DNA from: Segetibacter koreensis DSM 18137
Lineage (GTDB): Bacteria; Bacteroidota; Bacteroidia; Chitinophagales; Chitinophagaceae
Length of the DNA stretch: 64,000 nt
Reading direction: 5' to 3'
Assembly (NCBI RefSeq): GCF_000374045.1
Contig: NZ_KB893370.1
Span: forward strand, 124,001 to 188,000
Shown: piece by piece, positions 1-64,000 of the stretch
Position numbering within the stretch: the first letter of the stretch is position 1
Layout of the letters: every line of letters begins with the position of its first letter
Notes under the pieces: model-generated
Told to the model about the DNA's origin: nothing
What the model saw: the letters and a program-made list of their open reading frames with translations, nothing else
The model's database searches: none
Made by a program: the position numbers and the translations under genes

Positions 1-3000
1 ATCCTTTGTTAGTTCACTAACTATTACAGCAACTCTATCAGCCTCTTCGTCTGAACAGCTTTGATTGTTTTCATGTTCAACAGGTACAAACCACAACCCT
101 GCCCCTTTGAATAATGTTTTTCCTTCTATTACCTGATTAATAAGGTCAGGTCGTGGATGCAGTCTTCCTTCGTAAAATAATTCTGAAATAAAGGCACAAA
201 TCTTTGGATGCATTCGCCAGGTTTCACCTAAGAATATGCCCCTATCATCAGGAATGGTTTTATGCTCCTGCAAAATGTGCTCAAGAGCAGAAACCTCGGT
301 ACCCTCAGGATGGCTTCCCTGCTTGCTGGGGTTGTTTCAATTGCTGGGGATCACCTAAAAGAACAATATTTTTAGCAGCTTGCGAAACTGCCAAAGCATC
401 AATTAAACTGAATTGTCCTGCCTCATCAACAAATAACACGTCAACTGCTTCTGCAAAATCTTCGCGAGCCCAAAGCCACGCCGTTCCGGCTGCTACCTTA
501 ACCTCATCTGACTGTAGAGCTTTAAGAACAGCCTTATTATCATCCGTTTCCAATATTCCTGGACTGCTTTGTCCTGAAACTACAGATACTTTTTGTATGC
601 ATCTTAAAGCAACGTTTAGTTCTTCTGCAGCTTTCATCACTTTTTCCAAAAGCCCCCTGATAACTTTGTGGCTGAGAGCGGTAATACCGACTTTTTTACC
701 AGACCGAACCAACGCGATTATCATTTGTGCTGCCGTATGACTTTTTCCTGCTCCAGGCGGTCCTTGTATGGGTAATACGCTGGTATCTAAAAGCTGTACC
801 CATTCAACAGCTAAATCCAAAGAACTATCATATACCGTTACAGGCTTTTTTGTCCTTGGCGGATAACTTAGCAACAAATCTCTTCCTGATCTATATGATC
901 CATCTGCATCTATTTCATTATCTGCAACCCATGTTGCTATTCGAATGATTGCATCTTCTTTTATGCTATCTCGTACATCATTGTGCCTGAAAACAGAAGC
1001 AGGATGTATTTTCTCTTTTTTCGGACCTTTCTTAATATCTATCGTACAAGAAATATAATCAATAGAAACGACCTCGCCAAAATCGTCGCCATTTCCACAT
1101 TTAAGGGTATCGCCTCTGCGTACGTCGCACTCCTGCGGAGGGTATTTGTAGCGGTCAACGAAGCTTTTTTTAACCGGTTGCCTTTGCCCGCTAAATTGCA
1201 AACCCGAAAGAGCCGCCTTTTCTTCAAACAATTCATTGTCAGGCAATTCACACAAACGAAAATACTCCCACCAGGTAGCTTTCTTCTCACGACGGTACCA
1301 TTCAAGCATGTTAGCGAGCAACCATTTTGCCTGTTGTTTGTCATTACGCTCGCTCCTATCGATAGATATACCTGCGATAAGCTTTTGATAAATAGGTTGT
1401 ATGCGCTGCTGAAATTCTTTTAAAGACTCACTTGCGTCAGCCGGTTTAACTTCAGGTCTTGGAATTTCTTTTCCGGTTTTAATAAGGTCAGCCCTTAGTT
1501 TCTCAAGCCAATCTCTCAACCGTTTTGTAGAGATACAATCTTCTTTATTATATTCTTCAACCGCTTCGATTATTTGAGATGGGATATTTGACGCATTGTT
1601 TAGCTCCAAATATCGCTCTATGGCCCTTAAGTTTAGAGAAGCCTGTTTGAGTGGGAGTTCACGGGTAAAACCGTGAAATATTTCGAGGTCTTTTAAAGAA
1701 TATTTTTCTATTCCTGCACGAAGAGATTGTTTAGTGATACTATGCAAGTCAATAAAAATTTCCCCTCTTAGCATGCGATCAATTTCATCTTCGCGCGTAG
1801 CATATTTTCCCATTAAACGTTTGAGTGCTGCTGGTTCATAATTAGTGAAGTGATAAACATGAAAACCAGGGTAAATTTTCCAACGTGCCATAACCCCATC
1901 TACAAAGTCTTCAAATGCCTTTTTTTCTTCTGCGGCTGACAGCGCCCAAATGCGATGGTAAGTTTCTTTGCCTTTATCTACAACTGCCCATCCAAATAAA
2001 TATTCAAGGCCGGTTGTCCCCACGAAAGGATCACCTTCAAAATCAAAAAAAATATCTCCTTCTGACGGTTCCGGTAGCCTGAAAAATCCTTTTTCTTGAT
2101 TGATTTCTAAAAGCTCGTGAACCGGTGCTTTTTTAACTCTTGCTTCAAACTGCACCCTGGCTTGCTCCCTTACCCGTTCATATGTATCTATTGAACCTCT
2201 TGATGGTTGTTGTGCAAGTGGAATTGGCAACTCAGCTAAATTTTTAAGAGTGTGTACCTCCCATTTTTTGATTTCTGCAACCTGCCTGCCTGATATTCCT
2301 GAAACCAACGATAGGTGGTCATCATCTCTCCGCTGTCTATCACAATTCTGCCACCACCGACATATCTCGCAATGCTGCACGGGATTAGGATAAGTATAGA
2401 TGTCATCCGTTCCTTTTTTAATAGCAGTAACCAGCCCTTCTTGCACAAACCTGAAGTAAGCTATAAAATCGTTAACCCGGTAGGTATTAATAGATAGATC
2501 GTTTTCAGGGGTGATAACGTACATAAACTCTGGTAACAATCCTTGTATGTCGGCGACAAGTTGAGAGTAAAGGCAGATCTGCAAGATCGTTCCTGCCCGG
2601 GTTGATTTTGCCAGTTTTGTATCAATAACTTCATAAGACCACGGCCCGAGCTTGCCAGGTTTTTTAACCTTTTTTAGAAAATCAGCTTTTCCCTGCCAAA
2701 TTCCATTTTTAAGACTTGCCTGGTAAATATAATCAGCGCCTTGCTGCATTGCTTGTATTGTTCTTTGTAAACCCGCTGCGCTTTCATCACTTGTTGGTTC
2801 TGATACGCTAAAACCTTTATCTTTTAATGATTGCAGGTAGGCCTGTTCAAATTCCAGTCCTCTTTCCTGTAAGACTGCAAGCATGGGATCACGATATTTG
2901 GGCTGTTCAATAATACCATTGGCTACACGCAGATCTAAAAAAGTGAGATGTCTGCACGCGATATAATTAGAGAGATCGCGGGCAGAAAGTTCAATATCGT

Positions 3001-3016
3001 TGTGAAGTTTTTTCAT
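1..3016 (-). pseudogene. TM0106-type RecB-like nuclease/helicase fusion, frameshifted and cut by left edge
   Basis: A two-part DNA-processing enzyme. The N-terminal half looks like the TM0106 RecB-like nuclease: a DxK-type motif IDTKLAK near residue 130, QICLYS after it, and a cysteine cluster CEICRWWQNC near 218. The C-terminal half is a superfamily 1 helicase with Walker A GPPGAGKS near residue 750 and Walker B VLFVDEAGQF near 860. The frame opened at 3016 stops at about 305, just after the motif GDPQQLKQPQQAG. Removing one base from the CCC run at 317-319 lets the reading continue as GSHPEGTEVSALEHIL and on to position 1 with no further stop, exactly the text expected of the family. It is therefore one gene with a 1-bp frameshift (true lesion or sequence error), and its C-terminus lies outside the window. 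Function in repair or defence is unproven. Confidence 0.85.
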
Positions 3017-3261
3017 GAGATATTTCTATACATTCCTCTTTTTACTTATTGCAAAAAGCAATATAAAACTTTTATCGTGCTACTGGCGAAAGCAAAACAG
3101 TTTAGTAGGGATCAAAGGTTAATTTTTATGAAGTTATTTGTTTTCTTTCTCGTAAATGAACGGAGCTCAATAGCTTGGACAAATAACAACAATCTTATTC
3201 TTTATTTGCAATGGTAGGGACCGCTATTTTTAAGGCGCTTACTGGTCAGCTTTAATAGACT

Positions 3262-4149
3262 TTAATCATTTTTTAAAAGTATAATAGCAATTGAACCTGC
3301 AATCATTATGGCTGAACCAAATAGCTTTTTACGAATATCTTGTTCTTCAAAAAGCCTGTGCCCTAGAATTACGCTAACAATAGTTGAGAGTTGAAAGAGT
3401 GATAAAGCGTAGCCAACGGGCATATGAGCAAAGGTATAATTAGTAGTAAACTGCATAAGTCCGATACAAAGGATAAGGAACATATATCTACTAAAACTTG
3501 CAGATTTCACTTTTCTAATTTCTTTTAAAAAATTAAGCCGATAAACAAACAAAAAGAGAAAAGAAAAAAATGCACCAAACCAGCACCAACTTATAAAAGC
3601 AATGGTAGAAGAAGAAGCTAAAATAATTTTTTTTATAAATACAGCTTCAATCGCAGTTAATATCATTGCCCAAATGCGATATTGTATTTCATCTTTTTTT
3701 AGCAGAGCCACTGAAAACCTTTCTTCAGTTGTATCTAAAACAAAATAGCTTCCATAAACAATTAACGCAATTCCCAATACTCCCCAGAGATTAGGAATTT
3801 CTCTAAGCAGGAAAATACCAACTATTATTCCTACAACAGATTTATAAGAATTAATTGGTCCCAGTACCGAAAGATCTCCCTTTTGTAATGCTTTTACTAA
3901 AAAGCCGTTTCCCAAAGCGCCTGCTATTCCGCCTAAAATAGAATAAAGCCAGAATTGCGTTGCTAAATTTTTCCACTGTACGGGTATTGCAATAAAAATG
4001 CAAACAATCGACAATAGCAAATAAGTTAGAAAATTGATGAGTAAAGGATGATTTCCTTTTGAGGTAAGTTGTTTTTGAAAAACGTTAGCTAAAGGATTGG
4101 AAAGAATTCTTACTGAAACGGCTATTGAGGTTAAAACAGTTTCTATCAT
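3262..4149 (-). CDS. EamA/DMT-family permease
   Basis: A 295-residue integral membrane protein with about ten hydrophobic segments arranged as two similar halves, which is the usual length and layout of the drug/metabolite transporter (EamA) superfamily. It should sit in the inner membrane and move a small metabolite. The substrate cannot be told from sequence. It stands alone between the nuclease/helicase and a secreted barrel-like protein, on the same strand but with gaps of 44 and 245 bp, so co-transcription with the barrel gene upstream is possible. No unusual residues seen. The family call is firm; the role is not. Confidence 0.8.
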   Translation of the reverse strand: MIETVLTSIAVSVRILSNPLANVFQKQLTSKGNHPLLINFLTYLLLSIVCIFIAIPVQWKNLATQFWLYSILGGIAGALGNGFLVKALQKGDLSVLGPINSYKSVVGIIVGIFLLREIPNLWGVLGIALIVYGSYFVLDTTEERFSVALLKKDEIQYRIWAMILTAIEAVFIKKIILASSSTIAFISWCWFGAFFSFLFLFVYRLNFLKEIRKVKSASFSRYMFLILCIGLMQFTTNYTFAHMPVGYALSLFQLSTIVSVILGHRLFEEQDIRKKLFGSAIMIAGSIAIILLKND

Positions 4150-4192
4150 GTATCATTACTGGTTATAAAGAGCACGTGCAAACTTCAACTCA

Positions 4193-5098
4193 TTAAAATA
4201 AGAATGTTACATGCAGCATTCCCCTCATTTTCACTTTAGTCTGTTCGTTTGACAGGTTTTGGCTGACTGGTAGCTGAGTGTTAAAACCTACAGCCATTTT
4301 AGCAAAATTAACCTCCATTCCTGCTGCAGCTAACAGAGCATTTCCACCCGTATCTTCAACTTTTGATTTGTTTAGTTCATTTGCATCTATTTTTTCGAAT
4401 AGAAGACCAGCATTGGGATTAACTGTTGTATTGCCACTACCACTTGAGAATGAATGAAAAACAAATGCGGCAGTATTGAACTGATTACCAAAATGGAAAT
4501 TTTCCGCACTTCGGTTTATCTTATAATTTACATTGCTGTTAATGCCCCAATCCTCAACATGAAGCGTATACATTGCATTTAATATAAAGTCGACACTGCC
4601 CGTGCCAGCCTGGTTATTTGCCTCTGGTATAATATCTACTTCATCGGGAGAGAACTTTCCTGTTGGCAGTTTTAAACCTCCACCTACCCAAAGTTGCTGG
4701 CTGATCATCTTTTCATTCGCATTCGTATTCCTCTTGTCTAATATTTTATGATTTACAATAAAACTTATGTCACCTATACCGTTGTTAGTCTTTGTTCCAT
4801 CGTCAGATGTTTGTTTGTTTATATTATACGGCACAAATGAAAGAACTTGCCATTTTCTGCCAATATTTAAACCTCCCCATAGTTCTATACTTTGATAGAA
4901 GTCTTTGCTGAACTGTGTATGATCTGACTTTAGCCTGCTTTCAAAACTTTTGAAATTATACCTCGTGCCAAAGAAATGGCTTCTGAATTGTGGAAATGGA
5001 CCTAAAAAATAATTACCCGAACTACAGCCACAGATATCACAAGAAAACGCCTGCGTAATAGTTAAAAGCAAAATAGATAGTATGGAAAGTTTTTTCAT
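4193..5098 (-). CDS. Secreted putative outer-membrane barrel with CxxCxC N-terminus
   Basis: About 301 residues. I choose the start MKKLSILSILLL at 5098 over an in-frame ATG at 5122, because a signal peptide follows at once and the likely promoter (5133-5160) would leave almost no leader for the upstream ATG. The signal ends around AFSC, and the mature protein would open with CDICGCSSG, which could be a lipidated cysteine, a metal site, or both. The rest alternates short polar and hydrophobic strands with aromatic ends and finishes in VTFLF, as in an outer-membrane beta-barrel. Related Bacteroidota proteins are usually labelled 'transporter' without a known substrate. A link to metals is inference from the cysteines only. 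Confidence 0.6.
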   Translation of the reverse strand: MKKLSILSILLLTITQAFSCDICGCSSGNYFLGPFPQFRSHFFGTRYNFKSFESRLKSDHTQFSKDFYQSIELWGGLNIGRKWQVLSFVPYNINKQTSDDGTKTNNGIGDISFIVNHKILDKRNTNANEKMISQQLWVGGGLKLPTGKFSPDEVDIIPEANNQAGTGSVDFILNAMYTLHVEDWGINSNVNYKINRSAENFHFGNQFNTAAFVFHSFSSGSGNTTVNPNAGLLFEKIDANELNKSKVEDTGGNALLAAAGMEVNFAKMAVGFNTQLPVSQNLSNEQTKVKMRGMLHVTFLF

Positions 5099-5132
5099 TT
5101 TTATTTTGAATAAGCTGTTCAAATATTCGTCG

Positions 5133-5160
5133 CGAAGGTAAAAATTTTAATTGGCGTCAA
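5133..5160 (-). promoter_or_regulatory. Likely promoter of the CxxCxC barrel gene
   Basis: On the minus strand TTGACG is followed after 17 bases (counted from TTG) by TACCTTCG, close to the Bacteroidota -33/-7 consensus (TTG ... TAnnTTTG). It lies about 35 bp upstream of the chosen start at 5098. Confidence 0.5.
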
Positions 5161-5612
5161 GTAAAATAACGATGTAATATAAAAAAAGTTGCTTTTATTC
5201 TTACTGCTGAACGCGAGATGTTCATTAGAAATTCTATCCGCCTACTACAGAAAATTAATCACCCCTCCCCTCTCAAAATTTCTAATAGACTTCTCTTTGA
5301 AACTCCTTTTATGTTTATTAGTGCGATTTCAATTATATGCAACGGGATCAAAGCCTTAGCAACTGCAACCAATGAACAATAAAAATAGTTTTAAAAGAAA
5401 ATTTTATCAAAGCCGGGGTGCTAAAGCGGGATAAAACAATGCCGGTCGCAGAAATTGAGCCGGTAAAATCAATTGCAACATCTAAATAAGATATAGTAAA
5501 AAGCGTAAATGGCCTTCACTACAAGACTTTGAAATATTGCTACGGAATCTGATATGTGTTAATTTCGCCTGCTATTTAAGCAATAGTTTGCAAAAGCGGT
5601 TTTCAAAGAAAC
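5161..5612. other. Intergenic region, no gene seen
   Basis: About 450 bp between the barrel gene and the DUF294 gene. I see no convincing reading frame, tRNA or strong hairpin. A short C-rich tract (CACCCCTCCCCTCTC, around 5260-5275) resembles one arm of the G/C-rich palindrome found at 50348-50380 but has no partner arm. Confidence 0.5.
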
Positions 5613-7520
5613 TTAGCCGAAAAGATTATTAGTGAAAGAAATACGAATCCTGGATTGAAAATTAGCAATCGTCTTGAATATTTCTATTAATGTTCCCTGT
5701 TCTATTTTCGTTAATTTATTAAGATCTATGTAGTTATCCGGCTCCTTGCGATCCATAATAATTTGATTAGCCTGGTTTTTTAGTCGAAGACTCATGAGAA
5801 AGTAGTAGGATTGACTTAACTCATTAAAAGATGTTTCAGTAAATATTCCTTTTTCTTTTAGAGCTTTCAGGCGTTCTCCGGTATTCACCTCAAAAATACG
5901 GTTTTGGAGTGCATACACCCTTACAAGATCTACTATCGGCGTCATTGCTTTTTTAATGTCAAATACTTCTTGCGAACCTATCGTTGTCGTTCTTATATTT
6001 TTAAAGAACGTTAGTGGAGGTTCATATTGCAGTGCATTTTTGGCCATGAAATAAAAAAGCTTTTCAAGTGGTTTTTGCAATTCCTCATCTAAAAACGCTT
6101 TAAGTTCATCCATAATTGAAGCTTCACCAAAGAGAAACCGGCAGTCAAAAAAGGTGGAAAACTTTATGGCTGTCTCTGCAAGTGAATCTTCTATCCAACT
6201 GGTATAATTTCTTTTCCAATACGACAATGAGTGTGTCCATTCATGATTTTTTGCCATAAAGCCACCAAGGCAAAAACTAAATCCTATATCATTTAATCTG
6301 CCTGATACAATTTCTGCAAATTTCAAAAAATATTCCCTGACCAACTCTCGTTGTTCGTTGGCTTTATCTTCGTAAATAATTGCATTATCCTGGTCGGTTT
6401 TCAATGTCTGCTCTTTACGTCCCTCACTTCCAAGTACAATAAAAACGAATTTTGCAGGAGGTTGCCCTATTTCATCTATTACGCCTTCGATTACCTTTAT
6501 GGCAATAGTATCTGCAACGGTTGTTATTACCTGGTTCGCAATTTCTGCATTTACTCCCCGCTCCAGAAGCTGTGTTACAATCGACGGTACTTTTTCCCAT
6601 TTCTTTTTAAGCTCGTCAACAGTAGTAGAAGATTTAACCGATTGAATAAATACCAGCGGCGACTGCGCCTGTTCACTTAACAATTTGTTGCGGCTTTGAA
6701 AACCAATATATTCACCATTCTCTTCTATCAGCAGGTATTTTGTTTTTGTACGAAACATCATAAGAATAGCCTCATAAACATACGCCTGCGTACTGATTGA
6801 AACGACGGGCTTATCTATAATGCTGATTATAGGATTGTGCGCGTCTGACGCGGTAGCCACAACTTTATCTCTTATAGTTATATCGGTAATATAGCCAATT
6901 ATTTTTTCAGATTCGTCTTTTATAAATAAGCAGCTGACTTTGTTTTTTGCCATAGCTATCGCTGCGACGTAAATAGGTGTAGAGGCCGGACAGGATACAA
7001 TATTACGATATTGAATGCTTTCGATCTTGCGAGAATACAATTGGTCAGAAGCTATATAACTTTCCTCAAAAGTTGTCGGTTTTTTTACAAAATGAGCAAA
7101 TTCATCATCGAGCATATGCTTGCCAAAATCTGCTGTGAAATAATGAAAAAAGCTTTCAAATGATTTACATAACTCAACAAAATCTTTTCGTGGCAGGGTG
7201 TAAACTACTGTTCCCTTTTTAGCAATGACAGTTTTTAAAGAACGTTTTCTGTTCAACAGTACCGATATGCCTCCATAAGAATGACCGGGAAGATAGAGTT
7301 CAACTGACCTTTTATTTTGAGCGCTGTCATAAAAAAAAGTTTCATATTCACCTTGTACAATGATATCTACCTTATTCATTTTCGTAACCTCCTGCTGATA
7401 AATAATAGCCTCTTTACTATATTTCACATATTCTAATAAATCTGAAACACCAATCAGCACATCTTCAGGTAAGCTGTTAAAGGGTACTGTATTTTTAAGA
7501 ATTTCCAGGCGATCATTCAT
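5613..7520 (-). CDS. cNMP-binding/CBS/DUF294 nucleotidyltransferase-like regulator
   Basis: A 635-residue cytosolic protein with four parts: a cyclic-nucleotide-binding fold at about 10-130, a pair of CBS domains at about 165-290, a DUF294 nucleotidyltransferase-like domain from about 345 with the motif GSEGRKEQTLKTDQDNA at 364-380, and a DUF294 C-terminal helical domain at about 500-635. This order is standard for the family. The aspartates of TDQDN fit a GlnD-like metal site, so a ligand-gated nucleotidyl transfer to a protein or small molecule is plausible but unproven. The next gene, a DnaQ-like exonuclease, comes first in the operon and overlaps this start by 4 bp (ATGA), indicating translational coupling. 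Confidence 0.85.
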   Translation of the reverse strand: MNDRLEILKNTVPFNSLPEDVLIGVSDLLEYVKYSKEAIIYQQEVTKMNKVDIIVQGEYETFFYDSAQNKRSVELYLPGHSYGGISVLLNRKRSLKTVIAKKGTVVYTLPRKDFVELCKSFESFFHYFTADFGKHMLDDEFAHFVKKPTTFEESYIASDQLYSRKIESIQYRNIVSCPASTPIYVAAIAMAKNKVSCLFIKDESEKIIGYITDITIRDKVVATASDAHNPIISIIDKPVVSISTQAYVYEAILMMFRTKTKYLLIEENGEYIGFQSRNKLLSEQAQSPLVFIQSVKSSTTVDELKKKWEKVPSIVTQLLERGVNAEIANQVITTVADTIAIKVIEGVIDEIGQPPAKFVFIVLGSEGRKEQTLKTDQDNAIIYEDKANEQRELVREYFLKFAEIVSGRLNDIGFSFCLGGFMAKNHEWTHSLSYWKRNYTSWIEDSLAETAIKFSTFFDCRFLFGEASIMDELKAFLDEELQKPLEKLFYFMAKNALQYEPPLTFFKNIRTTTIGSQEVFDIKKAMTPIVDLVRVYALQNRIFEVNTGERLKALKEKGIFTETSFNELSQSYYFLMSLRLKNQANQIIMDRKEPDNYIDLNKLTKIEQGTLIEIFKTIANFQSRIRISFTNNLFG

Positions 7521-8257
7521 AAAATATAAAGTATTAAAAAGGTTAGGAAAATGATTAAAAGTATGGGGACCATGCAGCCGGTTTGTTTCTCTTGTATCTC
7601 AGAAGCCTGTGCCTCTTTTTGTTGAAAAGCAATCGTTTCATCCGTGACTTCCCCACGTTTTATTAGTTCGAAAAAGCAATCGGCCGTTGCCTTTGCATCA
7701 ACCAAAGCATTGTGTTGATTGTAAAGCTTAGTATCGAACAAACATTCATACAACTCACCCAGTCTAAAAAATTTAAGTGTAGGGTTTTTAACCATGTACG
7801 TTGTAGCAACCATGGTACAAAAAGTCATTTCCTTTTTAATAGGATTATCAATTCCAGATCTATAAAAATCAACTCCAAGCATGTCATAATCAAAGTTCAT
7901 AAAATGCCCGATTACCAGGGGCTGATAGGTTATAACATCGTGAGAAAGTAATTCCATGACTTCCCTGCGGCTTTCTCCATTTATTGAAAGAAACGATTCA
8001 GTAATACCGTGAATTTTTGTGGAAGATTTCGAAATTTTAAAATCATTCTCTTTTATAAAATGATTTTCCTGCTTTACCTGCTGCCCATCTTTAGTATAAA
8101 TAATCCAGGCAATCTGAACACAAGAAGGCCAGTTATCCTGAGCAGAATAAGGCTTTTCCCAATCATTTGGAAGTCCCGAAGTTTCAGTATCAATAAACAA
8201 CAGGTAATCGGTCAAGGGAAAAAATTGAAAAGTTTGGGGGTGTAAGGTAAGCACCAA
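7517..8257 (-). CDS. DnaQ-like 3'-5' exonuclease with C-terminal membrane tail
   Basis: A 246-residue DEDD-superfamily exonuclease. Exo I is FIDTETSGLP with D23 and E25. Later motifs include IGHFMNFDYDML and HNALVDAKATAD, the last giving the His and Asp of Exo III. The stand-alone domain is usually about 180-200 residues. Here the last 20 (from about 227) are a hydrophobic stretch ending LIIFLTFLILYIL, which should anchor it in the inner membrane by its tail. Its stop overlaps the DUF294 gene by 4 bp. The pairing of these two families is known in other bacteria, where the function is unclear. The substrate (DNA, RNA or small oligonucleotide) cannot be told. Confidence 0.8.
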   Translation of the reverse strand: MVLTLHPQTFQFFPLTDYLLFIDTETSGLPNDWEKPYSAQDNWPSCVQIAWIIYTKDGQQVKQENHFIKENDFKISKSSTKIHGITESFLSINGESRREVMELLSHDVITYQPLVIGHFMNFDYDMLGVDFYRSGIDNPIKKEMTFCTMVATTYMVKNPTLKFFRLGELYECLFDTKLYNQHNALVDAKATADCFFELIKRGEVTDETIAFQQKEAQASEIQEKQTGCMVPILLIIFLTFLILYIL

Positions 8258-8523
8258 ACTTTTTTGAGAGAAAAATTAAATTATTCGTCATCAATACCAT
8301 TTGCAAGTTTTAAATGTAAATAACTGAACGCCTACTAACAAAAAGCTTTTTTTAAACATTATCATTGTAGTTTTTCTTTATCTGATCCATGGTAATAATA
8401 GCTGTTGCAGGTTTAAGGAATATTCTGATAATTAAAAAAACGTTCTACATTCGCCCCGGTAAATACATCTTGTAAATTTTTACTTGCAGGAGCAAAATGA
8501 ATAAGTATATGCAGTTGTAATTT

Positions 8524-9321
8524 ATGAACTATAGTCCACCTGAACTCAGAACTGTTAATGTAATACGATATGTAACGCCCTTGCGTGAAGGCGGCTCGCT
8601 ACCAGCAATTGCAGAAGCAGATGATGAGTTTCTGTATGTTCTAAAGTTTCGGGGAGCGGGGCAAGGTGCAAAAGCTCTTATTGCGGAAGTTATCTCCGGT
8701 GAAATTGCACGATTGCTGGGATTGAGGGTACCTGAAATTGTCTTCTGCAATCTCGATGCTGCATTTGGACGCTCAGAACCAGACGAGGAAATACAAGATT
8801 TACTTAAGGCAAGCGTAGGCCTCAATCTTGGTCTTCATTATCTTTCACAGGCCATCACCTTTGACCCTGTCGTAACGACTATCGATGCAAAGCTTGCCTC
8901 GCAAATAGTATGGCTCGATTGCTTTGTGATGAATGTAGATCGCACAGCCCGCAATACTAACATGCTTATGTGGAATAAGCAGTTGTGGCTGATTGATCAT
9001 GGCGCATCACTTTACTTTCATCACTCGTGGCAAAATTTCGAAGAACAGGCACGGAAACCATTTACGCAAGTCAAAGATCATGTACTGCTTCCATGGGCAA
9101 CAGAACTAGATGCAGTAGATACAGAATATCGCTCAATTTTAAGTTCTGAACGTATTGATTCAATTGTTTCTTTGCTTCCCGAGGAATGGTTAGCGGATGA
9201 TTCCTCATCTGCGACTCCGGCAGAAAAAAAGAAGATTTACAAACATTTTTTAGAAACACGCCTTTCCCTATCAGAAATTTTTGTCAAAGAAGCGAAGTAT
9301 GCAAGAGAAGCATTTGTTTGA
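8524..9321 (+). CDS. HipA-like protein kinase (HipA_2 type)
   Basis: A 265-residue compact kinase-like protein, much shorter than HipA of E. coli (about 440). It has a strand with a candidate ATP-binding lysine (YVLKF, K41), a catalytic-loop motif MNVDRTARNTN with D139, N144 and N146, and LIDHG with D158 as the metal aspartate. These are the HipA/PI3K-like landmarks. No HipB-type helix-turn-helix antitoxin gene is adjacent. Instead a DUF3037 gene overlaps its 3' end by 23 bp. Pairs of these two families occur together elsewhere; whether they act as toxin and antidote, or as a regulator of another target, is not established. Confidence 0.75.
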   Translation: MNYSPPELRTVNVIRYVTPLREGGSLPAIAEADDEFLYVLKFRGAGQGAKALIAEVISGEIARLLGLRVPEIVFCNLDAAFGRSEPDEEIQDLLKASVGLNLGLHYLSQAITFDPVVTTIDAKLASQIVWLDCFVMNVDRTARNTNMLMWNKQLWLIDHGASLYFHHSWQNFEEQARKPFTQVKDHVLLPWATELDAVDTEYRSILSSERIDSIVSLLPEEWLADDSSSATPAEKKKIYKHFLETRLSLSEIFVKEAKYAREAFV

Positions 9322-9682
9322 GTACGCAGTTATTCGTGTAGTACCAAGAGTGGAACGCGAAGAATTTCTAAATGTGGGTGTAATACTATATTGTCGGAAA
9401 CAACATTTTTTGCAGGCAATGTTTGGAGTCGACAAGGAACGGCTTCATAACTTTTCAAGCAATTTAAATATACCTGAAGTGGAGGAGTGCCTGGGTGCAT
9501 TTACAAAAATCAGTGAAGGAAATAAGCAAGGCGGAGCAATTGCTAAACTGCCAATGGCTGAACGATTTCGTTGGCTCACTGCGACCCGCAGCACTATTGT
9601 TCAAACATCACCTGTTCATTCGGGATTGTGTGAAGATGCCCGCGAAACATTGGTAAAACTATATGAACAACTAGTTAAATAA
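9299..9682 (+). CDS. DUF3037-family protein
   Basis: A 127-residue soluble protein starting MQEKHLFEYAVIRVVP, with the family-typical segment EREEFLNVGVILYC. I prefer the ATG at 9299; an in-frame TTG at 9281 would add six residues. It overlaps the HipA-like kinase gene by 23 bp, so the two are translated together. No catalytic motif is obvious. The tight coupling suggests it partners the kinase (inference). It ends 20 bp from the oppositely directed ABC ATPase gene. Confidence 0.7.
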   Translation: MQEKHLFEYAVIRVVPRVEREEFLNVGVILYCRKQHFLQAMFGVDKERLHNFSSNLNIPEVEECLGAFTKISEGNKQGGAIAKLPMAERFRWLTATRSTIVQTSPVHSGLCEDARETLVKLYEQLVK

Positions 9683-9701
9683 GAAGACATTCAAGTATAC
9701 C

Positions 9702-10685
9702 TTATATGTACCATATAGCATCTAGTGATAAAGAAAGATAAATAGTATCACCTTTTTCAATTTTGCAATCATTTGTTTTAATGGTAATACGATCGCCCAA
9801 CAGTAAAACTTCGATCTCACACAGGCTACCTAAAAAAATTACTTCCCTAACTTTTGCCTCGTAAGAATTGATATTCTTATCTACTATTTTGAAACTCTCC
9901 GGGCGGATAAACATTTTTTTACCATTTATTTCGCTGCTTCTTACGTTATTCAACGCCTGGAATAGTGAAGGATTTATAAGATTATAATTTCCGAAAAGAG
10001 CGGCAGTATATTCATTAACCGGTTGATGATAGATTTGCTGGGGCGACCCTTTCTGAATGATTTGGCCATTTTTTAGCACGATGATCTCATCTGCCCAGGA
10101 AAGAATGTCAAGAGGATCATGCGAAATAAGAGTACAAGTGATTTTTAATCTTTCACTAATGTCCCTGATAACGGACTTCAAAATATTCTTATGTATAATA
10201 TCAAGATTAGAAAAAGGTTCATCGAGCAATAAAAGTTTAGGCGAAGTGGTAAGTAGCCGGGCGAGGGCAATACGTTGTTTTTCTCCTCCTGACAGCTGAT
10301 CAGTTCTTCGTTGTAACAAATGATCAATGCTGCAAATCTTATATAAAGTAAGCGCTTCATCACCCCCTAATTTATTTACATACTCTAACACTTCTTCAAC
10401 ATAATAATTATTTGGCAACTCAAACTGCTGCGACAAATATGCGATACCAGGATGTCCGGGTATTAATTTTTCTGCAGGACCTTCTACCCTCACATTTTCA
10501 AATAGCACCCGGCCTTCATCTGGTTGCACGAAGCCCCCTATTATTTTCAGTAAAGTACTTTTTCCTGATCCGGTTTCTCCGGCGATTGCTATTTTTTGTC
10601 TCCTCTGCTGGCTAAACGATATATCTTTTAATACAATTTCTCCTTCCTGTTGTTTACATATTCCTGACACATCTACTAAGCTCAT
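9702..10685 (-). CDS. Orphan ABC transporter ATPase with TOBE-like tail
   Basis: A 327-residue ATP-binding subunit. Walker A is GETGSGKST (36-44), the signature LSGGEKQRIALAR (131-143), Walker B LLLLDEPFSNLD (151-162), and the switch histidine is in LISHD. The C-terminal part from about 265 (FIRPESFKIV onward) fits a TOBE domain, as in PotA/FbpC/ModC-type importers of anions or polyamines. No permease or binding-protein gene lies next to it, so its partner must be encoded elsewhere or it has another role. It stands alone, facing DUF3037 on the left and divergent from the Nudix gene on the right. Confidence 0.85.
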   Translation of the reverse strand: MSLVDVSGICKQQEGEIVLKDISFSQQRRQKIAIAGETGSGKSTLLKIIGGFVQPDEGRVLFENVRVEGPAEKLIPGHPGIAYLSQQFELPNNYYVEEVLEYVNKLGGDEALTLYKICSIDHLLQRRTDQLSGGEKQRIALARLLTTSPKLLLLDEPFSNLDIIHKNILKSVIRDISERLKITCTLISHDPLDILSWADEIIVLKNGQIIQKGSPQQIYHQPVNEYTAALFGNYNLINPSLFQALNNVRSSEINGKKMFIRPESFKIVDKNINSYEAKVREVIFLGSLCEIEVLLLGDRITIKTNDCKIEKGDTIYLSLSLDAIWYI

Positions 10686-10923
10686 ATAATGAAAACAAAT
10701 TTTACAAATTCATGAAATAACAAAGCCTACTTAAAAGCCATTAAAGGTATATGACTATTACTAAAACTCGTTGTTAAGCCACTCATAAGTGAAAACAAAG
10801 GCACCTTTTTGTTATTACCTTATCATCATTTCTTTATGCTTTTCTTTATAAACATTACCTTCTATAAGATTTTTTTACCTTAGATTAGAATACTAAAAAA
10901 GGTTTAGCTAAAATAACGGCAAT

Positions 10924-11337
10924 ATGTCTTCATTGCTTTTGAAGAAAAAAAATAAGCCTACTCATGCAGGAGGTGTGGTTTTCAGAGAAAAAAACGGACA
11001 AAAGGAATTTTTATTAGTGTCCGCCAGGCACTTTCCTTTTATCTGGGTATTGCCAAAAGGACATATTGAGCCATCGGAAACAGAAGAAAAAGCTGCTATA
11101 AGAGAAGTAAAGGAAGAAGCAGGGGTACGAGTTTTAATTATTAATAAAATTGGAAACGCTGAAAGATTTCAATGGAATTTCAGGAAGCAAATAGTAGCCT
11201 TTTACCTGATGAGATTTGATGGAAAATATGCTAAAAACAAAGAAAACAGAAAGATCTTATGGACGCCTGTAGACAATGCTATTAAAAAATTGTTTTATTC
11301 TGATCAAAAGCAAATTCTGAGAAAATTGAAATGGTAG
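10924..11337 (+). CDS. Nudix hydrolase
   Basis: A 137-residue Nudix protein with a complete Nudix box, G46-x5-E52-x7-REVKEEAG (60-67). The basic N-terminus, the PKGHIE context and the short length recall the Ap4A hydrolase/MutT-like branch, but the substrate cannot be assigned. It acts in the cytosol on a nucleoside diphosphate linked to some group X. The 238 bp upstream shared with the divergent ABC ATPase gene hold both promoters. Family sure, substrate unknown. Confidence 0.85.
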   Translation: MSSLLLKKKNKPTHAGGVVFREKNGQKEFLLVSARHFPFIWVLPKGHIEPSETEEKAAIREVKEEAGVRVLIINKIGNAERFQWNFRKQIVAFYLMRFDGKYAKNKENRKILWTPVDNAIKKLFYSDQKQILRKLKW

Positions 11338-11421
11338 CTATTTATAAGCCTTCACGCATAATTGTTGTTTTCCAGCGTTCTTTTAATAGATCAGTAACTT
11401 TAAAACCAATGGTACTGTTAA

Positions 11422-11450
11422 TTGAAAAGAAAGCGTTTGACGTAATTTTG
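11422..11450 (+). promoter_or_regulatory. Likely promoter of the small membrane protein gene
   Basis: TTG at 11422-11424, 18 bases, then TAATTTTG at 11443-11450, an exact TAnnTTTG -7 element 16 bp before the start codon at 11466. Confidence 0.5.
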
Positions 11451-11465
11451 TAAAAAAAATAATAA

Positions 11466-11972
11466 ATGGATATTACAACTACGGTATTAATAATTATAAT
11501 TGTTTTGTTGGTCGGCGGATTTATCGTTTACTTCTTTAACCAGCAAAATAAACTCGATAAAAACGACAGTGAAAACGTCGATAGCTCAACCAGGGCACTT
11601 CGGTTACAAGCTTATGAAAGATTAACAGTACTGGTTGACAGGATAGCTTTGCCTAACCTCATTAGCAGGGTAAATCAAAACGGTATTAGTTCAAGGGACA
11701 TGCAACTGCTTCTGACAAGAAGCGTTAAAGAAGAATTTGATTATAATATTTCCCAACAAATTTATGTCTCTTCAGATGCATGGAATGCAGTAAAAAATCT
11801 GAAAGAACAAAACATTCTTGTTGTAAACCAATTTGCTACCGCTTTACCCCCCAATGCCACCGGTTTAGACCTTAATAAGCTTTTATTGGAGTACCTGATG
11901 ACGGATAAAAAAGGACAACTACACGAAGTGGTAAGTGAAGTGCTGAGTTACGAGGCTAAAAAGCTGATGTAG
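11466..11972 (+). CDS. Conserved small membrane-anchored protein, function unknown
   Basis: 168 residues: one N-terminal membrane segment (about 5-24, TTVLIIIIVLLVGGFIVYFF), then a charged and largely helical cytosolic domain. I recognise it as a type found in Chitinophagaceae-like genomes but know no function. It lies 152 bp upstream of the methylmalonyl-CoA mutase gene on the same strand and could be co-transcribed. Nothing in its sequence suggests an enzyme. Confidence 0.6.
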   Translation: MDITTTVLIIIIVLLVGGFIVYFFNQQNKLDKNDSENVDSSTRALRLQAYERLTVLVDRIALPNLISRVNQNGISSRDMQLLLTRSVKEEFDYNISQQIYVSSDAWNAVKNLKEQNILVVNQFATALPPNATGLDLNKLLLEYLMTDKKGQLHEVVSEVLSYEAKKLM

Positions 11973-12124
11973 AAGTAAAAGTATTGAAAGTAAAAAGTGA
12001 TAAAAAGTACCGACCAAAGGACTTTTTAAAACGGTGTTTATTACCAGCCTTTTCGATTGTAAGCAAGCTACCGAATAAACCTGCGTTATAAACTTTGGTT
12101 TATAAATAATGTATAATAACAACC

Positions 12125-13696
12125 ATGAGCGCTGCAAAAAAATTTACCGATTCGGGTATTGAGATTAAGAATGTTTATACCGCTGCTGACCTGTCTGCTG
12201 TTGATGCCCAACAATTGACAGAGCGACCAGGCCAGTTTCCCTATACACGAGGTGTACAAGCCGATATGTATCGCGGACGCCTTTGGACCATGCGGCAATA
12301 TGCCGGATTTTCGACTGCAGAAGAAAGCAACAAGCGATATCATTACTTGCTCTCACAAGGCGTAAACGGACTCAGTGTAGCATTTGATCTGCCCACCCAA
12401 ATTGGTTACGATAGTGATCATCCGCTTGCTGAAGGAGAAGTCGGCAAGGTGGGTGTGGCCATTGATAGCATCGATGACATGGAGACATTGTTTCATAACA
12501 TAAAACTTGAAGATGTAAGCACCTCCATGACCATTAATGCAACCGGGTTTATATTATTGAGCCTTTATGTTGCTTTGGCTAAAAAGCAGGGTGCAGACCT
12601 TTCTAAAATTACAGGTACAATTCAGAATGATATTTTAAAGGAATATGCAGCAAGAGGAACTTATATATATCCCCCTAAACCAAGCATGCGTATTATTACA
12701 GATATATTTGAATGGTGCAGCAAAGAACTGCCTAAATGGAATACAATTTCGATATCAGGATATCACATTCGTGAAGCGGGAAGTACCGCTGTACAGGAGG
12801 TAGCCTTTACTCTTGCAAACGGAAAAGCATACGTAAAAGCTGCATTGCAAAAAGGGCTTGATATAAATACTTTTGGCAAACGTCTCTCATTTTTCTTCAA
12901 TTCACACAATAATTTGTTTGAAGAAGTTGCCAAGTTCAGGGCTGCCAGAAGAATGTGGGCAGTAATGATGAAGGAGCTGGGAGCAACTGATCCTAAGGCA
13001 ATGATGCTTCGTTTTCATACACAAACAGGTGGCAGTACACTAACTGCTCAGCAGCCGCAAAATAACATTAGCCGGGTAACCATTCAAACACTGGCAGCAG
13101 TGTTGGGCGGCACACAAAGCTTACATACAAACGGTTATGATGAGGCGTTGAGTTTGCCAACAGAAGAAGCCGCCCGCATAGCTTTGCGAACGCAACAAAT
13201 AGTTGGTTTTGAAAGTGGTATTGCCGACAGCGCTGATCCATTAGCAGGATCTTATTTCGTTGAAAATCTTACCGCGGAAGTAGAACAGAAAGCATGGGAA
13301 CTAATTGCAAAAATTGATGCAATGGGAGGAAGTGTAAGCGCTGTTGAAAACGGTTTTATACAGGATGAGATAGCAAAAAGCGCATACGAATATCAACGGA
13401 AAATTGAAACCGGAGATAAAATTATTGTTGGAGTAAATAAATTTAAGATATCCGAAGAAACAGGTGTAACTGGCTTTAAAATTGATGACAGTATAAGGAA
13501 CATTCAAACAGAAAAATTAAACAAACTGAAAGCCAGGCGATCAGCAGAAACAACTGATCTGTGCCTTAAGGAAATTTCTGCTGCTGCTATAAATGGCCGA
13601 AATCTTATGCCTGTGGTAATTAATGCAGTTGAAAATTATTGTACTCTTGGTGAGATATCAGATGCATTGAGGAAGGTTTTTGGGGAGTATAAATAA
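12125..13696 (+). CDS. Methylmalonyl-CoA mutase large (catalytic) subunit, no B12 domain
   Basis: 523 residues covering the TIM-barrel acyl-CoA mutase domain only. Y59 in RQYAGFST, R177 in [12 protein letters not shown] and H214 in SGYHIREAG have the same spacing as Y89, R207 and H244 of the Propionibacterium methylmalonyl-CoA mutase, the residues that grip the substrate carboxylate and thioester. Isobutyryl-CoA mutases replace the first two, so a methylmalonyl/succinyl-CoA specificity is more likely (inference). There is no C-terminal cobalamin module (DxHxxG), so a separate B12-binding subunit must exist outside this window. It links propionate or branched-chain catabolism to succinyl-CoA. 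The DUF2971-like gene follows after 3 bp. Confidence 0.85.
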
Positions 13697-13699
13697 GCT

Positions 13700-14518
13700 A
13701 TGCAAATTGAAATAAACAAAGAATATACTTTCGAAGATGACCAGTTTTTGTGGAGATATATGGACCTTCACCGTCTCATCTACTTTCTAAATACAGAAAA
13801 CATATTTTTTTCTCCGTTAAGTACTTTTTTTGATCCTTTCGAAGGCATAACTGAAAAGCACCTGCAAGATAAACAATACGTGGACGCTATAGACGAAGAA
13901 GCGGAGAAAGAAGAAGGATTGCCCCAAAAAAGCAAAGAGGAATTAGTTGAAAAAAAAGACGAAATAAAACAAAAGTTTAAAAGTCGGCTCGAAGAAATAC
14001 AAAAAACGTTTTTTGCGAGTTGCTGGTATCTTGGTGTCAGAGAGTCGCTGGCCATGTGGGATACTTACTCTAATAAAGACAGTGTCGCGTTAAAATTTAA
14101 CCCCAAGGGTTTGTGTAAAAATATCATTGGTTCCTGTAAGAAATTGAATGCTGAGGATTTTGACATAATGATACATTGAAAGGTTGAATATTTTAAAATA
14201 TCACCTTTTGATCCTCATGATGATGGACTAAAAAATTGTGGTCACAAGTTTAAAGGTTTCCTTAAAGATTTAAGTTATAAACATGAGGAGGAATTCAGAT
14301 TTCTAGTGATCCAAAAGAACCAGGATAAAACGTATGATTTTTTTGAATTGTCACTTGAAAATTTGAAGAACACAGATTTTTGTATTGTAACCCATCCCTA
14401 CATGGAGCCTTGGAAGTATAATAATATATTGAACGTTTTAAAAGCAAAAGGGATTGAAAACAGGCTGAAAAAATCAGATATACCTACGCGAAACCAGGTA
14501 TTTGATATACCATATTAA
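13700..14518 (+). pseudogene. DUF2971-like gene interrupted by one in-frame TGA
   Basis: The frame starting MQIEINKEYTFED stops at TGA 14177-14179 after FDIMIH, but the same frame continues without another stop as KVEYFKISPFDPHDDG ... EEEFRFLVIQK ... and ends at 14518. Together it would be a 272-residue protein, a normal length for the DUF2971 family. The N-terminal part also shows family-like features: ENIFFSPLSTFFDPFEG and FFASCWYLGVRESLAMWDTYS. One substitution (for example GGA to TGA) explains the break. Either a recent nonsense mutation or a sequence error; an internal restart near 14306 is unlikely to give a folded protein. Known function: none certain, though DUF2971 genes are common in accessory and defence regions. 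Confidence 0.75.
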
Positions 14519-14552
14519 CAATTTGAAGCCCAATTTTCATTTTAAGAGTATA

Positions 14553-15566
14553 CTAAAATTCGGCTACTATTCCCAAACCTGGTGCACCTGTTACTTTCAC
14601 CTGACCAAAATCATATACAAGGCCTGTTGCAATATCTTCCGCTAGCAATAAAGGTCCATCTACATCTACAAAATCTAATTGTGGCATGAAATGGGCAATA
14701 GCTGAAGAACCTATCGTAGACTCATTCATCGAGCCCATCATCACTTTCATGTTTAGTTCCCTTGCTCTTGCAATCATTCTTCTGGCCGGGGTTATTCCAC
14801 TGCACTTTGTAAGCTTAATATTTATTCCGTGAAAATATCCTGAACACTTTTCCACATCTTTTTCAAACACGCAACTTTCATCAGCTATTAAAGGCACAGG
14901 AGATTTTTCGTACAATTGCTTCATTCCATCCCAGTTGTCTTTTTCCAATGGTTGCTCGATGAATTCAACACCCAGTTTTGCTAAAACAGGTATTTTTCCC
15001 ATTGCTTCATCTGTTGTCCATCCGGCGTTTGCATCTACTCGAAAAACTGCATCTGTATGCTTTCTCAACTCCTCTACGATAGAAATATCTCTTGCCGTTC
15101 CTAATTTGATCTTGTAGACAGGCCACGGTTTTTCCTTCATTTTTTCAACCATCCTTTCTACTGTATCAATTCCAATTGTGTAATCGGTTAAAACAACTTT
15201 GGCGGTATCAGCATTAAATAACTTGTATAATGGCTTTTGCTTGATCTGTCCAAACAAATCCCAGCCCGCCATATCTAAAGCAGATACGAGAAAAGGGTTT
15301 TGAGGAAATAAATGATGCAGGTAATGCCAATAACGTTCGGGATCTGTAAAAGCAAATTTTTCGACAAAAATCTTTTTCTTTTCAAGATCTTCTATCATTT
15401 GCTCAACTGTTATATTATAGTATTGAATAGCTGGAGCTTCCCCATAACCTGAATATGGCCCAAGTTCAAGTTTTACAACTAAAGATGGCTGGTGTGTTTT
15501 TGTTCCTTTTGATATGGTAAAAGGATGTTTAAAAGGAATATTTAGAGACCGATATGTTACTTTCAA
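14553..15566 (-). CDS. Dipeptide epimerase, enolase superfamily
   Basis: An L-Ala-D/L-Glu-type epimerase, used in recycling peptidoglycan peptides or related dipeptides. In the numbering of the longest frame (start 15674): KIK at 188-190, metal ligands D214 (RVDANAGWT), E240 (FIEQPLE) and D265 (IADES), the second catalytic lysine K287 (NIKLTK), and the specificity motif DVDG at 337-340. The longest frame adds 36 residues with no counterpart in the family. I prefer the TTG at 15564-15566, giving LKVTYRSLNIPFKHPF, the usual start of the fold; ATGs at 15674 or 15647 are alternatives. Alone on its strand, convergent with the DUF2971 gene. Confidence 0.8.
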   Translation of the reverse strand: MKVTYRSLNIPFKHPFTISKGTKTHQPSLVVKLELGPYSGYGEAPAIQYYNITVEQMIEDLEKKKIFVEKFAFTDPERYWHYLHHLFPQNPFLVSALDMAGWDLFGQIKQKPLYKLFNADTAKVVLTDYTIGIDTVERMVEKMKEKPWPVYKIKLGTARDISIVEELRKHTDAVFRVDANAGWTTDEAMGKIPVLAKLGVEFIEQPLEKDNWDGMKQLYEKSPVPLIADESCVFEKDVEKCSGYFHGINIKLTKCSGITPARRMIARARELNMKVMMGSMNESTIGSSAIAHFMPQLDFVDVDGPLLLAEDIATGLVYDFGQVKVTGAPGLGIVAEF

Positions 15567-15819
15567 ATGGGAATTTTTAGAATGAACTATTAAAGCAATG
15601 AAAGATCTTTTTGCAAATACAAAAAAGTTCGCTAAAACCAATATCATAAAAGATCTTTCATTCAGCTTTATCAAGTATTAAGAATGATTGTTACTTGCTT
15701 AACTGTAAAGATAGCCCTTTCTTATTTCGGTCCGATTGGCATTTGTCCTTTTAATGATCTTTGTACAAATAACCACGATCATCTCTAAACGACTGCTTTC
15801 GCTATTCATATGAATACAC

Positions 15820-16419
15820 TTATTGTATCAATTTAGCAATTTTATCAAAAGGAATCGTATTAGCCATAGCAAGAATTTCAGATTCATTAGTATTATCAAC
15901 ATGTAAGGTAATTAACGCATTGCTCATTGGCATTTCCAGTTTGTAAGAAGGTTTGCTTTGATCTTGAGAATCTTCTTTTGTCAGTCTTGACTTAAATCCT
16001 TGTATTTTCAGAACTTTACTTTTACCATCGTTACCTAAGCCTGCAAGCAGAGGCGATGTTAAAAATGCATTAAGGGTGCCAAGCATAGGAGAATTGTTTA
16101 CAATTTCCACCTCGGCTTTTTTCTCACCCATACCATAGCTGCGATGAATTGTTGCACCAACAAAACTTACATTGCCCGCTACATTATCGTCTTTTATATT
16201 GACTGGCAATGTGTCCATTTTGGCGGGAAATAGTTTGAGAACTTCTTTACCAATTGTAATGTCTAAAGCCTGTAACGTTTGCTGTAAAGCAAAGTGTGCG
16301 TCCTCGAGTTTTCCTGATTTGTAAGAAGATTTTGCCGTTGCCACTTCCTGTTTAAAATCCTGGCAATAGGAATAGGTGGCGATGAAAAGAAACAGGGAAA
16401 ATATGGATAATTTTTTCAT
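15820..16419 (-). CDS. Secreted protein of unknown function, paralogue of its neighbour
   Basis: 199 residues with a clear signal peptide (MKKLSIFSLFLFIATYSYC, cleavage before or near QDF). The mature part begins with a helical segment and carries KSGKLEDAHFALQQTLQALD and GKEVLKLFP. The same pattern (SAGNLSDARYSIQQALLGIE, GKEVLKSLP) appears in the gene just upstream, so the two are tandem paralogues. The strand-rich C-terminal half may bind something or form a small barrel. 26 bp separate the pair: one operon. No known family recognised. Confidence 0.65.
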   Translation of the reverse strand: MKKLSIFSLFLFIATYSYCQDFKQEVATAKSSYKSGKLEDAHFALQQTLQALDITIGKEVLKLFPAKMDTLPVNIKDDNVAGNVSFVGATIHRSYGMGEKKAEVEIVNNSPMLGTLNAFLTSPLLAGLGNDGKSKVLKIQGFKSRLTKEDSQDQSKPSYKLEMPMSNALITLHVDNTNESEILAMANTIPFDKIAKLIQ

Positions 16420-16445
16420 ATTTTAATATTATTAAATTTTAGTAT

Positions 16446-17276
16446 TTATTTTTCTCCAAGCATTTTTTTAATGCCGTCTATATCAAAAGTGTTTATTGCA
16501 GTCATCATGTCCTGTTCTGTAGCGAAGTTGACTCCTTCAAAAGTTATCATTCCGTTTTGCCCAAGTTGTACAAGTACAGTATAACCTTCATTCTGATCAA
16601 ATCTTATAACCGCTTTGTTTCCTTTGACTTTTATTTGCTTAAAGTTTTGCGTATCACCATTTGATTGAGTGTAATTGCCAGCAAAAAAAATATTGACAAA
16701 CCCTGCATAAGCAGAATTATTTCCTACAAGAACAGTTAATTGCTTGTCGTCTTGCCTATATATTCTTTGTATGGTAAGATTGGCCCATCCCCATTGAGTA
16801 CTGGTAACCCTGTCTTCAGTTGTGTCTTTTGGAAGTCCGGCTACAGTTGATGGCAATGATTTTAAGACTTCTTTGCCCATTTGCAGTTCAATACCTAGCA
16901 GCGCCTGTTGGATTGAGTAACGTGCATCACTTAAGTTTCCTGCACTTTGTGCAGTTTCTGCTTCAGAGATTTGCTGAATTACATCAGGAGGTGTTGTGTT
17001 TTTTAAGCCCTCTCCTACCTTGTTTGATGGCCTTCCGCTCCGGCTGCTTGTACCACGTGTAGGCGAGCCACCTGTTTCTGGAGAATTTGAAGCATCTGAA
17101 GCGCCATCTACACCAACAGCTTTGTCGACGGCTTTGTCAACTTTTCTGTCAATAACCCTATTAGAGACGTCAGAAGCTTTATCTTTTAGCTTCTTTAAAA
17201 AACCCTGCGCGTGTATGTCTGCCTGCAAGAGCATACCCACGCATGTAATGGCAGTAACAATTGTAAATCTTTTCAT
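16446..17276 (-). CDS. Secreted protein of unknown function, longer paralogue
   Basis: 276 residues: signal peptide ending ADIHAQ, then a lysine/aspartate-rich helix (KKLKDKASDVSNRVIDRKVD), a low-complexity linker of Ser/Gly/Thr/Pro (about 60-95), then a domain homologous to the next gene (SDARYSIQQALL, GKEVLKSLP, SAYAGFVNIF). The helix-plus-linker start is absent in the shorter paralogue. It should be periplasmic or surface-exposed. I do not recognise a family, and the helical start alone does not define one. Confidence 0.65.
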   Translation of the reverse strand: MKRFTIVTAITCVGMLLQADIHAQGFLKKLKDKASDVSNRVIDRKVDKAVDKAVGVDGASDASNSPETGGSPTRGTSSRSGRPSNKVGEGLKNTTPPDVIQQISEAETAQSAGNLSDARYSIQQALLGIELQMGKEVLKSLPSTVAGLPKDTTEDRVTSTQWGWANLTIQRIYRQDDKQLTVLVGNNSAYAGFVNIFFAGNYTQSNGDTQNFKQIKVKGNKAVIRFDQNEGYTVLVQLGQNGMITFEGVNFATEQDMMTAINTFDIDGIKKMLGEK

Positions 17277-17673
17277 TTTTTATAATTTGCTCAACAAAAT
17301 AAAAAATAAAAAAAACAAAAGCAACACCGCCTATCCTTGTTTTTCAGCCAGTTATAAAACTGTATATAAGATGATAATGATCTTCTATTAAAAATTTTCA
17401 ACCTGCTTTTGTTGCGCTGCTAATTTTTTTACCAGCGGATCAAGCAGTACTAAAAAAAGATCTTGCCTATGGTTTCAATAGGACAGCAGTTTCTTTTTAA
17501 GATCTTGCAACAGAAAATTATATAGTTGTTTTTGACCCGGCTTTTGTTATATACCAAAAGCTTTGTACAATTCTATAACTTATGGTTTTAATAGAAAATA
17601 CCGCTTTTTTGAAGTAAGCATTTTTCTAAACCAATTTCTTGTCTTTTTCAATTTTTTGTCCGGCGGACAATCC
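17277..17673. other. Intergenic region, no gene seen
   Basis: About 400 bp between the thiolase gene's stop and the start of the secreted-paralogue pair. No supported reading frame or RNA gene. A short palindrome, TTGTCC-GGC-GGACAA at 17656-17670, sits 4 bp beyond the thiolase stop but lacks a U-run in the direction of transcription. Confidence 0.45.
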
Positions 17674-18852
17674 TTATAGACGCTCGATTATAATTGAGGA
17701 AGCGCCTCCTCCACCGTTGCAAATAGCTGCGAGACCAAAACGGTTTTTCTTTTGTTGAAGAACATTACATAAAGTAACAATAATTCTTGCGCCTGAGGCG
17801 CCTAACGGGTGACCAAGGGCAACAGCTCCACCAAATACATTTACTTTTTCAGGGTCTACATCCATAAACTTATTAAACACAAGTGGAACAACAGAAAATG
17901 CTTCGTTTACTTCAAAATAATCAATATCATTTTTTGACAATCCTGCCGTTTTTAATGCTTTAGGAGCAGCATCGGCAGGAGCTGTAGTAAACCATTCTGG
18001 CTCATGTTCTGCATCAGCAAACGATACTATTCTTGCAATTGGCTGAATACCCAGCTCCTTCACTTTTTGTTCGCTTGCCAGTACAAGAGCGGCTGCGCCG
18101 TCATTAATAGTCGAAGCGTTTGCAGCGGTAACGGTACCATCTTTGGAAAAAGCAGGTTTTAAAGAAGGTATTTTGTCAAATTTTACATTTTTATATTCTT
18201 CATCTTCTTTTACAATTATTGTGTTGCCTTTGGGTTGAGGCACCTCTACGTGAATTATTTCATTTGAAAAGAAACCTAATGTTGTTGCCTTTTCTGCGTT
18301 GTGGTAAGAGCGGACAGCAAAAGCATCTTGTTCTTCCCGCGATATGCTGTACTTTTTTGCTGTTGCATCAGCAAACGAACCCATGGCCTGCTGAAGATAA
18401 ACATCTTTAAGCCCATCTTTGTCTAAACCGTCAATTAATTCTGCATTTCCATATTTATATCCAAACCTTGCTTTAGGTATATAGTAAGGTACCATAGACA
18501 TGTTTTCCATACCTCCAGCTACAACTACGTCATTAATGCCAAGCATTATGCTTTGCGCGCCAAACATAATGGCTTTAGCGGCAGATGCACAAACCTTGTT
18601 AACAGTAGTACATACAGTTGTATTTTTCAAGCCGGCATATAATGCAGCCTGCCTGGCAGGCGCCTGTCCTAAATTTGCGGAACATACATTACCCATAAAA
18701 ACTTCCTGGATCGCTTCTGGTGCAATACCTGCTTTTTGAAGGGCACCCTGTATGGCCGTTGCTCCAAGTTTTGTTGCAGCGACAGAAGATAATGCACCAC
18801 CAAAACTTCCTAACGGAGTTCGGATCGCCGAACAAATGAATACTTCTTTCAT
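17674..18852 (-). CDS. Acetyl-CoA C-acetyltransferase (thiolase)
   Basis: 392 residues from MKEVFICSAIRTPLGSF at 18852. The longer frame to 18936 adds a hydrophobic stretch foreign to thiolases. Nucleophile C88 lies in NKVCASAAKA, the GHPLGASGAR histidine and the second cysteine in CNGGGGASS are present, so it is a complete biosynthetic/degradative thiolase II type. It cleaves or forms acetoacetyl-CoA. It follows the two CoA-transferase subunit genes on the same strand, the standard order for acetoacetate use: CoA transfer from succinyl-CoA, then thiolysis to two acetyl-CoA. Confidence 0.9.
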   Translation of the reverse strand: MKEVFICSAIRTPLGSFGGALSSVAATKLGATAIQGALQKAGIAPEAIQEVFMGNVCSANLGQAPARQAALYAGLKNTTVCTTVNKVCASAAKAIMFGAQSIMLGINDVVVAGGMENMSMVPYYIPKARFGYKYGNAELIDGLDKDGLKDVYLQQAMGSFADATAKKYSISREEQDAFAVRSYHNAEKATTLGFFSNEIIHVEVPQPKGNTIIVKEDEEYKNVKFDKIPSLKPAFSKDGTVTAANASTINDGAAALVLASEQKVKELGIQPIARIVSFADAEHEPEWFTTAPADAAPKALKTAGLSKNDIDYFEVNEAFSVVPLVFNKFMDVDPEKVNVFGGAVALGHPLGASGARIIVTLCNVLQQKKNRFGLAAICNGGGGASSIIIERL

Positions 18853-18962
18853 AAATAGTAACAATAAATCTAAGAAATAAATTAGAATTCTCAATAAGCT
18901 GCAACACTCAAAATATAAAAAGCAAAATAGAAACAATTATATCTGAAGCAATTGTTTCAGGG

Positions 18963-19619
18963 TTAAATCGCCATTTCTTTAACATCTGCTGAAATAGTTA
19001 ACCTTCCTGCGGTTTTGGTTTTTATTTCGTCAATAGTCACTCCCTGTGCATATTCTATACAGCAAAAACCTTCCTCGATTATATCAAATACGCCGAGGTC
19101 GGTTACTACTTTTTTAACGCAGCCAACTCCCGTTAATGGAAGTGTACAGGTGGATAATAATTTGCTGTTACCTCTGGGGTCAGTATGCTGCATAGCAACA
19201 ATTATATTCTTTGCTGATGCTACCAGGTCCATTGCGCCTCCCATGCCTTTCACCATTTTTCCAGGTATTTTCCAGTTTGCAATGTCACCTTTTTCAGAAA
19301 CTTCCATTGCGCCAAGAACAGTAAAATCAATTCTACCTGCTCTTATCATTCCAAAGCTCACAGCACTGTCAAAAAACACCGATCCGGGAAGCGTGGTAAC
19401 TGTTTGCTTACCTGCATTTATCAAATCAGCATCCTCTTCTCCTTCAAACGGAAACGGTCCCATTCCCAAAAGTCCGTTCTCACTTTGCAATTCTACATTT
19501 ATACCGGCGGGAATATAATTAGCGACGAGTGTGGGAATGCCAATGCCAAGATTTACATAATAACCATTTTTCAATTCTCTTGCTATACGTTGGGCAATCT
19601 GTTCTTTGGTTAAAGCCAT
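18963..19619 (-). CDS. scoB: 3-oxoacid CoA-transferase subunit B
   Basis: 218 residues. The catalytic glutamate E47 is in QSENGLLGMG, preceded by YYVNLGIGIPTLVANYI, and the C-terminal half has GGAMDLVASAKNIIVAMQHT; all are hallmarks of the succinyl-CoA:3-ketoacid CoA-transferase beta subunit. With subunit A upstream (27 bp gap) it moves CoA from succinyl-CoA to acetoacetate. The thiolase gene is downstream. The acetoacetyl specificity rests on similarity to ScoB/AtoA and on the thiolase neighbour. Confidence 0.9.
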   Translation of the reverse strand: MALTKEQIAQRIARELKNGYYVNLGIGIPTLVANYIPAGINVELQSENGLLGMGPFPFEGEEDADLINAGKQTVTTLPGSVFFDSAVSFGMIRAGRIDFTVLGAMEVSEKGDIANWKIPGKMVKGMGGAMDLVASAKNIIVAMQHTDPRGNSKLLSTCTLPLTGVGCVKKVVTDLGVFDIIEEGFCCIEYAQGVTIDEIKTKTAGRLTISADVKEMAI

Positions 19620-19646
19620 TTTTGTATAAAATTTGAATTTTAAAAA

Positions 19647-20354
19647 TCAACTATTACGTTTTCGCACAGTTATTTTTTCAATTCTTTTTTCATAATTACT
19701 CCCTTGAAATATTCGTTTAATATAAATACCGGGAGTATGAATATGATCAGGATTAAGTTCACCTGCAGGCACAAGTTGTTCTACTTCGGCAATCGTTATC
19801 TTACCTGCCATTGCCATTACAGGATTAAAATTACGGGCGGTTTCTTTATAAATGAGATTGCCGCAAGTATCGCCTTTCCACGCCTTTACAATAGCAAAGT
19901 CAGCTTCAAAAGCATACTCCATTAAATAATTTTTTCCATTAAAATTCCTTGTTTCCTTTCCTTCGGCCACTTCTGTTCCTACGCCAGCGGGAAGGTAAAC
20001 GGCCGGAATGCCATATCCGGCGGCAAGACAACGTGTTGCAAGTGTGCCTTGTGGTATTAATTCCACTTCTAGTTCGCCGCTTAATAGCTGGCGCTCAAAT
20101 TCTGCATTTTCTCCTACATAAGAAGAAATCATTTTTTTAATTTGCTTTTTCTTCAACATCAGCCCTATACCAAAGTCATCTATACCTGCATTATTCGATA
20201 TGCACGTTAGCTGATTAACACCTTTTTTAACGAGAGCTGCAATACAATTTTCAGGAATACCGCACAGTCCGAAGCCGCCAAATAGCAGCGTAGCACCAGG
20301 AAACACATCGCGGATTGCTTCATCAGCGTCTTTAACTGTTTTGTTTATCGCCAT
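19647..20354 (-). CDS. scoA: 3-oxoacid CoA-transferase subunit A
   Basis: 235 residues with the oxyanion/glycine loop GGFGLCGIPENCIAAL near the start and the segment NNAGIDDFGIGLML typical of the alpha subunit. It forms the enzyme with the product of the next gene. First gene of the scoA-scoB-thiolase operon. The start ATG at 20354 gives MAINKTVKDADEAI, the usual opening. Confidence 0.9.
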   Translation of the reverse strand: MAINKTVKDADEAIRDVFPGATLLFGGFGLCGIPENCIAALVKKGVNQLTCISNNAGIDDFGIGLMLKKKQIKKMISSYVGENAEFERQLLSGELEVELIPQGTLATRCLAAGYGIPAVYLPAGVGTEVAEGKETRNFNGKNYLMEYAFEADFAIVKAWKGDTCGNLIYKETARNFNPVMAMAGKITIAEVEQLVPAGELNPDHIHTPGIYIKRIFQGSNYEKRIEKITVRKRNS

Positions 20355-20621
20355 TTGGAATCATTTGTGAAAAAAGTACATGAAAAGATAATTCTTATTC
20401 TGCAATATTTTGCACTTAAATACTAATTGGAGGAAAGCTATTTTGAAAACGCTTCTGGCACTGACAGAAATAAGAAAGAGAAAATAAAAAAAGTGAGAAC
20501 AATAATTAGGGCTCAACTGCTAACTTCAGTAAAACAGCCCGTAATAGTACCGGAAAAAATGAAAGTAAAAGCTTACGTTAAAACCGAATTTTGAAGGAGT
20601 TATAAGGGCTTAAAAAGTTAT

Positions 20622-21728
20622 TTATTCTGATTCGCGTACAGGTTTCATATTTGGCACTTTTAAAAGAAAGCTTGTACCTACGCCTGGTGTTGATGCAACG
20701 GATATATCTCCCCCTATTCGTGTAAGCGCCTCTTTTACTATATACAGTCCAATACCCAAACCTGTTACTGTAAAATTGCTTCTAAAAAACATCTTGAAAA
20801 TATTATTTAAGTGATCTTCAATAATGCCAACTCCATTATCTTCTATTAAGATATTAGCTTCCTGTTGGTTAACGTCAATTACTAACTTTACAAAGGGATT
20901 ACATTCATCTGGTTTCTGATATTTAACAGCATTTGAAATAAGATTATTTAAAATAACAGATAGCCTGAAGGCATCGGACCAGAATTCCTCTGGCTGATTT
21001 ACCTGCAAATCGAATATAATAGATCTATTTTGCATGCGGATAAGATCGATGCTATCAGTTGCAAGTTTTTTAAGATCAACAATCTCGTAAGCTTCATCTA
21101 CGCGAACACTTTTATAATATTCTATAACTTTAATGATAAAAAAATCCATCTTGTTCACGCAGCTCTCAATCATGCCCATATAACCGTTCGGATCTTTAAC
21201 GGAACCTTCCATCTTGGCCAGGTTAAGAACTCCCATTACTGACGCCAGCGGAGACCTGAGGTCATGCGACGTACTGTAAACGAACCTATTCAATTCATCA
21301 TTTGTTCTTTGAAGTTCTTCTATTTTAATTTTAAGATTTTGTCTTGTGGTATATACCTCGTAAGCATTTTTTATCGATGTCTGCAGTTCCAGCTTATCCC
21401 ATGGCTTTTTGATATACCTAAAAATTTGTCCCTTATTTATCGCATCAATTATTGCTTCTACGTCAGTATAGCCGGTTAATAATATCCGCATTGGGTCGGG
21501 GTGCGCAGTTCTTACAATATCAAAAAATTCGACTCCCGTTGATTGTGGCATACGCTGGTCAGCAATAATGATATGAACGGTATTATTATTGAGAATATTC
21601 AGACCTTGTGCAGATGAAGTAGCAGTAAAAATATCATAGTTTCTCCGGAAAGTAGCCTTAAACGAGAGAAGGTTATCTTCTTCGTCGTCAATATATAAAA
21701 TAGAGATCTTCTTATTGTTAGCACTCAT
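20622..21728 (-). CDS. Receiver-histidine kinase hybrid, cytosolic
   Basis: 368 residues with no membrane segment. The N-terminal receiver (about 8-125) has the acidic pocket D14-D15-E16 and phospho-acceptor D57 (IIIADQRMP), plus the lysine of YIKKPW. A coiled linker leads to a histidine kinase: H155 in STSHDLRSPLA, the N box NLISNAVKY, and ATP lid motifs IEDNGVGI and GLGIGLYIV. A receiver in front of a kinase usually lets one phosphorelay gate another. Last gene of a four-gene operon, 12 bp after the 7TM sensor kinase, its likely upstream partner. The receiver closely resembles the stand-alone receiver at 25583. Confidence 0.85.
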   Translation of the reverse strand: MSANNKKISILYIDDEEDNLLSFKATFRRNYDIFTATSSAQGLNILNNNTVHIIIADQRMPQSTGVEFFDIVRTAHPDPMRILLTGYTDVEAIIDAINKGQIFRYIKKPWDKLELQTSIKNAYEVYTTRQNLKIKIEELQRTNDELNRFVYSTSHDLRSPLASVMGVLNLAKMEGSVKDPNGYMGMIESCVNKMDFFIIKVIEYYKSVRVDEAYEIVDLKKLATDSIDLIRMQNRSIIFDLQVNQPEEFWSDAFRLSVILNNLISNAVKYQKPDECNPFVKLVIDVNQQEANILIEDNGVGIIEDHLNNIFKMFFRSNFTVTGLGIGLYIVKEALTRIGGDISVASTPGVGTSFLLKVPNMKPVRESE

Positions 21729-21740
21729 TATTTATATGAA

Positions 21741-23966
21741 TTAAATTATGGGTTTTCCGGGTATTATATTATTTAATGTTATTATAAACTCACATCCTTT
21801 TCCTTCTTCAGAAATCACTTCAATTTTTCCTGAATGTTCTTTAATGATTTTAAAAACTATAGCCATTCCTAATCCTGTTCCTTCTCCAACATCTTTTGTT
21901 GTAAAGAACGGATCATAAATTTTTTGCTTTACCTCTTCTGACATTCCTTTTCCCGTATCCTTAATCCTTATTTCAATTTCATCCTCGACAACACGGTTTG
22001 TGGTAATTATTATTTTCTCGTCCGTGCCTATATTTTCTTTTGCCTTAATAGCGTGTATCGCATTGGACAAAATATTCATAAATACCTGGTTCAGCTTTCC
22101 TGGATAACATTCTATAGTTCCATCTGCATTGTACTCTTTTACAACAGTAATATTAGCAGGAATATTGCTTCGCAATAAAATCAGAGTTGAGTCTATTCCT
22201 TCATGAATGTTTACCGTTTTTATTACGCTCTCATCTAACCTGCTAAAAGTTCTCAGGCCTCTTACAATTTCTGCGGTCCTTTCTGCACCATTTTCTATAC
22301 CAGTCATTAGGCTTGTGATCTCATCTTTTACAAAATCTATATCAATACTTTTTTTCAATGATTCTATTTGTTTCAAATGAGATGCCACCTCCTGGCTGTC
22401 TAGCGTATGCAGCTTGCTATATTCATCTATCACCTCTACCAAATCTTTAAAATCCAGCTGCAATGGTTTGATATTGCTTTTTACAAAATTGATCGGGTTG
22501 TTTATTTCATGAGCGATACCTGCCGTCAACTGACCCAAAGAAGCCATCTTTTCAGCCTCTACCAGTTGTATCTGTGTTCCTTTCAAATTTTTAAATGCCC
22601 CAGACAATTGCTCATTAGTCGTTTGTAATTCCTCGGTTCTTTCCGCTACCTTTCTTTCAAGCACTATATTTTGCTCCCTTACCAATTTTTCATTTTCTCT
22701 TGATATTTTTAAAGCCTCCGCCTGCGATGTTTCTTTTTCTTTTTTCAAAATGTTTATTCTATCGGCCAGGGCCAAAGACAATAATGCAACCTCTATCGCT
22801 GACCCGATATAAAAGATATAGGCAGTGAAAGTGTTATAAGGCAACAAGTTAATGTTTATAAAAATTAAAACAATAAAAGATAGTAATAAAGCAAGCCAGG
22901 CGATCAGGTAAAAAACGGCCGGACGAAAACCCCGTTTGGCTAAATGAATAGAAACTATTAATACGACGATAACACTAAGAAGGCCATTAAAGTTTAAAAT
23001 ATAATAGCTGAAAGAAATGTAGCCTAATATGCTTAAAACTAATCCTGCGATATACACACCAATAAGTCCTTTTAAAAGTACATGGGCTTTACGAAAAAAC
23101 CGGGAAGTATGCAGAAATATCATTGAAAACAAAATACCGGTGACAGTAGCAAAAGTAGATGTCCAAATAACAGCATATTTATTTATTGAAGGAAAATTTG
23201 GCCAAAAATATCTATAGGCATAACCACCTAGCGTTAATTGTGCAAGTGCTAGAAAGAAAATGTAAATAATATAATACAGGTAGTTGTTATCACGAGTAGA
23301 GAAATAAAGAAAAAGATTGTAAAGAAACATAATACCTAAAATGCCCAGGTAGGAACTCATAATAAAGGTCTGAAAAATAATAGAATCAGCTAACCCATTA
23401 TATGCACATACAGAAGCAGGAAGAACAATAGGATGTTCACTTGTAATATGAACTAAATATTCCCCTTCCTGGCCTACAGGAAGATTTAAGTTTAAAATAA
23501 TATCAGGTGAAGCAACGATGGTATGTTTCAAAGGCAACTCATTACCTCCTTCAGTTATAAGAGACAAACCGGCGTTGTTTTTTTTATAGACACTTACACG
23601 TCCGAGATTTGAGAAAGCAATATTTAAATAAACAGAAGGCGATGAAGAATTATTTACAGCTCTAAATTTTAACCAGACGCTTTTTATAACAGGATTATAA
23701 TTGGGAGTACCACCTGTTACAGTATTAAATTTTTTTTGTGTTACCGTTTCTAAAGATGAAAAAGTGTCTTTGTCTACATGTTCTTCAACATAATTTCCAA
23801 TAGAAATGGTTGGATGACTGTCGGTAATGCTTATTACAGGAGCAGCTTGTACATCTGCAATAAACAAAGTTGAAAGAACAATTAAAAAAAAAGCAATTAC
23901 AAACCTGGTATTTCCGTAAGATGTATTGGTACTCAAATAAAAACTTTTCATAAAGTTAGAAAACAA
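21741..23966 (-). CDS. 7TMR-DISM sensor histidine kinase
   Basis: 741 residues. A signal segment (about 22-42) precedes a periplasmic 7TMR-DISMED2-like beta domain (about 45-195), then seven membrane helices (about 200-400), a coiled coil (about 405-475) and a HisKA kinase with H486 in GIAHEINNP and the lid motifs IKDTGKGM and GTGLGMAIV. DISM receptors are thought to bind carbohydrates or other small ligands outside the membrane. The gene overlaps the ICMT-like gene upstream by 11 bp (a second ATG at 23951 would avoid the overlap). Its position between a synthase-like pair and a receiver kinase suggests it is the sensor of that product (inference). Confidence 0.85.
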   Translation of the reverse strand: MFSNFMKSFYLSTNTSYGNTRFVIAFFLIVLSTLFIADVQAAPVISITDSHPTISIGNYVEEHVDKDTFSSLETVTQKKFNTVTGGTPNYNPVIKSVWLKFRAVNNSSSPSVYLNIAFSNLGRVSVYKKNNAGLSLITEGGNELPLKHTIVASPDIILNLNLPVGQEGEYLVHITSEHPIVLPASVCAYNGLADSIIFQTFIMSSYLGILGIMFLYNLFLYFSTRDNNYLYYIIYIFFLALAQLTLGGYAYRYFWPNFPSINKYAVIWTSTFATVTGILFSMIFLHTSRFFRKAHVLLKGLIGVYIAGLVLSILGYISFSYYILNFNGLLSVIVVLIVSIHLAKRGFRPAVFYLIAWLALLLSFIVLIFININLLPYNTFTAYIFYIGSAIEVALLSLALADRINILKKEKETSQAEALKISRENEKLVREQNIVLERKVAERTEELQTTNEQLSGAFKNLKGTQIQLVEAEKMASLGQLTAGIAHEINNPINFVKSNIKPLQLDFKDLVEVIDEYSKLHTLDSQEVASHLKQIESLKKSIDIDFVKDEITSLMTGIENGAERTAEIVRGLRTFSRLDESVIKTVNIHEGIDSTLILLRSNIPANITVVKEYNADGTIECYPGKLNQVFMNILSNAIHAIKAKENIGTDEKIIITTNRVVEDEIEIRIKDTGKGMSEEVKQKIYDPFFTTKDVGEGTGLGMAIVFKIIKEHSGKIEVISEEGKGCEFIITLNNIIPGKPII

Positions 23967-24594
23967 AAGGAATTATTTTTTTTGTTTGAATCATGTATTC
24001 TTTGTAGCTGTTTCCAAAATGCTCTATCAATTTCCGTTCTTCAATGCCTATACGAACATAATAAGCAATGCTCATAGCAATAATTGATACAACAATTCCT
24101 GTAACGCTTTCTAATAAAACTGCTCCGCCTGTTATACTAAGAAAAGCAGCAAAATAACTGGGATGTCTTATGATCTTGTAAGGCCCGGAATTTATCAGCT
24201 GGTGCGCTTTTTTAATTTGAACAGTAGGCGTAAAAAATTGTCCCAGTGTTTTTACTGCCCACGCTCTAAACCAAATGCCTGTAGCAATCATTACAACACC
24301 TAGGGCAGTTATCCAATTATAATCATTGGCTGAAGCACTAAAATAGGCCCAGTCTACTATGGGGACGACTCCACTTATCAAAGACATAGAAAGAATAAGT
24401 ATTACAGAAAATTTATCGCTTTGCTTTTTATCACTTGTTTCTGCAATACTAAAAGCAGGCTGGGTTAGCCATATACAAATACTTCCAGCTATAATAACTA
24501 AGATTTTAGGATGAAAAATCAATGAAGGGTTTCCCAATAATGGGAGAAATACCATTAGTATATTACTAATAATTGAGAGAGCAACTTTTTTCAT
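23956..24594 (-). CDS. ICMT-like membrane methyltransferase
   Basis: 212 residues with about five membrane segments. The C-terminal signature is that of isoprenylcysteine carboxyl methyltransferase/PEMT-like enzymes: IIRHPSYFAAF, then EERKLIEHFGNSYKEYM and a final proline in KIIPFVF. Such enzymes use S-adenosylmethionine to methylate a lipid-like or carboxyl-bearing substrate at the membrane. Bacteria generally lack prenylated-protein substrates, so the target here is open. It overlaps its upstream gene by 29 bp and the sensor kinase by 11 bp, so it belongs to the same operon and perhaps modifies the upstream enzyme's product (inference). Confidence 0.8.
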   Translation of the reverse strand: MKKVALSIISNILMVFLPLLGNPSLIFHPKILVIIAGSICIWLTQPAFSIAETSDKKQSDKFSVILILSMSLISGVVPIVDWAYFSASANDYNWITALGVVMIATGIWFRAWAVKTLGQFFTPTVQIKKAHQLINSGPYKIIRHPSYFAAFLSITGGAVLLESVTGIVVSIIAMSIAYYVRIGIEERKLIEHFGNSYKEYMIQTKKIIPFVF

Positions 24595-25363
24595 TGGATA
24601 AGATTATTTCAAAGGGTTTAGTAGGCATGAGCACATCCAACTTAAATTCATTTGGATTAGCACTGGCAATTTTTAAAGAATAATGGATTTTTACTAATTT
24701 ATTTTTAAAAGGCGATTTCTCCTCTGCTATATGGTCAAGATTTTTTCTAAGAAAAAATATTTTTTCTCTTTCTCTGGGATGTGCCTCTGGTAGATTAATA
24801 GCGTCTTCGGTATAAAGGGCTGTTGCAAGAAGGTCAAGGTTAGGATAATAAAAAGTTCCTTTATCGCCGATATTTTCCATTTCGGTTCCCCCTATCCAAC
24901 TTTTAAATCTTACCGTCGTGGGCGAACACAATGTAAACAATACTTTTACACCTATTTGCTCTGCAATTGCGACTGCTACTCGTGACGGAAATAAACTTCC
25001 AATTCCAAAACCCGCAACTTCTTTCGAATTCCATAATCCTGACAACTCTGCTGCGCCAAACTGCGAATAATATTTTACGATCTCATAAATTTTTGGATCC
25101 ATCTTGCCTGTAGCTTCTTCTATTGGCAACGGATTTATTCCATTTGCCGCTTGCACCCTTGCTCCGCCGTATAATTTCTCACCATCTAAACTTTCAACAA
25201 CTATAACGAAGATGGCAGGATTATACATCCAGTCATCAGTATTTGTAGTAATATTTTCTATTCCATAAATAGATAAAACACGTCTGTGGCCACTGATAAA
25301 CCTAAGACACGTATCAGGATCCTCAATGGCTCTGAAGGCTCTTATTTTTATTTCTGTTATCAT
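24566..25363 (-). CDS. GNAT/autoinducer-synthase-like acyltransferase (putative)
   Basis: 265 residues, soluble. I recognise no exact family, but the layout recalls the acyl-homoserine-lactone synthase/FeeM branch of the GNAT fold: HRRVLSIYGI, a strand pair ending in DGEKLYGGARVQ (compare the conserved Arg of LuxI-type enzymes), AAELSGLWNS (compare the E-x-S-R-F motif), a glycine turn GFGIGSLFPSR before a helix, then GVKVLFTLCSPTTV and a FKSWIGG turn. It may acylate an amino-acid-like substrate. It opens the operon with the methyltransferase, the 7TM sensor and the receiver-kinase. The fold call is moderate, the product unknown. Confidence 0.5.
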   Translation of the reverse strand: MITEIKIRAFRAIEDPDTCLRFISGHRRVLSIYGIENITTNTDDWMYNPAIFVIVVESLDGEKLYGGARVQAANGINPLPIEEATGKMDPKIYEIVKYYSQFGAAELSGLWNSKEVAGFGIGSLFPSRVAVAIAEQIGVKVLFTLCSPTTVRFKSWIGGTEMENIGDKGTFYYPNLDLLATALYTEDAINLPEAHPREREKIFFLRKNLDHIAEEKSPFKNKLVKIHYSLKIASANPNEFKLDVLMPTKPFEIILSNEKSCSLNY

Positions 25364-25582
25364 TTGGATTCAAGGGGGGATAATTAAAGAGTGTCGTTGT
25401 ACAATAATAACGATCAATTAATAAAAAAATTTTGTATCTGCAAGTATTCCGTAAAATTTGTTGACCTTTTTATTAAAAATTTTCTACTTACAACAATTAT
25501 TATTCTTTTCAGCCGTTTTATTGCTATGGTTTGTTGTAGTAACAAGCAGAAATCAATAAACTAAATAACAATTCTAAATTAT

Positions 25583-26047
25583 ATGAGCGACAAGAATATT
25601 AATGTTTTGTATATTGACGATGAGGTTAATAACCTAAATTCTTTTAAAGCAACCTTCAGAAGAAACTTCAATATTACGACAGCAGAATCCGCTGACGAAG
25701 CATTGAAAATTTTGGAAAAAGAAACTATTCATGTTATTCTAAGTGACCAACGTATGCCTAAAATGACAGGGATAGAATTTTTTGAAAGCATTCAAACAGT
25801 ATTTCCAAATCCCATTCGTATTCTAATTACCGGGTATACAGATATTAATGCTGTAATTGATGCCATAAACCGCGGGCAGGTGTACAAATACTTAACAAAA
25901 CCCTGGATCGAGGATGATGTAAAAATATTTGTAGAAAAAGCTTTTGAAGTATACAGATTAAGAAAAGAAAATATTGACCTCACCAATAAATTGATTGACG
26001 TAAATAAAAAGCTCGAATTCCTGGCAAGACAAGCACTTCTATCTTAA
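25583..26047 (+). CDS. Stand-alone response-regulator receiver
   Basis: 154 residues: a receiver (VLYIDDEVNN; phospho-acceptor Asp in VILSDQRMPK; conserved Lys in YLTKPW) with a short helical tail and no DNA-binding or enzymatic output. It is strikingly like the receiver of the hybrid kinase at 20622 (both share SFKATFRRN, DQRMP, ITGYTD/LTGYTD, VIDAIN/IIDAIN, KPW). It is transcribed away from the signalling operon, sharing 219 bp of upstream DNA with it, so it probably is part of the same circuit, perhaps as a phosphate sink or shuttle (inference). Confidence 0.85.
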   Translation: MSDKNINVLYIDDEVNNLNSFKATFRRNFNITTAESADEALKILEKETIHVILSDQRMPKMTGIEFFESIQTVFPNPIRILITGYTDINAVIDAINRGQVYKYLTKPWIEDDVKIFVEKAFEVYRLRKENIDLTNKLIDVNKKLEFLARQALLS

Positions 26048-26127
26048 ACACATGGATAGAGAGCGCATAGCCGCTATTTTCCTTTCGAGGAAATTCGAAT
26101 AACGTATTTTATAGAACGATAAAAAAT

Positions 26128-28365
26128 CTATTTTAATAAATCAAATATTCTTTGTTTTATTGTTTTTTTCACTGAAGCGATTTCCTGCAAAAAAGGCAAT
26201 ACTTCCTTCTGAGTGGCGATATTAAACCTGGCAGCAGTAGTACCATTACCTATTTTAATAGTATAAGCTTTTGCTTCAAGTGCTGTAAACATATCTTCAT
26301 CTGTTGTGTCATCACCGATACATAAGGTAAAGTCAGGGTTTAGCTTATTAAATACTTTCAATGCTGTCATACCTTTATCCATGCCGGTTAACCTGATCTC
26401 TAACACTTTGTTCCCATCTATTACCTGCAGTGGACTATTGGCTGTTAATTGTGAAAGATTGTTTAATAGTTCCCGGGACCTTAAAAACCCTAAATCCGCA
26501 TGTGCATTTCTATAATGCCACGTGATCGTGTTTTGCTTTTCCTCTATGTGAGAACCAGGGCATCTGAAAACATATGCTTCCAGCATAGGTCTTATCTCTT
26601 CTTTCCAGCCTGAAGGTACATTTGTCTGGGACTCCCACTCTCCGTTTTTATATCTGATAAAAGAACCATGCTCTGCAATGAAATTCAACTTTAAATGCCC
26701 AAGCCATTTTTGCAATGTATCAGCATCTCTGCCACTGATAATTACTACTTCATTCTTTACATCTGCCGATAATTCCTCTAAAAACTTTATGACGTCTCTT
26801 GACGGTGAAGCATGAGATGGCATTTTAGTCAAAGGTGTTAAAGTGCCATCATAATCGAGCAAAATACACCTCTTAACTGCCTTAGAATAATCATTTTTTA
26901 TTTTTCGAATTGCGTTGGCATCTAACAGCTTTACCTGCATTTTTTCCTGGTCTTTCTTAATTTTTGAAAGCTGGTCCAAAAAATCATTAACCCATTGTAC
27001 AACATCGTACTCCGACAATCGTTTTTGCATTGCCTGTATGCGGTGCTTTTGTTCCTCCAATGGCATTTTCAACGCAGAAGCAATGGTATCAGCCATTTCC
27101 TCAGTATCTGTTGGGTTTACCAGTAGTGCATCATTTAGTTCGCTTGCAGCACCGGTTAACTCACTTAAAATTAAAACGCCACCTTCTTTGCTGCTGGCGA
27201 CATATTCCTTCGCGACTAAGTTCATTCCATCCCGTAGTGGAGTTATCAATGCAATATTGGCCGCAAGGTATAATCCGCACAACTCCTGAAAAGGCAAATG
27301 ATTATACCTATAAATAAGTGGCTGCCATTGTATAGTAGAAAACTTACCGTTTATTTCACTTACCTTCTCCTCTATCATTCTTTTTCTGTCGTTGTAAGCA
27401 GCTATTTTGTCCCTCGACGGAATAATATTCAGAATAAAAATGACTTTTTCTCGCCATTCAGGGTATCGCTCTAAAAAATTCTGATACCCTTGCAGCCTGT
27501 AGTTAAGCCCTTTTGTATAATCAAGGCGGTCAACAGAAAAAATAAGTTTTTTATCTTTAAAATTTTTAAGTAAATCATTTTTATAAGCAATAACTTCTTT
27601 ATCTTCTGACGCTTTTTTAAATTTATTAAAATCAATTCCTATCGGAAAAAGGTCTGCACGCACTACACGGTTTTCAAATTGCAGAAGGCTGTATTGATTC
27701 TCTAATCCCAAAACCATTTTTGCAGAATTGATAAAATATCGTGCATATTCATACGTGTGAAAACCAATTAAATCAGCGCCCATTAATCCTTCAAGTATAC
27801 TTTTTTTCCACTGCAGGGGCAGCAGCCTGAAAATTTCATAAGAAGGAAAAGGAATATGAAGAAAAAAGCCAATCGTAGCGTCAGGATTTTGCCTGCGAAG
27901 CATCTGGGGCAGGATCATTAATTGATAATCGTGGATCCAAATGACGTCATCGGGCCTGACGATTTCATTGATACTATCGGCAAACATTTGATTTACCTTA
28001 TAGTAAGCTTCAAAATGCTGCTTTTCAAATTCTGTCAAAGATGGAAAATAATGAAAAAGAGGCCATATTGTTGAATTTGAAAATCCATTATAATAATCAG
28101 AGTAAAGTTGATCTTCTATAAATACCGGTTTAATAGAAAAATCGGTACTCTGAAGCTTGTCTTTATTTTCATTCCAGTCGTTTTCGTCAAAATCGCAACT
28201 TCCTACCCAGATTTTTTCACTAAATTTTCCCTTATCATTGCTTTGGTCAAAATAGCCTTTTAAAGCAGAAACCAATCCACCCGAACTTTGCCTTATTTTC
28301 ACATCTTCACCGCTCTTATCTAATGAAAACGGTAACCTGTTAGATATTATAATTAATCTACCCAT
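26128..28365 (-). CDS. otsAB: Bifunctional trehalose-6-phosphate synthase/phosphatase (OtsA-OtsB fusion)
   Basis: 745 residues. The first about 470 are a GT20 trehalose-6-phosphate synthase (IIISNRLPFSL and SSGGLVSAL at the start, VWIHDYQL, DRLDYTKGL, PLRDGMNLVAKEYVAS). The rest is a HAD-family trehalose-6-phosphatase (LLDYDGTLTPL with the nucleophile Asp, IISGRD, GDDTTDEDMF). One polypeptide therefore makes trehalose from UDP-glucose and glucose-6-phosphate, an osmo- and desiccation protectant, in the cytosol. Such fusions are common in Bacteroidota. It converges on the receiver gene (81 bp gap). Confidence 0.95.
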   Translation of the reverse strand: MGRLIIISNRLPFSLDKSGEDVKIRQSSGGLVSALKGYFDQSNDKGKFSEKIWVGSCDFDENDWNENKDKLQSTDFSIKPVFIEDQLYSDYYNGFSNSTIWPLFHYFPSLTEFEKQHFEAYYKVNQMFADSINEIVRPDDVIWIHDYQLMILPQMLRRQNPDATIGFFLHIPFPSYEIFRLLPLQWKKSILEGLMGADLIGFHTYEYARYFINSAKMVLGLENQYSLLQFENRVVRADLFPIGIDFNKFKKASEDKEVIAYKNDLLKNFKDKKLIFSVDRLDYTKGLNYRLQGYQNFLERYPEWREKVIFILNIIPSRDKIAAYNDRKRMIEEKVSEINGKFSTIQWQPLIYRYNHLPFQELCGLYLAANIALITPLRDGMNLVAKEYVASSKEGGVLILSELTGAASELNDALLVNPTDTEEMADTIASALKMPLEEQKHRIQAMQKRLSEYDVVQWVNDFLDQLSKIKKDQEKMQVKLLDANAIRKIKNDYSKAVKRCILLDYDGTLTPLTKMPSHASPSRDVIKFLEELSADVKNEVVIISGRDADTLQKWLGHLKLNFIAEHGSFIRYKNGEWESQTNVPSGWKEEIRPMLEAYVFRCPGSHIEEKQNTITWHYRNAHADLGFLRSRELLNNLSQLTANSPLQVIDGNKVLEIRLTGMDKGMTALKVFNKLNPDFTLCIGDDTTDEDMFTALEAKAYTIKIGNGTTAARFNIATQKEVLPFLQEIASVKKTIKQRIFDLLK

Positions 28366-28402
28366 CTATTAATATTTGATCAGGAAATTTTTCTTCCAAC
28401 TC

Positions 28403-28410
28403 CAAAATTA
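28403..28410 (-). promoter_or_regulatory. Possible -7 element of otsAB
   Basis: On the minus strand TAATTTTG matches TAnnTTTG about 40 bp upstream of the start. The -33 element is not clear. Confidence 0.35.
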
Positions 28411-28645
28411 AGACCTATACCACTATTATGAACAGACACATTAACAGTCATACAAAAATGAAATTAAAAAAATTTATAATTAACTGACAGACAGACTCCT
28501 CAGTGTGATAATTAGTATTAAGAATAAATATTTTGTGATAACAATACAATATTGTAATGTTTAGATAATAATAGAGGCTATAAGCAGAGATAGTTTTTTT
28601 ATAACTTATAATTTATGAAATTCGCTGCTTATTTCAATTTGATGT

Positions 28646-30247
28646 ATGGAAAATAGAAAGTTGCAGGTATGGCTTCCGCTACTGTTTTCGGTTATAATGG
28701 TAGCAGGAATGGTGATTGGATACAAATTGCGCGAAGAGTCTGGCATTAAAAATTTCTTTACAATAAACAACAAAACATCTTTCCAGGAGGTGTTAGACCT
28801 GGTAAGCTTAAAATATGTAGACCAGGTAGCCACAGATTCACTTAGCAACAATGCCATCAATGATGTACTTCACCATCTTGATCCACATTCTGTGTTTATC
28901 CCTGCAAGTGATCTTGATTATGTTAATGATGATCTTAGAGGAAATTTTAGTGGCATTGGCGTAGAATTTCAGATGTTTTATGACACTGTCAATGTTTTAA
29001 ATGTGCTTCCGGACGGCCCTTCTGAAAGGGCTGGGCTGCAAGTGGGTGATAAGTTTTTGAAAGTAAACGATAGTATATCTATAGCTGGCAAACATTTACA
29101 ACCCAACGACATAAGAAGATTACTAAGGGGTGAAAACGGAAGTATAGTTAAGTTGACGGTTATGCGCGATAGGCAAATTATTCCCTTCAATGTAAGCAGG
29201 GGAACAATTCCCGTTCCTTCGGTGGATGCGTCATATATGATTACTCCCTCAACAGGCTTTATACATATAAATAAATTCGCAGAAAGTACGTACCGGGAGT
29301 TTATGAGATCTTTAGAAAACTTACAGGCTCAGCACATGCAAAAACTTATTCTGGATCTTAGGGGAAATGGAGGAGGCCTGCTGGGTGTGGCAGTAAATAT
29401 TGCCGATGAATTTTTAGATGGAAATAAGTTAATAGTATATACGAAAGGGAGCCATGTACCAAAATATGAGTACAAATGTAAAAGAGATGGACTGTTTGAA
29501 ACGGGAGATCTTGTTTTGTTGGTAGATGAAGGCTCAGCCAGTGCAAGTGAGGTGCTTACTGGAGCGCTGCAGGACTGGGACAGAGCAACTATTGTAGGCC
29601 GCCGCACTTTTGGCAAAGGCCTGGTACAAGAGCAATTTCAGCTCACTGATGGATCTGCTTTAAGACTTACTGTTGCACGTTATTACTCCCCTTTAGGCAG
29701 AAACATTCAAAAATCTTATAAACAAGGTTATGAAAAATATGAGGAAGAAGTGATGAACAGGTTTCATGATGGTGAGGTACTGAAAGGTGATACAACAAAA
29801 AAATCGGGGCCTGCTTTTAAAACACCAAAAGGCAGAATTGTATATGGCGGAGGTGGCATTACTCCTGATATTTATGTGCCTTTTGACACAGCAAGCATGG
29901 GTAATGAAGTGATGAAGCTTTATCTGAAGGGAACCTTAAGTAATTTTATTTATACTTATTTTATTGAGCATAAAGAACAGTTTAACCAGTATAAAAAAGC
30001 AGCAGACATTGTAGCCTTTAAAGCGGGTGAAGATGAATGGAATGCCTTGAAAAAATTTGCTGTAAGGGATTCAATTGATCTTAATAAAGTAAGCGAGAAA
30101 GACAAATCTCTCATTATAAAACGAATTCCTTCACTTGTGGCGAGGCAAATATGGAGATACGAAGGCTATTATGAAGTAATGAACCGATCAGATGACTTTG
30201 TACAGAAAGCGTTACAGGTGTTAAACGAGAAGGATATTCAGAAATAA
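28646..30247 (+). CDS. S41-family C-terminal processing peptidase
   Basis: 533 residues. An N-terminal membrane anchor (about 8-27) puts it in the periplasm. A PDZ domain (about 95-180, FSGIGVEFQM to VTR-like strand) precedes the S41 core with catalytic S299 in GSASASE and K324 in RRTFGKGLVQ, 25 residues apart as in CtpA. It would trim or degrade periplasmic proteins from a hydrophobic C-terminus. The tail after about 400 is an extra helical domain seen in Bacteroidota members. Single-gene unit; the PLP enzyme gene follows on the same strand after 143 bp with its own promoter. Confidence 0.9.
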   Translation: MENRKLQVWLPLLFSVIMVAGMVIGYKLREESGIKNFFTINNKTSFQEVLDLVSLKYVDQVATDSLSNNAINDVLHHLDPHSVFIPASDLDYVNDDLRGNFSGIGVEFQMFYDTVNVLNVLPDGPSERAGLQVGDKFLKVNDSISIAGKHLQPNDIRRLLRGENGSIVKLTVMRDRQIIPFNVSRGTIPVPSVDASYMITPSTGFIHINKFAESTYREFMRSLENLQAQHMQKLILDLRGNGGGLLGVAVNIADEFLDGNKLIVYTKGSHVPKYEYKCKRDGLFETGDLVLLVDEGSASASEVLTGALQDWDRATIVGRRTFGKGLVQEQFQLTDGSALRLTVARYYSPLGRNIQKSYKQGYEKYEEEVMNRFHDGEVLKGDTTKKSGPAFKTPKGRIVYGGGGITPDIYVPFDTASMGNEVMKLYLKGTLSNFIYTYFIEHKEQFNQYKKAADIVAFKAGEDEWNALKKFAVRDSIDLNKVSEKDKSLIIKRIPSLVARQIWRYEGYYEVMNRSDDFVQKALQVLNEKDIQK

Positions 30248-30363
30248 AAGAGACAAAATCCCTCATTCGTTCATTTTTTTAAGATCGAAAGGATTATTAT
30301 GCTCTTATTGCTTCTTTCCTTTTCACGTGCGTGTACTTCTTAGTCTACCTTGTATCCATTTAT

Positions 30364-30371
30364 TACCTTTG
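30364..30371 (+). promoter_or_regulatory. Likely -7 promoter element of the cystathionine beta-synthase gene
   Basis: TACCTTTG, an exact TAnnTTTG element, 19 bp before the start codon at 30391. A -33 element is not obvious. Confidence 0.45.
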
Positions 30372-30390
30372 AGTAAAAATTAAGCTTGCT

Positions 30391-31746
30391 ATGTGGCTAA
30401 ACAGTATTCTTGAAACAATTGGAAATACCCCGCTAATTAAGTTAAATAACATTACTAAAGACCTTCCCTGCACTGTTCTTGCAAAAGTCGAATATTTTAA
30501 TCCTGGTAATTCTATTAAAGACCGCATGGCCGTAAAAATGCTGGAAGTAGCAGAAAAGGAAGGTAAGATAAAACCAGGCGGAACCATTATAGAAGGTACC
30601 AGTGGTAACACAGGTATGGGGCTTGCATTGGCTGCAGTTGTAAAAGGATACAAATGCATCTTTACCACAACGGACAAGCAGTCAAAAGAAAAAGTTGATA
30701 TTTTAAAAGCAGTAGGTGCAGAAGTAATTGTGTGCCCAACGAATGTAGAACCAGAAGATCCACACAGCTATTATTCCGTAGCGAAAAGATTACCAAAAGA
30801 AATTCCTAATTCATTTTACATGAATCAGTATGATAATCTTTCTAACCGTCAGGCGCATTATGAGACTACCGGCCCTGAAATATGGGAACAGACAGAGGGA
30901 AAGATAACCCACCTGGTAATTGCCACAGGAACCGGAGGTACCATAACAGGTACCGGAAAATATTTAAAGGAAAAAAACAAAAACATACAAGTTTGGGCAA
31001 TAGACGTTTATGGTTCTTTACTTAAAAAGTTTTTTGATACCGGCAAAGTCGATCCCAATGAAGTGCATCCATATATAACAGAAGGAATAGGTGAAGATTT
31101 TGTACCCGACAATTATGACATGAGTGTTATAGATAGGTTTGAACAGGTTACTGATAAAGCAGGAGCTATAATGGCCAGGCGTATATCAAGAGAAGAAGGA
31201 ATTTTTGTAGGCTACAGTGCAGGCACATCGCTGCAGGGATTGATGCAATTGAAAGATAAATTGAAAAAAGATGATTTGGTAGTGGTCATATTCGCTGATC
31301 ATGGCAGCCGGTATGTAGGCAAGATTTATAACGACCAATGGATGATGGAGCGCGGTTTTTTTGACGTTAAAACATGTAAAGATTTAATAAGTGCCAGAGG
31401 AAGTACAAAACTGGTAACTGTTGATGCAAACCAAACCGTAGCAGAAGCTGTCGAATTGATGCGCAAATATGACATAGAACATATACCCGTAGCAGATGGA
31501 GAAAATTTGATTGGAGCTTTAAGTGAAGGAGGCCTGTTTCAAAAAATATTCTCTAATCCTGAAATAAAAACTTCTACCATTAAAACTGTTATGGAACCTC
31601 CCTACCCTATTGTATCTTTTGATACACCTTTGGAAAGACTTGGCGGACTAATAACAAAAGGCAATGGCGCCGTTATGGCGAAGGATGAAAGCGGCAATGT
31701 GCACATCGTAACGAAGTATGATGTAATTCAAAGTTTAGCCAAATAA
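30391..31746 (+). CDS. cbs: Cystathionine beta-synthase (PLP domain plus CBS pair)
   Basis: 451 residues. The fold-type II PLP domain carries the Schiff-base lysine K43 in NPGNSIKDRMA, the phosphate loop SGNTG, and ATGTGGT. The C-terminal 110 residues are two CBS modules, an arrangement typical of cystathionine beta-synthase and its bacterial relatives rather than of plain cysteine synthase. It condenses serine (or O-acetylserine) with homocysteine or sulfide. The regulatory ligand of the CBS pair (S-adenosylmethionine in mammals) cannot be judged here. Confidence 0.85.
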   Translation: MWLNSILETIGNTPLIKLNNITKDLPCTVLAKVEYFNPGNSIKDRMAVKMLEVAEKEGKIKPGGTIIEGTSGNTGMGLALAAVVKGYKCIFTTTDKQSKEKVDILKAVGAEVIVCPTNVEPEDPHSYYSVAKRLPKEIPNSFYMNQYDNLSNRQAHYETTGPEIWEQTEGKITHLVIATGTGGTITGTGKYLKEKNKNIQVWAIDVYGSLLKKFFDTGKVDPNEVHPYITEGIGEDFVPDNYDMSVIDRFEQVTDKAGAIMARRISREEGIFVGYSAGTSLQGLMQLKDKLKKDDLVVVIFADHGSRYVGKIYNDQWMMERGFFDVKTCKDLISARGSTKLVTVDANQTVAEAVELMRKYDIEHIPVADGENLIGALSEGGLFQKIFSNPEIKTSTIKTVMEPPYPIVSFDTPLERLGGLITKGNGAVMAKDESGNVHIVTKYDVIQSLAK

Positions 31747-31790
31747 AAACGATTAGCAGTATTTTTTGAAGCGTCAATTGACTTTATTTA

Positions 31791-31836
31791 GTATGAATGA
31801 TGATTTTCAAAACTATTTGAAAATCATCATTCATAT
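31791..31836. terminator. Bidirectional hairpin terminator, 20-bp perfect stem
   Basis: Arms 31792-31811 and 31816-31835 pair without a mismatch around the 4-base loop ACTA, with a further G-T pair outside. It lies between the converging cystathionine beta-synthase and acidic small-protein genes, so it can end both transcripts. A U-run is not marked on either side. Confidence 0.6.
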
Positions 31837-31866
31837 CATCTCATAAAGATCTTGTGTAAAAATCGT

Positions 31867-32103
31867 TTAATCAGTAATATCTTTCTCTTCGGAGCCCGAT
31901 GAGCCGGTTTTAGGCGGTTCCCAAACAATTTGATCGGCTTCTTCTACCGTTAAATCGTTTTCTTCAAGGTCTTCTTCATCCAATGGAGGGTCGGTATCTT
32001 CATTAGCTGATTCTGCTGCCTCATTTTTTTCTATAAAGTCTGGCGAGCTATTTTCCTCTTCCTGGCGGTATTTTGGAAGCTTGCTGTCATTTTGAATATT
32101 CAT
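31867..32103 (-). CDS. Small acidic protein, function unknown
   Basis: 78 residues, about a third Asp or Glu (PLDEEDLEENDLTVEEAD), with no hydrophobic core or signal peptide, so probably disordered. It lies 81 bp after the TPR gene on the same strand. No family recognised; the reading frame is supported by position and by the terminator beyond its stop, not by a known domain. Confidence 0.45.
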   Translation of the reverse strand: MNIQNDSKLPKYRQEEENSSPDFIEKNEAAESANEDTDPPLDEEDLEENDLTVEEADQIVWEPPKTGSSGSEEKDITD

Positions 32104-32184
32104 AATAGTAGTTTTTCCTTCATGTTTGCAACTTTTGGACCGTGGTGTTTAACCATTTTGTTTTGCTTATCGCAAAATAAGAAG

Positions 32185-32496
32185 TTAGTACAGCAGGTCT
32201 TCATAAGCGCCTTGTAATTCATTATAACTATGCTGATCGCCTGCTTTTTTTGCGGCTGCCATTCCCTTTTCATACCATTGTATCGCCTCTGCATTATTTC
32301 CGGCTCGCTCAAGCAACTTTGCCAAATGATAATAGCTTCCTACGTAGGCAGCATCTCGTTCTAAGAGATTTTCGAACAGTTTTCGAGCTTCACCATCTTC
32401 GCCGATTTTTATATATTCCAACGCAAGGGCATGTTGCAAAAAGCTATCTGCAGGAGATGTGATAAGATACTCCTTCAGTTTATTTATCCTGTCCAT
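32185..32496 (-). CDS. Short tetratricopeptide-repeat protein
   Basis: 103 residues made of about two to three TPR helices: FLQHALALEYIKIGEDGEARKL, then GSYYHLAKLLERAGNNAEA with the A-x-x-Y/L-pattern and EAIQWYEKGM. Cytosolic, likely a protein-binding adaptor. Divergent from the ETF beta gene. Its partner is not evident. Confidence 0.75.
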   Translation of the reverse strand: MDRINKLKEYLITSPADSFLQHALALEYIKIGEDGEARKLFENLLERDAAYVGSYYHLAKLLERAGNNAEAIQWYEKGMAAAKKAGDQHSYNELQGAYEDLLY

Positions 32497-32547
32497 AATA
32501 ATTTTTATAAATAAAATTCTTAGAAAATGTTTTTAAAATAAGAAACT

Positions 32548-32555
32548 TATATTTG
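32548..32555 (+). promoter_or_regulatory. Likely -7 promoter element of etfB
   Basis: TATATTTG matches TAnnTTTG 49 bp before the chosen etfB start at 32605, which leaves a normal leader and argues against the in-frame ATG at 32566. Confidence 0.4.
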
Positions 32556-32604
32556 TAATAAGTAGTTGCATAAACAACTTTATTATATTCTTCAATTGCC
32601 AAAT

Positions 32605-33351
32605 ATGAAAATATTAGTTTGTATAAGCAAAACACCGGATACAACGGCAAAAATAGCGTTCAAAAACGGTAATAGTCAATTTGACGATAATGGCGTTCAA
32701 TGGATCATAAATCCTTACGACGAATGGTACGCATTGGTGCGTGCTATTGAGTTAAAAGAAAAAGATGCTTCAACAGTTTTGCATTTAGTGAATGTTGGAG
32801 GTGCGGATGCGGACCCAATTATACGAAAAGCACTTGCCTTAGGCGGAGATGAAGCCATAAGGATAAATACCACTGATTTGCACGACAGCTTTTATGTTGC
32901 TTCCCAAATAGCAGAAGTAGCAAGGAACGGTGGTTATGATCTAATATTTACAGGAAAAGAAACGATTGATTACAATGGCTCGTCTATAGGTGGAATGGTT
33001 GCGGAACTGGTTGGCCTTCCTTACATATCTTTGGCTACACACTTTGAAATAAGTGGCGCAACTGCAACTGTAACACGTGAAATTGAAGGCGGTGAAGAAG
33101 TTGATGAGGTATCGCTACCTGTAGTCGTAAGTTGTCAGAAAGGTATGGCTGAGGCCAGGATACCGAATATGCGCGGCATCATGTCAGCACGTACAAAACC
33201 CTTGAAAGTAGTAGAACCTATTGAAGCACCCGTCTTTACAACTATACAAAACTTTGAACTTCCACCACCGAAAGCCGGTGTTAAACTTATCAATCCTGAC
33301 AATCTGAGTGAATTGGTTAGACTGCTACACGAGGAAGCAAAAGTAATTTAA
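32605..33351 (+). CDS. etfB: Electron transfer flavoprotein beta subunit
   Basis: 248 residues from MKILVCISKTPDT at 32605, the usual beta-subunit opening (an upstream ATG at 32566 adds 13 foreign residues). Family motifs include WIINPYDEWYALVRAIEL and LIFTGKETIDYNGSSIGGMVAELVG style segments and the CQKGMAEARIPNMRGIM signature. It binds AMP and forms the heterodimer with EtfA (next gene, 130 bp downstream), carrying electrons from acyl-CoA dehydrogenases to the quinone pool. Confidence 0.93.
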   Translation: MKILVCISKTPDTTAKIAFKNGNSQFDDNGVQWIINPYDEWYALVRAIELKEKDASTVLHLVNVGGADADPIIRKALALGGDEAIRINTTDLHDSFYVASQIAEVARNGGYDLIFTGKETIDYNGSSIGGMVAELVGLPYISLATHFEISGATATVTREIEGGEEVDEVSLPVVVSCQKGMAEARIPNMRGIMSARTKPLKVVEPIEAPVFTTIQNFELPPPKAGVKLINPDNLSELVRLLHEEAKVI

Positions 33352-33481
33352 TTCCGAACCGGGTTTGAAGACTATAGAATGAACGACGTAAAACATATCC
33401 TCTCACAGTATTTAATTTTTTTGAAATAACTGAGTTTCTAATTGGTTTCAATTTTTCATTCAATTTAAAATTTCAAATTTC

Positions 33482-34441
33482 ATGGTTCTAATATTTGCAG
33501 ATCAAACAGATGGCCAATTTAAAAAGACAACATTTGAAGCGCTATCTTATGGAGCTAAAGTGGCTGAACAGCTAGGTGTACATGCAGAAGCTTTAGTGCT
33601 GGGAACCGTAAATGAAAATCTTAATTCATTAGGAAAATATGGGGTAACTAAAGTACACCACGTTCGAAACGAGGTATTAAATAGTTTTGATGCCCAGGTA
33701 TATACCCAGGTAATTTCAGAAGCAGTAAAGGCAACAGGAGCAAAAGTAGTTGTTGTAGCACACAATAATACTGGTAGGGCTATTGCAGGAAGATTGTCTG
33801 CACGCTTAAAAGCTGCCATGGTTCCTGCAGCAGTTAGCTTACCCGACACAACCGGTGGTTTTATAGTTAAGAAAGTTGTTTTTAGCGGAAAAGCTTTTGC
33901 CAATGTTTCATTAAATACAGATATTAAGATCATTTCACTAAATATGAATGCTTTTAAAATAGCAGCTGTTGAAGGCACGGCAGAGGTAAGTGTACTGGAT
34001 ATTCCTGTGGAGGCGGCTAAAGTAAAAGTGGTTGCTACCAACAAGGTAACAGGTGAAATACCACTAACTGAAGCAACCCGTGTGGTAAGCGCCGGTCGTG
34101 GTTTAAAAGGGCCTGAAAATTGGGGATTAGTTGAAAATCTTGCTAAAGCGCTTAATGCTGCGTTAGCATGTAGCCGCCCCGTTGCAGACTCTGGTTGGAG
34201 ACCGCATCATGAGCATGTGGGCCAAACAGGCATAGCAATAGCTCCCAACCTTTATGTGGCGGCGGGCATCTCAGGGGCTATACAACATCTCGCCGGGGTA
34301 AACAGAAGTAAAGTAATTGTGGTGATTAACAAGGACCCTGAAGCTCCATTTTTTAAAGCAGCGGACTACGGGGTGGTTGGTGATGTCTTTGAAGTATTAC
34401 CAAAACTTACAGACGAAGTACAAAAGTTTAAAGGAGTCTAA
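33482..34441 (+). CDS. etfA: Electron transfer flavoprotein alpha subunit
   Basis: 319 residues, normal length. The C-terminal FAD domain has AGRGLKGPENWGLVENLA, ADSGWRPHHEHVGQTG and LYVAAGISGAIQHLAG. It holds the FAD that shuttles electrons between acyl-CoA dehydrogenases and ETF dehydrogenase. Transcribed with etfB. A bidirectional hairpin follows at 34644-34660. Confidence 0.95.
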   Translation: MVLIFADQTDGQFKKTTFEALSYGAKVAEQLGVHAEALVLGTVNENLNSLGKYGVTKVHHVRNEVLNSFDAQVYTQVISEAVKATGAKVVVVAHNNTGRAIAGRLSARLKAAMVPAAVSLPDTTGGFIVKKVVFSGKAFANVSLNTDIKIISLNMNAFKIAAVEGTAEVSVLDIPVEAAKVKVVATNKVTGEIPLTEATRVVSAGRGLKGPENWGLVENLAKALNAALACSRPVADSGWRPHHEHVGQTGIAIAPNLYVAAGISGAIQHLAGVNRSKVIVVINKDPEAPFFKAADYGVVGDVFEVLPKLTDEVQKFKGV

Positions 34442-34639
34442 TAAAAAATAATTATTCTTATTCAAGCTGTAGTATTATTTTTCCTTGTTTCTTTTTAATC
34501 CGCAATTAAAAAGTCCATCAACACATTTTGAATATGAAAGAAGGCTGAAAATAGTGCCTAACACTAAAAAAAGTTTATACATAAAGACGAGGTCCACGAA
34601 TTGCCCCTGTTTAGTATCTACTTAAAAAGTCTCTTCAAT

Positions 34640-34666
34640 AAAAAGCTGCACCGGGCAGCTCTTTCT
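34640..34666. terminator. Bidirectional terminator between etfA and the E2 gene
   Basis: Arms AGCTGC (34644-34649) and GCAGCT (34655-34660) with loop ACCGG, flanked by an A-run on the left and T-rich TTTCTT on the right, so it works for both converging transcripts. Confidence 0.55.
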
Positions 34667-34683
34667 TAATCTAAAATCAAAAA

Positions 34684-36291
34684 TTATAGTTCTAATAATG
34701 TTTTAACCGGGTCTTTACCAAATAACAATAATTCAGGAGTTTCCAATAGTTCTTTAACCCTCACAAGAAAACTTACGCTTTCACGTCCGTCAATGATTCT
34801 ATGGTCATAACTCAAGGCGAGATACATCATCGGTTTTACAACGACTTGTCCGTTAACCGCCATTGGTCTTTCCTGTATTTTATGCATACCCAGAATAGCA
34901 CTCTGAGGAATATTGATAATAGGTGTTGACATCAACGATCCAAACACTCCACCGTTTGTAATTGTAAAAGTTCCTCCCTGCATTTCTGCCATTGACAATT
35001 TATTTTCCCTTGCTTTCCCTGCAAGTTCAACCACTTTCTTTTCTATTTCAGCCATGCTCAGGCTTTCAGCATTTCTTATAACTGGAACTACCAAACCTTT
35101 TGGAGCAGAAACTGCAATGGAAATATCGCAATAATCATGGTAAATAATAGAGTCGCCATCGATGTATGCGTTTACTGAGGGCCACTCCTGTAACGCGTAA
35201 CAAACAGCTTTCGTAAAAAAGCTCATGAAGCCAAGATTAGTGCCATGTTTTTCTTTAAACTTATCTTTAAATTGAGTACGAAGCGCCATTATACGGCTCA
35301 TATCTACTTCATTAAAAGTAGTAAGCATTGCCGTTGTATTTTTTGCCTCAACCAATCTGCGGCTGACCGTCTTGCGAAGGTTGCTCATCTTTTCGGTGCG
35401 CTCATTACGGCTAAATAATTCCTGTCCTGCAACTGCTTTTTTACCCGGATTCGCCAAAGCCTGCAAAACATCATTTTTCATTATTTTACCATTAAAGCCA
35501 GAAGCAGTTATGGCCGAAGCTTCTACTTTCTTATCAGCTATTATAGCTGCTGCAACGGGAGTAGCTTTTAAATTATTAGGAATGGATGTTACAGGCGCCT
35601 GCGCAGCAGGTTGAGCAGGAGTTGATGCGGGTGATGGTGCTTGTGCTGCAGGTTTTGCTTCTGCCGTTGGTTGAGAAACTGAAGCACTTACTGCTACATC
35701 ACTATCGATGGTAGCTATAATATCTCCTATTTTTAAGGTTTCACCTTCCTTTGCTTTTAATGATAACTTGCCGGCTTGCTCTGCATTTAATTCAAAAGTT
35801 GCTTTTTCGCTTTCAAGTTCGGCAATCACTTCATCAAGTTGTACAAGATCGCCTTCCTTTTTAAGCCATTTCACTAAGGTAACTTCAGTAATTGACTCTC
35901 CAACGGTCGGTACTTTAATATCAATAATTCCTTTTCCGGCTGCAACTGGTGTTGCCGCGGAAGTAGGGGCAGGCTCAGAAACTGCCGGTTGATTTGGTTG
36001 TGTTTGAGCGACAGGGGCTGGTTGGCTTGCAATAGAGCCTGCATCAACAGATTTTTGCGCAGTTTCATCAATTTGAGCGAGTACGTCTCCTATGTTTAGT
36101 GTATCTCCTTCAGCCGCTTTTGTTTTTAGTACACCTGCTTTTTCTGCATTTACTTCAAAGGTTGCTTTTTCACTTTCAAACTCAGCAATCACTTCATCTC
36201 TCTCTACGTAATCTCCATCCTTTTTTATCCATTTTACAAGTGTTACTTCTGTTATTGACTCGCCAATCGCCGGAACTTTTATGTCGATCAT
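34684..36291 (-). CDS. sucB: 2-oxoglutarate dehydrogenase E2 (succinyltransferase) with two lipoyl domains
   Basis: 535 residues, longer than the usual ~400 because the lipoyl domain is doubled: residues 1-75 with lipoyl-lysine K42 in ESEKATFE, and 121-197 with K163 in the same motif. Ala/Pro/Gln-rich linkers separate them. A peripheral-subunit-binding region (about 240-285, [11 protein letters not shown]) and the catalytic acyltransferase follow, with [10 protein letters not shown] giving the HxxxDG active site. GESITEV near each lipoyl start marks the succinyl type. It passes succinyl groups to CoA in the E1-E2-E3 complex. The E1 gene is upstream but separated by a terminator; E3 is not in the window. 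Confidence 0.93.
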
Positions 36292-36456
36292 ACCAAGATT
36301 TTAAGTTTTGCAAATTTCGGGGAAATAAGTTGTTTTTTTATGGAAATTTAAAGAAGATTATTAAATGCTTTATATAGCTAAAAAATAACCTTCACGCCAG
36401 CTTTTAAGAAGCAACAACTACTGATCTTACAATTCATCGATTATGTTTCTTAAAGA

Positions 36457-36501
36457 TGAAAAAAGGCATGGAAGAAGTTTTATATGCTCCTTTCATACCT
36501 T
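36457..36501 (-). terminator. Intrinsic terminator after the E1 gene
   Basis: On the minus strand AAGGTATGAAAG (36490-36501) pairs with CTTCCATGCCTT (36463-36474), 11 of 12 positions if G-U is counted, and is followed by a run of six T. It separates E1 from E2. Confidence 0.6.
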
Positions 36502-36540
36502 ATTTATCTAAAAGTATTTATTCTTAAAAAGAAATTATTT

Positions 36541-39282
36541 TTAAATTGAAAATGCAGTATTAATTATTTCAGCCTGCTCCTGTGCATGCACTTTTGAATA
36601 CCCGGTAGCAGTTGAAGCAGTTGGCTGCCTGCTAATTACACCATAATTAATTCCTTTTAAATTCATTTGTAAAAAGCCTGCCGCTCCCATGTTCATTGGT
36701 TCTTCCTGCACCCAGAACCACGTAGCCTTGTTGTATTTTTTATATAACTCTTCCAGTTGTTTCATTGGCAAAGGATATATCTGCTCTAACCTGATAATTG
36801 CAACGTCCTGGCGGTTTTCTTTTTGCTGACGCTCTGCGAGATCAAAATAAATCTTTCCACTACAGAAAAGCACTTTTTTAACTTCTTCTGGGTGCCGAAC
36901 AAAAGTATCGTCAATTACTTCTTTAAAACCTCCGGCAAGAAAATCAGTCATCTTACTATAACTACCCGGATGACGAAGATTAGCCTTTGGAGTAAAAACT
37001 GCCATCGGCTTTCTAAATGGCCAGGTTAGCTGCCTGCGAAGTGCGTGGAAAAAATTGGCTGAGGTAGTAATATCTGCAATCACCCAGTTAAGCTCTGCCG
37101 ACATCTGCAGAAAACGCTCCATACGCGCACTGCTATGTTCTGGCCCCTGACCTTCGTAACCGTGTGGCAACAGCATTACAATACCACTCATCTGCTGCCA
37201 TTTGGTTTCACCGCTGCTTATAAACTGGTCAACCATCGGCTGTGCAGTGTTGAAAAAATCACCAAATTGCGCTTCCCATAACACCAGTGTGTTTGGGTTG
37301 GCGATTGAATAGCCATATTCAAAACCTAAAACTCCAAATTCGCTTAAAAAAGAATTGTAAATACGAAACTTACCTTCCGCATTGGGAATGCTGCTGAGAC
37401 GGTTATAACTTTTGTCGGTATTTTCATCCCTTAAAACTGCGTGACGATGAGAAAAAGTACCACGACGAACATCCTGTCCACTCATACGCACATCTTTTCC
37501 TTCGAGCATTAAAGTGCCATACGCCATTAACTCTCCCGTCGCCCAGTCTACTGCATTTTCAGTTTCAAACAATTTTATTTTATCCTGCAATAACTTTTCG
37601 ACTTTGCGCAGTGGCTGAAATCCTTCAGGCCATTTCATGAGACTGTCGAAAACCGTCCTGAATTGTTCTTGAGTTATAGCAGTTACAGGTGATTGATAAA
37701 AATCATCCTTGGTAGCCTTACGTAAATTCTGCCACCATAATTCCGGTTTCTGGTATTTATACGGTAACGGATGCTGCTTAATTTCATCAAGGCGCTCCTG
37801 CAAATCACTCCAGAATTTCTTCTCCATTTCCTTCGCCAGTTCGGCATCAATGGAGCCATTATCGATTAACTTCTGGTTATACACCTCACGTGGATTTGCA
37901 TGCTTTTCTATCAATGCATATAATTGGGGCTGTGTATATTTTGGATCGTCACCTTCGTTGTGACCGTGACGACGGTAACAAACCATATCAATAAATACAT
38001 CAGTATTAAATTTTTGGCGATAGCGGGTAGCAATGTTAACACACTTTACCACCGCTTCAGGATCATCACCATTAACATGCAAGACAGGCGCCTGTATCAT
38101 CGCCGCTACTGATGTGCAATAATCAGCCGTGCGTGCATCATCAAAGTCGGTAGTAAAACCAATCTGGTTGTTAATCACAAAGTGTATCGTTCCGCCGGTA
38201 TAATAACCTTTTAAACCGCTCATTTGCACCACCTCGTACACTATCCCCTGCCCCGCCACCGAGGCGTCACCATGTATTAGTATTGGTAAAATTTTATCAT
38301 ATTCACTTTCGTAAATCACGTCTGCCTTGCTCCGTGAAAAACCAATGACCACCGGGTCTACAGCTTCAAGGTGGGAAGGATTTGGACATAATTGAAGATT
38401 AACTTTCTTTCCGTCTCGTGTAGTATGTTCACCACGAAAGCCCATGTGATACTTCACATCTCCGCTACCCATAGTAGTATCGGGAATTGCAGAGCCTTCA
38501 AACTCAGAGAAAATCTGCTCGTACGTTTTGCCAAGAATATTTGCCAAAACATTTAAACGGCCGCGGTGTGCCATTCCTATTACCACTTCCTGCACGCCAA
38601 AATCTGCTGCAGTATTTATTATGGCATCCAACGCAGCAATCGTGGTTTCTCCTCCTTCCAGTGAAAATCTTTTTTGCCCTACATATTTTGTATGAAGGAA
38701 TTTTTCAAAAATAACTCCCTGGTTCAGCTTTTCGAGAATGTTTTTTTTCTGGTCAAGACTTAGGGGTTTATGAAATTCATTTTCCACTTCGTTGCCAAGC
38801 CACTCTATCTTCTCCTGGTCATTCAACCCCGAATATTCAACACCTACTGAGGCCGTATAACATTTTTGTAAATGAGCTATTATATCTTTTAAAGAAGCGT
38901 TTGGCATACCCAAAAACTTACCAGCTTCAAAAGTGGTATTCAAATCAGCATCACTTAAGCCAAAGTTGGAAAGTTGAAGATTTGCCCTTCTGTCCTTTCT
39001 TTCGCGAATGGGGTTTGTCTTTGCTACCAGGTGCCCTTTTTTACGGTAGGCCCTAATTAACTGAAAAACACTAAATTCTTTTTGCAGTGTTTGAGCATCT
39101 ACCTGCTTACCGGCTACTGCATGACCATTAGTGGGAGGAACAACCTTGCTGACAGCAAAGTCAAAGCCTTCAAAAAACTTTCGCATTTCCGGGTCAACGG
39201 CCTCAGGATTGGCAACAAAGTTGTTGTACAAATTCTCAATATATGCAGGATGGGAATTTGTGATGTATGAGAAGTCCTTCAT
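36541..39282 (-). CDS. sucA: 2-oxoglutarate dehydrogenase E1
   Basis: 913 residues, the normal size. N-terminal SYITNSHPAYIENLY; thiamine-diphosphate pocket with HGDASVAGQGIVYE and the GDD/N-type motif HVNGDDPEAV; YRRHGHNEGDDPKYTQP; pyrimidine domain with GTFSHRHAVLRDE and FGDFFNTAQ. It decarboxylates 2-oxoglutarate and hands the succinyl group to E2, a TCA-cycle step in the cytosol. Complete and unremarkable. Its own terminator precedes the E2 gene. Confidence 0.95.
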   Translation of the reverse strand: MKDFSYITNSHPAYIENLYNNFVANPEAVDPEMRKFFEGFDFAVSKVVPPTNGHAVAGKQVDAQTLQKEFSVFQLIRAYRKKGHLVAKTNPIRERKDRRANLQLSNFGLSDADLNTTFEAGKFLGMPNASLKDIIAHLQKCYTASVGVEYSGLNDQEKIEWLGNEVENEFHKPLSLDQKKNILEKLNQGVIFEKFLHTKYVGQKRFSLEGGETTIAALDAIINTAADFGVQEVVIGMAHRGRLNVLANILGKTYEQIFSEFEGSAIPDTTMGSGDVKYHMGFRGEHTTRDGKKVNLQLCPNPSHLEAVDPVVIGFSRSKADVIYESEYDKILPILIHGDASVAGQGIVYEVVQMSGLKGYYTGGTIHFVINNQIGFTTDFDDARTADYCTSVAAMIQAPVLHVNGDDPEAVVKCVNIATRYRQKFNTDVFIDMVCYRRHGHNEGDDPKYTQPQLYALIEKHANPREVYNQKLIDNGSIDAELAKEMEKKFWSDLQERLDEIKQHPLPYKYQKPELWWQNLRKATKDDFYQSPVTAITQEQFRTVFDSLMKWPEGFQPLRKVEKLLQDKIKLFETENAVDWATGELMAYGTLMLEGKDVRMSGQDVRRGTFSHRHAVLRDENTDKSYNRLSSIPNAEGKFRIYNSFLSEFGVLGFEYGYSIANPNTLVLWEAQFGDFFNTAQPMVDQFISSGETKWQQMSGIVMLLPHGYEGQGPEHSSARMERFLQMSAELNWVIADITTSANFFHALRRQLTWPFRKPMAVFTPKANLRHPGSYSKMTDFLAGGFKEVIDDTFVRHPEEVKKVLFCSGKIYFDLAERQQKENRQDVAIIRLEQIYPLPMKQLEELYKKYNKATWFWVQEEPMNMGAAGFLQMNLKGINYGVISRQPTASTATGYSKVHAQEQAEIINTAFSI

Positions 39283-39597
39283 TTGTATATTTTATCAGTG
39301 AAACAACCGCTATTATAATCATTGCAAATATCGGTTATTGGCAACAAATTGATATAGAATATTTACGTTAAAAATGAAGTCCTTTTTATAAGAGAGATTT
39401 TTGGCAGCCAGCTTAGCGTTTCTATTCAACTTCTCTTGCGTCGCACACTTGTACTATGTAGCTTTATTAAGCGATTTTATTCTTTAAGATGTATATAATT
39501 GGTAAGCTTATACTACATAAGAATAGAGGCTATCTCCTATGTCTGCAAAAACAGGAGACAGCCTCTTTAGTATTAAGGGTTTTTCAGATAATTATCT
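39283..39597. other. Intergenic region with E1 promoter area and upstream terminator
   Basis: 315 bp. The left part must hold the E1 promoter (a loose ATATTTG-like element in the minus-strand reading near 39330). The right part holds the hairpin at 39526-39565. No gene seen. Confidence 0.4.
39526..39565 (-). terminator. Terminator of the T9SS cargo gene
   Basis: Arms 39526-39538 and 39553-39565 pair over 13 positions with one mismatch, 33 bp beyond the stop at 39598, followed on the minus strand by TATTCTT. Confidence 0.6.
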
Positions 39598-41046
39598 TTA
39601 TTTAAGCCCTACCAGCTTACCGGTTGTTCTTTGATTACCTACTCTGAACATGTAGATCAGATTAGTTCGTTGAGCATTAGGTACACTGTACTCTATGGTT
39701 TGCACTTTTCCTTTTTCAATATAACCTTGATATACTGTCTTCACTTTTTGACCCAGCATGTTGTATAAATCTAAAGAACCTTGTCCTGATACTCCTGATT
39801 GTAATGTGAATTTAACCTCATCATTAAAAGGGTTTGGAGCTGCCTTTACCAGTGTTAGTGCTTTTTTAATGTTCGGCGCAGCTACAACCTGCGAAGGTCT
39901 TCCAGCTGGACAACTGTTAGTAGTATAGTTAGTACAATTGGTAGCAGCAGAGGTACAACCAGCTGCAGTGGTAACTGTAATGCTAAAGCCAATACCTGGT
40001 TTTACAGTAAGTTTAACTGGTCCATTTGATCCTGTATATGAAAAAGTCTGATCAGTTTGTCCTGGTTGCGTTAACTTATAAGTACCAACTATAGGACATG
40101 AAACAGTTATAGAAGGTGTAGTAACAGTTCCGCATATGGTTGCTTCCTGCAAAGTCACAACAGGTCTTGCTGGGTTTGCAGGTGCTGTACCAATGGTGAC
40201 ACACGCTTGGGGAGAAACACAGCCATCAGATGTTCTTTTTGATGTAACGCAATATTCAGTTTTTTCAGTTAAGCCACACCAACCACCTGACGGATAAGGA
40301 GCATAGGCACCGCCATTAAAGCTAAAGGTAAAGCCAGTTGTAGAAGAAATGACTGTAACGCAACCGGTAGATGTAGTACAGGTTGGATCCGTTTTAGCAA
40401 GTGTTGGTGCGACCACTGGACCAACGATGGTGATGGATGACGCAGTGCCGCATTTAGGCTCTATGTCGCTACATTGGGTTGCATTCGAGAACTTGGTGCA
40501 ACGATCAGATGTTGTTCCTGAAGCATCCGTCCACGCCAGGAAGTTATTCGTAAGCGTCAGGGTCTGACCACAGGTAAACGTGATGCTTCCTACGGCAAAA
40601 GTTTGGTTACCCGGAGCAGTTTCACCGGGCAGGAGTTGATCTGACTTCACCGTAATGGGACCCACGCAAACAAAGATGTTGCCTGAAATTCCGTTGATTG
40701 TAGCACCGGAGCTCAACGTCCCGTAAAGAGCAAAAGAGGTCCGTACAGACTTGGTTCCATTATGGATCGTCATTTTTAAGGGATAGGTTACCGTTTGGCC
40801 CGGTGTACAGGTGGCACATGCAGGAGCATCTATAGCCACGCTAACTATTTGCAGGTCGTTGGATGTACAGTGACCGCTCGGGCAATTTAACTTTGATTGC
40901 GAAACATTCTGGGCGGATACTGTACCGGAGAATACAAAGGCTAAGAACAAAAAAATACCCATCATTGCTTTAGTACTTAAAGCAAAAAAATTTGTACTTT
41001 TTTCTATATTCTGAAAATTATTACGAATTCTAAAAATTTGTGGCAT
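39598..41046 (-). CDS. Cysteine-rich secreted protein with type IX sorting domain
   Basis: 482 residues. A signal anchor (about 29-45, IFLFLAFVFSGTVSA) follows a basic 27-residue lead; starts at the ATGs coding M28 or M29 are possible. The mature part is rich in Cys, Thr and Ser, with CPSGHC, CATC and several later cysteine pairs, and looks like stacked beta-domains. The last about 80 residues are a type A Por/T9SS sorting domain: APNPFNDEVKF, DLYNMLGQKVKTVYQG, IYMFRVGNQ, ending GKLVGLK. It should be exported and attached to or released from the cell surface. The cargo function is unknown. A long upstream region with two hairpins precedes it. Confidence 0.8.
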   Translation of the reverse strand: MPQIFRIRNNFQNIEKSTNFFALSTKAMMGIFLFLAFVFSGTVSAQNVSQSKLNCPSGHCTSNDLQIVSVAIDAPACATCTPGQTVTYPLKMTIHNGTKSVRTSFALYGTLSSGATINGISGNIFVCVGPITVKSDQLLPGETAPGNQTFAVGSITFTCGQTLTLTNNFLAWTDASGTTSDRCTKFSNATQCSDIEPKCGTASSITIVGPVVAPTLAKTDPTCTTSTGCVTVISSTTGFTFSFNGGAYAPYPSGGWCGLTEKTEYCVTSKRTSDGCVSPQACVTIGTAPANPARPVVTLQEATICGTVTTPSITVSCPIVGTYKLTQPGQTDQTFSYTGSNGPVKLTVKPGIGFSITVTTAAGCTSAATNCTNYTTNSCPAGRPSQVVAAPNIKKALTLVKAAPNPFNDEVKFTLQSGVSGQGSLDLYNMLGQKVKTVYQGYIEKGKVQTIEYSVPNAQRTNLIYMFRVGNQRTTGKLVGLK

Positions 41047-41769
41047 AACAATGATTTTTTATCTTTAATGTATTCATTTGTGATGTATGAGTTTTACTAT
41101 ATATCGATCGTTAAATTATATGTACAATAAAATGATAGTTAATCCTATTCCGGAGGAGACCTATCTACATCCCTTATTAAATGGGTCACATGTAGCTTTC
41201 CTCTTCCGTAAGAACTAACGGAAGGAGCAAAAAATAAGAGTTTCATAATTTATAAATAAATCTGTATTTCCTAAGCTGAGAGAGCAGGACAGAGAATTTT
41301 TTAAGTGAATTGATGTGATAATAAAACTATTGGAGCGGAAGTTGAAAAGGTGTCTATTGATAAATCTTGACTATTGAGTCTAAACCAAATTGCATTGCTA
41401 AAACTCTTTCTTGTCTTAATTGTTTTATCAAATCATTAACAAACTACAAAAACATTATCTGTTATGCAACTTTATTTTAATATTTATTTTTTCCATTGTA
41501 ACTTTTGCTAAACCTATAACTCTTCTTCAGTTCCATTGCTTTTTAAAAGCATTAGTAATAAATTAAGAGTGGAATAACTTATGGAACTATTGGAGGCTTA
41601 AGAAAGGAACTTTTTTAGACAACAAAACATTCTTAACACTGAAAATAAAAAATAGCAGAGGTAAATTATCTTATTAGGAATGTATAAGATTTACATTGTT
41701 AATGAAGATATAGGTAATATTAAAATAAAAAAAAACGCCACTAAAAAGAATGCTTTTAGTAAAAATCAA
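41047..41769. other. Long intergenic region, possible structured leader
   Basis: 723 bp upstream of the T9SS cargo gene and downstream of the flavoprotein gene. I find no coding frame of merit. Two stem-loops lie close together at 41165-41195 and 41203-41224; the rest is AT-rich with no clear signal. Confidence 0.45.
41165..41224. other. Pair of hairpins, possible structured 5' leader or small RNA
   Basis: First: CTACAT (41165-41170) pairs with ATGTAG (41190-41195) and inside it CCC (41171-41173) with GGG (41183-41185). Second: CTTCCGT (41203-41209) pairs with ACGGAAG (41218-41224). They lie 120-180 bp upstream of the T9SS gene start. No U-run follows on either strand, so simple terminators are less likely. 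Confidence 0.35.
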
Positions 41770-43116
41770 TCAGCTCTCATAAATATTCCGATTCAAAAAC
41801 TCATTTCTAAATTTTCCCTTAGGGTCGTATTCCTTCATAAGTTTTTGAAAGTCTGGCAACTTTTCATATAATGATTGTAGTCTTATAGGCGAAATGGTAA
41901 AGAGTTTGCCCCAGTGTGGGCGGGCATTAAAAGGAGCAAGTTCTTTTTCTATCACCGGCAGCACCTGGCTTACTGATCGCCAGTCGGGCTTCCAGGTAAA
42001 GTGAATGGTTACACTTGCCTGTTTGTAACATGGGCTCATCCAGAGATCGTCGGCGTCAATGGTGCGGATCTCTGATATTAAAAGATGCGGGCTTATTTGT
42101 TCGTGCAAGCGTTGTACTGCGAGAATAGCATCAACAGCGTTATGCCGGGAAATAAAATATTCTGATTGCAACTCTTTACCGCTGCTAGGCGTAAAGCCCA
42201 TACGAAAATGAGGTAACCGCTCATACCACGGACCCGGCACTCCCATTTGCTCCGTACAATTTACCGCTGAAAGATCTGAAATAGGATGAAGATTTTTTGT
42301 TGCACGTGTAGCATCAAAAAATTCTGATTGTAAAGTAAAAGGTATTCCTTCGCCTACCTTACTTTTAATCCATACTTCATTAAAATCATTTGTCCGCCAA
42401 TCTGTGAAAAGGCTTACACTATATCCTGCTGACATGATTTCTTCAAAATGATTTGTAAGGTGACTGACGGGAAGATTTAGATACACATCCTGCCGCATTT
42501 TGTAAGTAGGTTCAATATTTAGGGTCATTTTTGTTATCACACCAAGTGCACCAAGATTAACAACTGCACCTAAAAAATTTTCCCCGTCTTTTTCCCGCGA
42601 CAATTCAAGTACCCGGCCATCTGCCGTAACCATTTCCATTCCGGAAACTGCAGTTGCAAGATTTCCATTTTTTATGCCCGAACCATGTGTAGCGGTTGCG
42701 CAGGAGCCTGCAATAGATATATGTGGTAGTGAAGCGAGATTGTGCAGGGCAAATCCTTTATCATCAAGATATGGACAAAGCTGTCCGTACTTCATTGCTG
42801 AACCCACTGTTACAGTACCTGCTTTTTCGTCTAACGACAGCACTTTATCCATCTCCTTTAAAGAAATAAGATTATCAGTACTGTCCGCAATTCTATTAAA
42901 GCAATGTCTTGAACCTAGAACCTTTAGTTTACTATATTTTTTTAAAAGTTCCTGAACTTGTGTTACAGAGGAGGCATAATACAAATTATCTGTACTAAAT
43001 TCGAAATTACCGGCCCAGTTTTTTATTTTATTGCCTTGCTGCCAACTTACTAAAGGTGAAAACATTGAACCGGAAATTAAGGTGGAGGAGATTTTTATAA
43101 AAGTTCTTTTTTTCAT
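41770..43116 (-). CDS. Secreted alditol-oxidase-like FAD enzyme
   Basis: 448 residues. A lead MKKRTFIKISSTLISGSMF looks like a signal peptide of Tat type without a twin arginine. The VAO/PCMH-type FAD domain has the covalent-flavin histidine H71 in GSRHCFNRIADS, SIAGSCATATHGSG and GALGVITKMTL; the C-terminal ALO-like domain has RPHWGKLF. This fits alditol oxidase (xylitol/sorbitol oxidised by O2) or L-gulono/arabinono-lactone oxidases. Of these AldO is the better fit because of the GSRH motif. Periplasmic location is inferred. Confidence 0.8.
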   Translation of the reverse strand: MKKRTFIKISSTLISGSMFSPLVSWQQGNKIKNWAGNFEFSTDNLYYASSVTQVQELLKKYSKLKVLGSRHCFNRIADSTDNLISLKEMDKVLSLDEKAGTVTVGSAMKYGQLCPYLDDKGFALHNLASLPHISIAGSCATATHGSGIKNGNLATAVSGMEMVTADGRVLELSREKDGENFLGAVVNLGALGVITKMTLNIEPTYKMRQDVYLNLPVSHLTNHFEEIMSAGYSVSLFTDWRTNDFNEVWIKSKVGEGIPFTLQSEFFDATRATKNLHPISDLSAVNCTEQMGVPGPWYERLPHFRMGFTPSSGKELQSEYFISRHNAVDAILAVQRLHEQISPHLLISEIRTIDADDLWMSPCYKQASVTIHFTWKPDWRSVSQVLPVIEKELAPFNARPHWGKLFTISPIRLQSLYEKLPDFQKLMKEYDPKGKFRNEFLNRNIYES

Positions 43117-43259
43117 ATGGCAGAAGGTTTAGGAATCTTTAAGATAAGAGTTAAGAATAGAAAACTGAAATTATTTTTTGTTGCATTGTTTCACAACACT
43201 TGTCAACAATATTCCGTTGTCTGTTATCCTTTATATCTATCCGTCTTCTGCCAACTACA

Positions 43260-45044
43260 TTAATCCAGCTTCAGCACAGCCAGGAAAGCTTCCTGCGGCA
43301 CTTCCACATTTCCGATTTGCTTCATACGTTTTTTACCTTCTTTCTGTTTCTCAAGCAATTTTCTTTTACGGCTGATATCGCCTCCGTAACATTTTGCGGT
43401 AACATCTTTACGCATGGCACTTATGTTTTCACGGGCTACCACTTTTGCACCAATTGCTGCCTGTATAGCGATCTGAAACTGTTGCCTTGGTAATAATTCC
43501 TTTAATTTTTCACACAGCTTTCTTCCAAAATCCTGTGACCTTCCTCGATGAATTAATGCACTTAATGCGTCCACTTTTTCTCCATTTAGCAAAATGTCCA
43601 TTTTTACAATATCACTTTCGCGATAACCTATGGGATGATAATCAAATGAAGCATATCCTCTTGTCGTGCTCTTGAGTTTATCATAGAAATCAAAAACGAT
43701 TTCTGTTAGTGGCATTTCAAAGATCAATTCAACACGTGTGGGCGTCAGGTAACTTTGATTGATAAGAATACCACGTTTACCAAGACATAAGGTCATAATA
43801 TTTCCTATATAATCTGCCTGTGTTACAATCTGTGCCCTGATATAAGGCTCTTCAATCATATCAAGCTTAGTAGGGTCAGGCATTTCTGACGGATTGTTCA
43901 CAATAATCTTTTCACCACGACTTGTATGGGCAATAAAACTTACGTTTGGAACGGTAGTAATTACAGTTTGGTTAAACTCTCTCTCCAGCCTTTCCTGGAT
44001 AATTTCCATATGCAGCATTCCCAAAAACCCGCAACGAAAGCCAAAGCCAAGTGCTTGTGAAGTTTCCAACTCAAATGTAAGAGAAGCATCATTTAACTGC
44101 AATTTGTCCATGCAATCTCTCAATTCTTCAAACTCATCTGTATTTACAGGAAAGATTCCGGCAAATACCATTGGCTTCACTTCTTCAAAGCCTTTTATCA
44201 TTTCAGCGGGATTATTTGCAAGTGTAATCGTATCTCCCACTTTTACTTCCTTGGCATTTTTAATCCCTGTAATTATATATCCAACATCACCTGTCTTTAC
44301 TTCGTCTTTAGGTGTCATGGTTAACTTTAACACACCGACTTCATCTGCAAAATAGTCTTGCCGCGTACTGGCAAATTGAATCTTATCGCCTCTTTTAAGG
44401 CTTCCATTCATTATACGATAATAGATGATAATACCTCTGAAGCTATTAAAAACACTGTCAAAAATAAGCGCTTGCAAAGGAGCATCAGGATTACCGGAAG
44501 GAGCAGGAATTCGATTAACAATTGCTGCTAATATTTCCTCAATACCAATTCCGCTTTTTGCACTTGCAAGTAAAATATCTTCAGGCTTACAGCCTATTAA
44601 GTCGATGATCTGGTCTTTCACTTCATCGATCATTGCACCATCCATATCAATTTTATTAATAACAGGAATTATTTCCAGGTTGTTATCAATGGCTAAATAC
44701 AAGTTGCTAATGGTTTGGGCCTGTATGCCCTGAGATGCATCTACCAGCAACAAAGCTCCTTCGCACGCAGCCAGCGCCCGGCTAACTTCATAGCTGAAAT
44801 CTACGTGACCGGGAGTATCAATAAGGTTAAGTGTATATGTTTCGCCTTTGTATGGATATTCTATTTGTATCGCATGACTCTTGATTGTGATTCCTTTCTC
44901 ACGTTCCAAATCCATGTCATCAAGCACCTGGGCCTGCATGTCGCGGTCGCTGATCGTGTGTGTAAACTCAAGCAGACGATCGGCAAGCGTACTTTTTCCG
45001 TGGTCAATGTGAGCAATAATGCAAAAATTCCTAATATTCTTCAT
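43260..45044 (-). CDS. lepA: Elongation factor 4 (LepA)
   Basis: 594 residues from [19 protein letters not shown] at 45044 (a longer frame to 45074 adds ten atypical residues). G1 HIDHGKST, G3 DTPGHVDF, G4 NKID; the EF4-specific C-terminal domain with [16 protein letters not shown]. It back-translocates stalled ribosomes. The gene ends 144 bp from the flavoprotein start and is transcribed alone from a promoter with a TATTTTTG element. Confidence 0.95.
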
Positions 45045-45051
45045 GTTGCAG

Positions 45052-45059
45052 CAAAAATA
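45052..45059 (-). promoter_or_regulatory. Likely -7 promoter element of lepA
   Basis: On the minus strand TATTTTTG fits TAnnTTTG, only 7 bp before the ATG, which would make the lepA message almost leaderless. Just upstream sits a 16-base palindrome, AATGTGC-AG-GCACATT (45062-45077). Confidence 0.35.
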
Positions 45060-45159
45060 ACAATGTGCAGGCACATTTGTGTTTTCAGTCGCTAGTTTCC
45101 TTATATGGAATTCAAATTTTTACATTTTTCATTTAAACAGTTTGCAACGTATATTATGA

Positions 45160-46002
45160 TTATATCCCTTTATAAACCCTGACATAGTCTACATACATGC
45201 TCGCGGGTAATTTACTATTGTCTATATTTTGGCCTGGCCAATCGCCTCCAACAGCAAGATTTAAGATGATAAAGAAGGGTTTATGAAATTCTTGTGTACT
45301 GTTTATATTGTTAAGAATACTAGCCTCGTGGTACTTATTTCCATCTAAATACCAGCGGATCGAAGCCGAATCCCATTCGACAGAATAAATATGATAGTCT
45401 GTCGTTGTAGAGCGTGTTGTGTCTCCGCTTTGAACATGTCCGTTATTATCCCAATGTATCGTTCCGTACATCAAGTTATCGGTATTGATATGTTCCATAA
45501 TGTCTGTCTCGCCACACGCAGGCCAACCGACGCTATCTATATTAGCTCCAAGCATCCAGAAAGCCGGCCATAAACCCTGTCCTACCGGTATTTTAATCCG
45601 GGCTTCAACTTTACCATAAGTAAACTCATGTTTGCCCTTTGTTGTCATTCTTACTGAAGTATAAGCATTAGATTTTACACTTTCTTTTTTTGCCGTTATC
45701 AGCAGCATACCATTGGAAACAGTAGCATTAGATGCCTGGTAATATTCCTGTTCATGATTTCCCCATCCTTCTCCCCCGGTTTCAAAATTCCAATTATTTG
45801 TATTTACAGAATTGCCGTCAAATTCATCAGACCATACCAGTTTGTAGGTTGTAGCAGTTGAGCCACCTAAAGTGTCTTGTGAACCAACTTTTGAAGAAGC
45901 TTCTTCCTTTGTTGAATCTTTTTTACAGGAAAGCAGCACTAAAAATGTAGTTAAGGAAATAATTGCAAGAAAACTTCTAAAAAGACAAACAGTTATTTTC
46001 AT
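45160..46002 (-). CDS. GH16 beta-glucanase, lipoprotein
   Basis: 280 residues. A type II signal peptide ends at the lipobox LLSC (C26). The GH16 jelly-roll has the catalytic motif GETDIMEH: nucleophile E165, D167, acid/base E170, with WPAFWMLG before and the LAVGGDWPG loop near the end. It fits a laminarinase/lichenase-type endo-beta-glucanase anchored to an outer membrane, for using beta-1,3/1,4-glucans. No SusC/D genes or other CAZymes adjoin it. Confidence 0.9.
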   Translation of the reverse strand: MKITVCLFRSFLAIISLTTFLVLLSCKKDSTKEEASSKVGSQDTLGGSTATTYKLVWSDEFDGNSVNTNNWNFETGGEGWGNHEQEYYQASNATVSNGMLLITAKKESVKSNAYTSVRMTTKGKHEFTYGKVEARIKIPVGQGLWPAFWMLGANIDSVGWPACGETDIMEHINTDNLMYGTIHWDNNGHVQSGDTTRSTTTDYHIYSVEWDSASIRWYLDGNKYHEASILNNINSTQEFHKPFFIILNLAVGGDWPGQNIDNSKLPASMYVDYVRVYKGI

Positions 46003-46153
46003 ACGGTAAGCATTTGAAGAGTAAACTTACTACAACAAATAAAGAAATTATTAAAACATTTATCAATAGTCTTTAAATGATATTGGAACTGAATCGATTT
46101 TTTAAATTTATTTGCTCCCTGACTATTGGTTCACTTCCTATTAGAATAAAATT

Positions 46154-48694
46154 CTATTTTTCCAATTGAGCCTGCATTTTTTTAATTCTGTCCTCCAGTT
46201 TTTCGCTGCTCATATTTTCACGCATGCTGTCTACTTTAACAGGGAAACAAAAAGGAGTTAGCTGGGCGGGAAAAGTCAGAATAATTTTAGATTGCTGAAT
46301 TCTCTCTAACATTTTGCGCAATCGCATTTCTTCCATCTGCTGCTCCATCACTTCATGATATGATTGACGAAGCAAGAGGTTGTGAGGATCGTATTCACTA
46401 AACACATTAAACAATAACGATGCAGAAGATTGCAAGTGCCGTGCTTTCTTTTGCTCTCCCGGGTATCCCTGGAAAATGAGTCCGCCTATTACGCCGATAT
46501 CACGAAATTTTCGCCTTGCCATTTCAGTTGAGTTTACGCTTCGCTGAATATCTGCAAATAAGTTTTCGGTAGAAAAAAGCTCATAAACATTTGTATCATC
46601 CACAGGAATTGGCTGATCGCTAAGGAGTTCAAAGCCATAATCGTTCATAGCCATAGAAAAAGTGATTGGAGTAATTTTGCTAATGCGATAAGCAAGAACC
46701 GCCGCCATTGCTTCATGCACCAGCCTTCCTTCAAAAGGATAGACAAATAAATGATGGCCATCTTTTGTTTCGATCTGTTCAATCAGCAGTTCCATTTCCC
46801 GGGGTACGTGTGATAATTTTTTTTGCAAAACAAACAATGGCTTCAGCGCTGTAAGTTCAATATCTTTTGCAGTAAGGGCCTCATTAAACTTTCTTCTAAG
46901 CATCATACCAAGGTTGGAAGATAAAGGCATTCTTCCACCATCCCAACTAGGTACAATTGCTTTTGTTGCATTTGATTTTCTTACCAAAGCAGTCATTTCT
47001 TTTACCATCACAAACTCCAAATTCCTTCCTGCCAATGTAAATACATTGCCAGGCTCTAGTCTTGATATAAACGTTTCTTCTATCACACCAACGTAACCAC
47101 CACTTATAAACTTTACTTTCATCATTGGACTGCTAACAATAGTGCCTATATGCATGCGATGACGCATAGCTATCCGCCGGTTTTTTATCCTGTAAACGCC
47201 ATCTTCTCCCTGTTCCACCTTTTTATATTCATCATATTGTTGCAATGCTTCGCCTCCACTAACTATCGTGTATAGTACCTGTTGCCATTCTGCATCATTC
47301 ATCTCTGCATAGCACCAGGTATTTTTTACCTCTTCATAAATTTCATCGGGTCTAAAACCCTCACCGACAGCCAGCGTGCACAAATATTGAATGAGCACAT
47401 CAAAGCAAAGAGTTCTTGGTTCACGACTTTCAATAATATTTTCTTCCATTGCCTGTTTCAGCGCAGCAGCTTCCACTAATTCTAAAGAATGAGTTGGGAG
47501 AAAATAAATTTTACTCACCTTACCCGGTTGATGTCCACTCCGTCCGGCGCGTTGTAAAAAACGAGCGACCCCTTTTGGCGAACCGACCTGTATTACCGTT
47601 TCAACCGGTCTAAAGTCAACACCAAGGTCTAAGCTTGATGTACAAATAACTGCTTTGAGTTTTGTAGTATGTAACGCCTCTTCTACCCACAACCTGATTT
47701 CCTGTTCTATGCTTCCATGATGCAAGGCAATGGCACCAGCAAGGTCCGGAGCAATTTCAAGTATTTTTTGATACCACCTTTCGCTCATGCCGCGTGTATT
47801 GATAAACACAAGAGTTGTGTTATTTGCCCGGATAATATCAACGGCTTCCTGGGCAAGATTTAACCCAAGATGACCTGCCCAGGGGAATTTTTCAATTTCT
47901 TCGGGAATAACGGATTCTATAGATATCTCTTTACGCAGCTGAGCTTTAACAATAACAGGAGAAAATGCACGCCTTTGTTTTTGTAAGTTAAGGGAGAAAA
48001 GAAGGACATCTTTGGCCTGTTCCAGATTTCCTATAGTCGCACTGATGCCCCAAATAGAGAGCTGAAAGTTGATAGAAGGATACTGCTTTTCGTTGTTCAC
48101 TGTTCGTTGTTCGCTCCTTACTTCCAACTTCCTGCACACTCCAACTATTCTCGATAACGCTAACTCAACCTGTACACCGCGCTTGCTTCCCAGCAATTCG
48201 TGCCATTCGTCTACTGCTATTATTTGTAAAGTAGAAAAAATGTCTTCATAATCTTTCTGGCCCAGAAGTAAATGAAGACTTTCGGGAGTTATGATAAGAG
48301 CTTCGGGCATGCTCCTTTTTTGTCTTTGCCGCTCATTTATATCGGTATCGCCGTTTCTAATTCCTATTTGCCAGCTCATGCCGAGTTCCTGGATCACTTC
48401 CTCCATTGCCCGGGAAATGTCTTTTCCCAATGCGCGTAACGGCGTTATCCAAAGCAATTGAATGCCATTTTTCTTTTTGGCTTTATAATCTTTCGGATGC
48501 TGATTTATGAAATTGATCAGAGCACCGAGAAATACTGAAAATGTTTTTCCGAAACCTGTGGGTGCATTTACGACTCCGCTGTTACTTATGTGCAGTTGTT
48601 CCCATGTCTCTTCCTGAAATGGAAAAGGTGTCAGGCCTTTTGAAGCCAGCCATTCAATAATAACTTCATATCCTTTTGTTTCCTGAAGTTTCAA
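46154..48694 (-). CDS. Ligase-associated DEXH-box (Lhr-like) helicase
   Basis: 846 residues, superfamily 2. Walker A VVNAPTGFGKTFSVF, DEWH box AVDEWHELLGS, motif III ISATIGN, motif VI QRAGRSGHQPG; then a winged-helix and Lhr-core C-terminal region. This is the short Lhr-Core type that travels with an ATP-dependent ligase and an MBL exonuclease in DNA-repair clusters (known from Pseudomonas and Bacteroidota). It would translocate on single-stranded DNA and unwind hybrids. It comes third after exonuclease and ligase, with 42 bp to the ligase stop. Confidence 0.9.
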   Translation of the reverse strand: MKLQETKGYEVIIEWLASKGLTPFPFQEETWEQLHISNSGVVNAPTGFGKTFSVFLGALINFINQHPKDYKAKKKNGIQLLWITPLRALGKDISRAMEEVIQELGMSWQIGIRNGDTDINERQRQKRSMPEALIITPESLHLLLGQKDYEDIFSTLQIIAVDEWHELLGSKRGVQVELALSRIVGVCRKLEVRSEQRTVNNEKQYPSINFQLSIWGISATIGNLEQAKDVLLFSLNLQKQRRAFSPVIVKAQLRKEISIESVIPEEIEKFPWAGHLGLNLAQEAVDIIRANNTTLVFINTRGMSERWYQKILEIAPDLAGAIALHHGSIEQEIRLWVEEALHTTKLKAVICTSSLDLGVDFRPVETVIQVGSPKGVARFLQRAGRSGHQPGKVSKIYFLPTHSLELVEAAALKQAMEENIIESREPRTLCFDVLIQYLCTLAVGEGFRPDEIYEEVKNTWCYAEMNDAEWQQVLYTIVSGGEALQQYDEYKKVEQGEDGVYRIKNRRIAMRHRMHIGTIVSSPMMKVKFISGGYVGVIEETFISRLEPGNVFTLAGRNLEFVMVKEMTALVRKSNATKAIVPSWDGGRMPLSSNLGMMLRRKFNEALTAKDIELTALKPLFVLQKKLSHVPREMELLIEQIETKDGHHLFVYPFEGRLVHEAMAAVLAYRISKITPITFSMAMNDYGFELLSDQPIPVDDTNVYELFSTENLFADIQRSVNSTEMARRKFRDIGVIGGLIFQGYPGEQKKARHLQSSASLLFNVFSEYDPHNLLLRQSYHEVMEQQMEEMRLRKMLERIQQSKIILTFPAQLTPFCFPVKVDSMRENMSSEKLEDRIKKMQAQLEK

Positions 48695-48736
48695 CTACTT
48701 AAATTTAATAATGCTTTAATTGTTCTCTCTGCTCTT

Positions 48737-50437
48737 CTATGATTGCGGTTTTGTGCCATACACCTCCAACATCTTCTTTAAATCTTCCAAAGTGTTTATT
48801 TCGTCTGGCTTTTTATCTTTTCTCCACCTGTTGATCCTTGGAAAACGAAGCGCCACTCCGCTTTTATGGCGATTGCTTGCTGCAATTCCTTCAAAGGCAA
48901 TTTCAAAAACCAGCTCGGGCTTCACAGTTCTTACCGGACCAAATTTCTCAAGCGAATTTCTTTTTACAAACGAATCTACTTCCGCAAACTCCTTGTCTGT
49001 TAATCCGCTATAAGCTCTTGTAAAAGGAATTAATTTTTCTCCGTCTTTGACTGCGAAAGTATAGGCTGTATATAAATTACTTCGGCGACCACTACCCTTT
49101 TCTGCATAAATCATAACACAATCAATGACCAAAGGATCGATTTTCCATTTCCACCAGTCGCCCGTTTTACGACCAACCTGGTAAAGGCTTGATTTCCTCT
49201 TTATCATAAATCCCTCGGCCCCGTTTTCTCTTGAAGTTTGTCTTAATTCAGCCAATTCATTCCAGTCAGAAAATGAGATTACAGGAGAAAGGATTATAGT
49301 TGGTGTGGTAAGTGGGCGAATAATTGCCTCCAATTGTTTTCGTCGTTCAGATAACGGCTTATTGCGCCAATCTTCGTAATTGTATTCAAGCAAATCATAG
49401 GCGAAAAAGGTTATAGGAGTTTCCTGAAGATTTTTCTTTGTTACATTTTTCCGACCAATCCTTGTTTGCAGCAATGCAAAAGGCAGAGGTTTTTTATCTA
49501 TACTTGGTATTATCTCTCCATCTAAAACTGTTCCGTCTGGCAACAAATCTTTCAGACAACTATACTCAGGAAACTTTTCGGTCATCAATTCCTCTCCACG
49601 GCTCCAGACAAATAGTTGGTTGTTACGCTTGATCACCTGGCCACGAATTCCATCCCATTTCCATTCGACCTGCCAGTTATCAGGATCACCTAAGTTTGCA
49701 GGTTCTTCATCTAAAGCATAAGCGAGGTAAAAAGGATAAGGTTTTGAATAATCGGTTATTGCCGGGTTTTCATTTAAAAGTTCGCCGAAAGTAGTAGTGG
49801 AAGGATCCCAATTGCCACTAATGCGATGTGCAATAACCGAAGCTTCGAGGCTTGTAAATTTCGCTAAAGCATTTACCATCATTTTTTGAGAAACACCTAT
49901 TCGAAAAGCCCCTGTTATCAGTTTATTAAAAACAAATCTTTCGTTTTGGTCCATTTGTTCCCAACTTTCAATAATGAATTTCCTTTTAACAGATTCATCC
50001 TGTTTTTCTATTTGTTTGAATTTTTCTATATAGAAATATAATGGCTTGCTTTCATGTTGTTGTTCAGAAGAGATGGTCTCAGGAAGCAAAAGAGCAATAG
50101 TTTCGGCAAGATCTCCGACCGTATGATAACTTTCACCAAAAAGCCATCCCGGCAAGTCTGTAACTTCTATGCACCAAGTAATTAATTGAGTTGTATTAAC
50201 AGCCCGTTTCGGCTTTCTCCCGCTAAACAGCGCTATCACCCAAACTTTATCTTTATTGTCTGCTAAGGCAAAATAATTAACAAGCGCCTCAAGTTTATCA
50301 TTTGTTTTTGTGCTGCTGCCCAAGACCTTTACAAGGTTTGCAAATAACCCCAGGCCTCCACCATTTGTGGGAGGGGCTGAATCTCTCAGGTGTTCAAGTT
50401 GAATCAGATTCTCAATATCGTCTATATTTTTATTCAT
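48737..50437 (-). CDS. ATP-dependent DNA ligase of the Lhr/exonuclease cluster
   Basis: 566 residues. Adenylation lysine K260 lies in VEWKWDGIRGQVI; further nucleotidyltransferase motifs LDGEII, ENGAEGFMIKR and WWKWK are present, with an N-terminal DNA-binding domain and C-terminal OB fold. It seals nicks using ATP, unlike the NAD-dependent LigA. The conserved part begins near LFANLVKVLGSSTKTN. The first about 30 residues are odd: they contain SAPPTNGGGLG, encoded by a G/C-rich palindrome (50348-50380) that looks like a dispersed repeat, so the true start may lie inside. It follows the exonuclease gene by 58 bp. Confidence 0.9.
   Translation of the reverse strand: MNKNIDDIENLIQLEHLRDSAPPTNGGGLGLFANLVKVLGSSTKTNDKLEALVNYFALADNKDKVWVIALFSGRKPKRAVNTTQLITWCIEVTDLPGWLFGESYHTVGDLAETIALLLPETISSEQQHESKPLYFYIEKFKQIEKQDESVKRKFIIESWEQMDQNERFVFNKLITGAFRIGVSQKMMVNALAKFTSLEASVIAHRISGNWDPSTTTFGELLNENPAITDYSKPYPFYLAYALDEEPANLGDPDNWQVEWKWDGIRGQVIKRNNQLFVWSRGEELMTEKFPEYSCLKDLLPDGTVLDGEIIPSIDKKPLPFALLQTRIGRKNVTKKNLQETPITFFAYDLLEYNYEDWRNKPLSERRKQLEAIIRPLTTPTIILSPVISFSDWNELAELRQTSRENGAEGFMIKRKSSLYQVGRKTGDWWKWKIDPLVIDCVMIYAEKGSGRRSNLYTAYTFAVKDGEKLIPFTRAYSGLTDKEFAEVDSFVKRNSLEKFGPVRTVKPELVFEIAFEGIAASNRHKSGVALRFPRINRWRKDKKPDEINTLEDLKKMLEVYGTKPQS
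50348..50380. repeat. G/C-rich palindromic (REP-like) element at the ligase 5' end
   Basis: On the minus strand CAGCCCCTCCCAC, AAATG, GTGGAGGCCTGGGG: a near-palindrome with a short A/T loop, much richer in G+C than its surroundings and like the short palindromes scattered in many Bacteroidota genomes. No full second copy in this window. Confidence 0.4.
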
Positions 50438-50495
50438 TTTCTTCGAAAGCCTCTCCTTCAGCAGAGTTTGGAGCGATTTTCCCGGTTTTCAATGC

Positions 50496-51515
50496 CTACT
50501 CTTCAGCGGCGGTTAAAGCTGTTGGACCTTCTTCTTCATCATTTCCATACTCAGTTTTTACTTCTGCCGCTTCTATTCCGTTTTCATTTAAAAACCTGCT
50601 AAATTGTGCCTGGAAACCGTGTGTTACAAATACTTTGTCTGCACCTGTTGCTTTCACAGCCTGCAATAGCCCGGCCCAATCTGCATGGTCACTCATTGCA
50701 AATCCGGCATCTACGTTTCTTCTTCTTGCATTACCCCGAACCTGCATCCACCCACTGCACACGCCAACGCTATATGGAGTAAACCTTTTCATCCACGAGC
50801 TGCCGTCCGCGCTTGGTGGGGCAACAACTACACTGCCTGCAAGTTCTTCCTTTTTTGTTTCATTGGTTACTCTTTTTACCGCAGGTAAATTCCACCCGGC
50901 CTGCATTAATGTCGCATGTATGTTGTAAATAGCACCGTGAACAAATATATTTTGTGTAACCTCTGCTATCGCCTTTAACACCCTCTGTGCTTTACCGAGG
51001 CTATAAGCAATGATTACACTTGTTCTGCCTTCTTCCTGGTTTTTAAGTATCCAATTTTGTATGTCTTTATTTATTTGTTCGGGTAATTTCCATTTATAAA
51101 TAGGAAGGCCAAAAGTAGATTCGGTAATGAAGGTATTACATGGAACAGGTTCAAATTGTCCGCTGATTCCATCATCCACAACTTTATAGTCACCGCTGAC
51201 AACCCATACTTCTCCGTTATATTCTACTCTTATCTGGGAAGAGCCGATGACATGACCTGCAGGATGAAAAGAAACTTTTACCCCATTTATAGAAATGTTT
51301 TCATTCCATTCAACTGTCTGGTAAGGATTGTCGCCTAAACGAAGCTGAAGTATTGGCTTAGAGTATGTGTGACATAAATAAGACTTTGAGCCCCAACGGG
51401 CGTGATCGCTATGTGCATGAGTTATCAATGCTTTGTCAACAGGTTTCCACGGATCGATGTAAAACTTTCCCTGCGGACAACATAATCCTTTATCGGTAAA
51501 TTCTATTAATGCCAT
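50496..51515 (-). CDS. Ligase-associated MBL-fold exonuclease
   Basis: 339 residues. Metallo-beta-lactamase/beta-CASP-like nuclease of the Artemis/SNM1 style: HAHSDHARWGS gives the HxHxDH motif (H33, H35, D37, H38), followed by FHPAGHVIGSSQI, WVVSGDYK, and FAMSDHADW. It would trim DNA ends with metal ions. First gene of the exonuclease-ligase-helicase operon. A manganese endonuclease (PdeM/MPE) found in many such clusters is not encoded nearby. Confidence 0.9.
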   Translation of the reverse strand: MALIEFTDKGLCCPQGKFYIDPWKPVDKALITHAHSDHARWGSKSYLCHTYSKPILQLRLGDNPYQTVEWNENISINGVKVSFHPAGHVIGSSQIRVEYNGEVWVVSGDYKVVDDGISGQFEPVPCNTFITESTFGLPIYKWKLPEQINKDIQNWILKNQEEGRTSVIIAYSLGKAQRVLKAIAEVTQNIFVHGAIYNIHATLMQAGWNLPAVKRVTNETKKEELAGSVVVAPPSADGSSWMKRFTPYSVGVCSGWMQVRGNARRRNVDAGFAMSDHADWAGLLQAVKATGADKVFVTHGFQAQFSRFLNENGIEAAEVKTEYGNDEEEGPTALTAAEE

Positions 51516-51743
51516 TAATAATGAATTGGAAGCATTTAATTACACAAAAAACTCTGCCATTGTTTGACAGTAGGAAGACCTCGGGTTTAAAATAGTTTAT
51601 GCAAGCTGCCCGGAAAAGGCTGCCTATCGTTGTGCGGTACAAGGGAGTGACACAACAATGTTGAGAAAAATCTTTATGCCTGTCCCAAAAGCCTGATCTT
51701 AAACGCTTATCATTATTATACGCTAAGTTGCGACTTGTCAATT

Positions 51744-52934
51744 TTAAATAATACTCTTGACAGTCCCGGCCTGTTTTTTAATAAAGTACAATTTCTTATT
51801 TTCAAGAAAGTCAGGCTTTGGACTTGAATTTCTTAACCTGACAGGTTCTAATTTAAATTCATTGAAAAGTGTAAAATCTTTATCATTTAAATTCTTCGGC
51901 AGGCTGTCTCTATGTTTATTAAGCAGCCGGGTAAAATGATATGTTATTTCATAACCTTTAAAAACCATATCGCTGGGGCGGCTGTAATATTTTTCCTTGT
52001 ATCTTTTATTTACCCAGGCACTTAAACCAAGGTTTTGAGAATAATAAAGAAAAGGCGTTGAAAAAACTATATCAACATTTTTGCATTCTGGTTTATCAAG
52101 ATCTTTCATGCCATCCCAGGTAGGCATCCCAATAGCTGTGGTCTGATAACTTTCGTTGCTGCTAAGCATCTCAACCACATCTAATCCAAAGCTTTCAAGC
52201 GGGGAGGCAACAAATACAACGTTGTTTTTTGTGCTGTCAAGACTATTTTTAAGGTTGGCAAGATTTACATTATTTGCATCTATGTTAATCCATTTGATCT
52301 TTAAAGGAACCGCCCCGGGAGTTTTGTTTTTGTCTGTTATAAATCTTTTTATGTAATCTTCTGTTGGTCCTTTTTTAGTGACAGCAAGAATAGTATTAGA
52401 AGAATAGTACTGCTTCATATGCTTGTATAAACCGTCTAGATGTGCAGGGAAAGAAGAATTGAGCAAGACAAAATACGGATTTTGAGAAACGCCGACATAG
52501 TTAGGATAAGTAGCAGAGATCAAAGGAATGTTCTTCGCCAGGGCGTTGTCAGAAAATATTTTTAACTCTTTTGTATTTGTAATGGCAGCAATTATAAGCC
52601 CTACGTCATTCAGTTCAGGCTTTTTCATCAATTCGACTAGTGATTGATGCGCCTGTTTTGTGTCATATATGCTAATTTCAACTTTTGCACCAACCTGGTT
52701 TAGGCTGTCTATTGCCATCATTACACCGTTATAAAACTCCAGCCCGGGTAATATGGTTTTAGGAAGACTCGGTTTATCTGCATTATATGAAAGCGTATCA
52801 AAAACTCCATCTGCATAGAGTGGAATAAAAACTGCAACTTTTACCGGTTTTAAAGTATCGGACTGAGCATTGGCTTTTTTAGCAAAGGCTGCCACGATAC
52901 TTAATAGCAAAAGGAAGCAGTAAATTTTTTTCAT
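51744..52934 (-). CDS. Periplasmic-binding-protein-like (type 1) protein
   Basis: 396 residues with a signal peptide (to about KKANA). The domain resembles branched-chain amino-acid receptor/LivJ-type folds: VKVAVFIPLYADGVFD, GLEFYNGVMMAIDSLNQ, VGLIIAAITNTKEL, then NIPLISATYPNYV. It could bind a small ligand in the periplasm, but no permease is encoded near. It directly follows guaA (39 bp), on the same strand. Some Bacteroidota relatives carry LysM repeats; none seen here. Confidence 0.7.
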   Translation of the reverse strand: MKKIYCFLLLLSIVAAFAKKANAQSDTLKPVKVAVFIPLYADGVFDTLSYNADKPSLPKTILPGLEFYNGVMMAIDSLNQVGAKVEISIYDTKQAHQSLVELMKKPELNDVGLIIAAITNTKELKIFSDNALAKNIPLISATYPNYVGVSQNPYFVLLNSSFPAHLDGLYKHMKQYYSSNTILAVTKKGPTEDYIKRFITDKNKTPGAVPLKIKWINIDANNVNLANLKNSLDSTKNNVVFVASPLESFGLDVVEMLSSNESYQTTAIGMPTWDGMKDLDKPECKNVDIVFSTPFLYYSQNLGLSAWVNKRYKEKYYSRPSDMVFKGYEITYHFTRLLNKHRDSLPKNLNDKDFTLFNEFKLEPVRLRNSSPKPDFLENKKLYFIKKQAGTVKSII

Positions 52935-52973
52935 TTATTTTATTAATTTGTCTCTTAAGCACAAAATTGATGC

Positions 52974-54512
52974 CTATTCCCACTCAATTGTTGATGGCGG
53001 CTTGCTGCTTATGTCGTAAACAACCCTGTTAATTCCTCTTACATTGTTAATTATCTCATTAGAGATATGAGCAAGAAATTCGTAAGGAAGATGTGCCCAA
53101 TCGGCAGTCATTCCATCAACCGATGTAACTGCGCGCAGCGCAAGTGTATGCTCATAAGTTCTTTCATCACCCATAACGCCCACGCTTTTAATAGGAAGCA
53201 GTATCGAGCCCGCCTGCCAAATGCTTGAGTATAATTTATGTTCTTTCAAACCCTGTATATATATATCGTCTGCTTCCTGCAATAGTTTAACCTTTTCTTC
53301 GGTTACTTCACCTAAAATTCTTATTGCCAAACCTGGACCGGGAAATGGGTGGCGAAATAATTGATCGTGGGGAATTTGCAGTTCGAGGCCAACCTTTCTA
53401 ACCTCGTCTTTAAAAAGATATTTAAGCGGTTCTATTAATTTCAAATGCATTTTTTCAGGTAACCCTCCAACGTTATGATGCGACTTTATGGTAGCAGAAG
53501 GTCCGTGTACGCTTACACTTTCAATTACGTCGGGATAAATAGTGCCCTGCCCTAAGAAATTAATATTTGTTAAAGACGAAGCTTCTTCCTGAAAAACATC
53601 TATAAACAATTTGCCAATAGCTTTACGCTTTTCTTCCGGGTCGGATTTACCTTTTAAAGCATCGTAGAAAACTTTTTTTCTATCTACTCCCCTTACGTTA
53701 AGACCAATCTCTTTATAAGTTTTTAAAACCTGTTCAAATTCATTCTTCCTTAGAACGCCGTTATCAACAAAAATTCCGTGCAGGCGGTCGCCTATTGCCC
53801 GGGTTATTATAGTGGCTGCTACGGTGCTGTCTACGCCTCCGCTCAACGCCATAATAACATGGCCATCCCCTACCTGTTGCTGTATATTTTCAATCGCTTC
53901 TTCAACAAAAGCATTTGGGGTCCAATCCTGCGAGCAATGGCACACGTTTACGAGGAAATTATAAATAATTTTTTTTCCTTCGGTTGAATGATACACTTCA
54001 GGATGAAATTGTAAAGCATGCAAAGGAAAACCATTTGCCTCTTTTTTTCTGAATGCTGCTACAGGTATTGAATCAGTTGTGGCTAAAATTTCAAAGTCTT
54101 CAGGTAGTGACAAAATAGAATCTCCATGGCTCATCCAGACTTGCGTATGGCTTGAAACTCCTTCTAACAGAACATCATGTTGTTTTTGAATTTGTAATTG
54201 CGCCCTTCCATATTCTCTTTTATTACTCTTTTCTACCCTGCCACCAAACTGCTTGGCTGTAAGCTGTGCTCCATAACAAACGCCTAAAACCGGCAATTGT
54301 TCATTAAACTTTTTTACATCTACTACCGGCGCTTTTTCATCATTAACAGAAAACGGAGAACCGCTGAGAATGACGCCTTTAACAGAAGCATCAAATGTAT
54401 AAGGTTTGTAATAAGGAATTATTTCACAATACACATTCGCCTCACGTACAGCCCTTGCTATCAGTTGTGTGTATTGGCTTCCAAAGTCTAGAATTAGAAT
54501 TTTTTCGTTCAT
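52974..54512 (-). CDS. guaA: GMP synthase (glutamine-hydrolysing)
   Basis: 512 residues. Glutamine amidotransferase half with nucleophile C79 in LGVCYGAQ and the His-Glu pair in [13 protein letters not shown]-pyrophosphatase half with P-loop [11 protein letters not shown]-terminal dimer domain ending [12 protein letters not shown]. Converts XMP to GMP. Complete and ordinary. Confidence 0.96.
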
Positions 54513-54551
54513 AAAAACAAATAAGAAATCAGCTTAAAGTTTGAAATGCCG

Positions 54552-54559
54552 CGAAGGTA
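54552..54559 (-). promoter_or_regulatory. Likely -7 promoter element of guaA
   Basis: On the minus strand TACCTTCG, one base off TAnnTTTG and identical to the element in front of the barrel gene at 5133, about 40 bp before the start. Confidence 0.4.
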
Positions 54560-54767
54560 ATTTATTTTACCTGCTCTTCTGCTTTGTTTACTTTATAATG
54601 CGCTTTCAAACTTTATCATAACATTTTTTACCAGTCCCAATAATAAGGTCAGGAATAATCCCGAACAGGCCCCAAAACATTCAAAATTTGAAAGATACCT
54701 ATCTATAAGATAATAAATAAAACAATACTTTTACTGTTGCTAAATACCGCATACCAAAACAACTAAT

Positions 54768-55487
54768 ATGAGAAGAAGCTTTCTTTATGTAATAAGCCTC
54801 GCATCAATAATTTTTATGTCCTGCAATTTTGCCGGAGAAACCGTTGAGGGGAACGGAAACCGGAAAAGCGAAACACGCAATGTTGGCAATACAAGAAAAG
54901 TAAATGTGGTTGGCGATATAGATGTGTTTGTCGGGCCAGGTGCGCCATCAGTTACAGTAGAAGGAGATGAAAATATACTTCAATTTATAGAAACCCGCAC
55001 AGAAGATGATTGGCTGAATATAAAAACAAGGGACCATATAAATATACACTCTACAAACCCTGTAAAAGCATATGTCACTGCACCCGAAATCAATGGCTTT
55101 AAAGTTACAGGGAGTGGCAACCTGACCTGCAATGACAAATTTTCTTCCAGCAACAACATGTCGTTCAGCATTACGGGCAGTGGCAATATCGCTGCAAACA
55201 TTAACGCTCCCGCTGTAAACGCGGGTATTACGGGCAGCGGCAATATGTATCTGAAAGGAGAAACAAGAAATGTAGAGATTACTGTAACCGGTAGTGGAAA
55301 TTATGATAGTCCTAATTTAAAAGCTGAAAATGCAACTGTAAAAATTATGGGTTCTGGTGATGCAAATCTATTTGCCGATGTTACTTTAAAAGCATCAATA
55401 GCTGGAAGCGGCGATGTAAAATACAGGGGCAACGCCACCGTTAATAAAAATATTGCCGGTAGCGGGTCTGTAATAAAGGTTCCTTAA
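54768..55487 (+). CDS. Head-GIN (DUF2807) lipoprotein
   Basis: 239 residues. A type II signal peptide ends at MSCNF, so the protein is lipidated. The body is a beta-solenoid-like GIN domain with seven GSG-N/D/S turns (VTGSGNL, ITGSGNI, ITGSGNM, VTGSGNY, IMGSGDA, IAGSGDV, IAGSGSV) spaced at about 15-25 residues. Such proteins occur widely in Bacteroidota at the cell surface, with adhesion-like or unknown roles. It is followed, after 322 bp, by an OmpR/histidine-kinase pair that may or may not control it. Confidence 0.85.
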   Translation: MRRSFLYVISLASIIFMSCNFAGETVEGNGNRKSETRNVGNTRKVNVVGDIDVFVGPGAPSVTVEGDENILQFIETRTEDDWLNIKTRDHINIHSTNPVKAYVTAPEINGFKVTGSGNLTCNDKFSSSNNMSFSITGSGNIAANINAPAVNAGITGSGNMYLKGETRNVEITVTGSGNYDSPNLKAENATVKIMGSGDANLFADVTLKASIAGSGDVKYRGNATVNKNIAGSGSVIKVP

Positions 55488-55809
55488 ACAACTGTGGAGG
55501 AATTTTCATTAAAAATATTGGAATACTTACAGTTAACAGTTGCTAGATCAGGCTTTATGAATTAATTTTTTTTAATAGCGGTAGCAAACATTTCAAAAGA
55601 TTTAATTGTATATTTAATTTTAATTAAAATTTTATTAAAATTGCATATGAGAATTAAAAGCGGTTAATCTAATCCGTAGTTGCTTTTTGCTTTTCCCCTT
55701 ATCCAATTTCTTGCAGTATTACATTAATTCAAATAATAAAAAATAGTAACGGATGCTACTGAAATAGCATTTCGAATACAATCGTTATTGTACAATTCTA
55801 TTAAAAAAC
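55488..55809. other. Intergenic region upstream of the two-component pair
   Basis: 322 bp, very AT-rich. It holds a perfect 16-base palindrome AATTTTAATTAAAATT (55616-55631) and an inverted repeat TACAAT-CGTT-ATTGTA (55777-55792) just upstream of the regulator start, a candidate operator. No gene seen. Confidence 0.4.
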
Positions 55810-56496
55810 ATGGAGAATAATCACAGGATACTTTATGCTGAAGATGAACCAAAGTTAGGACAAGTCGTTCAGGAGGAACTTACCAGACAAGGATATCAAA
55901 CAGATGTAGCATTTGATGGACTTGTAGCAGAAAAATTATTTGAGGAGCACAATTATTCTTTAATATTACTGGATGTAAACCTTCCATATAAAAATGGTTT
56001 GGCACTATGTAAGGAATTTAGAAAAGCTAAAAAAGAAATTCCTATAATCATGCTTACAGCCCATGGAGAGTTACAGGATAAGATGGACGCTTTTAATCTT
56101 GGTGCAGACGATTATATTGTAAAACCATTTCATTTAAACGAGCTTCTTGCCAGGATTAAAGTTTTTTTAAAAAGATATGATTCTGCTGAACAAAGTGAAA
56201 AAATGTCAATAGCCGATTTAGAAATTGATTTTATAAATAAAACAGTAACCCGGGCAAAAAAACCAATTAATTTAACCTCGAAAGAATTTGCATTACTTGC
56301 GCTTCTGATAAAGTCAAAAGGAAAAGTAATATCAAAACAGGAAATCCTGGAAAAGGTATGGGGATTAAGTTTTGATACTGGTACTAATACGCTCGAAGTT
56401 TATATAAGTTTTCTAAGAAATAAAATTGATAAACCTTTTATCGATAAACTTATTCATACAAAAGCCGGGTTTGGCTATTTTATAAAGGAACTATAG
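55810..56496 (+). CDS. OmpR-family response regulator
   Basis: 228 residues. Receiver with E11-D12 and phospho-acceptor D55 (LILLDVNLP), conserved Thr in MLTAHG and Lys in VKPFHL; winged-helix DNA-binding domain with LTSKEFALLALL and TLEVYISFLRNKID. It regulates genes when phosphorylated by the kinase encoded next, 4 bp downstream. An inverted repeat 18 bp before the start may be an autoregulatory site (inference). Confidence 0.93.
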   Translation: MENNHRILYAEDEPKLGQVVQEELTRQGYQTDVAFDGLVAEKLFEEHNYSLILLDVNLPYKNGLALCKEFRKAKKEIPIIMLTAHGELQDKMDAFNLGADDYIVKPFHLNELLARIKVFLKRYDSAEQSEKMSIADLEIDFINKTVTRAKKPINLTSKEFALLALLIKSKGKVISKQEILEKVWGLSFDTGTNTLEVYISFLRNKIDKPFIDKLIHTKAGFGYFIKEL

Positions 56497-56500
56497 TTAC

Positions 56501-57868
56501 ATGAATTTAAAAGTACGGATCGCCCTTTTATTTACCTTATCGGTGTTCATTATTTTATTGGTTTCAGCCGTATCCGTATACTTATTAAATGAGAAATTCA
56601 GAAAAGAAGAATTTATAAAACGGCTTACTACAGAAGCGAAAGAAAGCGGACAAATATTTTTTAGTGAATCTAAGCCTTCCCCCGGTGATAGTTTGCGCTT
56701 GCTTCAAAATGCCGTAAATTCTTTGCCCCAAGAAAATCTTTTCATTTACGACTCAGCTTTCCATCTTCTATATTCGACTCCCGGAAGCCATATTCCGAAA
56801 ATTTCTGCTGAAACATTTAATAAAGCCAGACAGGATAAACAATTTTCTTATACTGATAAAGAGCGTGAAGTAGTATTGTTGAGTATAGAAGGAAATCATT
56901 ATTACGCAGTCGCCTCGGCTCTTGATGTTTTCGGTAATCGAAAAAGCGACAATTTAAAGGCACTTCTCATTCTCTCAATCCTAGGTGGCATTCTTTTGTC
57001 AGGCTTACTGGCATTCTTCCTTGTTAAGCAAGCAATAAGGCCTCTTGAAAAACTTAAGCTGCAGATAGAAACAATAAATGAACAAAATCTTAAAGAAAGG
57101 ATATTTATTGGCAGAAGCAATGATGAAGTCTCGCAAATAGCTAAAAAATTCAATGCAATGCTCGATCGTCTGGAACTGGCATTTGAGCAACAAAAAAGCT
57201 TTGTTCATCATGCCTCTCATGAACTTAGAACTCCTCTTGCTACCATGCTTGCACAAACAGAAGCGGCTTTGAACAAAATATTATATATAGAAGATTATCG
57301 CAGGATTTTATACTCTTTAAGGGAAGAGCAGCAATACCTGATAGATTTGACAAATTCATTGTTAACCCTATCTCGTTACGAAAAAATGACTTCTCAAAAA
57401 GATTGGTTGCCTGTGAGAATAGATGAAATTTTATTTGAAATGGCAGACTTGGTGAAGCAGGAATGGCTTTATGCTACGATAAATATAGATTTTGATACAG
57501 TTTTTGACAACGAGAATCATTTAACTGTTATAGGTAATGAATCCCTAATAAAGTCAGCGATAATGAATTTAATAAAGAATGCAATCCAGTATTCTAAAGA
57601 CCAGGGTGTAAAAATTACTATTGATGGTGCAAATACAGGAATTATTTTACACTTCGATAATATAGGAAAGCGATTATCGCCTGAAGAGCAAGCAAATTTA
57701 TTTATTCCGTTTTTCCGCGGAGAAAACTCGAAGTACAAAAAGGGATATGGACTTGGATTGTCAATTGTAAAAAAAATAGTGAATGTACATGGAGGCACAA
57801 TAAGCTATCATTCTTTAGCAACTGACATAAACAGGTTCAGCATATTTCTACCTGCACAAACAGCATAA
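56501..57868 (+). CDS. HAMP-domain sensor histidine kinase
   Basis: 455 residues: membrane segments at about 7-28 and 155-177, a periplasmic sensor between, a HAMP domain (about 178-230), HisKA with the phospho-histidine in ASHELRTPLATML (about H241), and HATPase with NLIKNAIQY and GYGLGLSIVKK. Cognate kinase of the OmpR-type regulator directly upstream. The signal is unknown. Confidence 0.92.
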   Translation: MNLKVRIALLFTLSVFIILLVSAVSVYLLNEKFRKEEFIKRLTTEAKESGQIFFSESKPSPGDSLRLLQNAVNSLPQENLFIYDSAFHLLYSTPGSHIPKISAETFNKARQDKQFSYTDKEREVVLLSIEGNHYYAVASALDVFGNRKSDNLKALLILSILGGILLSGLLAFFLVKQAIRPLEKLKLQIETINEQNLKERIFIGRSNDEVSQIAKKFNAMLDRLELAFEQQKSFVHHASHELRTPLATMLAQTEAALNKILYIEDYRRILYSLREEQQYLIDLTNSLLTLSRYEKMTSQKDWLPVRIDEILFEMADLVKQEWLYATINIDFDTVFDNENHLTVIGNESLIKSAIMNLIKNAIQYSKDQGVKITIDGANTGIILHFDNIGKRLSPEEQANLFIPFFRGENSKYKKGYGLGLSIVKKIVNVHGGTISYHSLATDINRFSIFLPAQTA

Positions 57869-57870
57869 AA

Positions 57871-57906
57871 AAACCTGCAAAAAAATTACAGGTTTGTACT
57901 TCTTTT
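57871..57906. terminator. Bidirectional terminator between the kinase gene and rpsT
   Basis: AAACCTG (57871-57877) pairs with CAGGTTT (57889-57895); the loop is A-rich, with T-rich sequence on the right and A-rich on the left, so it can serve both converging genes. Confidence 0.55.
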
Positions 57907-57920
57907 ATGTTTACTGCAAA

Positions 57921-58181
57921 TTAAACGGCTGCGGCTGCAGGAACTTTCTTAGATAATTTACTTTTTAAGTTAGCTGCTTTGTTTTTATGTATAACTCCAC
58001 GCTTAGCCAACTTATCAATCATAGAAGCCACATCAGGCAATTTTTCAGTATAAGCACTCGTTTCAGTGATTTCTTTTAGATCACGTATAGCATTACGAGT
58101 TGTTTTGCCATAGTAACGGTTACGATCTCTACGCTTTGCTGCCTGGCGCACATCTTTCTTTGTAGCTTTATGGTTTGCCAT
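57921..58181 (-). CDS. rpsT: 30S ribosomal protein S20
   Basis: 86 residues, highly basic, starting MANHKATKKDVRQAAKR, with the S20 three-helix pattern and a C-terminal SKLSKKVPAAAAV. Binds 16S rRNA early in assembly. A strong promoter lies at 58202-58233. Confidence 0.95.
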   Translation of the reverse strand: MANHKATKKDVRQAAKRRDRNRYYGKTTRNAIRDLKEITETSAYTEKLPDVASMIDKLAKRGVIHKNKAANLKSKLSKKVPAAAAV

Positions 58182-58201
58182 AATTTTCTTTTTAAGGTCG
58201 G

Positions 58202-58233
58202 CAAAGGTAGGTTTAAAATTATAAAGAATACAA
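58202..58233 (-). promoter_or_regulatory. Strong promoter of rpsT
   Basis: On the minus strand TTG (58231-58233), 21 bases, then TACCTTTG (58202-58209): close to the Bacteroidota sigma-A consensus, about 20 bp before the rpsT start. Confidence 0.65.
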
Positions 58234-58381
58234 CATTTAGAGATATTTTTTAAAATTATTTATGCTTTCTCTTATTTTATTGTGTGTATAACCAATAAAA
58301 TTTCTCCTGACTTTGAAATAATAAATGCCACAAAAAGTAAGATTATGGCATTTATTATTAGGTTATTAAATCAGCTATTCA

Positions 58382-59911
58382 TTATGCTATCTCATCTGCA
58401 TGCGCCGGTACAAATTGTAATCCAAGCACTTCACTTGTGTAGGCTCTTATTTCCCGGCATAGTTGAGCGTCTTTGGCCAGGGATCGGCCATAAGAAGGAA
58501 TCATCTGCTTCAGTTTACCCTGCCATTCCCGGGTATCAACTTTATCTTTAAAGCAACGTTTTAAAAGATCGATCATAATAGAAACTGCGGTAGATGCTCC
58601 GGGAGAAGCTCCTAAAAGTGCAGCAATACTTCCATCTGCTGCGCTTACCACTTCTGTTCCAAACTCAAGCACACCGCCCTCTTTTTCGTCTTTTTTTATA
58701 ACCTGTACACGCTGGCCGGCTATTTCCAATTCCCAATCCTCCAGCCGCGCCGCAGGAAGATACTCACGAAGCGCTGCAAGACGATCTTCAGGAGACTGCC
58801 TCACCTGGTCAATAAGATATTTGGTAAGAGGAATATTTTTAACCCCTGCTGAGAGCATAGGCATGATGTTATTCATCTTAATGGATAAAGGCAAATCCAT
58901 AAAAGAACCGTGTTTTAAAAACTTAGTTGAAAAACCTGCGTAAGGGCCAAAAAGAAGTTCCTTCTTTCCATCAATCATGCGGGTGTCAAGATGAGGCACA
59001 GACATAGGAGGAGCTCCTACAGATGCTTTTCCATACACTTTAGCCTCATGTTTTTCAATTACTTCACGGTTGACACATCGTAACCATTGCCCGCTGACAG
59101 GGAAGCCTCCAAACCCTTTGCCTTCTGGTATTTCAGATTTAATCAGTAACGGTAAAGAACCTCCGCCTGCACCTATAAACACAAATTTTGCTTTCAGTTT
59201 TCGCCTCTCGCTGGTTATTGTATTTTTTACATTTAGTTTCCATGCCCCATCATCATCCTTCTCAAGGTCACGTACCTGGCGGCTAAAATGAAGGGCAACG
59301 CCTTCTTGTTTTTTTAAATGATCAAACATGCACCTGGTAAGCGCGCCAAAGTTTACATCAGTTCCTATGTCCATTCTTGTAGCAGCAACCTTTTCCTGTG
59401 GATCACGACCTTCCATTACTAACGGAATCCATTCTGACAAAAGAGCTTTGTCTTCGGTATACTTCATTCCTTTAAAAAGATGACACGTAGTAAGAGCCTC
59501 GAACCGCTTTCTTAAAAATTCCACATTTTTTTCTCCCCAAACAAAACTCATATGGGGAATGGGTCTAATAAAAGATGGAGGCAGGGTTATAAAATTTTGC
59601 TGAATAAGATAAGTCCAAAATTCTTTCGAGACTTCAAAAGATTCAGCAATTTTTACCGCCTTTTTAATTTCTATTGTACCATCTTCCAGTTCTGGTGTAT
59701 AATTTAATTCACAAAACGCAGAGTGTCCTGTTCCTGCATTATTCCATGCGTCTGAACTTTCAGCTGCTGCAACATCAAGGGTTTCAAAGATTACTATTGT
59801 TAAATTCGGGTCGAGCTGCTTTAGCAACACTCCAAGTGTGGCGCTCATAATACCTGCACCTATTAAAACTACATCCGGATTTTTTTCTGGTGAATTTTCC
59901 ATTCTGCTCAT
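58382..59911 (-). CDS. mqo: Malate:quinone oxidoreductase
   Basis: 509 residues, normal for Mqo. FAD-binding [15 protein letters not shown] near the start, [41 protein letters not shown] and the [15 protein letters not shown] tail. It oxidises malate to oxaloacetate and passes electrons to quinone, membrane-associated on the cytoplasmic side. Starts at M1 or M4 (59902) are equally plausible. Confidence 0.94.
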
Positions 59912-60284
59912 GATTAATATTAAATGCCCGCAAAGGTAATTTTAAAATGTAAAAAACATTCTGTTCGTAATTTCGTGCCAACTGATTTTGTGTATAATCA
60001 TTAAAATTCTTTTCACAACAATCTTAAAATTTCTCTTATTTTCTTCCTGCACAATACATGCAAATTTCTTTTTATTTGTAAAAAAGATTGATTTCTTAAA
60101 AGTATTATTTGCTCAGGTACAACATTTATAAACTATCCCCATTCTTTCAATACTTTGATACGTTATTATATTTCTAATCGTTATTATAAAATCTTCAAAA
60201 TCTATTTCTGTTTCTTTTTCTTAATAATCTCGCTTCTTGGATTTATGATACTAATGATTAAATTGCGCAACAACTTTTGTAACC
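59912..60284. other. Divergent intergenic region
   Basis: 373 bp between mqo and the lactonase gene. It carries the likely mqo -7 element at 59931-59938. The rest is AT-rich, without a supported gene. Confidence 0.4.
59931..59938 (-). promoter_or_regulatory. Likely -7 promoter element of mqo
   Basis: On the minus strand TACCTTTG, an exact TAnnTTTG, 19 bp before the longest start; upstream -33 only loosely TGTTTT. Confidence 0.5.
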
Positions 60285-61409
60285 ATGCGAATTTCTATTA
60301 TCACTCTTTTTTTATTTCTTTCTTTTTGTGCCACAGCCCAAAATTTTTATCTTTTTATTGGCACTTATACAAATAAAGGCAGCAAGGGTATTTATGTCTA
60401 TCGTTTTAACGCCGCTACAGGTACTGCCGAGTGGGTTAGCAATACCGACAGTTCACAGAGTCCCTCGTATCTTGCAGTTGCTCCAAACGAAAAATATGTA
60501 TATGCAGTGAATGAAACGCACGGAGAAAACGGAGGCAAGGTAAGCGCTTATACATTTGATAAAGCTTCAGGCAAATTAACTTTTGTAAATCAACAGTCGA
60601 CGGGCGGTGATGATCCCTGTTACGTAACGGTCGGCAAGAATAACAAGTGGGTAATAGTCGGAAATTATAGCGGAGGAAGCGCTGCTGCATTTGCTGCAAA
60701 TACAGATGGTTCACTACAGCCATATAGTCAATTGCTACAAGACTCGGGTAGTAGTGCAAATACCACACGGCAGGAAAAAGCACATCTTCACTCAACCGTT
60801 TTTAGCCCTAACCAGGATTATTTATTTACACCAGACCTTGGCATAGACAAAGTGAAGATATATAAGTTCAACCCTGATTCTCAACAACCATTAACCCCTG
60901 CCACTCCACCTTATGTATCTGTTTCTGCAGGAAACGGCCCCCGGCATTTTACGTTTCATCCCAATCAAAAGTTTGCTTACCTTATACAGGAATTAAGTGG
61001 AACAGTTGGCGTTTTCAAATACAATAATGGTAAACTTACTTTACTGGAAGACGTTCCCACCCATCCTGCAGGTTATAAAGGCGACATTGGCAGCGCCGAC
61101 ATTCATGTGTCACCTGACGGCAAATTTTTATATGCATCTAACAGAGGCGATGAAAATAATATTACTATTTTTTCAATAAATCCGCAAACGGGCAGACTAA
61201 AACTTAAAGGTTATCAATCTACCCTGGGAAAAACTCCGCGCAACTTTATCATTGACCCCACTGGTAATTATTTATTGGTTGCCAACCAAGACACTGATAA
61301 TGTTGTCATTTTTAAAAGAAACAAACAAACAGGACTACTTAAGGCAACAGGCAAGCAAATTGAAGTATCAATGCCAGTATGTTTGCAATTGCTAAAGCAA
61401 GGCGAATAA
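60285..61409 (+). CDS. Secreted lactonase-family beta-propeller
   Basis: 374 residues with a signal peptide (MRISIITLFLFLSFCATAQ). A seven-bladed propeller of the 6-phosphogluconolactonase (Pgl, YbhE) type: LFIGTYTNKGSKGIYVYRF, DDPCYVTVGKNNKWV, GNGPRHFTFHPNQ, LYASNRGDENNITIF, GKTPRNFIIDPTGNYLL. The signal peptide means it acts outside the cytoplasm, so it probably hydrolyses other sugar lactones or is a binding propeller, rather than serving the pentose phosphate pathway. Confidence 0.85.
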   Translation: MRISIITLFLFLSFCATAQNFYLFIGTYTNKGSKGIYVYRFNAATGTAEWVSNTDSSQSPSYLAVAPNEKYVYAVNETHGENGGKVSAYTFDKASGKLTFVNQQSTGGDDPCYVTVGKNNKWVIVGNYSGGSAAAFAANTDGSLQPYSQLLQDSGSSANTTRQEKAHLHSTVFSPNQDYLFTPDLGIDKVKIYKFNPDSQQPLTPATPPYVSVSAGNGPRHFTFHPNQKFAYLIQELSGTVGVFKYNNGKLTLLEDVPTHPAGYKGDIGSADIHVSPDGKFLYASNRGDENNITIFSINPQTGRLKLKGYQSTLGKTPRNFIIDPTGNYLLVANQDTDNVVIFKRNKQTGLLKATGKQIEVSMPVCLQLLKQGE

Positions 61410-61499
61410 CACTCACTATGTTTTAAAATGACAATAAAAGTTGGGTAAGGCGTCCGACTATGTACTGAATTACCTTTATGGTGGAGGTATAAATTTTGA

Positions 61500-62042
61500 A
61501 TGGTTGTGAGTATGATACTACCACAACCCTTTATCGAGGCTACCCAGGATATAAATGCAGTCATAGAAACGCCAAAAGGCAGCCGCAACAAATATGTTTA
61601 TCATAAAGAAACAGACACTATAAAACTAAAAAAGGCATTACCTGCGGGTATGGTCTTCCCTTTCGATTTTGGTTTTATCCCTTCTACCATTGCTGAAGAT
61701 GGCGATCCGATGGATGTATTGGTTCTTACTGATGCTCCCACTTTTCCCGGGTGCCTGGTTGAATGCAAAGTGCTTGGAATTATAAAAGTAGAGCAAAAAA
61801 AAAATGGTGAAAAAGTACGTAATGACAGGGTTATAGCTGTACAGTTAGATTCAAGAATGTATTCATCCGCAAACAACATAGATGAACTTCCCGAGGGGCT
61901 CGTAAAAGAGATTGTTAACTTTTTTGCGTCTTACAACAATGTAAGCGAAGATGTATTTAACTCTTTAGGAAATGAGGGACCTGAAGTTGCTGTCAAACTA
62001 ATTGAAAAGAGTATAAAAAAAGCATCGGACGAGAAAAAATAA
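61500..62042 (+). CDS. ppa: Inorganic pyrophosphatase (family I)
   Basis: 180 residues. Active-site segment EDGDPMDVLVLTD, with VFPFDFGFIPST before and KVRNDRVIAVQ after, all of the family I fold. It clears pyrophosphate from biosynthesis. Starts at 61500 (a GGAGG lies 12 bp upstream) or 61512 are possible. It reads a little further from E. coli Ppa than typical. Confidence 0.9.
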   Translation: MVVSMILPQPFIEATQDINAVIETPKGSRNKYVYHKETDTIKLKKALPAGMVFPFDFGFIPSTIAEDGDPMDVLVLTDAPTFPGCLVECKVLGIIKVEQKKNGEKVRNDRVIAVQLDSRMYSSANNIDELPEGLVKEIVNFFASYNNVSEDVFNSLGNEGPEVAVKLIEKSIKKASDEKK

Positions 62043-62064
62043 AATTTATTCTAAAAAATGAATA

Positions 62065-62316
62065 ATGGCATTAAGCGAAGACTTACAAAAGAAACTTGCC
62101 GGGAAATATGAACCTTCCACGCTGGTTGACATGAAGTATAAAGGATACGATCTGTCTTTTAAAACAGATGAGGAAGGAAATGCTATTTTGCTATTTATAG
62201 GTAAAAAAACAGAACAGGGTACCATAAAAGGAGAACGATATGCACGCACATTAAAAAAAGACAAGGACGGTAAAACTTTCAAAGACCATTGGGAACTAAA
62301 AGGAAAAGCAACTTAA
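62065..62316 (+). CDS. Small conserved protein of unknown function
   Basis: 83 residues, basic, starting MALSEDLQKKLAGKYEPS; strand-rich and soluble. It begins 22 bp after ppa on the same strand. A weak hairpin (CAACTTA/TAAGTTG) overlaps its stop. No family recognised; the frame is supported by its position and clean start. Confidence 0.55.
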   Translation: MALSEDLQKKLAGKYEPSTLVDMKYKGYDLSFKTDEEGNAILLFIGKKTEQGTIKGERYARTLKKDKDGKTFKDHWELKGKAT

Positions 62317-62425
62317 AATATAAGTTGTGATCATTGGTTAACAACAAAATAATATAAAATTTTAACTTTAGCCCATGCAGTTGGAACAAGAAAATGAGAG
62401 AATCCTCCAAGTAACGCTATTGCCG

Positions 62426-62923
62426 TTATTGCACTAATTTTTCCAGTTCCAATTCAAACCGTTTGGGCGGCAATTGCTGGTTGAATAGCTGGTAATATTT
62501 TTTAGACTTATTTATAAAAATAGAAGCGGGAATCTCACCTGTCCACTTTTTATCAATTATTGAAAGATAATGATGAATGTTTGCATCATTTAAAAAAACT
62601 ACTTCTCCTTTGTAACCTTGTTTTTTTACAAAAGCAACTAATTTTCCGGGGTCTTCAAATGGAGAATCAAGACTGACAAGTAACAATTTAACGGGTAAAT
62701 TCTTTTTTGAAATAAGGCTGTCGAACCAGGGAATTTCTCTAATGCACGGTCCGCACCAGCTAGCCCAGAAGTTTACAATGGTAGGAACAGATGTAGTGTC
62801 AATGAATGACCTTACTTCCTCAGCGGAGACTCTTTTTATAATTTGAGTAACAGGACGTGTATTTTGTGCAAGGCTATAAAAAGCAACCATTAACAAAACA
62901 ACTATAAAAGAAAGTTTCCTCAT
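62426..62923 (-). CDS. TlpA-like thioredoxin-fold protein
   Basis: 165 residues from MRKLSFIVVLLMVAFYSLAQ at 62923, a signal peptide; the longer frame to 63109 runs over the trmH gene and is spurious. The redox motif is FWASWCGPCIREIPW. It is likely a periplasmic reductase or resistance-type thiol protein. Its start is 4 bp after the trmH stop: an operon. Confidence 0.85.
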   Translation of the reverse strand: MRKLSFIVVLLMVAFYSLAQNTRPVTQIIKRVSAEEVRSFIDTTSVPTIVNFWASWCGPCIREIPWFDSLISKKNLPVKLLLVSLDSPFEDPGKLVAFVKKQGYKGEVVFLNDANIHHYLSIIDKKWTGEIPASIFINKSKKYYQLFNQQLPPKRFELELEKLVQ

Positions 62924-62927
62924 TTTT

Positions 62928-63539
62928 TTATTTTTCCTCTTCGGTAAAAATATCCTGCTCTTTAAATCCCCATTCGTTAAGCAACTGGTCACGTTTTTCA
63001 ACGGATAATGATGCTTGTTGATAATGTCCTGCCTGTTCTTTTTGCCTGTAGGCCTCGTACACAGTAATGGCACAGGCAACAGAAATGTTGAGGCTTTGAA
63101 TAATTCCACATTGAGGAATTACAATATTACCATCCGCTAAAGCTCTTGTTTCGTCGCTTACGCCAAAACGTTCGTTTCCAAAAACGAGCGCAATACTTTC
63201 AGTAAAATTTATGTCGTAAATAGAAACCGCATTTGAAGCAAGATGTGTTGCTAATATTTTGGCATAGTAATTACGTAATTCCTTAAAGCAATCTGACGGA
63301 TTGGTAAAATGGTGTACTGTCAACCATTTTTTTGCACTGCTACCGCTTCTGAATCCCCATTTTTTCTTTGGCGGAATCCTGTTATTTATTATGTAAATGT
63401 CTTGAATTCCTACTGAATCGCATGTTCTCATTACCGCTGCTTCATTATGTGGATCGAACACATTTTCCAAAACAACCGTAAGATTATTCTGACGCTTTTG
63501 TAAAACGGATAATAATTTATTTCTCCTCTCTGGTGTCAT
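62928..63539 (-). CDS. trmH: tRNA (guanosine-2'-O-)-methyltransferase, TrmH type
   Basis: 203 residues of the SpoU/SPOUT family. Motif 1 NVFDPHNEAAVMRTCDSVG with the catalytic arginine, FGNERFGVSDE, and the knot motif IPQCGIIQSLNISVACAI. The short N-terminus and DPHN match TrmH (tRNA Gm18) rather than RlmB. First gene of a pair with the TlpA-like gene. Confidence 0.88.
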   Translation of the reverse strand: MTPERRNKLLSVLQKRQNNLTVVLENVFDPHNEAAVMRTCDSVGIQDIYIINNRIPPKKKWGFRSGSSAKKWLTVHHFTNPSDCFKELRNYYAKILATHLASNAVSIYDINFTESIALVFGNERFGVSDETRALADGNIVIPQCGIIQSLNISVACAITVYEAYRQKEQAGHYQQASLSVEKRDQLLNEWGFKEQDIFTEEEK

Positions 63540-63801
63540 TTATCCTTACAATTTTATTCAAAGGTGTGATGACAGCTATATTAACTCCAAAAAAATCTAA
63601 ATTGTAATCAGATCAGGCTTGGCTTAAAATTATAGAAGATCTATAAACTTTGGGTCTAATAACCATATCTATCAATTCCTTTTACATTTAGAATAATTAC
63701 ATAATGGAAGCTGAATAAAGTTATTGGGTAAAAGTGTGCGACGCAACAAAAGATACATTTATATTCTGGTGATGACTACAAAAAGTTCCTAACGCAACTG
63801 T
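63540..63801. other. Intergenic region, no gene seen
   Basis: 262 bp between trmH and the partial antiporter; no signal I can support. Confidence 0.35.
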
Positions 63802-64000
63802 CTATTCCACTATAAGTTGTTTTATTTTTTTCCAGTCTCCTACAATCCAAACCACGTCATCCCATTGAAATACAGTTGTGGAGTCCGGATTTAAAATCCT
63901 GTTTCCATCTCTTTCTATGCCCACTACCAGTCCCGATGTCTGTTCGCGTATTTTTGAACCTCTAATTGTTTTTCCGCGAAGACGGCTATGATTATCTACA
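63802..64000 (-). CDS. Cation:proton antiporter, C-terminal RCK_C/TrkA-C end (partial)
   Basis: Only the last about 66 residues are in the window. They read GKTIRGSKIREQTSGLVVGI, IERDGNRILNPDSTTVFQWD and DVVWIVGD, the pattern of a TrkA-C (RCK_C) domain at the tail of a CPA2/Kef-type or other potassium/proton antiporter. The stop is at 63802-63804. The membrane part lies beyond the right edge, so the exact subtype is not known. Confidence 0.65.
   Translation of the reverse strand, partial: VDNHSRLRGKTIRGSKIREQTSGLVVGIERDGNRILNPDSTTVFQWDDVVWIVGDWKKIKQLIVE

Follow-up and report, generated by a model that had tools for sequence, protein, structure and literature searches.

A Bacteroidota synthase-receptor cluster in which co-swapping of the tailoring enzyme and the sensory half points to an undescribed chemical signaling system

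Introduction

A cluster of five genes in Segetibacter koreensis DSM 18137 raises the question whether a small molecule is made, modified and sensed by the products of a single locus. The cluster lies in a window of 64,000 nucleotides, the whole stretch of DNA that was analyzed, and an earlier note, made from the sequence alone, had read it as a locus that makes and senses its own methylated acyl-type signal. Many Bacteroidota carry the cluster. What is new in our computational analysis is that the methyltransferase belongs to a set of four exchangeable tailoring enzymes, with the sensory half of the receptor tracking the tailoring class, and this co-swapping points to a chemical signaling system that has not been described before.

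Results

Organization of the window locus

The five open reading frames proposed in the earlier note were all present in the ORF list at the positions it gave. The features are as follows (positions within the window):

20622..21728, minus strand: REC-HisKA-HATPase hybrid (Pfam domains), the putative relay kinase
21741..23951 from the ATG (to 23966 from the TTG), minus strand: 7TMR-DISM receptor histidine kinase (Pfam domains)
21741..22757, minus strand: receptor kinase half (linker, HisKA, HATPase), conserved across tailoring classes
22758..23951, minus strand: receptor sensory half (DISMED2 ectodomain and 7TM, to residue 403 in the TTG numbering), co-varying with tailoring class
23956..24594, minus strand: ICMT-like membrane methyltransferase (PF04140), the tailoring enzyme, in the exchangeable position
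24566..25363, minus strand: SYN, predicted GNAT-fold acyl-transfer synthase, FeeM/LuxI-like, 265 aa (ORF and AlphaFold model)
25364..25582, no strand: divergent intergenic region between receiver and SYN, 219 bp; no promoter motif common to the loci was seen in the seven aligned
25583..26047, plus strand: divergent single-domain receiver (lone Response_reg)

The 29-bp overlap of SYN with the methyltransferase and the 12-bp gap between the DISM kinase and the REC-kinase were both confirmed. The 11-bp overlap reported between methyltransferase and receptor holds only if the receptor starts at the TTG at 23966, and is lost with the ATG at 23951, which by sequence reading and a frame check lies 4 bp past the methyltransferase stop and appears at least as likely to be the start.

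Domain searches bore out the ICMT-like reading of the second gene (PF04140, 70.1 bits, cut-off 24), which scores 110.8 bits against NF040696 (protein-S-isoprenylcysteine O-methyltransferase), under the equivalog cut-off of 160; the RHPSY and EE motifs of this enzyme are kept in at least 95% of 28 members. The third gene encodes a 7TMR-DISM histidine kinase as predicted, with matches to 7TMR-DISM_7TM (PF07695, 152.7 bits), DISMED2 (PF07696, 49.7) and HATPase_c (PF02518, 80.7), and a HisKA score of 26.3 bits, slightly below the cut-off of 26.9. Likewise, Response_reg (61.8 bits), HATPase_c (75.5) and HisKA (27.2) domains identify the fourth protein as the anticipated REC-HK hybrid, and the divergent gene encodes a single Response_reg domain, agreeing with its description as a lone receiver. 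The same search found no exporter, transporter, resistance gene or DNA-binding regulator among the five window genes.

Fold and relatives of SYN

SYN has no match in Pfam or NCBIfam up to E 1. Its AlphaFold model is confident (pLDDT 91.5), and against the PDB the six best matches are chains of FeeM (E 1.9e-8 to 3.4e-7). FeeM is an N-acyl amino acid synthase. Matches 7-12 are the acyl-homoserine lactone (AHL) synthases BjaI, RpaI and MesI, and among the 50 matches listed BjaI, RpaI, MesI, TofI and LasI have E-values of 4.4e-7 to 1.3e-5; normalized by query length, the TM-scores are 0.44-0.52 for the AHL synthases and 0.48-0.50 for FeeM. An earlier SYN model, built on a different alignment, again gave FeeM as top match. 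The fold is FeeM/LuxI-like, as the earlier note proposed. The motif order GGARVQ ... AELSG may also resemble that of LuxI motifs. As to the product, an N-acyl amino acid derivative would be a better chemical guess than an AHL.

In sequence searches, the FeeM family (PF21926) was matched by one of 61 SYN rows (E 0.17, below cut-off), and at E 1 or better these rows together hit 12 Pfam families, none of them of LuxI or autoinducer-synthase type. A profile of 148 SYN sequences gave a 178-column alignment (E 4.7e-5, score 39.9, probability 68%) with genes beside Rv1355c-family genes in Rhodococcus and Nocardia, putatively TrzA or TyzA from their position; the top score among 75 control families was 23.1, and a smaller profile gave a weak match (16.7%, E 0.0015). 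A PDB sequence search with one SYN sequence or a profile returned chance-level matches only. A Streptomyces GNAT-ThiF fusion (L218), a Streptomyces GNAT (L219) and the FeeM domain of a natural FeeM-ThiF-nitroreductase fusion in Nitratidesulfovibrio (L222) were rejected as SYN relatives, giving no significant alignment. No SYN relative was found in viral contigs with one query sequence, a search that would detect close relatives only, and plasmid records held no SYN match. Searching 148 genomes of the phylum for the FeeM family gave matches in 11, seven of them above cut-off, none in a genome found to hold SYN.

Distribution and linkage

SYN occurs in 89 of the 294 genomes of the host's family, and DISM kinases in general in 220 of them (E<=1e-10). 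In the host genome the window receptor is the only 7TMR-DISM protein at E<=0.001, and of the 120 distinct loci whose flanks were long enough, 118 have a DISM kinase on the same strand within three genes downstream of SYN, the receptor being absent from L142 and L147. The arrangement is therefore beyond chance. Neither outcome by which the earlier note said its idea would fail, a first protein with an unrelated fold or free separation of the genes in relatives, was found. Further neighbors within six genes of SYN (175 loci) are most commonly another receiver (67) or a thioredoxin (44), with a nucleoside transporter in 15.

Four interchangeable tailoring enzymes

The layout had been proposed with the methyltransferase as a constant component. 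We reject it as an essential fixed part: across related loci its role falls to one of four tailoring enzymes, namely an ICMT-like methyltransferase, a class I methyltransferase, an FAD oxidase, or a ThiF protein with or without a nitroreductase, the last being of the family that contains the proven oxazolone-forming enzymes. The Sphingobacterium pair L158/L162, for instance, comprises a ThiF-type and a class I methyltransferase-type locus, with 82% identity in SYN. A ThiF-type cyclase is present in 77 of the 120 loci; the window itself has the methyltransferase and no ThiF. Of the 80 ThiF-type loci counted, 59 carry the ThiF gene upstream of SYN and 21 have it between SYN and the receptor; all 43 methyltransferase and FAD-oxidase loci place their tailoring gene in the latter position. 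All nine ThiF-bearing matches (E<=1e-20) in 198 genomes of the phylum fall at a SYN locus. Both ThiF+nitroreductase proteins examined score above the cut-off of NF005901, a family that includes TrzS, which is reported to cyclize and desaturate the N-acyl-tryptophan made by TrzA (PMC12856293).

No tailoring gene is in place in 8 of the 120 loci, the sensors of which fall inside the methyltransferase class; three of these eight genomes lack any methyltransferase relative at E<=1e-5. Scoring such loci as a separate class was rejected, since it requires 9 changes against a minimum of 4 and is nested in the methyltransferase class (a count in which L086 and L194 were dropped and L115 was scored as lacking the gene despite a methyltransferase there). 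On the same grounds, these loci are probably losses.

Co-variation of tailoring class and sensory half

For 126 labeled loci and four classes, the tailoring class changes three times on the tree of the sensory half, which is the minimum, compared with 15 times on that of the kinase half and 12 on that of SYN; shuffles give about 40 changes. With 20 bootstraps per tree the ranges are 3-4, 13-18 and 9-12, respectively. The ThiF class adds no extra change on the sensory-half tree despite the location of ThiF upstream of SYN in 59 loci. With six tailoring states including absence, 33 label changes are counted on the SYN tree. When ThiF is set apart from ThiF+nitroreductase (five states), the sensory-half tree needs 14 changes against a minimum of 4; as the two are not separated there, desaturation seems not to be read by the receptor.

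In matched pairs, the 7TM distance is larger in 12/14 (p=0.0012), the ectodomain distance alone in 10/14 (p=0.068, not significant) and the REC-kinase distance in 11/14 (p=0.068). In a regression over all pairs every coefficient, those of SYN and the kinase half among them, was reached by at most 6 of 300 free shuffles, which shows that such shuffles do not control for relatedness. At the DNA level, two pairs, drawn from two lineages, show that tailoring gene and sensory half were replaced as a single block between conserved SYN and kinase flanks, with a break point near the end of the 7TM region. Thus, tailoring enzyme and sensory half tend to be swapped together; the genome collections used have one genome per species, and the block variation is seen between species. 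Such tracking of the tailoring class by the sensory half is what one would predict for a receptor that recognizes the tailored product.

Discussion

A proposed signaling module

We consider it likely that the locus is a self-contained chemical signaling module, which produces a tailored N-acyl amino acid and detects it through the adjoining receptor. With acyl-CoA or acyl-ACP as donor, SYN would N-acylate an amino acid. The ICMT-like membrane methyltransferase of the window would then modify this N-acyl amino acid, most likely to its carboxyl methyl ester. In other species the tailoring would fall to a ThiF cyclase, alone or with a flavin oxidase, yielding an oxazolone, and in yet others to an FAD oxidase or a class I methyltransferase. 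The product, presumably released to other cells, would be bound and sensed by the DISMED2/7TM half of the neighboring receptor kinase; phosphotransfer may then carry the signal on to the REC-kinase and lone receiver and so set an output. Tailoring enzyme and sensory half would form a specificity cassette that is swapped as a unit while the synthase on one side and the relay on the other stay conserved.

Alternative explanations

The tailored N-acyl amino acid could instead have a non-signaling job, as a membrane lipid, surfactant or antimicrobial, with the receptor monitoring it for feedback or self-protection. Such monitoring would also fit the co-variation of sensor and tailoring class, and published work reports antimicrobial activity of N-acyl tyrosine derivatives from Stieleria (PMC12856293), a Stieleria synthase near ThiF, nitroreductase and methyltransferase genes (PMC12479983), and tryptazolones that are more abundant intracellularly, unlike the acyl-tryptophan intermediates, found mainly in the supernatant (PMC12856293). 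However, no transporter or resistance gene is among the five window genes, receivers and thioredoxins far outnumber the nucleoside transporter among further neighbors, and synthase and receptor are almost inseparable; we regard this explanation as unlikely. It is very improbable that SYN makes another acyl compound, such as an acyl-homoserine lactone or an N-acyl amine: although AHL synthases directly follow FeeM in the fold matches with equally high TM-scores, FeeM ranks above every one of them by E-value, no LuxI-type family appeared in the Pfam matches, and those ThiF partners that have been characterized act on N-acyl amino acids (PMC12856293).

A marginally smaller chance still is given to the idea that tailoring gene and sensory half co-travel merely as DNA neighbors, with no ligand-receptor relation. 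In its favor, the exchanged block is contiguous, and every methyltransferase and FAD-oxidase locus counted, along with 21 ThiF-type loci, has the tailoring gene flanked by SYN and receptor. Against this, SYN separates ThiF from the receptor in 59/80 ThiF-type loci and the four-class count is still minimal, and the break falls close to the end of the 7TM region in the inspected pairs.

Implications

Extending the signaling module to the phylum, we see about an even chance of a Bacteroidota-wide autoinducer family with chemical dialects, in which the N-acyl amino acid synthase is the common core, the dialect (methyl ester, oxazolone, or a methylated or oxidized form) is set by whichever tailoring enzyme is present, and the sensory half is exchanged along with that enzyme. 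A signaling role of acyl-oxazolones becomes testable through the SYN locus, and their candidate receptor is the DISM kinase, found alongside the ThiF-type enzyme in the majority of the 77 such loci (120 analyzed). If the proposal is true, acyl-oxazolones would be cell-cell signals with a known receptor type and Bacteroidota would have their own small-molecule signaling system. It would exemplify how signal specificity is altered when an entire biosynthetic enzyme and the receptor's sensing half are swapped as one, and the co-swapped cassettes offer a ready experiment on signal and receptor divergence.

Comparison with known systems

In Vibrio, the small-molecule synthase CqsA is the partner of CqsS, a membrane histidine kinase that senses CAI-1. 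The likeness lies in pairing such a synthase with such a kinase; the SYN locus uses other synthase and receptor families, and we know of no exchangeable tailoring enzyme in CqsA/CqsS. With LuxI/LuxR the locus shares a related synthase fold and a synthase adjoining the presumed receptor. In contrast, its receptor is a 7TM kinase rather than a LuxR regulator, it has separate tailoring enzymes, and SYN matches no AHL synthase family. Unlike FeeM, its top fold match, SYN is under the family cut-off and lies in a receptor operon.

In the OxzAB, TyzACB and TrzAS acyl-oxazolone pathways of Pseudoalteromonas, Mycobacterium and Rhodococcus, an N-acyltransferase lies beside a ThiF or ThiF+flavin-oxidase, the partner family also used in ThiF-type SYN loci. 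The excerpts of these accounts mention no coupled receptor kinase, whereas in SYN loci the synthase is joined to a DISM kinase, and methyltransferases, of which the window has one, or an FAD oxidase can take the place of the cyclase. In Staphylococcus aureus agr, the variable block runs from the 3' part of agrB through agrD into the 5' part of agrC, the receptor kinase gene (PMC3673130); as in SYN loci, the signal-specifying gene and the receptor's sensory half vary as one block. The agr signal is a peptide that varies within a species, whereas SYN loci would make a small, lipid-like signal; their variation was seen between species, and whole enzymes are exchanged.

Results

The locus and its candidate synthase

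The five open reading frames described in the earlier note were all recovered from the window where it had placed them, and its domain assignments agree with ours: an ICMT-like methyltransferase, a receptor kinase of DISMED2-7TM-HisKA-HATPase architecture, a REC-HisKA-HATPase protein (REC-kinase) and a lone receiver. No DNA-binding domain was found among the five gene products. The receptor kinase, with the ATG at 23951 as its probable start, is the one 7TMR-DISM protein of this 6.1-Mb genome at E<=0.001; across the family, probably Chitinophagaceae to judge by named relatives, proteins of this type are widespread (220/294 genomes at E<=1e-10). The first gene is

24566-25363, minus strand: SYN, candidate GNAT-fold acyl-transfer synthase

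Neither Pfam nor NCBIfam has a match to SYN, whose closest named relative among the matches listed is from a Segetibacter MAG (81% identity). A structure model from the window sequence and 74 named relatives (mean pLDDT 91.5, pTM 0.88) bears out the resemblance to FeeM and LuxI proposed from the sequence: in Foldseek, FeeM chains are the top six PDB matches (E 1.9e-8 to 3.4e-7); the next six are chains of BjaI, RpaI and MesI, which are AHL synthases (E 4.4e-7 to 1.2e-6), and TofI and LasI rank lower, amid other GNAT proteins. As the TM-scores by query length are alike (0.48-0.50 for FeeM, 0.44-0.52 for BjaI/RpaI/MesI), the part shared with SYN is the GNAT core, and the placing of FeeM above the AHL synthases depends on the E-values. 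An earlier model (pLDDT 91.9), built on 61 other rows, put the PDB groups in the identical order. Among 61 SYN rows, Pfam recognized GNAT weakly in 11 and FeeM in one (E 0.17).

A larger SYN profile (148 sequences of 200-300 aa, out of 152) matched the gene adjoining Rv1355c-family genes in Rhodococcus and Nocardia over 178 columns, with a score of 39.9, E 4.7e-5 and a probability of 68% (16.7% and E 0.0015 with the 61-row profile); the top score among the controls, 75 families made from neighbouring genes, was 23.1. By their position, the actinobacterial genes may correspond to TrzA or TyzA.

Conservation and the tailoring position

SYN occurs in 89/294 family genomes and in 13/395 genomes of a phylum sample. 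A scan of genome contigs confirmed at least 573 of 594 candidate stretches, of which the best 80 were retained, so that the locus set is skewed to close relatives. We used 175 loci, the window among them; 152 are distinct at 97% SYN identity, and the 120 of these whose flanks reach 6 kb or more downstream and 3.5 kb or more upstream form the linkage set. Genes were called with a simple open-frame script and labeled by BLAST to representatives, so individual labels may be wrong.

A DISM kinase lies within three genes downstream of SYN in 118/120 loci, the REC-kinase is present in 111/120 and a lone receiver is found a few genes away in 110/120. Thus the receptor does not separate freely from the synthase, while the methyltransferase of the window proved exchangeable and not a constant member of the locus. 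Six of the nine loci without a called REC-kinase carry a class I methyltransferase and have the kinase followed by the lone receiver; the other three are L142, L147 and L211. L142 and L147 lack the DISM kinase and retain the divergent receiver, in the arrangement REC-ThiF-SYN, and in L142 a sodium/bile acid symporter-family gene (PF01758) comes after SYN. An extra receiver gene of ~134 residues is found near SYN in 67/175 loci (e.g., L065:4871-5266 and L070:12343-12747; Response_reg in 3/3 tested), in many directly 3' of the REC-kinase. A thioredoxin gene at 44/175 loci (e.g., L031:7612-7929; Pfam Thioredoxin in the one member tested), in many of them near the divergent receiver, is probably an ordinary chromosomal neighbour. 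One locus, L080, has two different SYN genes in tandem (L080:7796-8515 and L080:9050-9760), perhaps with two acyl specificities. Another (L135, CAJCIQ010000096.1) is titled Beijerinckiaceae and looks like a Chitinophagaceae locus; the record is probably mislabeled.

The exchangeable tailoring gene at SYN is, in the 120 loci, ThiF (40), ThiF with nitroreductase (37), an ICMT-like methyltransferase (19), a class I methyltransferase (13), an FAD oxidase (3) or none (8), with L160 and L080 reassigned after inspection; domain identities are based on ten representatives, with NCBIfam on eight. Against the cut-off of 476 bits for the Rv1355c family, two ThiF+nitroreductase proteins score above (773.6 and 781.2) and two ThiF-only proteins slightly below (459.3 and 463.3). 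Among 198 phylum genomes, each of the nine ThiF-bearing matches to this family lies at a SYN locus, and the other twelve genomes with matches have nitroreductase-only proteins. On the SYN tree, the tailoring labels change 33 times with six states, absence included, and 12 times with four classes and unlabeled rows excluded, which indicates frequent exchange.

The receptor sensory half follows the tailoring class

A receptor that reads the tailored product is expected to change in its sensory half (ectodomain and 7TM) along with the tailoring enzyme. Close pairs with unlike tailoring have alike SYN and relay proteins and a diverged sensory half, as in L158 (ThiF) and L162 (class I methyltransferase), with identities of 82% for SYN, ~78% for the relay, 26% for the 7TM and 23% for the ectodomain. 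We compared 14 different-tailoring pairs with same-tailoring pairs matched on SYN and relay distance, each locus being used once per set and possibly in both sets. The 7TM distance is 0.634 in the different-tailoring and 0.459 in the same-tailoring pairs (larger in 12/14, p=0.0012), and the ectodomain distance 0.734 and 0.663 (10/14, p=0.068); for the other parts, the different-tailoring pair has the larger distance in 6/14 (SYN, p 0.27), 2/14 (kinase half, p 0.064) and 11/14 (REC-kinase, p 0.068).

At the DNA level, L162 and L165 (ThiF) align over SYN, lose alignment through the tailoring gene and ~384 codons at the start of the receptor gene, and regain it, at 71-73%, for the kinase half, the REC-kinase and the receiver, whereas the control pair L158 and L165, both ThiF, aligns unbroken over 5.4 kb. 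L066 (FAD oxidase) and L069 (ThiF+nitroreductase), from another lineage, show a like pattern with a break at about codon 337.

The main trees hold 139 rows, 126 of them labeled; the 13 without a called tailoring gene were left uncounted and include L115, with an uncalled methyltransferase, and L086 and L194, where the sequence ends too near SYN for a tailoring gene to be recognized. With four classes (minimum three changes), the labels change three times on the sensory-half tree, 15 times on the tree of these receptors' kinase half and 12 times on that of SYN; 500 shuffles of the labels gave ~40 changes (lowest 34). In 20 bootstraps each, the sensory half required three changes in 16 and four in 4, the kinase half 13-18 and SYN 9-12. 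Trees of 115 loci gave three changes for the sensory half, three for the 7TM alone, four for the ectodomain alone, 10 for SYN and 14 each for the kinase half and REC-kinase. Six receptors were tested, one of them from a locus lacking a tailoring gene and the others spanning the four classes; their domain sets are identical, placing the divergence inside one receptor type.

Tailoring gene and sensor could also travel jointly through physical adjacency. However, of the 80 ThiF-type loci (out of 83) counted for position, 59 have ThiF upstream of SYN and 21 have it between SYN and the receptor, and the four-class count is still minimal. The correspondence of sensor and tailoring enzyme is coarser once ThiF is kept apart from ThiF+nitroreductase: with these five states the sensory half requires 14 changes, not the minimum of four (SYN 21, kinase half 22), and it appears that the receptor does not tell desaturation apart or that a flavin oxidase is encoded elsewhere. 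The sensors of loci without a tailoring gene fall inside the methyltransferase class; in eight such genomes, searched at E<=1e-5, relatives of the methyltransferase (30-38% identity) occur elsewhere in five and are missing from three. In a regression over 6555 pairs the different-tailoring coefficient is 0.038 for the 7TM, 0.018 for the ectodomain, 0.014 for SYN, 0.009 for the kinase half and 0.005 for REC-kinase, and was matched by free shuffles in 6/300 for REC-kinase and 0/300 for each of the others; as SYN and the kinase half beat the shuffles too, the regression does not control for relatedness and we rely on the matched pairs, DNA alignments and trees.

Discussion

We propose that SYN would form an N-acyl amino acid, which the window methyltransferase would methylate, probably at the carboxylate. 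The methylated product would act on the DISMED2/7TM half of the receptor, and the kinase half would hand phosphate on to two receivers, the lone one and that of the REC-kinase. That one operon covers both synthesis and sensing suggests self- or cell-cell signalling; the main rival explanation is that the receptor only monitors the product.

ICMT enzymes act on carboxylates. As outlined in PMC10404671, ThiF does so too, and one shared idea would be a masking of the N-acyl amino acid's free carboxylate by most caps. In the pathway sketched in PMC12856293, TrzA makes N-acyl-tryptophan, which TrzS (Rv1355c) cyclises and desaturates to acyl-tryptazolone; TyzA/B/C form an equivalent pathway with tyrosine, going by the account in PMC10404671. 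The presumed catalytic ThiF aspartate is present in 44/44 ThiF+nitroreductase and 41/41 ungapped ThiF proteins, two further ThiF proteins being gapped, and under an assumed offset would correspond to TrzS D217. At the place of R540, by the same assumed offset, 29/44 ThiF+nitroreductase proteins have R and 12/44 have K.

Related gene combinations occur on plasmids. That of Nitratidesulfovibrio vulgaris encodes a natural FeeM-ThiF-nitroreductase fusion of 989 aa (L222:3056-6025), adjoining PEP-CTERM protein genes. In a 622-aa protein of Streptomyces sp. NBC_01431 (L218:5131-6999), a ThiF domain that shares 49% identity with a Bacteroidota ThiF is fused to an N-terminal region of weak GNAT/FeeM-like character; the gene for this protein has a 4-bp overlap with one for beta-ketoacyl-ACP synthase 3. 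On three Rhodococcus plasmids (L220, L237, L238) the Rv1355c-family gene and presumed acyltransferase also have a signalling neighbour, a GGDEF gene.

OxzAB has reportedly been described by de Rond and co-workers. The literature found on acyl-oxazolone or related N-acyl tyrosine biosynthesis comprises PMC12856293, PMC10404671 and PMC12479983; a word search found neither "two-component" nor "histidine kinase" in the text of PMC12856293, nor "histidine kinase" in PMC12479983. Judged by titles and abstract openings, no description of the synthase-tailoring-receptor combination was found. Oxazolones as possible signals have already been proposed in print (PMC12856293), and the new contribution of the locus, if our reading holds, is a candidate receptor for them. 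By analogy, the module would work like a quorum-sensing locus. It has in common with agr, as summarized in PMC3673130, the anatomy of a variable block; it differs from agr in having a synthase that resembles those for N-acyl amino acids and a DISM kinase as receptor.
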